Position numbers and translations under genes: made by a program. From a virus, in IMG/VR virus record IMGVR_UViG_3300018009_000009, positions 1-37,763 of that record: a stretch of 37,763 nt of DNA. One strand, written 5' to 3'. Below, one piece after another: positions 1-37,763 of this stretch (its first letter is position 1; each line of letters starts with the position of its first letter). The notes below the pieces were generated by a model. It saw only the letters and a program-made list of their open reading frames with translations, was not told the DNA's origin and did not search any database.

Positions 1-123
1 CGGCTCGTCGTGGTGTGTGTATCCACCACGACAGTTTTTCCAATCACGTATTACGACGCCGGCTGTAAGTGACTTAGCGCGGCTCGTCGTGGTGTGTGTA
101 TCCACCACGACAGTTTTTCCAAT
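1..123. repeat. 44-bp direct repeat with internal hairpin
   Basis: Bases 1-44 recur exactly at 80-123. Each copy holds a perfect 9-bp inverted repeat (GTCGTGGTG, then CACCACGAC; 7-15 with 24-32, and 86-94 with 103-111), an 8-base loop, then AG and five T. A hairpin followed by T5 could end rightward transcription. The arms also match the core of the iterons listed next, so a protein-binding role is equally possible. No gene covers 1-425. Confidence 0.7.
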
Positions 124-229
124 TACACACCACGACGGTTTTTCTTTGTATCCCTCACGCTAGAGTTTCCAATCACACCCTACGACGTTAATTCTTTGGG
201 CCACCGTGTCCCAAACACACACCACGACG
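40..229. repeat. Four 19-bp iterons
   Basis: Four direct repeats of the form CCAATCACACCCTACGACG occur at 40-58, 119-137, 169-187 and 211-229. CCAA and ACGACG are constant and the middle varies. Start-to-start spacings are 79, 50 and 42 bp. Inverted partial copies (CGTCGTGGTGTGTG) lie at about 5-18 and 84-97. Clustered iterons in a gene-free stretch are typical of replication origins or multi-site regulator binding. Neither role is proven here. Confidence 0.6.
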
Positions 230-296
230 CGCGCGCGTTGGCTTGTGACTACTGTGCCTCAAGCTCCACGATGAGAATTCTTTGGGCCACCGTGTC
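190..296. repeat. 21-bp direct repeat carrying TTTGGGCCA half-sites
   Basis: A 21-bp sequence starting AATTCTTTGGGCCACC occurs at 190-210 and again at 276-296. Each copy contains TTTGGGCCA, which is one arm of the full palindromes at 1078-1098 and 1185-1205. The left non-coding region and the operator-like region may therefore share a binding protein. Confidence 0.5.
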
Positions 297-352
297 TCAA
301 ACCATCACGAGCGTGGGCTGCGTTACGGTTAATGAAATTCGACACGCAAAAG

Positions 353-378
353 AAAACCCACACTTTCGCGCGGGCTTT
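353..378 (-). terminator. Intrinsic terminator after the leftward gene
   Basis: Read on the minus strand this is an 11-bp stem (three G-U pairs) with a GAAA tetraloop, followed by a T-rich tail. It lies about 48 bases past the stop of the leftward gene at 426-1046. The plus strand is also T-rich after the stem (CTTTCTTTATCTCTTTT), so it may work in both directions. Confidence 0.7.
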
Positions 379-383
379 CTTTA

Positions 384-419
384 TCTCTTTTGTCACGTTC
401 GCCAAACGCCCAAGGGCGC
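384..419 (-). promoter_or_regulatory. Stem-loop element, copy A (minus orientation)
   Basis: Read on the minus strand: stem GCGCCC-TT-GGGCGT, then TTGGCGAACGTGACAAAAGA. The same arrangement occurs on the plus strand at 1415-1468 and 1738-1790, and in a diverged form at 2338-2388. This copy lies between the stop of the leftward gene and its terminator. Confidence 0.5.
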
Positions 420-425
420 TCAGCG

Positions 426-1046
426 TCAGGCGGTCAACGCCTTGGTTCCGGCGATAAAGCCCTCAATGACGTGGCGCGCGTCGAATGTCAAAACCTTGGC
501 GTTTTCGTTTTCAAAGCGTGAGAGCATGGCCGCGAGCTGGCCCATGAACGCGATGACACTGGCATTGTCAGCACATTTCTCAATGCGCACGTTATCAGCG
601 TTGAGCGCGACTTTCGCATCTTTGGTAACCGGCGCGTCAACAGGCGCTTTCACGTGGCGCGCGCCGCCGCGCTTGTCAGGATTGACGATTTCAGCCTGCG
701 AAGCAAGCCTATTCCAATGCTTTTCGGCGGCCCGAACCGTGTCATGTTGTGCTTTCGTGCGATAGCCCGCGACTCCTACTTTCTTGTCAGTGAAGGGCTT
801 GAGGCCAATGATGCTAGCAGCCTCATCCTGCTTAATGCCAGTAGCAGCGCAAAGCCGGCCTTCGACATAAGCGCCACGCGAGTTCGCCCAAACGATAATA
901 TAAGCAGCCTCATCGAGATCGGCAAGCGCATTGGTGATGAGAGCGATGGTAGCAGCACGCGCCACTTCGAAGCGCACGAACGATGCGCCTTCCGTCTTAG
1001 CGGCGGAGAAAACGCGAGCGGCGAGATTGTCAGTGAGAACGGCCAT
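426..1046 (-). CDS. Hypothetical protein, leftward
   Basis: A 206-residue protein that I do not recognise. It is soluble by appearance, Ala-rich and mixed helical, with no signal peptide or membrane segment. The C-terminal half is basic then acidic around residues 120-160 (DKRGGARHVK). The start is supported by an AGGGG Shine-Dalgarno sequence 7 bases before ATG. It is the only leftward gene at this end. It has a plausible promoter (1145-1173) and terminator (353-378), and its 5' region is flanked by two identical palindromes, so it looks like a separately regulated single-gene unit, perhaps early. A regulator is possible from context, but no helix-turn-helix is obvious. The opposite-strand reading frame (94-765) is a shadow. 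Confidence 0.75.
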   Translation of the reverse strand: MAVLTDNLAARVFSAAKTEGASFVRFEVARAATIALITNALADLDEAAYIIVWANSRGAYVEGRLCAATGIKQDEAASIIGLKPFTDKKVGVAGYRTKAQHDTVRAAEKHWNRLASQAEIVNPDKRGGARHVKAPVDAPVTKDAKVALNADNVRIEKCADNASVIAFMGQLAAMLSRFENENAKVLTFDARHVIEGFIAGTKALTA

Positions 1047-1070
1047 GATAAACCCCTGTTAGTTAGGTGA

Positions 1071-1099
1071 CGTTATGTTTGGGCCATCATGGCCCAAAG
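1071..1099. promoter_or_regulatory. Operator-like palindrome, copy 1
   Basis: A 21-bp perfect palindrome at 1078-1098 (arm TTTGGGCCAT, central C, then the reverse complement of the arm) inside a 29-bp repeat that recurs at 1178-1206. This copy lies between the leftward promoter and the start codon at 1046, where a bound protein would block transcription. Confidence 0.6.
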
Positions 1100-1144
1100 C
1101 CCACTAGGGCAGGTCAGCACCGCGCTAACCCCTCAACTATCCCT

Positions 1145-1173
1145 ATAGTCGCATAGATCGCAGGCAATGTCAA
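1145..1173 (-). promoter_or_regulatory. Sigma-70-like promoter for the leftward gene
   Basis: On the minus strand a perfect -35 TTGACA (1168-1173) is followed by a 17-bp spacer and GACTAT (1145-1150), a weak -10 matching 3 of 6 consensus bases. An 18-bp spacer gives ACTATA. It points at the leftward gene starting at 1046 and lies between the two palindromes. Confidence 0.5.
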
Positions 1174-1177
1174 CAGT

Positions 1178-1206
1178 CGTTATGTTTGGGCCATCATGGC
1201 CCAAAG
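1178..1206. promoter_or_regulatory. Operator-like palindrome, copy 2
   Basis: The second copy of the 29-bp repeat, with the 21-bp palindrome at 1185-1205. It ends up just upstream of the leftward -35 box. The centre-to-centre distance to copy 1 is 107 bp, close to ten helical turns, which would suit looping by a dimeric repressor. Confidence 0.6.
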
Positions 1207-1228
1207 GCAATTCAAAGATTGCTTTTTC

Positions 1229-1265
1229 GGGGAGGCAAAGGGGCGGAGGGGGGTTTGGGGAGGGG
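1229..1265 (+). other. G-quadruplex motif
   Basis: Five runs of at least four G lie on the plus strand: 1229-1232, 1240-1243, 1248-1253, 1257-1260 and 1262-1265, with linkers of 7, 4, 3 and 1 bases. This meets strict intramolecular quadruplex rules. It lies in the gene-free interval between the leftward gene and the rightward late genes. An AT-rich block (1286-1315, containing TATATAAAAT) follows. Confidence 0.65.
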
Positions 1266-1414
1266 CTAGGCTCGGGCATTGCCCGTCACATATATAAAAT
1301 ACCTACTTTTTTCAAGATACATCGTACACGTTAGTACCCTTCAATTATACCCCATCCTCGTGGCTTGCTCGTGCTCGGCCTCAGCCTCAGGCCTGCGCTC
1401 TTGCGCGCGTCACC

Positions 1415-1468
1415 GAACATCACCGAGCCATAACGCCCAAGGGCGTTTGGCGAGCGTGACAAAAGAGA
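1415..1468 (+). promoter_or_regulatory. Stem-loop element, copy B
   Basis: AACATCACCGAGCC, then stem ACGCCC-AA-GGGCGT (1433-1446), then TTGGCGAGCGTGACAAAAGA. It is nearly identical to copy C at 1738-1790. The outer stem pair is A-T here and C-G in copy C, a compensatory change that supports a real paired structure. Confidence 0.6.
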
Positions 1469-1519
1469 AAGAGAAAAAATTTTGTGTGCAAAATCAACAC
1501 CATATCCACCATCCTAGTG

Positions 1520-1535
1520 TGGCACATATCTTGCA
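1520..1535 (+). promoter_or_regulatory. Sigma-54-like (-24/-12) promoter
   Basis: TGGCAC, five bases, TTGCA. The invariant GG and GC are separated by exactly 10 bases, as the RpoN consensus requires. Transcription would start near 1546 and run rightward into the leader ORF and terminase genes. The stem-loop at 1433-1446 sits about 100 bp upstream, within the usual enhancer range, but no known activator site is recognisable. Confidence 0.45.
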
Positions 1536-1607
1536 ATCGCGCGTGGGCGCGCAGGCGTATAAAGAAAGACACCCACACCCTTGACCTGCACACCCGTGGA
1601 GGTTACC

Positions 1608-1781
1608 ATGCTCGCACAACATTGGGGAATGTTGAGGCTGATCTCTGTGGACATGGGGAGAAAGCAACCAAGGGCGGTCCTGCCATCGGGGCCGCCCTTG
1701 TGTTTTTGCAGGATCAAAGTTACTGTGGAGGCACCCAAACATCACCGAGCCACACCGCCCAAGGGCGGTTGGCGAACGTGA
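1608..1781 (+). CDS. Possible short leader ORF
   Basis: ATG preceded by a full GGAGG at 1598-1602 with 5-base spacing, giving 57 residues (MLAQHWGMLR...PKGGWRT). I recognise no family. The frame runs through the terminator at 1669-1707 and the stem-loop at 1738-1790, which is unusual for an ordinary protein gene. Either a leader peptide is translated into an attenuator, or the ribosome site is fortuitous. The good Shine-Dalgarno sequence is the main support. Confidence 0.3.
   Translation: MLAQHWGMLRLISVDMGRKQPRAVLPSGPPLCFCRIKVTVEAPKHHRATPPKGGWRT
1669..1707 (+). terminator. Intrinsic terminator before terS
   Basis: A 9-bp perfect stem CAAGGGCGG / CCGCCCTTG (1669-1677 with 1692-1700), a 14-base loop, then TGTTTTT. 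It lies upstream of the first packaging gene, so late transcription from upstream must read through it or restart beyond it. Confidence 0.7.
1718..1725 (+). repeat. AGTTACTG motif, intergenic
   Basis: One of 12 exact copies of CAGTAACT/AGTTACTG in the window. It lies directly after the terminator and runs into TGGAGG, about 75 bases before the terS start. Confidence 0.5.
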
Positions 1782-1790
1782 CCAAAGAGA
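1738..1790 (+). promoter_or_regulatory. Stem-loop element, copy C (terS leader)
   Basis: Stem CCGCCC-AA-GGGCGG (1755-1768) followed by TTGGCGAACGTGACCAAAGA. It ends 10 bases before the terS ATG, so it would form the 5' end of the terS ribosome-binding region. Confidence 0.6.
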
Positions 1791-1800
1791 GCGCTGAGCG

Positions 1801-2256
1801 ATGGACACCGACTTCGACCCTGCCGGCCTCGGCTGGCCACCCACACTCCCGCTGGAGATTGCCATGGCTGAGATGCCGGTGCGCGAGATATGCGAGAGCT
1901 ATGGCCTGACCCGTGACGACTGGAAGCGGTTGAAGACCGACGAGAAGTTCATCGCCCAAGTGGAGCGTTACCGCGAAGAGCTTATGAAGGACGGCGTGTC
2001 CTTCCAGATGAAGGCTCGGCTACAGGCTGAGGTGCTCCTCAAAGAAAGCTGGCGCATGATCCACGCAACGGATGCGCAGGTGCCACCGGCGGTCAAGGCC
2101 GACCTCATCAAGAGCACCATGAAGTGGGCGGGTGTGGATCAGAGCGCCAAGGCGGCTGCGATGGTGCAGGCCCCGGCCCTGCTGATTAACATCCAGTTCG
2201 CGGGCAAGCCGCCGAGCTTCGCCCCGACCATTGAGGCCAAGGCCATAGAGGCCTAA
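1801..2256 (+). CDS. Terminase small subunit (probable)
   Basis: A 151-residue protein directly before the large terminase. Residues about 18-45 (EIAMAEMPVREICESYGLTR) read as a helix-turn-helix of the kind found in phage small terminases, followed by long helices (about 50-115) suited to ring assembly and a short beta-like C-terminus. Small terminase binds the packaging site and hands DNA to the large subunit motor. The call rests on position, size and predicted fold, since small subunits diverge quickly. The start is ATG after an AGAGAG purine stretch that belongs to stem-loop element C. Five 16-bp tandem repeats follow the stop and could be its binding site. Confidence 0.7.
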   Translation: MDTDFDPAGLGWPPTLPLEIAMAEMPVREICESYGLTRDDWKRLKTDEKFIAQVERYREELMKDGVSFQMKARLQAEVLLKESWRMIHATDAQVPPAVKADLIKSTMKWAGVDQSAKAAAMVQAPALLINIQFAGKPPSFAPTIEAKAIEA

Positions 2257-2257
2257 T

Positions 2258-2337
2258 GTCACTCCACCCGCGCGTCACTCCACCCACGCGTCACTCCACC
2301 CGCGCGTCACTCCACCCGCGCGTCACTCCACCCGCGC
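2258..2337 (+). repeat. Five 16-bp tandem repeats between terS and terL
   Basis: Five head-to-tail copies of GTCACTCCACCCGCGC (2258-2273, 2274-2289, 2290-2305, 2306-2321, 2322-2337). All are identical except one G-to-A change in copy 2. The unit is not a multiple of three and lies outside any gene. The position suggests a packaging (pac or cos) or terminase-binding site, but it could also be an expanded regulatory repeat. Confidence 0.75.
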
Positions 2338-2388
2338 GAGACCAACGCCTTGAAGGCGTTGTCGAGCAAGGGGAATAAAAGAGAGAGA
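2338..2388 (+). promoter_or_regulatory. Stem-loop element, copy D (terL leader)
   Basis: Diverged copy of the stem-loop element: perfect 8-bp inverted repeat AACGCCTT-G-AAGGCGTT (2344-2360), then GTCGAGCAAGG and AATAAAAGAGAGAG, ending just before the terL ATG at 2395. The order stem, CGAGC, AAAAGAGA matches copies B and C. Confidence 0.5.
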
Positions 2389-2394
2389 ATAAAA

Positions 2395-3885
2395 ATGACC
2401 TCAATCATTGACTATAAGCCACCGCCGACGATTGAGCAGTTCATCGTGGATTACACGCCGGGCGCGCTGTTCTACGACTGGGTGGTTGGCCCCGTAGGGT
2501 CCGGCAAGACCACCGGGCTGTTCTTCAAGCTGGTGTATCTAGCCAGTCTCCAGTCACCCTCCCGCGATGGCGTCAGACGCTCACGCGCGGTGATCGTGCG
2601 TAACACCATGCCTCAGCTCAAGGACACCACCATCGTGTCGTGGAGCTACTGGTTCAAGGAGGGCGAGGCTGGTGAGTGGAACTTGACGGATAGGACGTTC
2701 ACGCTCCGGTTCGGCGACGTGGAGTGCGTGGTGCTGTTCCGCCCGCTCGATACGCCGGATGACGTGCAGCGCGTGCTGTCACTGGAGGTGAGCTTCGCCA
2801 TCATCGATGAGTTCGTGCAGATCAGGAAAGAGATTGTCGAAGCGCTGTCGGCGCGTCTCGGTCGTTACAAGCTCCCTGACGGCACCAAGCCCACCATCTG
2901 GGGCATGTGGGGTTCGTCCAACCCCTCGACGGAAGATAACTGGTGGTACGACTACCTGAATGACCCTGACACCTGCGAGACCATCGACCTAACGCGTGAC
3001 GACCCGGATGTCCTGCGGGCTAGGCGTGTCATGTCCGACGATACACGCAACGTGCGCTACTTTATCCAGCCGTCCGGTCAACGCCCGGAGGCTGAGAACC
3101 TTGAGAACCTGCCGGGTGGGCGGGAGTATTATACGAACCAGATGAAGGGCAAGAGCGAGACGTGGATCAAGCAGTTCGTGGACGCTGAGTGGGGTTACAG
3201 CGTCAGTGGCAAGCCGGTGGTCAACACGTTCAAGCCGGAGCTGCATATCGCCAAGAAGCGCCTCGTCTATAATCCCCTGCTCCCGCTGATCGCTGGTGTG
3301 GACCCCGGCCTTGCTGGCTCGGCGTTCATATTTGGGCAGCAGGACTTGCATGGACGGCTCAACGTGCTGGGGGAGTGCGTGCAGTCGGGCTATGGCGCGG
3401 AGCGGCTTGTGGCTGAGGTGCTTAAGCCCTACACGCGGCGGCGGTTCCCGCAGGCCAACCTGATCCTCGCGCCTGATCCGGCGGCGGCGAACCGCTCGCA
3501 GAACGACGAGAAGCAGGTGGTGCAGACACTCAGGAAGCACTACCCGGTGAGCATCGAGAGCAACAACCGCTTGCCGCTGCGCTTGAACGCCATCGAGCAC
3601 TTCACAACGAGGCTGGTGGATAGCGGCGCTGCCTTCCAGATCGACCCGTGGGAGTGCCCCATCACGGTGCGGGCGCTCAAGGGTGGTTGGCGGTGGGAGA
3701 TCAACGAGAAGAAGAGTATGATCTCCGGCGATGCCCCGGAGAAGAACGCCTATAGCCATCCCGGTGATGCCCTTGGCTATCTGTGCCGATACTTCCACAA
3801 GCAGACAGAACGTGAGTTGCGGTATGGTCCGCAGTCGGCTATATTTCGGCCACCGAGCTTCAAAAACCAGTACACATATCGCTGA
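2395..3885 (+). CDS. terL: Terminase large subunit
   Basis: Packaging motor ATPase and nuclease of 496 residues. Visible motifs are Walker A GPVGSGKTT (32-40), Walker B FAIIDE (134-139), a coupling motif GSSNPS, and a C-terminal RNase H-like nuclease with the acidic residues D303 (AGVDPG), D361 (APDP) and D458 (HPGDALGY). The protein cuts concatemeric DNA and pumps it through the portal. I chose ATG 2395 over the in-frame ATG at 2350 because the upstream 15 codons lie in stem-loop element D and GAGAGAGAAT sits just before 2395. The conserved protein also begins near MTSIIDY. It follows terS after 138 bases of repeats and leader. Confidence 0.93.
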   Translation: MTSIIDYKPPPTIEQFIVDYTPGALFYDWVVGPVGSGKTTGLFFKLVYLASLQSPSRDGVRRSRAVIVRNTMPQLKDTTIVSWSYWFKEGEAGEWNLTDRTFTLRFGDVECVVLFRPLDTPDDVQRVLSLEVSFAIIDEFVQIRKEIVEALSARLGRYKLPDGTKPTIWGMWGSSNPSTEDNWWYDYLNDPDTCETIDLTRDDPDVLRARRVMSDDTRNVRYFIQPSGQRPEAENLENLPGGREYYTNQMKGKSETWIKQFVDAEWGYSVSGKPVVNTFKPELHIAKKRLVYNPLLPLIAGVDPGLAGSAFIFGQQDLHGRLNVLGECVQSGYGAERLVAEVLKPYTRRRFPQANLILAPDPAAANRSQNDEKQVVQTLRKHYPVSIESNNRLPLRLNAIEHFTTRLVDSGAAFQIDPWECPITVRALKGGWRWEINEKKSMISGDAPEKNAYSHPGDALGYLCRYFHKQTERELRYGPQSAIFRPPSFKNQYTYR

Positions 3886-3894
3886 GGAGGCCAC

Positions 3895-4197
3895 ATGGGT
3901 GTGCACGAAGCCTTCCACCGCGGTATCGAGACGTTGCGGAAGGCGGGTATGTTGCCCCCACCGCCACCCAATGCTTATGGGCTGAATGGCGTCAGCACCC
4001 CGATGGACGAGGAGATCACGGTGCGAGCGCTCATGCAGAAGCACCTCGGTATGGTTGAGAAGGGCCGTGGGACTGCTGGTGATGCGCAGGTTGATGCTGG
4101 CACGTTTCGGTTGGCCAACCACACTGACCAGCTTGACGCGCTGGAGGCAGCGGCTGCTAACTATCTCGCGAAACAACGCCCCGGTGGGCCTCGATAA
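3895..4197 (+). CDS. Small hypothetical head-region protein
   Basis: 100 residues with a proline run (PPPPPNAYG, about 21-29) and a helical second half ending in LEAAAANYLAKQ. There is a strong GAGGAGG ribosome site. It lies between terL and portal, 9 bases after terL and 11 before portal, where short-tailed phages often carry small head-assembly proteins. No family recognised, no membrane segment. Confidence 0.75.
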   Translation: MGVHEAFHRGIETLRKAGMLPPPPPNAYGLNGVSTPMDEEITVRALMQKHLGMVEKGRGTAGDAQVDAGTFRLANHTDQLDALEAAAANYLAKQRPGGPR

Positions 4198-4208
4198 GGA
4201 ACTACAAG

Positions 4209-6416
4209 ATGGTCCGAGCTATTGCCCCGGTGGATATTGCCACTCTGACGCCGCCGAACGTGCCGGTCAAGACACCCAAGGATGCGCCGGTCAAGGTCAT
4301 CCATGGGCGTGACCTCAAGCGTGTCGGTGACAAGTTCAACGACCTGTTCACGCAGTACAAGAGCGACAGGCGTCTCGCGGAGCTACGCTGGCTGCGTAAT
4401 CAGCGGCAGTATCTGGGGCTCTATGACCCGGAGATTGACAAGGAGATGTCGCCCAACCGCTCGCGGGCGTATCCGCGTATCACGCGTGTTAAGTGTATCA
4501 GCGTCCTCTCCCGTCTTATGAACCTCATGTTCCAAGGCACCGAGGAAAACTGGACCATCGCGCCGAGCCCGGTTCCCAACTTCAAGGTTGCCGACGTTGA
4601 GGAAGCTATCACCTCCGCGCAGCAAGAAGATCAGGCCGCAGGGGTTCAGAGCACGCTGAGTATCGAGTATGTCAACACCGCGATGCAGCGGCTCGCGCGC
4701 AAGCGTGCGGATGAGCTTATCGACACGATCAAGGATCAGCTCCAAGAGATTGGCGGCAATCAATCGTCGGATTACGTGGCGCTCAACCGGAAGGCTGTGC
4801 AGTCCGGCATCATCTACGGCGTCGGCGTCCTGCGGGGGCCGTATGCCGTGTCGTTCAAGCAGGTGGACGTGTCTCTGGAGCCCATGACGAATAAGCCGGT
4901 GGTGACCGAGCGCACGCGGTATAAGCCGCTGTTCGAGTTCCTGCCGGTGTGGGACTTCTATCCCGACATGAGCGCCAAGACGCTGGAGGGCATGGACGGC
5001 TACTTCACACGCACCGCTATGTCCAAGGCGCAGGTGCGCGCATTGGCTGATCGTGAGGACTTCTTCGCGGACCAGATCAAGGACTATCTCAGGACGAATA
5101 CGGTGGGCAACTACCGCCCCACAGAGTATGAGACCGAGCTTCGCACCATGGGCGTTCGGACCAACGTCAATGAGATGAAGATCGAGACCATGAAATACGA
5201 GATCGTCACATGGCACGGCATGGTGTCCGGCGACTTCTTGCGCATGTGTGGGGTGGATGTCGATGACGACAAGTTGACCGATGACCTTGAGGCCGAGATT
5301 TGGATGATCGCCGGCAACGTCATCAAGGCCGATCTCAATACGTGGCGCAAGCTCGACATGCAGGTCAAGACGCTCCACACGTTCCTGTTCGATGAGGACG
5401 ATACGTCTCCGCTGGGTCAGGGGCTCCCCAACATTGTGCGCGACAGTCAGATGGCCATCAGCGCGGCGACCCGCATGTTGCTGGACAATGCGTCAGTGAT
5501 CTGCGGGCCGAACCTCGAACTGAACACCGATCTGCTGCGCGGCGATCAGGATTTGGCGTCCACGACCGCATACAAGATGTGGTATCGCGAGGGCACCGGC
5601 CCCGATGCGCAGTTTCCGGCTGTCCGCAACGTCGAGATCAACGGTCATCTGGACGAGCTGCTCAAGGTGATCGAGCTGTTCATGAAATTTGCCGATCAGG
5701 AGACCTTCGTGGGGCCTGCGACCGGCGGCGACATGGCGCAGTCACCCTCCGAACCCATGCGCACGGCGGCTGGAGCCTCCATGCTGCGTGGGGATGCTGC
5801 GCTGCCGTTCAAAGACATTGTGCGGCAGTTCGACCGGCTCACCCAGAGCCTGATCCAGAGCCTTGTGTGCTTCAACCGGGCGTTCAACCCCGACAAGGCC
5901 CACGAGGGTGACTATAATATCATCGCGCGTGGCGCGACTTCGCTCATTGCGAAGGAGGTTCGTGGTATGCAGGTTGACCAGCTTGCGCAGACCCTGACGC
6001 CGGAGGAGAAGGATCACGTCGATATGCGTGCGCTTGTCCGGCAACGGATGTTGACGCGGGACTTGGCCGACCTCTTGTTGCCCGAAGACGAGGTTGCGCG
6101 TAATCAAGCGCAGCGTTCGCAGCAGCAGGACCAGCAGCAGCAGCTCGCAACCGCTGCGCAGCAGGCCCAGACCCGCAAGTTGCTGGCCGATGCGTACAAG
6201 AACATCGCGGCTGGCAACAAGAATAACGTCGCGGCGGACGCTCACCAGATCGAGACCGCGCTTAATTTGATGGTGCAGGGGGTGCAAGGTGGTGGACAAG
6301 CTCAACAAGGAGCAGTTGACGGAGCTGCTGGACCGGATCAGCAACCTCAAGGGGACGCCGGTCCACTCGGACCTGATCCGACTGCTCAATTACCGGCTGG
6401 ACAAGTCCAAGGATGA
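4209..6416 (+). CDS. Portal protein
   Basis: 735 residues, the size of portals in large short-tailed phages (P22 and N4 portals are of this class). Features are an N-terminal helical region (KFNDLFTQYKSDRRLAELRW), a clip/wing-like middle with many aromatic and acidic residues (FEFLPVWDFYPDMS), and a C-terminal Gln/Ala-rich tail (about 635-735) likely forming a barrel or disordered extension. The dodecameric portal is the DNA gate at one capsid vertex and binds the large terminase. The call comes from position between terL and scaffold/capsid, length and composition. The last 128 bases overlap a gene in another frame that begins at 6289. Confidence 0.85.
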   Translation: MVRAIAPVDIATLTPPNVPVKTPKDAPVKVIHGRDLKRVGDKFNDLFTQYKSDRRLAELRWLRNQRQYLGLYDPEIDKEMSPNRSRAYPRITRVKCISVLSRLMNLMFQGTEENWTIAPSPVPNFKVADVEEAITSAQQEDQAAGVQSTLSIEYVNTAMQRLARKRADELIDTIKDQLQEIGGNQSSDYVALNRKAVQSGIIYGVGVLRGPYAVSFKQVDVSLEPMTNKPVVTERTRYKPLFEFLPVWDFYPDMSAKTLEGMDGYFTRTAMSKAQVRALADREDFFADQIKDYLRTNTVGNYRPTEYETELRTMGVRTNVNEMKIETMKYEIVTWHGMVSGDFLRMCGVDVDDDKLTDDLEAEIWMIAGNVIKADLNTWRKLDMQVKTLHTFLFDEDDTSPLGQGLPNIVRDSQMAISAATRMLLDNASVICGPNLELNTDLLRGDQDLASTTAYKMWYREGTGPDAQFPAVRNVEINGHLDELLKVIELFMKFADQETFVGPATGGDMAQSPSEPMRTAAGASMLRGDAALPFKDIVRQFDRLTQSLIQSLVCFNRAFNPDKAHEGDYNIIARGATSLIAKEVRGMQVDQLAQTLTPEEKDHVDMRALVRQRMLTRDLADLLLPEDEVARNQAQRSQQQDQQQQLATAAQQAQTRKLLADAYKNIAAGNKNNVAADAHQIETALNLMVQGVQGGGQAQQGAVDGAAGPDQQPQGDAGPLGPDPTAQLPAGQVQG

Positions 6417-6534
6417 GCTGGTAAATTCAGCCCCGGAAGACTTTCTGGTTCGACAAGGCAAGGCCCGCGCTTATAACGAGATGATTGCGGACCTACAACG
6501 GGTGCCCCTCAAACAAGGTGAGACGAGAAAATGA
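6289..6534 (+). CDS. Small helical protein overlapping the portal gene end
   Basis: 81 residues, charged and helical (KLNKEQLTELLDRISNLKG...). It starts at GTG 6289 (or the next codon, GTG 6292) after AGGGGGT, inside the portal coding sequence in a different frame, and ends with an ATGA overlap on the next start at 6531. The overlap on both sides indicates translational coupling between portal and scaffold. Function unknown. Small proteins here often act in head assembly. Confidence 0.75.
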   Translation: MVDKLNKEQLTELLDRISNLKGTPVHSDLIRLLNYRLDKSKDELVNSAPEDFLVRQGKARAYNEMIADLQRVPLKQGETRK

Positions 6535-7439
6535 CCACACAGGCGCTGGAGACCACTGTGACCAAGGCCGAAGAGCCGGTCGATACGTTCGCGGAAGCGT
6601 TCAAGCTCGCAACGCAGGATGATGCGCCGGACGCCGATAACGTTCAGCTTGAGATCGCAAAGGCGGCGGTCGAGGAGCCCGCGCCGCCCGAGCAAACTAA
6701 CTTTGATCCGGTGATCAAGGAGCCCGTGGTGGCTGTCGAGGAGCCCAAGGCCCCGGCGGTCGAGGAGCCCAAGGCCCCGGTGGTCGAGGAACCCAAGGCC
6801 CCGGCGGTCGATGACGGCTTGATGAACCGCTTTGTCGAGGCGCTGACCCAGAAGGTTGCCGCTCCGGCCCCGCAGCAGACCCAGCAGCAGGCCCCGGCGC
6901 TGTTTACGGACGTGGAAGCCAAGCTGCTGCAAGATTATGAGGCGGATTTTCCCGAAGTCGCGCGTGCTGAGGCCCTGCGGCGGCGTGCGGAGAACCAAGT
7001 GCTCGTGCAGCATATCTTTTCGCAGGTTGCGCAGGCGTTGCGCCCCATTCAGGAGGCGCTCGGCGGTGTTGTCGAGACGACCCACGTCGAAAATCTGCAC
7101 AAGGCGGTGCCGGACTACGACGATGTGCGCGATAAGGTCGTAAATTGGGTCGGAACGCAGCCGGCCTACTTGCGTGCTGCGTATGAGCATGTTATCCAAG
7201 AAGGCACGGTCGATGAGGTCGCTGATCTCATCACCCGCTACCGGACGGCGACAGGCGCGGCACCCGCTGCGGCGGCCCCTGTGGCGGTAATGGCCAAGAA
7301 AGATGTCGAGCTGCCTGACACAGCCAAACGAGCGGCTGCTGCGCTGGCCCCAGTCGCATCAAAACGCACGGCGGTCGTGCGAGGATCGGACCCCACTGAC
7401 TTCGATGGGGCGTTCTCGCAGTTCGCCAAAGAGCTTTGA
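6531..7439 (+). CDS. Scaffold-like head assembly protein
   Basis: 302 residues, acidic, Ala/Pro/Glu-rich N-terminal half, helical middle (about 125-245) and a small basic patch near the C-terminus (KKDVELPDTAKRAAA...KRTAVV). Three imperfect repeats of EEPKAPAV lie at about residues 69-95. Low complexity plus helices and a position just before the major capsid gene are typical of scaffolding proteins, which guide procapsid assembly and then leave. No sequence signature proves this. Starts in an ATGA overlap with the previous gene. Confidence 0.7.
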   Translation: MTTQALETTVTKAEEPVDTFAEAFKLATQDDAPDADNVQLEIAKAAVEEPAPPEQTNFDPVIKEPVVAVEEPKAPAVEEPKAPVVEEPKAPAVDDGLMNRFVEALTQKVAAPAPQQTQQQAPALFTDVEAKLLQDYEADFPEVARAEALRRRAENQVLVQHIFSQVAQALRPIQEALGGVVETTHVENLHKAVPDYDDVRDKVVNWVGTQPAYLRAAYEHVIQEGTVDEVADLITRYRTATGAAPAAAAPVAVMAKKDVELPDTAKRAAAALAPVASKRTAVVRGSDPTDFDGAFSQFAKEL

Positions 7440-7460
7440 TCCTGATAAGAGGAGCCACGC

Positions 7461-8510
7461 ATGTCTCAGATCACGTCTTATGGTGACATCTCGCCCGCAG
7501 TCGCCGCCTACGCGGTGGTGCGTCTGCTCAAGCGCGCGATGCCCTATCTCCACATTGAGAAGTTCGGCCAGACCTACCCCCTGCCGACCAACTCCACGCA
7601 GACCGCCAAGTTCCGCCGTTACTTCCTGCAAGGCGCGGGTGGTTCGGCTGGTACGAACACCAACGGTTCCGCGTTCTATATCCCGCTGGCCACCACGCCC
7701 CTTATCGAAGGCGTGACGCCCAACGGTTCGACCCTCGCCAATCAGGACTATACGGTGCAGCTCGCGCAGTATGGCGACTTCGTGACCATCACCGACGTGA
7801 TCGAAGACACCCATACCGATCCGATCCTCCAGCAGACGACCGACATTCTCGGCGAGCAGGCGGCGGTCACCGTCGAGACCCTGCGCTTCAACGTCCTCAA
7901 GGCGGGTCTGAACGTCTTCTTGGCCGGCAAGGTGGCTGGGCGTGCCCTCGTCGCCACCGCGATTACCCTCGCTGACCAGCGTGCGGTGACCACGGCTCTG
8001 AACCGTCAGAACGCCAAGAAGATCACGCAGGTTGTCGGCTCCACGGCGGACTTCAATACGAAGTCGGTCGAAGCGTCCTACATGGCCATCGTGCATCCCG
8101 ACGTGGAAACCGATCTCCGCAGCATCGCCGGCTTCAAGGTCGTCGCCGACTACGGCCCGCACACCACGCCGTTCGAGGGCGAGATCGGCTCTCTGGAGCA
8201 GGTCCGCTATCTGACCTCCACCGTGTTTACCCCGTGGGCCGATGCCGGCGCTGCCGTCTCCAGCGCGGCGTTCCGCTCGACCTCCGGCATCAACGCCGAC
8301 GTGTATCCGATCCTCGTCTTCGGTCGCGATGCCTTCGGCATTGTCCCGCTGAAAGGCAAGTCGGCCATGACGCCCATGGTGGTCAACCCGAAGCCCGTCT
8401 CCGGCGATCCGCTGGGCCAGCGTGGAACTGTCGGTTGGAAATTGTGGACCGCGACCGTCATCCTGCAAGACGCGTTCATGGCGCGTCTCGAAGTCGCCGT
8501 TTCGGCCTAA
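7461..8510 (+). CDS. Major capsid protein, N4-gp56 family
   Basis: 349 residues. The N-terminus IEKFGQTYPLPTNSTQTAKF followed by RRYFL, then PLIEGVTPNGS and YGDFVTITDVIEDTHTDPIL, is the hallmark order of the N4-gp56-type HK97-fold major capsid family. It forms the icosahedral shell. It follows scaffold by 21 bases with AAGAGGAG as ribosome site. A GC hairpin at 8517-8534 comes after the stop. Codon use is strongly biased to C/G third positions, as expected for the most abundant protein. Confidence 0.9.
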   Translation: MSQITSYGDISPAVAAYAVVRLLKRAMPYLHIEKFGQTYPLPTNSTQTAKFRRYFLQGAGGSAGTNTNGSAFYIPLATTPLIEGVTPNGSTLANQDYTVQLAQYGDFVTITDVIEDTHTDPILQQTTDILGEQAAVTVETLRFNVLKAGLNVFLAGKVAGRALVATAITLADQRAVTTALNRQNAKKITQVVGSTADFNTKSVEASYMAIVHPDVETDLRSIAGFKVVADYGPHTTPFEGEIGSLEQVRYLTSTVFTPWADAGAAVSSAAFRSTSGINADVYPILVFGRDAFGIVPLKGKSAMTPMVVNPKPVSGDPLGQRGTVGWKLWTATVILQDAFMARLEVAVSA

Positions 8511-8516
8511 TCTGGG

Positions 8517-8534
8517 TGGGGGCTTCAGCCCCCA
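8517..8534 (+). terminator. Weak GC hairpin after the major capsid gene
   Basis: TGGGGG-CTTCAG-CCCCCA followed by only TTT. It could be a weak terminator or a 3' stabilising hairpin for capsid mRNA. Confidence 0.45.
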
Positions 8535-8540
8535 TTTCCA

Positions 8541-8548
8541 CAGTAACT
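8541..8548 (+). repeat. CAGTAACT motif, intergenic
   Basis: Copy of the recurrent AGTWACT motif in the short spacer between major capsid and the next gene. It is followed by ATTCGGAG, which supplies the ribosome site of the gene starting at 8565. Confidence 0.5.
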
Positions 8549-8564
8549 ATTCGGAGACAGCATC

Positions 8565-8954
8565 ATGACCATCGACGTTATCGACGTTGCCCTGCACGCT
8601 CCCGCGTTCCCGGTGACCTATACCGGCCCCGGCACTCTGCTGGGCAACCCCTTCTACAGCACCAACCCCGACCTGCTGACCGGCTACTTCACGTCGGACG
8701 GCAACGTTGTGTCGATCCCGCTCGGCTTTGCGCCGCAGGAGATCGAGATCATCAACGAGACTGATGGCATCGTGTGGCAGTGGAACCGCGGCATGTCGGC
8801 CACCCACACCCTCAAGAGCATCGTGGCCGGCGCTTCGTCCCTCGACGCCACCTCGGCCATCGCGGTCACCACCTTCGACGGTCGTTCCACCGTTACGCTC
8901 TCGGCAGCGCTGGCGGCTTCGGCCAAGAACATCATCTACAAAATTCTCGGCTAA
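8565..8954 (+). CDS. Probable capsid decoration or head fibre-like protein
   Basis: 129 residues, predicted mostly beta (VTYTGPGTLLGNPFY, VVSIPLGFAPQEIEIIN, TVTLSAAL). It lies directly after the major capsid gene and is closed by a strong terminator, so it can be made at high level with capsid protein. Position, size and beta-rich composition fit a capsid-surface decoration protein. A minor head protein is the alternative. No signature residue was recognised. Confidence 0.55.
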   Translation: MTIDVIDVALHAPAFPVTYTGPGTLLGNPFYSTNPDLLTGYFTSDGNVVSIPLGFAPQEIEIINETDGIVWQWNRGMSATHTLKSIVAGASSLDATSAIAVTTFDGRSTVTLSAALAASAKNIIYKILG

Positions 8955-8976
8955 CGTCCTCCCAGACGTTTCCACT

Positions 8977-9007
8977 GGGGGAGGGTTAATACCCCTCCCC
9001 CATTTTT
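8977..9007 (+). terminator. Strong intrinsic terminator
   Basis: A 9-bp stem GGGGGAGGG / CCCTCCCCC (8977-8985 with 8993-9001), a 7-base loop, then ATTTTT. It closes the capsid module. Confidence 0.8.
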
Positions 9008-9040
9008 GTAGGTGCGTACATGGACTGCGGAGCTAGCATC

Positions 9041-9289
9041 ATGACTGACTGCGCGCGCATTAAGCGCCTCGCCAACGGCTATACCATCTCGGTTGACGAT
9101 CCCAAGATCGAGGCCGCGAACCGCAAGCGGAAAGACAGCGTGCCGTGGGTTGATCCGACCCGCGAGTTCGTGTTCGCCAACGTGGCGGACGTGCTGGAGT
9201 GGTTGGAAAAGAACCTCGATAAGGCCTTGCCGGACGACGATTTCGATAGTAGCTTCACGGCTGCATTACTGGAGGACGATGAAAAATGA
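9041..9289 (+). CDS. Small hypothetical phage protein
   Basis: 82 residues, charged, with the pattern IKRLANGYTISVDDP...WVDPTREFVFANVADVLEWLEKNLDKALP that I associate with short conserved phage proteins next to the capsid genes. Function unknown. ATG 9041 is chosen because GGAG lies 8 bases before it. An in-frame ATG at 9020 with AGGTG is possible. The acidic end (PDDDFDSS...LLEDDEK) overlaps the next start by four bases. Confidence 0.65.
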   Translation: MTDCARIKRLANGYTISVDDPKIEAANRKRKDSVPWVDPTREFVFANVADVLEWLEKNLDKALPDDDFDSSFTAALLEDDEK

Positions 9290-9600
9290 GTGAGCCGATC
9301 AAACCGCAGAAGCCCAACCTCGCCGGGCTCTCCAACACCCCGACCAAGACGGTGCGGATCAACGTCGAAGAAAACGACGCCATTCCGCCGTCTGGACTGT
9401 TCGTGTCCCTCAACGGGCGCGCTTATCTGATCCAGCCGGGCAAAAACGTGGACGTGCCTGTCGGCGTTGTTGAAATCCTCGAAAACGCCATCTATGATGC
9501 GCCGCAGGTGGACCCTTCGACTGGCCGTGTTGTCGGTACGTCTTCGCGGCTTCGCTTCCCCTTCCGTCTGGTGCGCAAGGTGGCAGCCACAGAGGACTGA
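9286..9600 (+). CDS. Hypothetical structural protein of the head region
   Basis: 104 residues. The core TKTVRINVEENDAIPPSGLF, then LNGRAYLIQPGKNVDVPVGVV, is a pattern common in phages that use the N4-gp56-type capsid protein, generally annotated as a virion or hypothetical protein. Compact beta-rich fold predicted. Starts in an ATGA overlap (9286-9289) and ends two bases before the next gene. Confidence 0.65.
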   Translation: MSEPIKPQKPNLAGLSNTPTKTVRINVEENDAIPPSGLFVSLNGRAYLIQPGKNVDVPVGVVEILENAIYDAPQVDPSTGRVVGTSSRLRFPFRLVRKVAATED

Positions 9601-9602
9601 CG

Positions 9603-10373
9603 ATGCAGCTCGGCGATCTCCTTGAGGAACTGAGGGAGAATATCCTTCGCGACCGATCCTCCCAGATCGACGGGCCATCCGATCAGCTTTGGACGGACAG
9701 GACGCTTGTCCGCTACATCAACGAGGCCCACCGGCGCTTTGCGCGGATGAGCCTCACCATCCACGACGGTTCCTCGCGTGAGGCGACGTATCTGACCCTG
9801 TTGGACAGCGTCAACACCTACGCGTTGCACCCCTCGGTGCTGGCGGTCGTCTCGGCCAAGATCACAGGCGACACCGCCGACTTGGCGCGCGCAGGCCATG
9901 CGGCCTTCTCGACGTACAGCAAACCCGACCCCTACTTTTTCGATCCGCAGAACCTCTCGACCATGCCGCCCGGTAAGGTGCTGGCTTACTCGACCGATGA
10001 GCAGCTCTCGGAGACGGACGGCGGGGAACGATCCGTAGTTACTTTGACCACCTTTCCGATCCCGGCGGCTCCGTATCTGGCCCAGCCGGTGCGGCTGCGT
10101 GTGGTGCGGCTGCCGCTGAATGATTTTGTGTTGGCCGATCTCACGGCGACCCCGGAGATACCGGAGATACACCATCTGGAGATGCTGGATTGGGCGGCAT
10201 ACCTTGCGCTGCGCATCGCGGACCACGATGCTGGTAACCCGCAGCGCGCCGCTGAGTTTCGCGCTTCGTTTGAGGCCCACGCGGCGCAGGCGAAGAAGGA
10301 CATGATGCGCAAGCTGTTCGCCCCCGCCCAGTGGGGTTTCGGGCGCAACGGTTTCACTTGGGCGGGGAACTAA
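9603..10373 (+). CDS. Head-tail adaptor-like protein
   Basis: 256 residues. The N-terminal helices (LGDLLEELRENIL, TDRTLVRYINEAHRRFARMS), a beta-rich middle and C-terminal helices (HHLEMLDWAAYLALRIADHDAGN) have the layout of the adaptor proteins that bind under the portal in short-tailed phages and complete the connector. Its place after capsid genes and before the ejection proteins agrees. The exact family is uncertain. A near copy of the recurrent motif (AGTTACT) lies at 10037-10043. Confidence 0.6.
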   Translation: MQLGDLLEELRENILRDRSSQIDGPSDQLWTDRTLVRYINEAHRRFARMSLTIHDGSSREATYLTLLDSVNTYALHPSVLAVVSAKITGDTADLARAGHAAFSTYSKPDPYFFDPQNLSTMPPGKVLAYSTDEQLSETDGGERSVVTLTTFPIPAAPYLAQPVRLRVVRLPLNDFVLADLTATPEIPEIHHLEMLDWAAYLALRIADHDAGNPQRAAEFRASFEAHAAQAKKDMMRKLFAPAQWGFGRNGFTWAGN

Positions 10374-10376
10374 GTT

Positions 10377-11342
10377 ATGACCTCGAAAGTTATGGATATT
10401 AGCGGCGGTGGGATGCCTCCGGTGACCCCGCTGACCCCGGTCATCACCGACAACACCCAAACCACGCCCCCACCCCCGCTCCCGCCGAGACAGGGGTTGG
10501 ATACCGGCACGATTGGCGGGCTGATCGGCGCTGGAGCGGCTGGCGTTGCGAAGGCTGCGCCGTATGTGCAACCTCTCGCGGCGAGGGCGCTTGTGGGCGC
10601 GGGTGCGCTGGGTCTCCCGACTGCGGGTGTTGGTGCGGCTGCGCTGGGTATCCCGCTTGCGGCGGGCGCCGCTGTACCGGCTGTTGGTGGGGTGGTTGGT
10701 CACACGCTGGCAGGCCCCATCGCTGACATGATTATGCCCCAGTCCCCACTGCGACAGCAGCTCAGCCAAGATGCTTCGGCGATTGGCGACGCGTCTGGTT
10801 TCGGCAAGATACAGGCGGCAGTGGGGTTGTACGATAATGCCCGGCTCAACATGTTGAAGAGTGCGTGGGGTGGCTTCGGTGAGGGCATCCAAGGGTTGCG
10901 TGAGGCCATGGCGCAAAAAGGCGTGGTCGGCGGGATGTTGAGCGGGCAACCGTCCGCGCAGGCAGCCCCGGCGCAGGCAGCTCCGGCGCAGGCAGCTCCG
11001 GCGCAGGCAGCTCCGGGGCAGGCAGCTAAGCAGATTGTTCCGGGTAGCCCCGAGCACGGTCAGGCGGCCTTCGCGATGCAGCCTGACCAGTTCAAGCAGT
11101 CGTTGAAAGGTATGACCAACCACGAGGGTATGCAGCTCTTGCAGGCAATGGCACAAATCCCATCGCATGGCGATCAAGCGCTGGCTGAGGTGCACAACCT
11201 GTATAACAAGCAATACGCGGCTGAGCTGAACGATGCCACGTCGCCGGCTGAGCAGCTAAAGGCGTATCAAAATCACGTTGATCGCTTGCTCACCGTCTCG
11301 GTGCGCGGTATTGGTGCTATGAACCCCGATTTACGCAGATAA
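10377..11342 (+). CDS. Ejection/internal virion protein candidate
   Basis: 321 residues. After a Pro-rich start there is a long Gly/Ala hydrophobic stretch (about 40-115) that could insert in membranes, an AQAAP repeat (about 193-217), then a helical C-terminus. Such composition just before a giant ejection protein fits a small internal protein delivered with DNA to form the cell-envelope channel. No homologous motif recognised. GGGGAA lies before ATG. Confidence 0.55.
   Translation: MTSKVMDISGGGMPPVTPLTPVITDNTQTTPPPPLPPRQGLDTGTIGGLIGAGAAGVAKAAPYVQPLAARALVGAGALGLPTAGVGAAALGIPLAAGAAVPAVGGVVGHTLAGPIADMIMPQSPLRQQLSQDASAIGDASGFGKIQAAVGLYDNARLNMLKSAWGGFGEGIQGLREAMAQKGVVGGMLSGQPSAQAAPAQAAPAQAAPAQAAPGQAAKQIVPGSPEHGQAAFAMQPDQFKQSLKGMTNHEGMQLLQAMAQIPSHGDQALAEVHNLYNKQYAAELNDATSPAEQLKAYQNHVDRLLTVSVRGIGAMNPDLRR
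10956..11030 (+). repeat. Five 15-bp coding repeats (AQAAP)
   Basis: Unit GCGCAGGCAGCTCCG repeated five times in frame (the last diverged), encoding AQAAP. It probably forms a flexible linker. Confidence 0.8.
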
Positions 11343-11361
11343 GCACAGGATAAGCTGGCAC

Positions 11362-14300
11362 ATGGCACAGATCACCGATGTCCAGCAGCCCGCGTTGCCG
11401 GCTGTTGCCAACCTCCCGTCGTTCGCACCACCTCGGGGGTTTGGGCGGGCGTCGTTGGATCAGCTCAATGGTGGTCAACCATCGTTGATTGGTGGCGCAC
11501 TCTCCGCTGGCACACATGAGCTGGGTAGCCAGTTCGGCGGGTTTGTCAGCGCGCTCGGTACGACGCTGGGCATGAACGGCGTCTCTGACTGGGGTCAGCA
11601 GGTTGCGCAGTCGCAGGCAGCGGCTGCGGCGCAGAATGGCCGACCGGACTTGGATGCTGACCCGTGGTCGCCGTCTGGTATGGCTTACGGGCTGGTTAAG
11701 GGCCTGCCGATGTTGACGGGTGTCGCGCTTGCACATCGTCTCGGTGCGAAGCGGCTGGCTCCTGCTCTCGGTGTGTCTGAGGGCGTCGGTGGCACACTCG
11801 GTGCTGGTGCGGCGTTGTATCCCGGCATGGTCGGCAGCAACGTCGAGACTGCGCGCAAAGCCAACGGAGGGGAGCTGACACCGAACGCTGCGGCTGCCTC
11901 GCTGGCTATGGGTGTCCCGGAGGCGGCGATTGGCTCCATTGTGCCGGGTAATGTCGATAAGATGCTCGCGCGCGGTATGGCCGGCGACTGGCTGTCGCGG
12001 CTCGGGAAGGGTGCCGCGATTAACGCTGGTATGGGTGGTGTGCAGGGCGCTGCCAACACCGTGTTCAACCAGTTCCTTGGTGACCAGAGCCGCCCCATCG
12101 CGGATCGGGCGAATGACGTTGTGCAGTCGGCGCTGCAAGGCGCGTTTCAGGGCGGCGTCATCGGTGGCGTCTTCGGTGTTGTGGGTGGTCGGAAGCGTGT
12201 TGCCCCGACCGCGACGGATGACGCCCTGACGAGCGCTGCGACGGTGCCGGGCGCGACGGATGCCGAGCCCGCGAAGACCACTGTTGGCCCTGCTGACGCG
12301 AGCGGTGCTGCGCAGGTGGGCCTCGACCTCCCCGAGCAGCAGACGCCGCAGATGGCGGATCACCCGCTTGCGCCTGAGATGCAAGGCCCGACGATCCCGC
12401 CCGAGATGGTGAATGGCCGGCAGATGTCGCTGTTCACGCCCGACGAAGAGGGTGCGCGGCAGGCCGACATTTTCAAGATGCGCGGCGTGGTGCGTGATGC
12501 GCTTGGCAAGGCTGAGCTGGACCCCAACACCGATACGTCCTTCGTGGATAATCTGAACGCCACCAACACGCCGGAGCTGATTAAGGCCCTACGCGAGCAG
12601 GTAACGCGCTACGACCGCGACAAAGACGGTGCGATGCCTGCGTGGTTCAAAGAGCTTGCCGCTGCGCATGGCGTTGTGGACGAGACGGGCAAGACGCGTA
12701 ACCTCACCGATGAACATGCTGACCTGCTCACGCAGATCGAGACACAGAAGGGTGCCGGGAACGGTACGTATCAGACACTTTTGGAGCGCGCCGCGCAGCG
12801 TAAGGCGGAAGGCAATGACGCTCGGCAGACCGTCCTATTGGATCAAGCAAATACGATCCGCGCGCGAAACGATGAAAAGGTCGCAGCCCTCCAAAAGCGA
12901 GCCGACGAACTAACGCCGCTCATGGACCAGCACGCGCAGGCTGACGCGCTGCCGGATAAGTTCTCGCCGAAGCAGGTGCCTGACACGCTGAGCGACAAAC
13001 CGAAGGCCGCAGCGCTCTATCAGCAGATGGAGCTTTTGCGCGACCACTCGCCTGATCCCAAGATCGCTGAGCGTGCTGCACGGGCGTCTGATTTGCTGCG
13101 GTCGGGGCGGCAGGACCAGATGCGCCGTGCAGCGCAGATTGCGCAGGACTTCGCTGATCGTGTGGCGCGTGAGTGGGGTTACAGCGACAGGGACAAGCCG
13201 GTCGCTCCTGCCGTGGACGAGGACGCTGCCCGGCGAGCCGCTGACGACACTACCCAGCCGGCTCCGGCCCCTGACACGACCGTGGACGAGGACGCTGCCC
13301 GGCGAGCCGCTGACGACACTACCCAGCCGGCTCCGGCCCCTGACACGACCGTGGACGAGGACGCTGCCCGGCGGGTGGCCGCCGAGGCTCCCGAGACGCC
13401 TGCGGAGCGGGAAGCCGCAGTAACTGCGCCCCCGGCCACCCCGGATGCCCAGCCTGTGGTCGCTGCCCCGGAGGGCATCCCGTTCATGGTCACCAAGGCC
13501 ATGCGTAAAACGCTGCTGGAGCGGGGCTATACGGTTGACGACGTGCGCAACATGACGCCTGCGAAGGCGCGGGAGGCGTTGCAAGCTCCCACGGCTCCCA
13601 CAGCTCCCCCGGTTGTGGATAATCCCACCCCGTCGCCCGAAGCGCAGATGAGGGTTCGGGATGAGATTGCCCCGTCGATGTTGGAGGCTCAGCGTAAGGA
13701 GCTTGAGGATCACGTCGCGCGCACGCAGGCGGATCGTGCCACGCGGTTGCAGGCTGAGAGGCAGGCCGCACTTAGCCAGACCGGGGCGTATCAGCCGCCC
13801 AAGAAGAGCATCTCCCTCGGGGGTATCCAGCGGTCGAAGGACGCACTGGCGACCATGGCTGAGCCGGCGGGTCGGACGCAGGCTGACGTGGATGCCGAGC
13901 ACCTGATCTCCAATGGTGCGACCGGCGCGCAGGTGCTCAAGCATATTGAGGACACCACCACCGATCCGAACTTGCGCCGTCTGGCCAAGAAGATGCGGGA
14001 GAGGGGCCTTGACCCCACAATCTCGTATGGCACGCGGGATGAGATTGAGGCGGATGCGCAGGCGACGCAGGGTAAGACCTTCGACGCCACGAACGCGGAC
14101 GCGGCGTATAACGAGACGACGAACCATGTGTGGCTGGCATCGCGTGAGAACACGCACCAGAATATCATGCACGAGATGATGCACTCCGCGACGTGGAAGG
14201 CGATTGAGGCCGGCGGACCCATCGCGAAGCGTATGAACGACCTGTTTGAGCAGGTTAAGCGGTCGGCAGCAGTGCGTCTGGATAAGGCTGCGGGCAAAGT

Positions 14301-17300
14301 GCCGTATGGTCTGACCAACCTGCACGAGTTTGTTGCTGAGGCGTTCACGAACCCGTGGTTCCGTGACACCCTCTCTAAGGTCACGATGCCCGGTGAGACC
14401 AAGACCCTCTGGGGCAAGTTCAAGGATGCGGTTAAGCGGTTGTTCAACCAGCCAGAGAAGACCCGCACGGCGCTCGATGAAATTATGGACATGGGGCAAG
14501 ACCTCATGGACGAGCACCAGAAGATCGACGTGTCGCCGCAAAGTGAGGCGATCATGGCCAAACGCGTTGCGGATGAGCATGAGAAAGTCAGCATAGTAGG
14601 CGCAGGCATCTTCCATCAAGCGCAGGATAGCCTCAGCAAGCTGGCCAACCTCGTCTCAAATCCGAAAGAGATGGGCACGAAGATCAGTGCGTTCGCTGAC
14701 TACAATATGACCCGCACACAGATGATCCGGCGTCATGCGGCTGAGTTTGCGTCCGGCGCAACGCAGCACATGGAGGATGCGTGGGCAGCGCACACGGCCA
14801 TTGGTCAAGCTGCGGCAACGACCGGCTTGCATGTTAAGGTCGCCATCGACGGGATTAAGGATGTTGCGACGCGTGATGCGGCGCTGCGGGATGCGTTTTG
14901 GTCGAGCCAGATCGGGGCGCACCCGTTCAAGACGTTTGCGGAGCAGCCGAACCTCCACAACCGTAAGGATCGGGCGATCATTCAGCCGGAAATCGACCGC
15001 ATCGCGAAGGCGTTCAACGACGTGTACCGCCAGAAGGGCGCGCGTGACGCGATCACGCAGGCGCACGCGGCTGGTGAGGCGCAGAACGCATCGCAGATGA
15101 TGCTGGGGCTGCACGAGTTTATGCGCCGGGAGAAATTCGGTGACTTGATTACCGATGCGGACGTGCACGACCAGTTCGCGAATAATGCCGATGCGCACAC
15201 CCCGGCGACTGCGGCTACGTTCTATAGGGCTGCGCTGGATAAGCAGGTCGCCAACATCAAGCAGTTTGTGGATGCGCAGGAAGGCTCTGTCGCCCATCTG
15301 CCCCAGAACGATAGTGCGCGGCAGGCTGTGACGGCGCAGCTCAAAGACTTGAAGGGTCAGCTCAACGCAATCAGCAGTAACTTGATCACCCACGAGCACT
15401 CGCCGTATATGCCTTCCGGTCGTGAGGGTGAATACGCGGCGGCGTTCACGTTGAAGCTCGGCGACGATGGGCAAATCCACCCGCAGGCGTTGGCGGCGTT
15501 ACAGGACGGGCTTGCTGCGCGCGGCCTGAATGTCGGCATCAATCAGCATGTGGATAACCCGAGTGTGTTTATTCGGGTGGGTACGCTCGACAAAGCGCAG
15601 CAGATTGCCGATCTCGCGCAGGATTTGGGTAAGCGCGGCTTGCTGGACGAAAAGGGCGATGCTCCACTGGCAAAGCGGTTGGATGACGATGCCATGGCGA
15701 GCCGCACGCGGCCTGCGTGGGTGAAGCAGATGATGGACAGTGTGGCGCAGGATACGCGTATTCCCGAGGAGCAGCGGGCCGCGATCCATGACCAGCTTCG
15801 TCAGACGTGGGCTGACATTTTGCCGTCGCGTGACGTGGTGCAGCTCGCCCGCAAAAACGTCCAAGGCTTCTCCACTGACGTGGCGCGGGCGCTGGATCGT
15901 CGTAACAGTGTGTGGGCGAACGGGCTTGCCAATCTCGTGACGCAAGAGCGCAAGAACGTCGCGTTTGGTGAGATGCGGGATGATATTGGCAATCTTCAAC
16001 GGCAGCCCGATGTATCCAAGACGGTCAGCGCGCAGAACTGTCTCAATGAGCTGGCTACGCGTGAAGTTGGCCGTGACTGGCGTCCGCAAACGACAGGGGG
16101 TGATACCTTCCGCTCCGCGCTCCATGCGTGGCAGCTCGGCGTGTCCCCCGCGTATTTTGTGCTGGAGCTGTCGCAGGCCCCCATGTTCGTGCTTCCGGCT
16201 ATGTCTGCGGAGCGGGGTATTGCGAAATCCACTGCTGCGCTGACCAGCAACCTTGCTATGACGATTAAAGTCATGCGCGCTATTTCGAGTGGTCCGCTGG
16301 GCAAGTACGGCGTGTTCACCGCGCAGGGGTTGAAGGACGCGAATATCCCGCCGGCTATCGCTGAGCATCTCCTCAAGTGCAACAATCGTGGCTGGTTTGA
16401 AAACTCAGCCACGCGTGAGCTTGGGATGTCTGCGGACGGTCGCGCACAAACCACCACCCAGAAGGCAATCCACTGGGCGAACTTGTCCGCGCTCTACACC
16501 GAAGTTGCCATGCACGTAAACACGGCTCTGGCCGTGAAATCGCTGCACGATACCAAGCCATTCGCGGAGGGGCTGGATGCCGCGACTGACCGCATCATGG
16601 AGAAGGGTCACTGGAAGTGGGGCGCAGGAGAGAACGCGCGCTCCATGGGCAAGCAGGGTTTTGCCGGCAAAGCGACGCCCTATCTGACGCAGTTCATGGG
16701 CTGGCAGATGAAGGCTCTTGAGACCTATTACCGCGAGCTGCACACTGTGTTCAGCGGCGATGCCTCGCGTGATGCGCGAATACAGTCCGCTAAGTTTATC
16801 GGCGGTCATATGGCTGCGGTTGTGGCGTTCTCCGGCTTGTCCGGTTTGCCCACGACGCCGCTTATGGGTCTGGCGTCGAAGGTCATGAACACGCTGACCG
16901 GGTCGGATCAATACGATTTCGAGCAGAACTATCGTAGTTATCTTACAAGCATGTTCGGCAAGGAGTTCGGTGACGCCATGGCGCGCGGTCTTCCGCATCT
17001 GGCCGGATTTGACATGAGCGACGTGGGTGATGAGGGCTTGGTCCCCGGCGGTCGGTTCCTCGCAGATCAGCGGAAGTGGCAGGATGCTTCCAAAGACGCC
17101 GCGTGGCGGTCGATGGGTGCGGGTATCGGCTTCGCGAGCAACGCTGTTGGCGCGATGCAGGATTGGTCGATGGGTAACCCCGAAGCAGCTCTCCGCAAGT
17201 TGCTGCCGGCCACGCTGCGTAACCCGTATGAAGCGTACATGATGCACGAGCATGGCTACGTCAACAACTCGGGCGTGAAGGCACCGATCCAGCCGACGAG

Positions 17301-17664
17301 CGCGGATGTGTGGAAGAAAGCTCTGGGCCTTGAGCCCGCGAGCATGAAGCAGAATGAGGACTTACGCGATCAGGCGGAACGCACCGAGACCATGCAGCAC
17401 AACATCTCCGGTGCCATTGAGGCGAATATCAAGCGCGCAATATCGTATGGTGATGGCTCCTCGTTGCAGGATGCGATACAGAAGGCGCAGGCGTTCAATC
17501 AGACCCACCCGAATACCCCTATCGACGTGAACAAGGCGGCGGTGGGTGTCCAGATGGAGAACGCACGCGCGATTGGGCTGGGGCTGCCTGCTGGCACCGG
17601 CAAACCGACAGATGCGCGCTTGCGCACACGCCTCGACCCGTATTATATTCCGGGTAAGTCCTAA
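11362..17664 (+). CDS. Giant ejection/polyvalent protein with zinc-protease motif
   Basis: 2100 residues, the largest gene here. Order: Gly/Ala-rich hydrophobic region (about 30-290) able to embed in membrane, charged helical region (about 360-620), a 23-residue tandem repeat (about 618-670), and a zincin-like protease domain with HEMMH at 937-941 and LHEFVAEAF at 987-995 supplying the likely third ligand and support. Long helices (about 1090-1500) follow, then a C-terminal region (about 1580-1900; SPAYFVLELSQAPMFVLP and GLPHLAGFDMSDVG) resembling the end domain of phage large polyvalent proteins (LPD38-type, from memory). Such proteins are packaged and enter the host with the genome, where enzymatic domains act on the envelope or on host defences. 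It is not an N4-type virion RNA polymerase: no polymerase motifs were seen. Confidence 0.75.
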   Translation: MAQITDVQQPALPAVANLPSFAPPRGFGRASLDQLNGGQPSLIGGALSAGTHELGSQFGGFVSALGTTLGMNGVSDWGQQVAQSQAAAAAQNGRPDLDADPWSPSGMAYGLVKGLPMLTGVALAHRLGAKRLAPALGVSEGVGGTLGAGAALYPGMVGSNVETARKANGGELTPNAAAASLAMGVPEAAIGSIVPGNVDKMLARGMAGDWLSRLGKGAAINAGMGGVQGAANTVFNQFLGDQSRPIADRANDVVQSALQGAFQGGVIGGVFGVVGGRKRVAPTATDDALTSAATVPGATDAEPAKTTVGPADASGAAQVGLDLPEQQTPQMADHPLAPEMQGPTIPPEMVNGRQMSLFTPDEEGARQADIFKMRGVVRDALGKAELDPNTDTSFVDNLNATNTPELIKALREQVTRYDRDKDGAMPAWFKELAAAHGVVDETGKTRNLTDEHADLLTQIETQKGAGNGTYQTLLERAAQRKAEGNDARQTVLLDQANTIRARNDEKVAALQKRADELTPLMDQHAQADALPDKFSPKQVPDTLSDKPKAAALYQQMELLRDHSPDPKIAERAARASDLLRSGRQDQMRRAAQIAQDFADRVAREWGYSDRDKPVAPAVDEDAARRAADDTTQPAPAPDTTVDEDAARRAADDTTQPAPAPDTTVDEDAARRVAAEAPETPAEREAAVTAPPATPDAQPVVAAPEGIPFMVTKAMRKTLLERGYTVDDVRNMTPAKAREALQAPTAPTAPPVVDNPTPSPEAQMRVRDEIAPSMLEAQRKELEDHVARTQADRATRLQAERQAALSQTGAYQPPKKSISLGGIQRSKDALATMAEPAGRTQADVDAEHLISNGATGAQVLKHIEDTTTDPNLRRLAKKMRERGLDPTISYGTRDEIEADAQATQGKTFDATNADAAYNETTNHVWLASRENTHQNIMHEMMHSATWKAIEAGGPIAKRMNDLFEQVKRSAAVRLDKAAGKVPYGLTNLHEFVAEAFTNPWFRDTLSKVTMPGETKTLWGKFKDAVKRLFNQPEKTRTALDEIMDMGQDLMDEHQKIDVSPQSEAIMAKRVADEHEKVSIVGAGIFHQAQDSLSKLANLVSNPKEMGTKISAFADYNMTRTQMIRRHAAEFASGATQHMEDAWAAHTAIGQAAATTGLHVKVAIDGIKDVATRDAALRDAFWSSQIGAHPFKTFAEQPNLHNRKDRAIIQPEIDRIAKAFNDVYRQKGARDAITQAHAAGEAQNASQMMLGLHEFMRREKFGDLITDADVHDQFANNADAHTPATAATFYRAALDKQVANIKQFVDAQEGSVAHLPQNDSARQAVTAQLKDLKGQLNAISSNLITHEHSPYMPSGREGEYAAAFTLKLGDDGQIHPQALAALQDGLAARGLNVGINQHVDNPSVFIRVGTLDKAQQIADLAQDLGKRGLLDEKGDAPLAKRLDDDAMASRTRPAWVKQMMDSVAQDTRIPEEQRAAIHDQLRQTWADILPSRDVVQLARKNVQGFSTDVARALDRRNSVWANGLANLVTQERKNVAFGEMRDDIGNLQRQPDVSKTVSAQNCLNELATREVGRDWRPQTTGGDTFRSALHAWQLGVSPAYFVLELSQAPMFVLPAMSAERGIAKSTAALTSNLAMTIKVMRAISSGPLGKYGVFTAQGLKDANIPPAIAEHLLKCNNRGWFENSATRELGMSADGRAQTTTQKAIHWANLSALYTEVAMHVNTALAVKSLHDTKPFAEGLDAATDRIMEKGHWKWGAGENARSMGKQGFAGKATPYLTQFMGWQMKALETYYRELHTVFSGDASRDARIQSAKFIGGHMAAVVAFSGLSGLPTTPLMGLASKVMNTLTGSDQYDFEQNYRSYLTSMFGKEFGDAMARGLPHLAGFDMSDVGDEGLVPGGRFLADQRKWQDASKDAAWRSMGAGIGFASNAVGAMQDWSMGNPEAALRKLLPATLRNPYEAYMMHEHGYVNNSGVKAPIQPTSADVWKKALGLEPASMKQNEDLRDQAERTETMQHNISGAIEANIKRAISYGDGSSLQDAIQKAQAFNQTHPNTPIDVNKAAVGVQMENARAIGLGLPAGTGKPTDARLRTRLDPYYIPGKS
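13213..13373 (+). repeat. 69-bp tandem repeat inside the ejection protein gene
   Basis: Two full 69-bp units (13213-13281, 13282-13350) and a partial third (13351-13373), identical at DNA level, encoding the 23-residue unit VDEDAARRAADDTTQPAPAP plus DTT. Perfect identity means recent expansion. Confidence 0.85.
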
Positions 17665-17667
17665 CCA

Positions 17668-17676
17668 CAGTTACTA
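17668..17676 (+). repeat. CAGTTACT motif, intergenic
   Basis: A CAGTTACTA copy of the recurrent AGTWACT motif, located between the stop of the giant gene and the CGGGAG ribosome site of the next gene. Confidence 0.45.
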
Positions 17677-17691
17677 CGCGGGAGCACACAC

Positions 17692-18117
17692 ATGTCCTCG
17701 GCCTATAATAAGTTCAACGCTTTTGTCGCCGATCTGGCGGATAAGGTTCACAACCTCGGCAGCGACACCTTGAAGGTGTCGCTGACCAACACTGCCCCGG
17801 TCGCCACCAACGCGGTGCTTACGGACATCACCGAGATCGCCGCCGGCAACGGCTACACGGCGGGCGGCAACGCTGCGACGGTGACCAGCGCTGCGCAGAC
17901 GGCTGGCACCTTGAAGCTGCTGCTCCAGAACCCCGCGACGTGGACCGCCTCCGGCGGCACCATCGGGCCGTTCCGCTACGCCGTGATCTACAACAGCACG
18001 GCGTCCGGCAAGAACCTCATCGGCTGGTTCGACTATGGCTCTTCGGTGACCCTCAACGCGGCTGAACAGTTTCAGGTCAGCTTCGACCAGACCAACGGCG
18101 TCTTGACGCTCGCCTAA
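17692..18117 (+). CDS. Virion structural protein (conserved phage type)
   Basis: 141 residues with the pattern SSAYNKFNAFVADLADKVHN, then DTLKVSLTNTAPVATNAVL and AAGNGYTAGG, seen in many phages next to tail or decoration genes. The rest is beta-rich (FRYAVIYNSTASGKNLIGWF). Precise role unknown. GGGAG precedes the ATG by 8 bases. Confidence 0.65.
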   Translation: MSSAYNKFNAFVADLADKVHNLGSDTLKVSLTNTAPVATNAVLTDITEIAAGNGYTAGGNAATVTSAAQTAGTLKLLLQNPATWTASGGTIGPFRYAVIYNSTASGKNLIGWFDYGSSVTLNAAEQFQVSFDQTNGVLTLA

Positions 18118-18155
18118 GTCAACGCAGCATCACGGCTCAGATGTAAGAGGCAACT

Positions 18156-19853
18156 ATGGCGACGAAGTTTTACGATCTGGTCCGTGTCTATACTGCGACG
18201 ACCGGCACGGGCACCATAACGCTCGGCACTGCGGTGCCGGGCTTTCAAACATTTGCCGCAGTGACCGATGGTGTGACCGTCAGTTACGCGATTGAGGAGG
18301 GAGCCAACCGCGAGGTGGGTCATGGCGTCTATAGCGCCAGCGCCGGTACGTTGACCCGCACCCCGCTGGTCTCGACGGCCGGCGCGAACGGCCCCATCAC
18401 GCTGGCTGGTTCCGCACAGGTGGCGATTACGCTTGCCGCCGAAGACCTCATGCTCGCCAACCTGCTGGACGTTAATGCTTCGGCACCGTCCAATGGTCAG
18501 GTCTTGGCGTGGTCCAACACTGACAGTAAGTGGGAGCCCGCGACTGTATCGGGTGGCGGCAGTGGCTCGACCACGCTGGCTGCGCTGACGGACGTGTCCA
18601 TTGCCTCGCCGACCGATGGCCAGTTGCTGGCGTACAGGACGGCGGACAGTAAGTGGGAGCATAGCGACCTGTATCTCACGGCCAGCGCGACGAAATACAC
18701 GCAGGTGAAGCTCACGCTGAATGGTCCCGGACAGTGGGGCATCTACGCCCTCGCTGCGCTGTCGCTCAGCACGGCTGCCGGTGTCGCGACCCCGTCCGGC
18801 ATTAGCGCCAATTCCGACTACAACGCCCGGAGCGACATTACGTCGCAAGCGGTGAGTATCCTCATTGCGTCGCCGGATACGAGCCATGGCTGGTCTTCCG
18901 CGAACTTGACGGATGTTGAGATCGTGCTGACCTACGCGTCAGCTATCGCGCCGACCAGCGTGAACGTGACGCCGATTGTGAGCACGCACGCGGCTTGCGC
19001 CCCGGCTGGGGCGACGATCTATGGGTCGCTTGACAGCGGCGCAACGTGGGTCGAAATCGGCACCAGCACGTTCACCGGGGAGACCGGCGGTGTGCTCTCG
19101 AATGAGGTCATTGTGCCGGTCTCGACCACGATCAGCATGTCCCGCCCGAACGACGTGGACCACACGGTGTCGCCGGCCACGGGTGACGTGCTGATCTGGA
19201 ACGACAGCACTGGAAAGTGGGTGCCCTCGCCCACCGCGTTTGCGCAGTATGCCACCCTGTGGACGGCTCCCCCTGCGCTGGCCAGCTTCACCACTCTCAA
19301 CTCCGCATCGGCTGTCCAGAACGCTGACAACAGCATCTCGGTGACTGGTGTTCCGACCGGCAACAACGTTCAAGCCTATCAAGGCATCTACAAGGCTGCT
19401 CCCGGAACCCCATACCGTATCCGCGCGCTCATCAAGCCCCAACTGATTTGGGCGGCGAATAACTATTGTTGCGTCGGGATCGGCTTTACGGACGGTACGA
19501 AGTTGCAGGTGGTCTCGTTGGGGACCACCGGTATGGCCCCCAACCTCGGTGTCGCGAACTGGGACAGTGTCACGTCCTTCAACAGTAACGTGGGCACCAA
19601 TGTCCCGATGCCTGTCCCCGACACGCTCTGGCTTGAGATCGCCGACGATGGCACGACGGTCTATTTCCAGTATTCGTATGACGGGTACAACTTCATCCCG
19701 CTTTACAGCGTCGCCAAATCAGCCGGCTTCCTTGGGTCTGGCGGCTACACCAACGTCGGCGTGCTCCTCAACACCTACACAACGTCCGCGTATGACGGCA
19801 TCCCCGTGGGTGGTGTGGTATTGTCGTGGAACCAAGCTCTGATCGCGCCGTAA
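18156..19853 (+). CDS. Tail fibre/receptor-binding protein 1
   Basis: 565 residues, beta-rich, Ser/Thr/Gly-rich. Residues 1-110 (KFYDLVRVYTATTGTGTITLGTAVPGF...VYSASAGTLTRT) form an N-terminal module that is repeated in the following gene and likely attaches to the virion. Next come linker repeats of the form GQxLAW...DSKWE (two at DNA level share GACAGTAAGTGGGAG), then a beta-sandwich-like C-terminal region (about 365-565, with FQYSYDGYNFIPLY) that may bind a glycan receptor. Start after AAGAGG. Confidence 0.7.
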   Translation: MATKFYDLVRVYTATTGTGTITLGTAVPGFQTFAAVTDGVTVSYAIEEGANREVGHGVYSASAGTLTRTPLVSTAGANGPITLAGSAQVAITLAAEDLMLANLLDVNASAPSNGQVLAWSNTDSKWEPATVSGGGSGSTTLAALTDVSIASPTDGQLLAYRTADSKWEHSDLYLTASATKYTQVKLTLNGPGQWGIYALAALSLSTAAGVATPSGISANSDYNARSDITSQAVSILIASPDTSHGWSSANLTDVEIVLTYASAIAPTSVNVTPIVSTHAACAPAGATIYGSLDSGATWVEIGTSTFTGETGGVLSNEVIVPVSTTISMSRPNDVDHTVSPATGDVLIWNDSTGKWVPSPTAFAQYATLWTAPPALASFTTLNSASAVQNADNSISVTGVPTGNNVQAYQGIYKAAPGTPYRIRALIKPQLIWAANNYCCVGIGFTDGTKLQVVSLGTTGMAPNLGVANWDSVTSFNSNVGTNVPMPVPDTLWLEIADDGTTVYFQYSYDGYNFIPLYSVAKSAGFLGSGGYTNVGVLLNTYTTSAYDGIPVGGVVLSWNQALIAP

Positions 19854-19880
19854 GAAACCCACCCAATTGAGGGCGATCGG

Positions 19881-21011
19881 ATGACGAAGTTCTACGATCT
19901 GGTGCGGATGACCACCAGTACGACCGGCACTGGCACTGTAACGCTCGGCACTGCGGTGCCGGGCTTTCTTGCGTTGGCGACCGCCGGTGCGGCGGATGGG
20001 GATCAGATCACCTACACGCTGCAAGACGGCGTGAGCACGGAGCTGGGGCATGGCACGTATAGCGCGTCCGCAGGCACTCTCACCCGCACCGTGCTCAAAT
20101 CCACGAACGGCAATAATCCGATCAACCTCTCAGGCCTTGCGCAGGTGGTTTGCTCGCTTGCGTCGGAGGACTTGAAACTCGCCAACCTGCTCGACGTGAC
20201 GACCGCCGGAGCGACGGATGGTCAGGCGCTGATCTGGGACGCGGCGTCCGGCAGGTTCACGGTGGCGACTGCCGTAACAACCAGCGCAGCAACCACGCCA
20301 TCGCTTATCCAATACAAGTATTCCACCAGCCAGTCTCTCACGTTCGACACAACGCCGACTATCGGTAACTTGGTGATCCTCCTCACTGATGGGGCGACCT
20401 CAATCAGTGATAGCACCATGACCTACGTGGGGAAGCAGGTCAACGGTGACATGGGGCTCTCGATCTTCATGCGTCGCGTGACGGCTGCCAATCAGACCAC
20501 CACCATCAACGCATCTGGCATAACCCACGTTGTCGGTATTGAGGTCGCGAACGCCGGCAGCATCGAGTTCTCCACTGCCGTGGGCGGGTGGACTTCCGAG
20601 AGTGACGGCACCCACTGGACCGGCAGCATCCCGGCTATCGCCGAGAACGCGCTGCTGATGGTCTTCCTTAACGCGTATCCGAGCGCTGCCACGTATGGCG
20701 CTATGACGACGGGATATGCGCAGCTCTCCTTGTTCGATCAGGCCGGTATCGTGGTCGCAGGCCCGGCAGTCACCCCGCCGGCTACACCGCAGCCGTTCGA
20801 CATTCTCGTTGAAGGGTCTGAGGTCTGGTTCGGGATGATCCCGTTCTACATCGTTGGGGAGCCGCCGCACGCGTCACTTACGCAACTGAACGACGTTGTG
20901 GGTGTACCATCTGACGGTGACGTACTTCTGTACGACGCCACCAAGGGCTCGTGGACGCCGGTAAACCTTCTCACCTATATCAGCAGTGGCGGTACGACCC
21001 GCACGGCATAA
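19881..21011 (+). CDS. Tail fibre protein 2, paralogous N-terminus
   Basis: 376 residues. Residues 1-115 are a clear paralogue of the preceding protein's start (KFYDLVRMTTSTTGTGTVTLGTAVPGF, GTYSASAGTLTRTVL). The rest differs and ends with two GDVLLYDATKGSWTPV-type linkers. Two adjacent fibres sharing an anchor but not tips suggest duplication followed by tip replacement and alternative receptor specificities. GAGGGCGATCGG precedes the ATG. Confidence 0.7.
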   Translation: MTKFYDLVRMTTSTTGTGTVTLGTAVPGFLALATAGAADGDQITYTLQDGVSTELGHGTYSASAGTLTRTVLKSTNGNNPINLSGLAQVVCSLASEDLKLANLLDVTTAGATDGQALIWDAASGRFTVATAVTTSAATTPSLIQYKYSTSQSLTFDTTPTIGNLVILLTDGATSISDSTMTYVGKQVNGDMGLSIFMRRVTAANQTTTINASGITHVVGIEVANAGSIEFSTAVGGWTSESDGTHWTGSIPAIAENALLMVFLNAYPSAATYGAMTTGYAQLSLFDQAGIVVAGPAVTPPATPQPFDILVEGSEVWFGMIPFYIVGEPPHASLTQLNDVVGVPSDGDVLLYDATKGSWTPVNLLTYISSGGTTRTA

Positions 21012-21025
21012 TCTAAGGGGTTGCT

Positions 21026-22900
21026 GTGCTCGGCTATGACGCCTTCGGCCAACTCGCTATTGGTCAAGCCTATTCGACCACGGTCACCACGAGCGGTGCG
21101 CCGGGTGCGATTGGCCAGTTTGCGTTCGGGCAGCTCACCACGAGCGTGCAGGGCCGCGTGCTTAACGCCTATTTCTTCGATGTCGCGACTGGCGCGTTCG
21201 CAGTAACTGGGGTTGACGCATCGCTGACGCATGGTGTGCCGCTCCGTAGCATGGCGGTGACGCCGGGCACATTCACGCTGGTCGGGGATGCTGCAACCTT
21301 TGAGGACGTGCACACCATTAAGGTGCTTACGACCGCTCCGGGCGCGTTTGTGCTGACCGGGCAGCCGACGACGCTGATCCACACACGCGAGCTGGTGACC
21401 GCGCCTGGGGCGTTCGGGCTGAGCGGTCAACCCACGACGTTCCACCGCAAGTACGCGATCACTGCACAAGCTGGGGCTTTCAGCTTCACAGGGTCTCCCA
21501 CGAACTTCTTGAGGCCGCTACGCAACCTCAAGACCGTGACGGGTGCGTTCACGATCTCTGGGGCGGCATCGTTCACTCTGGTGCGTGAGCTTGCGGTTTC
21601 GACAGGCGCATACTATCTCGCAGGCAATGCGGTTCCGGCGGTCTACCCACCGCTTGTCGCGCGCGGGGGTGCGTTCAGCCTACAATCAAGCCCTGCAACC
21701 ATGACGCGGACGCGTGTGTGGTCGCTTTCGACGGGTGCGTTTGCACTGGCTGGTGCGGCTGCGTTCCTGCTATACCGCCCGTTCAACATCGTGACCGGCA
21801 TGTACGCGTTGACAGGCCAGCCTGCGACCATGACGCGGAAGCGCGTGTTGTCGGCGGTGCCCGGAGCCTTCACATTGGGCGGGGGTGCGGCTGCGTTCGC
21901 GCGCAATCTGGCGGCAGCGCCGGGCGTCTATGTGCTGGGCTCCCAAACTGCCGTGCTGAGCGTGGGCCATGTGCTGACGGCTGCGTCGGGCGCGTTCGCG
22001 CTGGGCTCCCCACTCGCATCCTTGACCCGGACCAAGCTGCCTGCCGTCGATATTTTGGCGGCTGCGTTCGTGCTGACAGGCCAGCCCGCCACGTTCAAGA
22101 GGTCGTATGTGCTGTCGGCCACACCCGGCACGTTCGTGCTGGGCGGCTCTGCGACGCTCCTGCGCCCCCGGACGCTCTCGGCCACACCCGGCACGTTCGT
22201 ACTGGGTGGTCTGGCTGGGCTGCAAGTGACTTATGGCATCATGGACGACCCCACGAGATACGCCCTTGCTGGGCAGCCGGCGGGCCTGCTGGCTGGCCGC
22301 GTGCTGGCTCCGGCCCCGGCCTCGGTCGCACTGGCGGGGCAGCCAGCCTCTCTGGCGGTTCTGCGGACGCTCTACGCCCTACCGGGCGCGTTTGTGCTGA
22401 CCGGGCAGCCGACGTCGAACCAGCGGGCGATCACGCTGCAAACCCTCACCGGGGCGTTCGATCTGCTGGGGCGGCCAGCGTCGCCGGCACGGGCCTACGA
22501 GCTGGACGCGGCAGCAGGGGCGTTCCGTCTCGGTGATTACGCAATCTCCATGAACGTGGCACGCAAATTGCAGGTCGGGGGCGGGGCGTTCGCAGTAACT
22601 GGGGTGGGTGCAGCGTTCTCACGCAAGCGGGTGCTTCTCGCCGGCCCCGGCGTGTTTCATCTCGACGGGGCAAGCCTTGTCGGGTATGGTGCGGTCGGTC
22701 GTGCACAAGCGGACTTCGCGCTGGTGGCTCGCACAGAGGTGACATTCATGGACCCGAAGACCAGCGTCGATCTGGAACCTGTGGCGGACGTGGTGCTCGC
22801 GCTTGCGGTCCCCAGCATGTCTGTGAGCTTCGCGGCACAAGGCAGCACCTTCGTGGAGCTGCACGACGCGGCCCTGACGGTCATGTTTAGCGAGGCATAA
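21026..22900 (+). CDS. Repeat-built tail fibre-like protein
   Basis: 624 residues, starting at GTG 21026 after AAGGGG. Most of the protein is about 20 repeats of roughly 24 residues with core GAFxLTGQPATxxRxRxLxA, likely a beta-solenoid or beta-sandwich stalk. The first residues (LGYDAFGQLAIGQA) resemble the start of the protein at 26930, which also carries the GAFAL repeat. Two repeats carry the CAGTAACTG DNA motif (21201, 22593). Structural fibre or baseplate-like extension is inferred from repeats and neighbours. Confidence 0.65.
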   Translation: MLGYDAFGQLAIGQAYSTTVTTSGAPGAIGQFAFGQLTTSVQGRVLNAYFFDVATGAFAVTGVDASLTHGVPLRSMAVTPGTFTLVGDAATFEDVHTIKVLTTAPGAFVLTGQPTTLIHTRELVTAPGAFGLSGQPTTFHRKYAITAQAGAFSFTGSPTNFLRPLRNLKTVTGAFTISGAASFTLVRELAVSTGAYYLAGNAVPAVYPPLVARGGAFSLQSSPATMTRTRVWSLSTGAFALAGAAAFLLYRPFNIVTGMYALTGQPATMTRKRVLSAVPGAFTLGGGAAAFARNLAAAPGVYVLGSQTAVLSVGHVLTAASGAFALGSPLASLTRTKLPAVDILAAAFVLTGQPATFKRSYVLSATPGTFVLGGSATLLRPRTLSATPGTFVLGGLAGLQVTYGIMDDPTRYALAGQPAGLLAGRVLAPAPASVALAGQPASLAVLRTLYALPGAFVLTGQPTSNQRAITLQTLTGAFDLLGRPASPARAYELDAAAGAFRLGDYAISMNVARKLQVGGGAFAVTGVGAAFSRKRVLLAGPGVFHLDGASLVGYGAVGRAQADFALVARTEVTFMDPKTSVDLEPVADVVLALAVPSMSVSFAAQGSTFVELHDAALTVMFSEA

Positions 22901-22902
22901 CG

Positions 22903-23196
22903 ATGAGCGTCTTTACGCGCCAGAACCAGTTGACCATCACTGTTCAGTTCGTGGCAGCCGATGGCACCCCGACCCAGCCACAAAACGCGACGCTACGTCT
23001 CGTGTACGTGGGCCTGACCAGTCAGAAGGTGATCGAGGATATAACGCTGTCTTACATGTATGGCGTGTGGTCCGGCGTATGGGATAGCACCCCCTGCAAG
23101 GGCGGGGTGGTTGCGTGGGTGGCACGAGGCTATGGCGGCTATAGTGCCGCGAAGCAAGGGTCGTTTATCATTGATGCGAACGCAGCAAATATGTGA
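22903..23196 (+). CDS. Small beta-rich structural protein
   Basis: 97 residues, beta-rich (LTITVQFVAADGTPT, ATLRLVYVGL, GVWSGVWDS). No family recognised. It starts two bases after the repeat protein and precedes the holin, so it may be a fibre-associated cap or chaperone. Confidence 0.55.
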   Translation: MSVFTRQNQLTITVQFVAADGTPTQPQNATLRLVYVGLTSQKVIEDITLSYMYGVWSGVWDSTPCKGGVVAWVARGYGGYSAAKQGSFIIDANAANM

Positions 23197-23204
23197 GGTT
23201 GATT

Positions 23205-23552
23205 ATGAGCACTGAACCGATTACGCCCGTTACGCCCGTCAAACCCGTTGCGCCCGTTGCGCCCGTCAAACCCGGCTGGAGCGTGAGGATCACGCAGCTC
23301 TGGACTGTGGACATGGAGCCGCACATCCTCGGATGGCTCGATGAGCACTGCATCGCTTCGTGGCGCGTGAAGATCACGCAGCTCTGGACGATCCGGGTGG
23401 CTCTCTTCTGGATTATCTTGTCGGCCATCGCGACGATCTGGTCCGCGTTGACCGAGGTCATGCCGTTGTGGGTCTACGCCGTGCTCGGCATCCTTATGAA
23501 TGTGACGCTGGGCATTGCCCGCATCGCCAAGCAGCCGGGAGTGGACGAGTGA
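23205..23552 (+). CDS. Holin-like membrane protein
   Basis: 115 residues with two predicted membrane helices (about 64-82 and 86-106) after a Pro-rich start and a duplicated ITQLWT segment (29-34 and 57-62). Its stop overlaps the endolysin start, the classical holin-endolysin order. Holins form the timed inner-membrane lesion. With a SAR endolysin the partner may be a pinholin, so this could be either. ATG 23205 is chosen over 23193 because GAGG lies in front of it. Confidence 0.65.
   Translation: MSTEPITPVTPVKPVAPVAPVKPGWSVRITQLWTVDMEPHILGWLDEHCIASWRVKITQLWTIRVALFWIILSAIATIWSALTEVMPLWVYAVLGILMNVTLGIARIAKQPGVDE
23281..23389 (+). repeat. 25-bp duplicated segment in the holin gene
   Basis: A 25-bp segment starting GCGTGAGGATCACGCAGCTC at 23281-23305 recurs at 23365-23389 with one G-to-A change, encoding V-R/K-ITQLWT twice, 84 bp (28 residues) apart. 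Confidence 0.8.
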
Positions 23553-24052
23553 CCGACGCGCCGAACCCCCAGAGGAAGATCGCTGGACGCCTCAAGACCC
23601 ACGGGTTGTTGGCGGCGCTTGCGGTCACCACTGTCGGCAGCCTTGAGGGGCTGCGACAGACAGCTTATCCCGACCCCGCCACACGGGGCAAGCCGTGGAC
23701 GGACTGTTACGGCCACACCGGCCCGGACGTTCGTCGCGGTGTCCGCGAGAGCCTTGCGCAGTGCAAGGAGCTGTTGCTGGCCGACCTCGCCAAGGCTGGC
23801 GGCGGCATCGACCGCTGCATCACACACCCCACGACCGATGGTCAGGCTGTCGCCTTTCTGTCGCTCGCCTACAACATTGGTGTTGGCGGCTTCTGCCGGT
23901 CCAGCATCGCGCGGGACTTCAACGCGGGGCGCGTCACGCAGGCGTGCAATGACCTCATGAGGTATGACCGCGCTGCTGGGGTCGTGTTCCCCGGTCTGGA
24001 GCGTAGGCGCGCGATTGAGCGCCACCTGTGTCTCGGCCAAACGGAGGAGTGA
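23549..24052 (+). CDS. Endolysin, GH24 lysozyme, possible SAR type
   Basis: 167 residues from GTG 23549, overlapping the holin stop. The catalytic triad of phage lysozymes is visible: E33 (SLEGLR), D42 (AYPD) and T51 (PWTDCYGHTG). D-to-T spacing is longer than in T4 lysozyme, as in R21-like enzymes. Residues about 18-32 (HGLLAALAVTTVGSL) form a short Gly/Ala/Thr-rich hydrophobic stretch next to the active-site Glu, suggesting a signal-arrest-release segment that lets the enzyme reach the periplasm by the Sec route and refold when the membrane is depolarised. It cleaves peptidoglycan. Confidence 0.85.
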   Translation: MTDAPNPQRKIAGRLKTHGLLAALAVTTVGSLEGLRQTAYPDPATRGKPWTDCYGHTGPDVRRGVRESLAQCKELLLADLAKAGGGIDRCITHPTTDGQAVAFLSLAYNIGVGGFCRSSIARDFNAGRVTQACNDLMRYDRAAGVVFPGLERRRAIERHLCLGQTEE

Positions 24053-24054
24053 CT

Positions 24055-24501
24055 ATGGGTGAGCTATTCAACCTCATCCCGCACGCCGGGGTGATCTTTT
24101 GTGTACTGTGCTCGGTCGCGGCGCTGGCGGCGTTCATCTATATTCCTGACCCGTTCAAACATTACGCGACCGACGCTTTACTGGTGCTCGGGCTCGCGTC
24201 GTTCATTTATGGGGATGGCTACGCGGCTGCGGAGCGCATCTGGAAATCCAAGTTCGACGTGGCCATGGCGGACATCAACGCCGAGAACGAGAAGGCTGTC
24301 GTGGCTGCTGAGGAGCGTGTTCGCGCCACCGACGCAGCCAATGCCACCACCTTGAAGACCCAGCTCGATCTTCTGACTGCGCAGCACGACGCGGATCAGT
24401 TGGCGCTTCAACCCATCCGAAATGAGATCGCAAAGGCCGGCGCGGATGCCGACATGTCCGCTCCGTCGTTAATTCTCGACGCAATCAGGAGCGCGAAATG
24501 A
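24055..24501 (+). CDS. Inner-membrane spanin-like protein
   Basis: 148 residues. Two hydrophobic stretches (about 10-28 and 37-52), then a long Ala/Glu/Asp-rich coiled coil (about 58-130; ADINAENEKAVVAAEERVR). An inner spanin bridges to the outer spanin and fuses the two membranes at lysis. Most have one N-terminal membrane segment, so the second stretch is unusual. Support comes from order (holin, endolysin, this, lipoprotein) and from the ATGA overlap with the lipoprotein gene. Start ATG 24055 after GGAGGAG. Confidence 0.7.
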   Translation: MGELFNLIPHAGVIFCVLCSVAALAAFIYIPDPFKHYATDALLVLGLASFIYGDGYAAAERIWKSKFDVAMADINAENEKAVVAAEERVRATDAANATTLKTQLDLLTAQHDADQLALQPIRNEIAKAGADADMSAPSLILDAIRSAK

Positions 24502-24767
24502 GGCAACTGTGGGTGCTGGCACTGCTCATGCTGGGGGCATGCGATCCGTCGCAGCCCATCGTCATGACCTCCCCGCCACGGATCGAAAAAACCTTGCTCA
24601 ACAAGATCATCCCGACCGGGGTGCTCTCCTGCCTGCGCGAGCCTGACGGCTCGGCGGTTACGTCAATCCGGCAGTCGGCGACATATGTCATTGACCTGAA
24701 AAAAGCTGGTCGCGACTGTCGCCAAAAGCTCCAGATTGTGCGAAACATAATCCAGAGAGAACAGTAA
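24498..24767 (+). CDS. Outer-membrane spanin lipoprotein
   Basis: 89 residues with a lipoprotein signal ending LMLGAC, so Cys15 would be lipidated and the rest anchored to the outer membrane inner face. Pro-rich PIVMTSPPR follows, as in Rz1-type outer spanins. The start overlaps the inner spanin stop. Its TAA stop lies inside the recurrent CAGTAACT motif at 24762-24769. Confidence 0.75.
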   Translation: MRQLWVLALLMLGACDPSQPIVMTSPPRIEKTLLNKIIPTGVLSCLREPDGSAVTSIRQSATYVIDLKKAGRDCRQKLQIVRNIIQREQ

Positions 24768-24769
24768 CT
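24762..24769 (+). repeat. CAGTAACT motif at the outer spanin stop
   Basis: Copy of the recurrent motif. It contains the TAA stop of the spanin and is followed by ATTGGACCGG just before the next start, the same arrangement as at 8541. Confidence 0.5.
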
Positions 24770-24782
24770 ATTGGACCGGATC

Positions 24783-25163
24783 ATGGAATTGATGGCGTTC
24801 GCGGGGGCCGTGGCTGCCAGTCACGGCCCCATGATATTGACGATAGGGGCACCATTCATCTCAGCGTACCTCACTTGGGTGATGGCGCACAAAAAGCTCA
24901 AGATGGAGCAGGATGCGCAGACAGCACACCAAGACGAGATGGTGCATGCGGAGACCGCTAACCAGACCGACGCTTGGACGCGCCGGTTCGATGCGTTTAT
25001 TAACGCTGCCGAGGCGCGCAATAAAGACCTCTACACGGAGGTAATGACCTTGCGGCGTGAGGTGGTGCTGCTTCGGAAGGCGCTAGATCGGCGTACTTCT
25101 CTCTGCTCGGGCTGCGACAAGTTGCAGTATGTGGCATCGGAGGCTCCCTATGGCTCAACCTGA
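24783..25163 (+). CDS. Membrane-anchored coiled-coil protein with CxxC
   Basis: 126 residues: one membrane helix (about 15-35, PMILTIGAPFISAYLTWVMA), a charged coiled coil (about 38-104) and a C-terminal C108-x-x-C111 pair. ATG 24783 is chosen; a TTG at 24771 is in frame. It overlaps the next gene by 14 bases. It resembles a second spanin-like or holin-associated protein by layout, but the CxxC pair is not typical. Function unknown. Confidence 0.6.
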   Translation: MELMAFAGAVAASHGPMILTIGAPFISAYLTWVMAHKKLKMEQDAQTAHQDEMVHAETANQTDAWTRRFDAFINAAEARNKDLYTEVMTLRREVVLLRKALDRRTSLCSGCDKLQYVASEAPYGST

Positions 25164-26283
25164 TCCGAACGCCCCGCCGGAGACCATAGCCTTTAGTGGC
25201 TTCTCCGGCATGAAGAACACAGTTACTGCGGAGCGCCTGACAGCCGATGAGCTGGTTCGGGCGCTTAACGTGGATATTGACGACAAGGGGCAGTTGCTCC
25301 GGCGGCGGGGCAAGACGCTCGTGGCAGGCGGCGACTTTCACAGTCTGTTCGCCGCCAACGATGGCACCGTATATGGTGTGCGCAACAACAACCTGTGCAT
25401 CATCAACCCGGACTACAGCACGGAAGTGCTCAAGACCGGCCTCAACTCGGACCCGGCCACCGGCCTGAGCCCGTTGTGCTATCTCCAGATCGGCGAAACC
25501 ATCTATTTCTCGTCGTTGCAGGACAGCGGCAAGATCATCGGTGACGTTGTGAAGCCTTGGGGTCAGCAGAATGATGCTGGGTTGTGGCTCTCGCCGGTGA
25601 TCCACCCCACACCCACGCTCGCGGCCATCCGGGGCAAGCTGCTCAAGGCTCCACCCATGGCCACCGCCATGACGTACTGGAATGGGCGCATCTATATGGC
25701 CAACGGTCGGCAGCTATGGGCCACCGAGCTGTATCTGTACGACTACGTGGATGCGACGCGTACATTCTTCACGTTCGAGACCGACATTACGCTGCTCGGC
25801 ACCGTGGGCGACGGCTTCTACGTTGGGGGTCTGGACGGGCTATGGTTCATGTCAGGGCCTCGGCTGGATGGCCTCAAGCGACAGAAGGTCATGGACAGCG
25901 CCGTCATCCCCGGATCGAGTGTGGACGTGCCGGCTGAGCTGGCGAACCCACCCCAGATACCCGCCACCAGCGACACACCGACGCAGGTGTCGATTTGCTT
26001 CTTGACGGAGAACGGCTTCTGTGTTGCGCAGGACAGCGGACAAGCCTACAATCTGACCGAGGCCAAGTTCATTTTCCCCGGCATCCAGCGAGCTGCTGCC
26101 ATGTTCCGTCGTCAGGACGGTGTGAGCCAGTATCTCGCGGTGGGGGACAGTGGGGGAACGCCGACAGCGGCAGCACGCATCGGCGATTTCGCAGATGCAG
26201 AGATCATTCGAGGCGGTGGTCGCTGGAGCCTCGTGGTGGATCAGGTTACATTCGGCGATGCAGTTGACGCGACGGTCATATAA
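25150..26283 (+). CDS. Tail nozzle/hub-like structural protein
   Basis: 377 residues, beta-rich. The start (FSGFSGMKNTVTAERLTADELVRALNVDIDDKGQLLRRRGKTL), then HSLFAANDGTVYGVRNNNLCIIN, is the pattern of beta-propeller tail proteins of short-tailed phages that begin with a loop reading NVDIDdxGxLxRRxG. Such proteins form the distal tail tube or nozzle. GGAGG at 25139-25143 with 6-base spacing fixes ATG 25150 over 25129. Carries one CAGTTACTG motif at 25220. Confidence 0.55.
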   Translation: MAQPDPNAPPETIAFSGFSGMKNTVTAERLTADELVRALNVDIDDKGQLLRRRGKTLVAGGDFHSLFAANDGTVYGVRNNNLCIINPDYSTEVLKTGLNSDPATGLSPLCYLQIGETIYFSSLQDSGKIIGDVVKPWGQQNDAGLWLSPVIHPTPTLAAIRGKLLKAPPMATAMTYWNGRIYMANGRQLWATELYLYDYVDATRTFFTFETDITLLGTVGDGFYVGGLDGLWFMSGPRLDGLKRQKVMDSAVIPGSSVDVPAELANPPQIPATSDTPTQVSICFLTENGFCVAQDSGQAYNLTEAKFIFPGIQRAAAMFRRQDGVSQYLAVGDSGGTPTAAARIGDFADAEIIRGGGRWSLVVDQVTFGDAVDATVI

Positions 26284-26293
26284 GGAGCAGGTT

Positions 26294-26836
26294 ATGAACG
26301 AACAGTATGAGCGCCGCGACAGCGGCTTGATGGTCCCCAAGGCGCAGGAGCTGCTCGTGGGCGGCAAGTATACCGGCCAGATCATCCGCAACAGCAAGGT
26401 TGTCGATGAGTTCGAGGACTTCAATCTGGTGACGAACGAGGGCCTGAACAGCCTCCTGAATGTCGGCCTGAACGGTGCGACGCAGCTCACCGCGTGGTAT
26501 CTGGGCCTGTTCCAAGGCAACTACACCCCGGTCTCGACCGACACGGCGGCGGTCATCGCCGGCAACTCGACGGAGAGCAGCTCCTACGCAGGCACCACGC
26601 GTCCGCAGTGGACCCCGGTGGCGGCGTCGGGCCAGTCGATTACCAACTCGGCGGCGCGCGCGTCCTACACCTTCAACGCCTCGGTCACGATCTACGGCGC
26701 GTTCCTCATTTCGAGCGCGGTTATCGGCGGCGCCACCGGCGCGCTGTTGTCGGCGGCGCGCTTCACGACGGCCAAGCCCGTCGTGGCGAACGACCAGCTT
26801 CTGCTGACCTACACCCTGAGTGCGGCGTCGGCCTAA
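26294..26836 (+). CDS. Virion structural protein
   Basis: 180 residues: a mixed N-terminus, then LVTNEGLNSLLNVGLNGATQLTAWYLGLFQGNYTPVSTDTA and ...YTFNASVTIYGAFLISS, a pattern shared by many phage virion proteins of unknown place. The body is beta-rich. AAGGAG lies 8 bases before the ATG. A strong terminator follows, so this gene ends a transcription unit. Confidence 0.65.
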   Translation: MNEQYERRDSGLMVPKAQELLVGGKYTGQIIRNSKVVDEFEDFNLVTNEGLNSLLNVGLNGATQLTAWYLGLFQGNYTPVSTDTAAVIAGNSTESSSYAGTTRPQWTPVAASGQSITNSAARASYTFNASVTIYGAFLISSAVIGGATGALLSAARFTTAKPVVANDQLLLTYTLSAASA

Positions 26837-26878
26837 GTTCGGATGGCGGCGAACGGCACCCTCGCCGCAGTCTGAAAC

Positions 26879-26916
26879 GGCCCGCAGCGTCCTCCAGCGT
26901 TGCGGGCCACCCTTTT
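26879..26916 (+). terminator. Intrinsic terminator
   Basis: An 11-bp stem GGCCCGCAGCG / CGTTGCGGGCC (26879-26889 with 26898-26908, one G-U pair), an 8-base loop, then ACCCTTTT. Confidence 0.75.
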
Positions 26917-26929
26917 GTGAGGTGGGATA

Positions 26930-28336
26930 ATGTCTGACGCTCTCGGCACTGGCGCAATCGCTCAAGACGCAATCGGCCAGACTTCCGAGGCCGTCCCCAC
27001 GATCTACACTCTCAGTGCGGTGACAGGCGCGTTCGCGCTGACCGACACCGGCACGACGGTGCTGGAGCTGCCCACCGGCCTCTACACTCTCAGTGCGGTG
27101 ACAGGCGCGTTCGCGCTGACCGACACCGGCACGACGGTGCTGACGCACCTCGTTGGGGGTAGCGCATCTTACACACTCACTGCGCTGATCGGCTCGTTCG
27201 CGCTGATCGACACCGGCACCACGTCCTTGCATAGCAATACCGGCCTCGTGATGGCGGACAACACCAGTATGCTCGACGGGGCATACCCGTCCATGGCGTA
27301 CACGCTCACGTCGTCCGTAACTGTCGGCGGTGCGGTCGCTTACTCGTTTCAGCCGGTCGCCATCGTGACGGACGGGCTGATCGCAACCGCGAGCCCCACA
27401 GTTAGTGCGATCTACGGACTGACATATCAGGAGCTGTTGACGCTCAACAGCATCATCACCGCCGGTTACCCGGTGTCGGTCTCCAGCGGGTTCACGCTGC
27501 ACGACACACAGACGCCGCTCGTGGCGTATCTCATGCTCGAACGTATGGGGTTCCATGACACGCTGGCTGGGGCTGCGACATACGGTCAGGTGATGCTCGA
27601 CCTCCTCAAGATGGGGGACGGGTTCTACAACTTCTTCGGCGGCACCATCGTTGACACGTTGCGCTTGACGGATGGCATGATGCTGACCTACTATGCCAAC
27701 GCAAGCGCAGAGGACGTGGTGCGGTTGACAGACACGTTCGCCAACACCCTATACGTCTCTGCGCTAGTGCAGGATGGTGTCGAGTTTAACGACACCGAAC
27801 TTCTCATGATGATTTACAGCGGCGACCCGCTGCTCGACCGGATCGAGTTGTTCGCGGGCTATGTCGGTCCCGCCGGTGACTTCACGACGTGGGCGATCAA
27901 CACACGCACCAACGCCGTGTCGGAATACGACAACTGGGACTTCAACAGCTTCGCCAAGATGGGGAACAAGTATCTCGGCGCGTCCGCTGCCGGCTTGTTC
28001 GAGCTGAACGGCAATGACGATGCTGGGGCGAACATCCGCGCGCTGGTCCGGTCAGGCATATTCCAAGTGTCGGGCTCGCACCTCGCCGGGTTCAAGGCTG
28101 CGTATATCGGCGCACGGATCAAGGATGACGCGCCGGATGTTTATCTGCGGCTCATCGCGGACGATAACAAGGTCTACACTTACGCCGTCAAAGTGCGTGA
28201 CATGAAGACCTCGCGCGTCGATTTCGGCAAGGGTCTGCGCCACCGCTATTACGCGTGGGAGCTGGAGATACCCGCCGCCGACTTCGACCTCGACACCATC
28301 GAGTTTCTCCCCCTCGTGATGCAGCGGCGGATATGA
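26930..28336 (+). CDS. Tail fibre-like protein with GAFAL repeats
   Basis: 468 residues. The N-terminus SDALGTGAIAQDAIGQTSE and three GAFAL repeats (about 25-110) are related to the repeat fibre at 21026. The middle is beta-rich. The C-terminal part (about 310-468; WAINTRTNAVSEYDNWDFNSF, then VYTYAVKVRDMKTSRVDFGKGLRHRYYAWEL) looks like a compact virion domain. Its stop overlaps the next start (ATGA). Start after TGAGGTGGG. Confidence 0.65.
   Translation: MSDALGTGAIAQDAIGQTSEAVPTIYTLSAVTGAFALTDTGTTVLELPTGLYTLSAVTGAFALTDTGTTVLTHLVGGSASYTLTALIGSFALIDTGTTSLHSNTGLVMADNTSMLDGAYPSMAYTLTSSVTVGGAVAYSFQPVAIVTDGLIATASPTVSAIYGLTYQELLTLNSIITAGYPVSVSSGFTLHDTQTPLVAYLMLERMGFHDTLAGAATYGQVMLDLLKMGDGFYNFFGGTIVDTLRLTDGMMLTYYANASAEDVVRLTDTFANTLYVSALVQDGVEFNDTELLMMIYSGDPLLDRIELFAGYVGPAGDFTTWAINTRTNAVSEYDNWDFNSFAKMGNKYLGASAAGLFELNGNDDAGANIRALVRSGIFQVSGSHLAGFKAAYIGARIKDDAPDVYLRLIADDNKVYTYAVKVRDMKTSRVDFGKGLRHRYYAWELEIPAADFDLDTIEFLPLVMQRRI
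27003..27142 (+). repeat. 62-bp exact direct repeat in a fibre gene
   Basis: 62 bases at 27003-27064 recur identically at 27081-27142, period 78 bp (26 residues), encoding YTLSAVTGAFALTDTGTTVL. A third, diverged unit follows. Confidence 0.85.
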
Positions 28337-30930
28337 TTAACCCCCCCATTATCGCAAATATCGGCGGCGCACCGTGCGCTGTCTCGTATGGGATCGTTCT
28401 GCCGCCCGGTCAGACCTCCCCGTCCTCCACGCAAGTGGGGGATGCCGAGGTGTGGCTGCTGCAATATCAGGCAGAGGTGCTGCATCTTGTCGCTGCCGCC
28501 CGCCAGCAAAACCAGCTCAATGAGCTGGGTCAGCGCAGCGCATATGGTGAGTGGGGGCCGGTCACTGCGCTGTATCAGAGTAACCAAGGTCTGGAGACGC
28601 TGAGGCTTACGGTCGCGGTGGGCGGGCATGCCGAGGCCGGCGGGGTCGAGATCGGCGGCGTGTTCGACATAAAGGTGGCCTTCACGGGCTTTCCGTACCC
28701 CAGCATGGGGGCTTACAACACCGGGTGGGCGGATCATTTCCAGTTCAACGGCCCGGTGTACCAGTGCGACCCGGCGTTCTCGCCGAGTGACCCCGGTCCT
28801 CGGTCGAGGTTCGATACGTCGAACGCGGTGTGGGTGTGTGATGCTCCGGTGAAGGAGCCGGACATGAACGCGACCCTCGCAGGCCCGCCACTGCTGGCCG
28901 AGGGTGTGAGGTCACCGCTGCCCCTATACACCATAGAGACCGGGTCGGGCACCACAGCAGCGGTGACCCTTGGCAACCCGGATACGACTGTCGGGATCAT
29001 GCAGCCTGACTGGTGTGCTGGGGTGGGCGGCTCAGCGATCCTCACCACACCGCTGAGCGGGAAGCAGTATTGGGAAGTCGAGATCGTCACACTGCCGCAC
29101 AAGGTGCCGGCCCCGTACAATACGGACCTGTCGGGCTTCACCGTTACGCACACGATAGACAACGGCACGCCACACCCGACCCATGAGACGGTCGCGTACC
29201 ATATCCCCATCGCCTTTTTGACGGTACTACAGCAGGGGTTAGGCTTTCAGGGTAGCTTCACTACCACATGGCCATCCGGGCTGGACGCTTTCGGGTCGCC
29301 GTGTATCGGCATCGTGCCGGGATATTATCTACCTGCCGATATGCTGCCGGGTATCTCTACCGCACCACCACTGCACTTTCAGGACTACACACGGTCGGTC
29401 GGGCTTGACCCCGTGATTGACCCGAAGGGTGACAAGTCCAAACTCGCGCGCTCGATCTACCTAACCCGCACGTCGGCGATTGCGCAGGCTCAGCTTGTTC
29501 CCTCAAGCAGTACGGCAGCACCATCCACCACCATCAATTATCCGGGTGTGTGGGAAGTTCCGGTCGTCCTTGGCAGCGATCAGATCACACAGGCCGAGGC
29601 GTATTTGCAGGCTCAGGTCGATGGCACCGCAGGGTCGTACCCGGCAGGGTCTGCTAGCGCTGCGCTAACCACACTTGGGGTGAGTGACCTTGCGGCATAC
29701 AAGGCAGCGGTGCTGGCGTATAGTGCTGACCCCACACACGCCCCCGTACCAGTTATGCCTGCTGTAGCGTATATCAAGGCCGACCCCAGCACTGGGGTTT
29801 CGACGGTTGAGGCCGGAGCGATCACAGAGCGTAACGGCTGGAGCTTCTGCTGCGCAGATAACCCTGTTCTCAAGGCCCCTCCCGGCGGGACGCTGACGCC
29901 GGATTACGAGGTCGTATATGGGCAGCATATGTACTTCCCGATGGCAGGGGATCGAGGGATTTACCTAGTTACAGGCCTCGCCCCCAACCTCATATACCCA
30001 ACACCGACCACACTTGCAAACATTACCCCTGTCGATGCTGCGTTCGCTGCTGCGCAGAAAAACGGCTACGTGTTTATGGGTATGGCGTCCGGGCCTGACT
30101 TGACTGGCGCTGTCGTTACATCGTCGAGCGGTTCTGGTGCGACGTATTACGTCAATCAGGCATACCAAGGGTGGAATTACTCCATGTATGTGGCTGCGAG
30201 CTATGTCGGTGGCACGGATGCGGACGGTCGCGCGTACCCACGGTACACGTCCGGCTATACAGCCACGATAGTCAGCCAGCCCAGCCCCGGCAGCGATGCG
30301 TACACGGTGTACTACTTTGCGTCGGACAATTATACCACGACGCTCGCTGCGGTGACGGACGTATCTGCGGTGTGGTCAGCTAGCCCCAAGCCGACGCAGG
30401 GGCTGCATAGTGCCGGCTATCACGCCCCCGTCTATGTGGGGCGTGTGGACAGCGTAGCGGATGACACCAAGATCGGCGACGGCACGACGATACCACTGGA
30501 CGGCTCACTCGCCAACGTCGGTCAGACCATGGGGCTGATCGGGCAATTCACCGGCGTTGACCTCGGCCCGCTGGTCGAGGGCGACGTGGTGATGATGGCG
30601 GCGGACACGGCCAGCGGGAAGGTCTGGTTCGGCAAGAACGGTGACTGGTATGCCCCCGGCAGCCAGTACGTCGCCAGCGCCGTGCTGGACGCAACGTCGG
30701 ACGGCCCCGCGTTCGGGACCAAGTGGGCGGCGATCATGGATGGGGGCAAGAACTCGGCGACCCCAGTAACTGTGGACGCGACCACCCCGACGAAGGATCA
30801 GCCGCCGGAGTATTTCCCGGCGGTGGGCTTCCGTCAGGGGCCACTTGAGGCTAAGATACACTACGGCTCCGGCATGAAATACAAGACGCCGAACGGCTTC
30901 ACGATTTATGGCCTGACGCAGGTCGTGTAA
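28333..30930 (+). CDS. Large fibre protein with SPRY-like C-terminus
   Basis: 865 residues from ATG 28333, which overlaps the previous stop; upstream in-frame codons lie in the other gene and are not used. A tract of seven C lies at codons 4-6. Beta-rich throughout. Segments QYWEVEIVTLPH (about 250-262) and GDVVMMAADTASGKVWFGKNGDWY (about 753-776) match the strand pattern of SPRY/concanavalin-like lectin folds used by phage adhesins. A likely adhesin or fibre. The recurrent CAGTAACTG motif lies near its end at 30764. Confidence 0.65.
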   Translation: MINPPIIANIGGAPCAVSYGIVLPPGQTSPSSTQVGDAEVWLLQYQAEVLHLVAAARQQNQLNELGQRSAYGEWGPVTALYQSNQGLETLRLTVAVGGHAEAGGVEIGGVFDIKVAFTGFPYPSMGAYNTGWADHFQFNGPVYQCDPAFSPSDPGPRSRFDTSNAVWVCDAPVKEPDMNATLAGPPLLAEGVRSPLPLYTIETGSGTTAAVTLGNPDTTVGIMQPDWCAGVGGSAILTTPLSGKQYWEVEIVTLPHKVPAPYNTDLSGFTVTHTIDNGTPHPTHETVAYHIPIAFLTVLQQGLGFQGSFTTTWPSGLDAFGSPCIGIVPGYYLPADMLPGISTAPPLHFQDYTRSVGLDPVIDPKGDKSKLARSIYLTRTSAIAQAQLVPSSSTAAPSTTINYPGVWEVPVVLGSDQITQAEAYLQAQVDGTAGSYPAGSASAALTTLGVSDLAAYKAAVLAYSADPTHAPVPVMPAVAYIKADPSTGVSTVEAGAITERNGWSFCCADNPVLKAPPGGTLTPDYEVVYGQHMYFPMAGDRGIYLVTGLAPNLIYPTPTTLANITPVDAAFAAAQKNGYVFMGMASGPDLTGAVVTSSSGSGATYYVNQAYQGWNYSMYVAASYVGGTDADGRAYPRYTSGYTATIVSQPSPGSDAYTVYYFASDNYTTTLAAVTDVSAVWSASPKPTQGLHSAGYHAPVYVGRVDSVADDTKIGDGTTIPLDGSLANVGQTMGLIGQFTGVDLGPLVEGDVVMMAADTASGKVWFGKNGDWYAPGSQYVASAVLDATSDGPAFGTKWAAIMDGGKNSATPVTVDATTPTKDQPPEYFPAVGFRQGPLEAKIHYGSGMKYKTPNGFTIYGLTQVV

Positions 30931-30957
30931 CGGTGTCCACCACGAGGATAGTGTTCT

Positions 30958-32841
30958 ATGTCGATGACCCCCGCGTTCCCCGCCATCCCGGTCCCGCCCG
31001 TTCAGGCAGCACCCGGCACGTTTAGCAGCCCGGACACCGTGATCGCGACCGGCGGCCAGATGGTTGCTCTGGCGCAAGACTTCATGGGCCGCCTTGAGAG
31101 TGCGGCCTATTTCACCGCGCCCACCATCAACACGGACCTCCCCACCATCCCGGCGGCTCCCGCGCCTGTCACCGCGCCGATGCCTACGCTCGCGGACGTT
31201 ACGTGGGTCGTACCGGGCTCGCCTGCTGACCTTTCGGCGGTGGTGCCGGACGTGACCCAGTATCTTCCCGGCCCGTTCTCCGGCACGCTCCCCGGCCTCG
31301 TGTTCGGCACCATGCCCATCGTGGATTATGGCAGCGCCCCGGATCAGCCGGCTATCGACCTGAACTTCACTTATCCGACGCTCAATCTCAATCTGCCTGT
31401 CGCGCCGTCGCTCATGAGCGTGAGCGTTGGCCTGCTGGGCGACGTGGTTCTGCCGACGTGGACCGCAGAGATGCCGATCCTGCTGGCGATGCCTCCGAAT
31501 ATCGTGGGTTATGCTGAGGGGGCGATTTACACCTCGACCCTGCTCTCGTCGCTCTCGAACGACCTGAACCTCGCCATCACCACCGGCCAAGGCCTTGTCG
31601 TCGGCGGCGACATTGAGACCGCCATGTGGGACCGCGCGCGAGAGCGTGAGTACCGCCAGCAGGCCGACGCCCTCGCCGACCTTGAGCGCATGGAGGAGCT
31701 AGGGTACGCCTTCCCGCCGGGCATCTACCTCGACGCTCGGATCAAGGTCCAGACCGAGACGAACAACACCATCGCGGGGCTCAGCCGCGAGATCATGGTC
31801 AAACAGGCTGAGAACCTGCTGGAGAACTTGAAGCAGGCGCGCACCATCGCGACCGAGCTGGAGGGCAAGCAGATCGACTATGCAAACCTGATCGCCCAGC
31901 GTGCGTTCGAGAGCGCCAAGTTTGTCGCCGAGGTCTCTGTCCAGATTTACAACGCCGAGGTCGAGGCCTTCAAGGCGCAGCTCGACGGCTACCGCACGCA
32001 GGCGCAGGTCTTTGAGACCCTGCTGAAAGCCGCCGAGACGCAGGTCGAGATATACAAGGCTGAGGTCGAGGCCGAGAAGTTGAAGGTGGACATGAACACC
32101 TCCATCGTCGCCCAGTACGAGGCTTTGATCCGGGCGCAGAGCCTGTTCGTGGACATTTACAAGGCAGAACTTGGGGCTATCGAGACGCAGGCCAATCTCC
32201 AGAAGATCGTGGTGGAAGCCTACGGTGCGGAAATTCAGGCCTATACCGGCAAGATCGGCGCATATTCCGCCGAGGTGAACGCCTACAAGACGCAGATCGA
32301 CAGTCAGCAGGTTATCGTCAGCGCCTACAAGACGCAGGTGGACGCTTACGCCGCGCAGGTGCAGGCCGGGGCCACCAGCGCCAACGCCGTGATCGAGGGG
32401 TACAAGGCCACAGTTACTGGGTACACCGCCCGACTGGACGCCTACCGCGCGCAGCTCATGAGCATGTCCGAGCAGGCCAAGGCGGCGTCCGAATACAACA
32501 CGGCGACTGCGGATGTATATCGGTCGGAAATGTCCGCGCTGGCGTCGTACAATGAGGTCTTGACAAAGCAGTGGCAGGCCGGCATCGAGATCGCCGAGAA
32601 GCAAGCGGAGGTGGCTGTGCAGGCTGCCAAGGCCAACGGCGATCTGTATTTGCAGGCCAAGACCGTAGCGGTTGAGGCCATCAAGGGTGGGGCACAGGTC
32701 TCGGCGCAGATCGGCGCAGCGGCCCTCAACGCCATCCACTTCTCCACCTCGGCATCGTGGTCCTCGGCCATGTCGCAAAGCTACGCCGGCTCGATTGGGG
32801 CCAGCTTCTCGCAGGTCGAGAGCGAAAGCATCAGCGGATAA
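30958..32841 (+). CDS. Long coiled-coil virion protein
   Basis: 627 residues. The first about 220 are Pro/Ala/beta-rich (PAFPAIPVPPVQAAPGTF), then an almost unbroken coiled coil (about 225-590) with repeating motifs such as VEAYKAQLDGYRTQA and YKAEVEAEKLKV, where Tyr recurs at regular spacing. The end is Ser-rich (STSASWSSAMSQSYAGS). Likely a virion rod or whisker. GAGGA lies 9 bases before the ATG. One motif copy (CAGTTACTG) lies at 32411. Confidence 0.6.
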   Translation: MSMTPAFPAIPVPPVQAAPGTFSSPDTVIATGGQMVALAQDFMGRLESAAYFTAPTINTDLPTIPAAPAPVTAPMPTLADVTWVVPGSPADLSAVVPDVTQYLPGPFSGTLPGLVFGTMPIVDYGSAPDQPAIDLNFTYPTLNLNLPVAPSLMSVSVGLLGDVVLPTWTAEMPILLAMPPNIVGYAEGAIYTSTLLSSLSNDLNLAITTGQGLVVGGDIETAMWDRAREREYRQQADALADLERMEELGYAFPPGIYLDARIKVQTETNNTIAGLSREIMVKQAENLLENLKQARTIATELEGKQIDYANLIAQRAFESAKFVAEVSVQIYNAEVEAFKAQLDGYRTQAQVFETLLKAAETQVEIYKAEVEAEKLKVDMNTSIVAQYEALIRAQSLFVDIYKAELGAIETQANLQKIVVEAYGAEIQAYTGKIGAYSAEVNAYKTQIDSQQVIVSAYKTQVDAYAAQVQAGATSANAVIEGYKATVTGYTARLDAYRAQLMSMSEQAKAASEYNTATADVYRSEMSALASYNEVLTKQWQAGIEIAEKQAEVAVQAAKANGDLYLQAKTVAVEAIKGGAQVSAQIGAAALNAIHFSTSASWSSAMSQSYAGSIGASFSQVESESISG

Positions 32842-32853
32842 AGGATATAACCT

Positions 32854-33627
32854 ATGGACATCGGTTCGCTCGTACAACAGAAATACAACATCGCGCAGCA
32901 GGACGCCAACGCGCGCACCACGCAAGTGCAGTCTCAGGCATCGCTCGACGCGGTGCGTGCAGGCCTCATGCCGCAACAGCTCAACAACGAGGGGCTGTTG
33001 CAACGCGCGCAGGCTGGTCACCTCGACGCCCAGACAGGCATGGTCGCCCCTCTGGGGCAGGCCAGCATCGACGCATCCCGCGCGCAGATCGGAGTGGCTG
33101 GCGCACAGACCGGGCTGCTCGGCGCACAGACCGGGCTGCTCGGCGCACAGACGGCGTCGGCCAAGCTGGACCTCCAGCCCATGAGCCAGCCGATGATTGA
33201 CGCTCTGAGCGCGGCGCACGCCGGGCGCATGGGCACCAACGCGCGCCTCCCCGGCCAGCTCGGGCAGCCGTCCTCGCTCCTCGAAAAAAACCCCGATGGC
33301 ACGCCTAAATACGGTGCGGTGAGGGGTTACGCGTCTGGCACGTCCGACGTCCCCGGCCCCGGCAGCGGCGCGCAGGACAGCGTGCCGGCTGAGCTGGCAC
33401 CGCATGAGGCGGTCCTGAACCAAGGCGCAACGGCGCACCTCGGCCCGCAGCTCATCGACGTGCTGAACGCGCTCGGCGCGCACAAGATGGCCATGGAGGG
33501 CAATGCGCCTCAGACCCCGCCCGGCGGCGCAGCCCCCGACCAGCCCGACGACCAGCCGGCCCCCAAGGCCGAAAAGAAGCCGCCGGGCAAGGGGATGCCG
33601 GCGGCGAAGAAAACAGCCAAGAAATAA
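32854..33627 (+). CDS. Virion-associated protein with repeat and basic tail
   Basis: 257 residues: Gln/Ala-rich helical start, a GAQTGLL repeat (about 83-100), then GYASGTSDVPGPGSGAQDSVPAELAPHEAVLN, a pattern I associate with the ends of phage tail or ejection proteins, and a Lys-rich tail (KAEKKPPGKGMPAAKKTAKK) that could touch DNA. It is the last rightward gene before the convergence point. Precise role unknown. Confidence 0.6.
   Translation: MDIGSLVQQKYNIAQQDANARTTQVQSQASLDAVRAGLMPQQLNNEGLLQRAQAGHLDAQTGMVAPLGQASIDASRAQIGVAGAQTGLLGAQTGLLGAQTASAKLDLQPMSQPMIDALSAAHAGRMGTNARLPGQLGQPSSLLEKNPDGTPKYGAVRGYASGTSDVPGPGSGAQDSVPAELAPHEAVLNQGATAHLGPQLIDVLNALGAHKMAMEGNAPQTPPGGAAPDQPDDQPAPKAEKKPPGKGMPAAKKTAKK
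33100..33156 (+). repeat. 21-bp coding repeats (GAQTGLL)
   Basis: Two identical 21-bp units (33100-33120, 33121-33141) and part of a third, encoding GAQTGLL. Confidence 0.8.
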
Positions 33628-33644
33628 TTTCCGGCTTTTTCCGG

Positions 33645-33688
33645 CTGACGATCAGTGGAAGCTGATCGTCAGGTGGGCGAAGGCCCAC
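33645..33688. terminator. Hairpin pair at the convergence of the two gene blocks
   Basis: A perfect 11-bp stem CTGACGATCAG / CTGATCGTCAG (33645-33655 with 33662-33672, 6-base loop) followed by a second hairpin GTGGGC-GAAG-GCCCAC (33673-33688). No T run follows, so it may act by blocking or by protecting 3' ends. It lies after the rightward stop and covers the 3' end of the leftward microprotein gene. Confidence 0.5.
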
Positions 33689-33783
33689 GCCACTAGCCAG
33701 CCGCAGCCGCACACGACAGCCAGAAAACCGATCACCGCGAGCGCGATAAGCGGCCTCAGATCGGGCATACCGTAATCGCTCAT
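33652..33783 (-). CDS. 43-aa single-span membrane microprotein
   Basis: A short leftward ORF: MSDYGMPDLRPLIALAVIGF followed by LAVVCGCGWLVAWAFAHLTI and SFH. Residues about 11-36 are one membrane helix containing CGCGW. The ATG overlaps the replication gene's TGA stop (ATGA, 33780-33783), indicating translational coupling, with AGGGA about 8 bases upstream. No family recognised. The tiny size, clear helix and coupling make a real gene likely, although the hairpin overlaps its end. Confidence 0.6.
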   Translation of the reverse strand: MSDYGMPDLRPLIALAVIGFLAVVCGCGWLVAWAFAHLTISFH

Positions 33784-36758
33784 TTGTCTGTCCCTGTTTT
33801 GGTCATGTCCGTGCCACCGATCACCTTGAGGTCGTGAGCCGACAGGCGTGGAGCCGTAGTTCCTGTGGTTGCGTTGGTCACGGCGGTGGTGATCTCCTCC
33901 GACCGCTTTGCAACCGCCTCATGGTCCATGTTGACCACGTAGGTGTTGACGCGACCACCCTCCAGATACGAGCCCTCGGCGAGGCTCTTGCGCGTCATGC
34001 GTAGGATCACCCCCTGCTCGATCAGCGCGTCAACGAAGTCGCGGCGAGGGTATTTGCCCCGTTGACAGAAGCGGTGGAACGCGTCCGTCGCGAGATAGAG
34101 CAGGTTCTTGTGCTTCTCCAGCCGCGCCTTGACACTCTGGTGCGTGGGCAGCTTGAGGTCCACGAGCACGTTCTTACCCGCATCCACCAGCACCGTGCCA
34201 TGAACGACCTCACCAATGCAGTCGTTCAGCGCGGCGGCGGGAGAGATGTACTCCTCAACCAATATCCCGCGCATACGGGGCAGCATGATGTTGAACGCGT
34301 AGTCACGCACGGCGTTGGGCTCGAACGACAGCAGCCCCAGATGCTTGGCGATGCGCAGCCCCAAGACGGTGCAGCACACAGAGATAGTCCAGAAGCGCTC
34401 GCTGACTTTCAGATTATACTTCTTCTCAGCGTTGGCCACGAGCTGCGTGAGGGTCTGCTTCGCCCAATCATACTGCTCCATCGTGTAGATGATGACGGCT
34501 TCGCCGATATGCCCATAGTTCTCGGCCAAGGTTTGCATCATGATCTCGGCCTGCAAACGGTTCGACGTAGCGGGCGGGATATTAAGCTCGATCACACGCA
34601 TGGAGGTGGCATCGCCGACCTGCGAGCCCTCGGCGAGGAGGGCGTGCAGGCTGCCATTGCCAGTCGAGAGGATCAGGTTCGCCTTCGTGTCGTTCGCCTC
34701 ACCGCTGGAGCCAGTCGGTTTGATAAGTGAGCGGTTCGCTTGCAGGCCCAGACGTGCGCGCGGCTGCGACACTTCGTAAGCGAACGACCGCGCTCCCTCA
34801 GGGAGAAGGCCGGACAACTCATCCACACCGAACGGCAGGCTATGTAGGGCGAACATACACTCGGATCGTGCCTTGGGGGTCGCACCCACGTCCTTGGTGG
34901 CGTTGAGATAGTTGGCTCGCGGGTCGCCGAAGAAACCCATCGCAGCCATCAGCATCGCCGACTTGCCGCCGCCGGAAAGGCCGCTGGCGTGGACGATGGC
35001 CCCATGCTGCCCAGTCATGTGCATGAACAGCGAGCCCAGAGCCGCACCAATATAGAACTGCTGGGGTAGGTATTCCGGGCGGTTGTAAAACTCCATCGCC
35101 GAGATTTGTTCTTCGATGGTGCCGGCCTTGCCCAGACGCAAAATCTCAGCAAAACCGGCGGTGTTGCCGCCGTACTGCACCGGGCGCTTGGAGCCGTCGC
35201 GCATGATCTTGGTGTGGCCGAGCGCGAAGGCCTGATAGTTGTCGATCCAGCCCATGTGTGTGTGCTGGGCTTCTGGGGCGGTGTCCCGCTGGAGCTTCCG
35301 AATGTACGCGACCATGAAAGTCTGCACCAGTTTGATGTTTGCGGCGTCGATGTAGATTGAGAGATCGGCGAGTGCCTGTACGAGCTTGTTCAGATCATAG
35401 ATCACACCCGACGCGAACACCACCATTTTTGGTTTTTCGTTCGGAACGTAAGCGCACCATACGTGCTGGTCGTTGCGTCCGTTGCTGTCGGTCTGGCGGG
35501 TCACCGGAAAGAGCTTGTATTGGAGCACGTTCTGCCAGAAGGTTTTCTCGCCCTTCTCCATGCGGATGGCAACACCCTGCTTGGTCCACGCGTAAGCCTC
35601 GGGTAGCTCCGGCGGTTCCACAGTCAGCTCGGCGTCACCACCCATTGAGAGCTGCATCGCCGGTGGCGGCTCGTTGGTGATCTGCGGCACATACGGCGCA
35701 CGCACCGGGCTGGAGCATACACCCCAGAGCGGGCACTTACCGCATATGTCGTTACCCGACTGGTCGTTCAGTACGTTGCATGTGGTCGGGCCAACGTGAT
35801 GTTTGTCCTGATCGGCGAGTTTCTTGTCCACATACGCAGCGTCATACTCAGGATAGTCCTTCGCGGACAGCTCGTGACACTTCTCCACGCCATCGGAGCA
35901 CTTGCGCACGGCGGCTATCAGCTTGTGCCAGTAGGTATATGTGATGCCGCCACCCACCTCGGCGAAGTGACGGAACTGCCCGCACACCTCGGCGACCTGA
36001 TCGAACGACGGGACTTGCCCGCTAAACTCCATGGTAGTGTTGGACCCGAGACCCCCAGTGTCGCCCGCAGTAACTGTGAACGATGCGTCAATGTCGGTCG
36101 AGATGCCGGCTTCCTCGCACGCATCGTAGAGCGCCTGATACAACTCGTCGGGTTCCGTCGCCACGCCGACGTGCTTCACGACAACAGGGCGAGGGGCCGT
36201 CTGCTTGAAGTTCAATGTGTTGGGGATGCGCAGGACCGACGACTGGTCCTTGATCCGCGCGCGGTCGGCCTTGAAGCCGTGGTGAAGTACCAGCCGGTAC
36301 AGCAGTGTGGCCGAGTACAGCCAGCGTTTTGTCGAGATGTCACGCGTGAACGGCCAGTAGACGTGCACGCCCCCACCGGAGCCCACGAGTGTGGGTTCGG
36401 GGAAGCCGATAGTCTTGCAGAACGCTTGAAGCTCGGAGACGGCCTCACCGCGGGATGCGAACTTGTGGCCGCCGGTGCCAACGTCAAGGTCGAGAAACAG
36501 GCAGCGCGCGCGGGCCATGTTGGTCTGCGCGCGCTTGCCCTTCTTCAAGTTCTCCTTGAGCGTATGGATGCAGAAGTACACGTCAACCGTTTTGCGCAGT
36601 AACTTGGCTTGCTGCACGACCTGCTGGATGTCGGTACGAACGTAGTGTCTATAGCCGGAACACTCTTTACCGTTATCGTCGGTCCACTTGACTTGCACGG
36701 CAAGGCAGTAGTTGCCTTCATCCGGCCACACGGATTGCAGAAATTCCAGCATATTCAT
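33780..36758 (-). CDS. PrimPol-helicase replication protein
   Basis: 992 residues combining priming and unwinding. The N-terminal archaeo-eukaryotic primase fold carries motif I LFLDLD (87-92), motif II GSGGGVHVYW (126-135) and motif III SSVLRIPNTLN (173-183). A Cys cluster (C327, C339, C342, C348 in CNVLN...CGKCPLWGVC) fits the metal-binding segment of phage primases. The C-terminal ATPase has Walker A GLSGGGKS (593-600) and LPFGVDELSG (641-650) as Walker B, like DUF927-type helicases. It would make primers and open the origin. It is translated leftward, 32 bases after the upstream gene. Two copies of the recurrent motif (36068, 36597) lie inside. Confidence 0.85.
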   Translation of the reverse strand: MNMLEFLQSVWPDEGNYCLAVQVKWTDDNGKECSGYRHYVRTDIQQVVQQAKLLRKTVDVYFCIHTLKENLKKGKRAQTNMARARCLFLDLDVGTGGHKFASRGEAVSELQAFCKTIGFPEPTLVGSGGGVHVYWPFTRDISTKRWLYSATLLYRLVLHHGFKADRARIKDQSSVLRIPNTLNFKQTAPRPVVVKHVGVATEPDELYQALYDACEEAGISTDIDASFTVTAGDTGGLGSNTTMEFSGQVPSFDQVAEVCGQFRHFAEVGGGITYTYWHKLIAAVRKCSDGVEKCHELSAKDYPEYDAAYVDKKLADQDKHHVGPTTCNVLNDQSGNDICGKCPLWGVCSSPVRAPYVPQITNEPPPAMQLSMGGDAELTVEPPELPEAYAWTKQGVAIRMEKGEKTFWQNVLQYKLFPVTRQTDSNGRNDQHVWCAYVPNEKPKMVVFASGVIYDLNKLVQALADLSIYIDAANIKLVQTFMVAYIRKLQRDTAPEAQHTHMGWIDNYQAFALGHTKIMRDGSKRPVQYGGNTAGFAEILRLGKAGTIEEQISAMEFYNRPEYLPQQFYIGAALGSLFMHMTGQHGAIVHASGLSGGGKSAMLMAAMGFFGDPRANYLNATKDVGATPKARSECMFALHSLPFGVDELSGLLPEGARSFAYEVSQPRARLGLQANRSLIKPTGSSGEANDTKANLILSTGNGSLHALLAEGSQVGDATSMRVIELNIPPATSNRLQAEIMMQTLAENYGHIGEAVIIYTMEQYDWAKQTLTQLVANAEKKYNLKVSERFWTISVCCTVLGLRIAKHLGLLSFEPNAVRDYAFNIMLPRMRGILVEEYISPAAALNDCIGEVVHGTVLVDAGKNVLVDLKLPTHQSVKARLEKHKNLLYLATDAFHRFCQRGKYPRRDFVDALIEQGVILRMTRKSLAEGSYLEGGRVNTYVVNMDHEAVAKRSEEITTAVTNATTGTTAPRLSAHDLKVIGGTDMTKTGTDK

Positions 36759-36790
36759 GACGACATCCAGCAGCGGTTATATTGACGTAA

Positions 36791-37429
36791 TTAGAGTTTG
36801 CCGCGCAGGAAGGCCTCCAAACTCGCGTCAAGTTCGGACTGGGTGGTGCTGCGCAGATAGCCGGTGAAGATCGTCGGCCTCGGCACCTCAGCCTCCGGCG
36901 TATGCTTCGCTCCGAAGGTTTTCCCGTCCAGCACCGGCTTCGTTCTGGGCGTAGGCTCCTGCGCGACGGTGTCGCGACGGCCCTCATAGGGGTCACGTTG
37001 GGGGCCGTCGCGCATGTAAGTCGGCTTGGTCTGGGCGTTCGTGGTGGCCGCCTCCCTCATGCACCCGAACTCATCGTAGATCAGGTGCCGCAAGTCGGCG
37101 TCACCGCGCTCGGCGAGGATAGCCTTGAGGAGGATCAGGTAAACGATCATGTCGTCCACGCGGCCAGACAGCGGTTCCGCACGATCACGGACCACACCAT
37201 CCTGAATGTCCTGAACGTACTGCATCACCGCGTCGTGGTGCTTGTTATAGTAGATACTCCAGACGACCTCCATGGGGACGTGCGTCTGTGCCGCATTACG
37301 GCGGAAGTTGGCGAGGCGGTCAGTGTCGCCCGCGTATTCGCCACCCTTCAAGACGCTGAGCTGGTTGATCTTGTCTTGGGTCTGGTCAACAAGCCGGTCC
37401 CATGCCGCGAAGTTAAAAGTCTGCGCCAT
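36791..37429 (-). CDS. MazG-like helical protein
   Basis: 212 residues. The first about 105 (LKGGEYAGDTDRLANFRRNA, VVWSIYYNKHHDAVMQYV, EPLSGRVDDMIVYLILLKAI) match an all-helical phage family resembling the MazG/NTP-pyrophosphatase fold, with the acidic pair (E...D-D) that would hold metal. The C-terminal half is Pro/Thr-rich and probably disordered. Likely roles are nucleotide pool cleaning or nucleotide modification. The biochemical function is not established from sequence. AAAGGAA lies 6 bases before the ATG. Confidence 0.6.
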   Translation of the reverse strand: MAQTFNFAAWDRLVDQTQDKINQLSVLKGGEYAGDTDRLANFRRNAAQTHVPMEVVWSIYYNKHHDAVMQYVQDIQDGVVRDRAEPLSGRVDDMIVYLILLKAILAERGDADLRHLIYDEFGCMREAATTNAQTKPTYMRDGPQRDPYEGRRDTVAQEPTPRTKPVLDGKTFGAKHTPEAEVPRPTIFTGYLRSTTQSELDASLEAFLRGKL

Positions 37430-37463
37430 CGTAGTTCCTTTAATGTTTTCCGGGGGTTGGGGA

Positions 37464-37489
37464 ACGCCCCACCAAAACTGGCGGGGCGT
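37464..37489. terminator. Hairpin between two leftward genes
   Basis: A 10-bp stem ACGCCCCACC / GGCGGGGCGT (37464-37473 with 37480-37489, one G-T pair), a 6-base loop, no T run on either strand. Possibly a weak terminator or processing site downstream of the charge-repeat gene. Confidence 0.45.
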
Positions 37490-37523
37490 CTATTATCTGG
37501 GCTCGATCAGGCTAATGCAAGCC

Positions 37524-37763
37524 TCAATCGTCGTCCCACTCGCCGAGCAGAGCCTCGACATTCTGGGGGGTCGCAACCGGCTTGACGGGCTTGGCCGGCG
37601 CATCCTCATCGTCCTCCACGACGACGGGCTTCTTCTTCTTGACCACGACCGGCGCATCCTCATCGTCCTCCACGACGACGGGCTTCTTCTTCTTGACCAC
37701 GACCGGCGCATCCTCATCGTCCTCCACGACGACGGGCTTCTTCTTCTTGACCACGACCGGCGC
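37524..37763 (-). CDS. Charge-repeat protein, C-terminal part (partial)
   Basis: The reading frame stays open to the window edge, so the N-terminus lies to the right. The visible part is at least three copies of an 18-residue unit VVVKKKKPVVVEDDEDAP, then PAKPVKPVATPQNVEALLGEWDDD. Basic (KKKK) and acidic (EDDED) blocks alternate, and the acidic aromatic-containing end (EWDDD) resembles the tails of phage single-stranded DNA-binding proteins. That is a hypothesis only. Stop TGA at 37524-37526. Confidence 0.6.
   Translation of the reverse strand, partial: APVVVKKKKPVVVEDDEDAPVVVKKKKPVVVEDDEDAPVVVKKKKPVVVEDDEDAPAKPVKPVATPQNVEALLGEWDDD
37597..37763 (-). repeat. 54-bp tandem repeats
   Basis: Units starting GGCGCATCCTCATCGTCCTC at 37597, 37651, 37705 and 37759 (the last cut by the window end), each 54 bp and near identical, encoding the 18-residue charge repeat. 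The copy number may change by recombination. Confidence 0.85.

Follow-up and report, generated by a model that had tools for sequence, protein, structure and literature searches.

Hairpins that control phage mRNAs, such as the R17/MS2 replicase operator and the T4 gene 32 leader, lie at the ribosome-binding site or immediately 5' of it. The nut site of lambda consists of boxA followed by the boxB hairpin. Another described element, the put RNA of HK022, is about 70 nt long, contains two adjacent stem-loops and lies downstream of the early promoters; RNAs of this type are defined by their position upstream of the terminators that they suppress, and they make RNA polymerase terminator-resistant without a phage protein (PMC9378689).

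A repeated element with likeness to each of these systems was present in an uncultured phage, represented by an IMG/VR virus record of 37,763 bases (the window, i.e., the whole stretch of DNA that was analyzed). Its copies A, B, and C consist of a stem-loop and a conserved tail, and a further hairpin, D, is loosely related to them. The C and D hairpins resemble these translational operators and leaders in their placement next to a ribosome-binding site, while A and B are found away from gene starts. As in the nut site, a small GC-rich hairpin with a conserved neighboring stretch is repeated in the genome. However, the tail here lies 3' of the hairpin and not 5', no boxA-like sequence is common to the copies, and no N-like gene was identified. 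By eye, a boxA-like CGCTCTT was seen about 25 nt upstream of B only, and not upstream of C or A. The likeness to putL and putR lies in a repeated stem-loop element of untranslated RNA with leftward and rightward copies, but the element has one stem-loop plus a tail, its three copies occupy mixed positions, and antitermination is hypothetical here.

The window had matches to TerL, a head-tail adaptor and a major head protein. In the TerL comparison, the closest named phage was Pseudomonas phage Rollin (42%), followed by Pelagibacter, BcepC6B, and Rhizobium phages (31-33%), and these matches together point to a podovirus-like phage. One relative, 56% identical in TerL, was located in an alphaproteobacterial metagenome bin. 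Two more contigs belong to the same species (L005 and L009/L010/L036, TerL 100%), L011 is a very near relative (TerL 98%), and the TerL of 24 other contigs was 47-70% identical. L005 was identical to the window over the whole stretch, and the L009/L010/L036 contig showed zero base changes from 340 to 2450. At the right end, 54-bp repeats within an ORF (37595-37763) sit at the very end of the contig, which is therefore probably an assembly break. At the left end, about 1 kb of apparently non-coding sequence (1-300 and L005:1-960) contains many CCACGACG-type repeats, T-run hairpins and an AT run, and this repeat-rich stretch is possibly a replication origin.

Positions of the copies and neighboring signals

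Copies A to D all lie within non-coding sequence. Copy A (384..425, minus strand) comes directly after the stop codon of a leftward gene with unassigned function (426..1046, minus strand), in its 3' UTR, and just before an intrinsic terminator (346..373, minus strand) that was found in the fold of 430-336 of the minus strand. Family searches with this gene gave no hit, and its AlphaFold model was uninformative (pLDDT 36). A sigma-70-like promoter of the gene (TTGACA, CTATAG; ~1173-1142, minus strand) is flanked by identical 29-nt repeats at 1071-1099 and 1178-1206, each with the perfect 21-nt dyad TTTGGGCCATCATGGCCCAAA, and variants of the repeat occur at 188-216 and 274-302. The repeats around the promoter look like an operator pair.

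Copy B (1413..1468, plus strand) has a sigma-70-like promoter (TTGACC-17-TACCAT, 1581..1609, plus strand) about 110 nt downstream and precedes no evident gene. Copy C (1735..1790, plus strand) starts 28 nt after a strong intrinsic terminator (1669..1707, plus strand; 14 pairs followed by TGTTTTT) and ends 10 nt before the start codon of terS. The terminator 5' arm (1668-1678) and the copy C 3' arm (1759-1769) have the 11-nt sequence CCAAGGGCGGT in common. The terminase small subunit gene terS (1801..2256, plus strand) was assigned from its position before terL and from homologues that precede terL in about 15 relatives; its sole family match was phrog_36773, of unknown function (1e-5). The large subunit gene terL (2395..3885, plus strand) matched phrog_2 (4e-22). 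Between the two genes, at 2258-2338, there are five tandem 16-nt repeats of GTCACTCCACCCGCGC, and this array is absent in L011. Copy D (2336..2367, plus strand) follows. C and D lie 10-30 nt ahead of start codons in the terS and terL leaders.

The initial annotation had linked the element to packaging genes. This applies to C and D, but not to A, which is in a 3' UTR, or to B, which is at no gene start. With A in a 3' UTR, B upstream of a promoter and C before terS, there is therefore no single gene-start role for all copies.

Stem-loop and conserved tail in copies A, B, and C

Copies A, B, and C are real, and chance is ruled out. The 20-nt tail GGCGANCGTGACNAAAGAGA had three matches against 0.03 expected, and zero dinucleotide shuffles reached three. 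Copies B and C were 89% identical across 56 nt, A and B were 88% identical across 43 nt, and the core CGCCCNNGGGCG occurred within the window at sites A, B, and C only. The conserved tail, with the consensus GRACGUGACMAAAGAGA, lies 3' of the stem-loop.

In copy A, the hairpin CGCTGAGCGCC-CTTG-GGCGTTTGGCG (425-400) runs into the tail GGCGAACGTGACAAAAGAGA (403-384). In copy B, a 10-bp stem with one bulge (1427-1451) stands above TCAC at 1420-1423 paired with GTGA at 1456-1459, and the tail follows; the corresponding stem of copy C is at 1749-1773. The extent first assigned to B and C was too short, since both start with ATCACCGAGCC and pair TCAC with GTGA and GCC with GGC. In B and C, this lower stem is separated from the upper one by an internal loop that has GA on each strand.

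The folds were compared with those of shuffled sequences. B, C and D were much more stable than shuffles, with z values of -5.2, -3.2 and -4.8, compared to only -1.7 for A, whose fold had an energy of -24.7 kcal/mol. When A, B, and C were aligned by hand with the structure in mind, they had a common 10-bp stem with one optional bulge and standard pairs at 30/30 positions across these three sequences of one species. As a control, the partner strand was slid by 1-3 positions, and the share of standard pairs was then 27-50%. The exchange of an outer stem pair from A-T in B to C-G in C, as previously annotated, was correct, and the same pair is G-U in A. Two further pairs become wobble in A (C-G to U-G, A-U to G-U). 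Moreover, the 5' arm of A is CGCTGAG instead of GCCATAA in B and C, and still pairs 7/7 using G-U, a pair type available to RNA only; among the seven-mers preceding CGCCC in the window, 4/160 pair as the arm of A does (p ~0.02). Because the copies keep pairing through base changes, with G-U in A, an RNA stem-loop is favored over a linear DNA site. The structure-aware hand alignment of three sequences from one species thus supports an RNA hairpin for A-C, and independent covariation is unavailable because the other contigs of the species show no change across the element region.

The reading that we prefer, with a probability of roughly 45%, is that A-C are a lineage-specific, cis-acting mRNA stem-loop with a recognized tail, for translation or processing. 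We infer that the A-C sites are transcribed. The three copies would then be copies of one RNA element acting within untranslated parts of phage mRNA, formed by the 10-bp bulged stem-loop, the lower stem in B and C and the conserved tail. A putative RNA-binding protein of phage or host, or a processing nuclease, would recognize stem and tail, and this recognition would set the translation start or the stability of the adjoining message. C would target the terS message and A the 3' end of gene 426-1046, while D would be a related or convergent hairpin directly 5' of the terL Shine-Dalgarno sequence. Among the three options of the initial annotation (a promoter, an antitermination site or translational control), RNA-level control was best supported, given the retained pairing, the location of C and D in leaders and the fact that D is duplicated in L011 along with a start codon. 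A stem-loop covering or adjoining the ribosome-binding site was found for C, D and both L011 copies, and not for A and B. Against this reading stand the small number of copies in a single species, the modest values for A in both the pairing test and the fold, the location of B, which may lack transcription, and that of A, so that one translational role does not span all copies. If the RNA reading is true, it adds a small repeated cis-acting RNA touching packaging-gene expression, in a podovirus-like phage group whose regulation has hardly been studied.

Alternative explanations and distribution

The copies may instead be duplex DNA sites for a phage DNA-binding protein, such as TerS at a pac/cos-type site or a regulator at the promoter between B and C. 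We consider this somewhat unlikely. The palindromic core is found at exactly three places of the window, B and C flank the promoter-terminator stretch of terS with A inverted beyond gene 426-1046, and the 20-nt tail is more conserved than the 5' arm, all of which a DNA site would accommodate. However, the DNA palindrome of A is confined to the 5-bp core, and its longer stem requires G-U pairs. Furthermore, the conserved part comprises one arm and a one-sided tail, which is unusual for a dyad-binding protein.

A recent functionless duplication by illegitimate recombination in this repeat-rich region is also unlikely. Many other repeats lie nearby, and no other phage or genome searched had the element, as such an origin would predict. 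Yet the copies differ at 11% of positions while the changed pairs still pair, and conservation is highest in the tail. Outside the species, neither viral contigs, scanned with four patterns, nor genome contigs, scanned with a single one, contained the element, except for D in L011, and a profile-HMM search of loci including most of six relative contigs gave no copies. Within the limits of these collections, the element is specific to this lineage.

Several candidate matches were rejected. No Rfam family scored above its gathering threshold; the only match was RF01519 (CC0196, a Caulobacter sRNA), to which 1722-1770 is similar in GGCACCCA..CATCAC.GA plus a hairpin. Membership was rejected, with 24.7 bits against a threshold of 35, an E value of 0.16 for the whole window and loose matches in 10/14 control genomes as well. 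Exact tail matches in L004, L006-L008 and L057-L065 were in unrelated, mostly open-frame sequence without a hairpin and were attributed to chance, and AAAAGAGAGAGGG before terS in L012 has a different structure and is not homologous. Translated, the tail gives (G)RLA(N/S)VTKE in each of the three copies, but this frame is not part of any likely gene in the window. An antisense interaction between the tail and the 91-nt leader RNA upstream of terS was no better than shuffles (201/300).

Antitermination by a put- or nut-like RNA, in which the nascent stem-loop modifies host RNA polymerase for terminator readthrough, was another option of the initial annotation; it is conceivable but unsupported, and we regard it as very unlikely. 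The divergent pair of leftward A and rightward B resembles putL and putR, with A directly before a terminator and B before the one upstream of terS. In contrast, C follows that terminator, the sole one found just before terS, B lacks a clear promoter immediately upstream, and each copy has a single stem-loop where put RNA has two. A phage-specific promoter was also suggested initially, and a promoter for a phage-encoded RNA polymerase is highly improbable. A short conserved sequence with a purine-rich end is indeed repeated before genes, but transcription from A would start in a 3' UTR and run into a terminator, and a 2100-aa protein had no match among PHROG families or solved structures, e.g., a virion polymerase. 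Moreover, single-subunit RNA polymerase (PF00940) was found neither in the window nor in nine relative contigs; this falls short of proof, since the contigs are maybe incomplete and the control genomes also gave no hit.

The unit before terS and copy D

Directly upstream of terS, the stretch 1581-1707 comprises the sigma-70-like promoter, a 91-nt leader and the strong terminator. A sigma-54 promoter at 1520 (TGGCAC-N5-TTGCA) was also considered and rejected, since an equally good match in a coding region at 22557 places it at chance level. Similar promoter sites were present upstream of terS in relatives, and the same complete layout was found in L020, L024, and L025. A promoter and terminator within 260 nt, less than 400 nt upstream of terS, occurred in 4/11 phages compared to 0.0115 expected per window. 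This expectation is a whole-contig rate in which coding and non-coding sequence are pooled, and it exaggerates the contrast. A good promoter upstream of terS was also present in L012 and L013, with hairpins that have no strict T run.

The promoter-leader-terminator layout before terS is like that of the lambda pR'-tR' late-gene gate. Judged from this analogy, the unit resembles such a gate or a phage small RNA, and it may control the packaging genes in this phage group. Its presence in relatives leads to the testable hypothesis that a terminator is the control point of late genes, as it is in lambda. A broader proposal appears quite unlikely, namely that the three stem-loops form a new family of phage regulatory RNAs which, together with this unit, gates packaging genes by an RNA-binding or antitermination mechanism that is also new, in a phage that (probably) infects Alphaproteobacteria.

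The four sites had initially been listed as copies of one element; A, B, and C were confirmed at their sites, while D is a looser case. D folds as GC, GA/GA, GAC/GTC, a bulge and AACGCC/GGCGTT, with GA/GA as an internal loop of the stem, and the Shine-Dalgarno-like AAGGGG lies between this hairpin and terL. Its similarity to B was reached by 0/2000 shuffles, compared to 355/2000 for C and 172/2000 for A, so that it exceeded shuffles only for B. The motif AAAAGAGA, which had been taken as shared, is not homologous to that of A-C, and its stretch is absent from both D copies of L011. There, the AGAGAGAATAAAA stretch is missing, and AAGGAGAATAAA is followed almost directly by the start codon. D is most plausibly a start-codon module that is loosely related to A-C, and its likeness to B would be one of shape or convergence. 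In L011, the D hairpin with its Shine-Dalgarno sequence occurs twice, before a ~24-codon ORF and before terL, and both copies have a D-like fold, the second less perfect. This short ORF is membrane-like and is inserted between terS and terL (L011:190-390) with the second D module.
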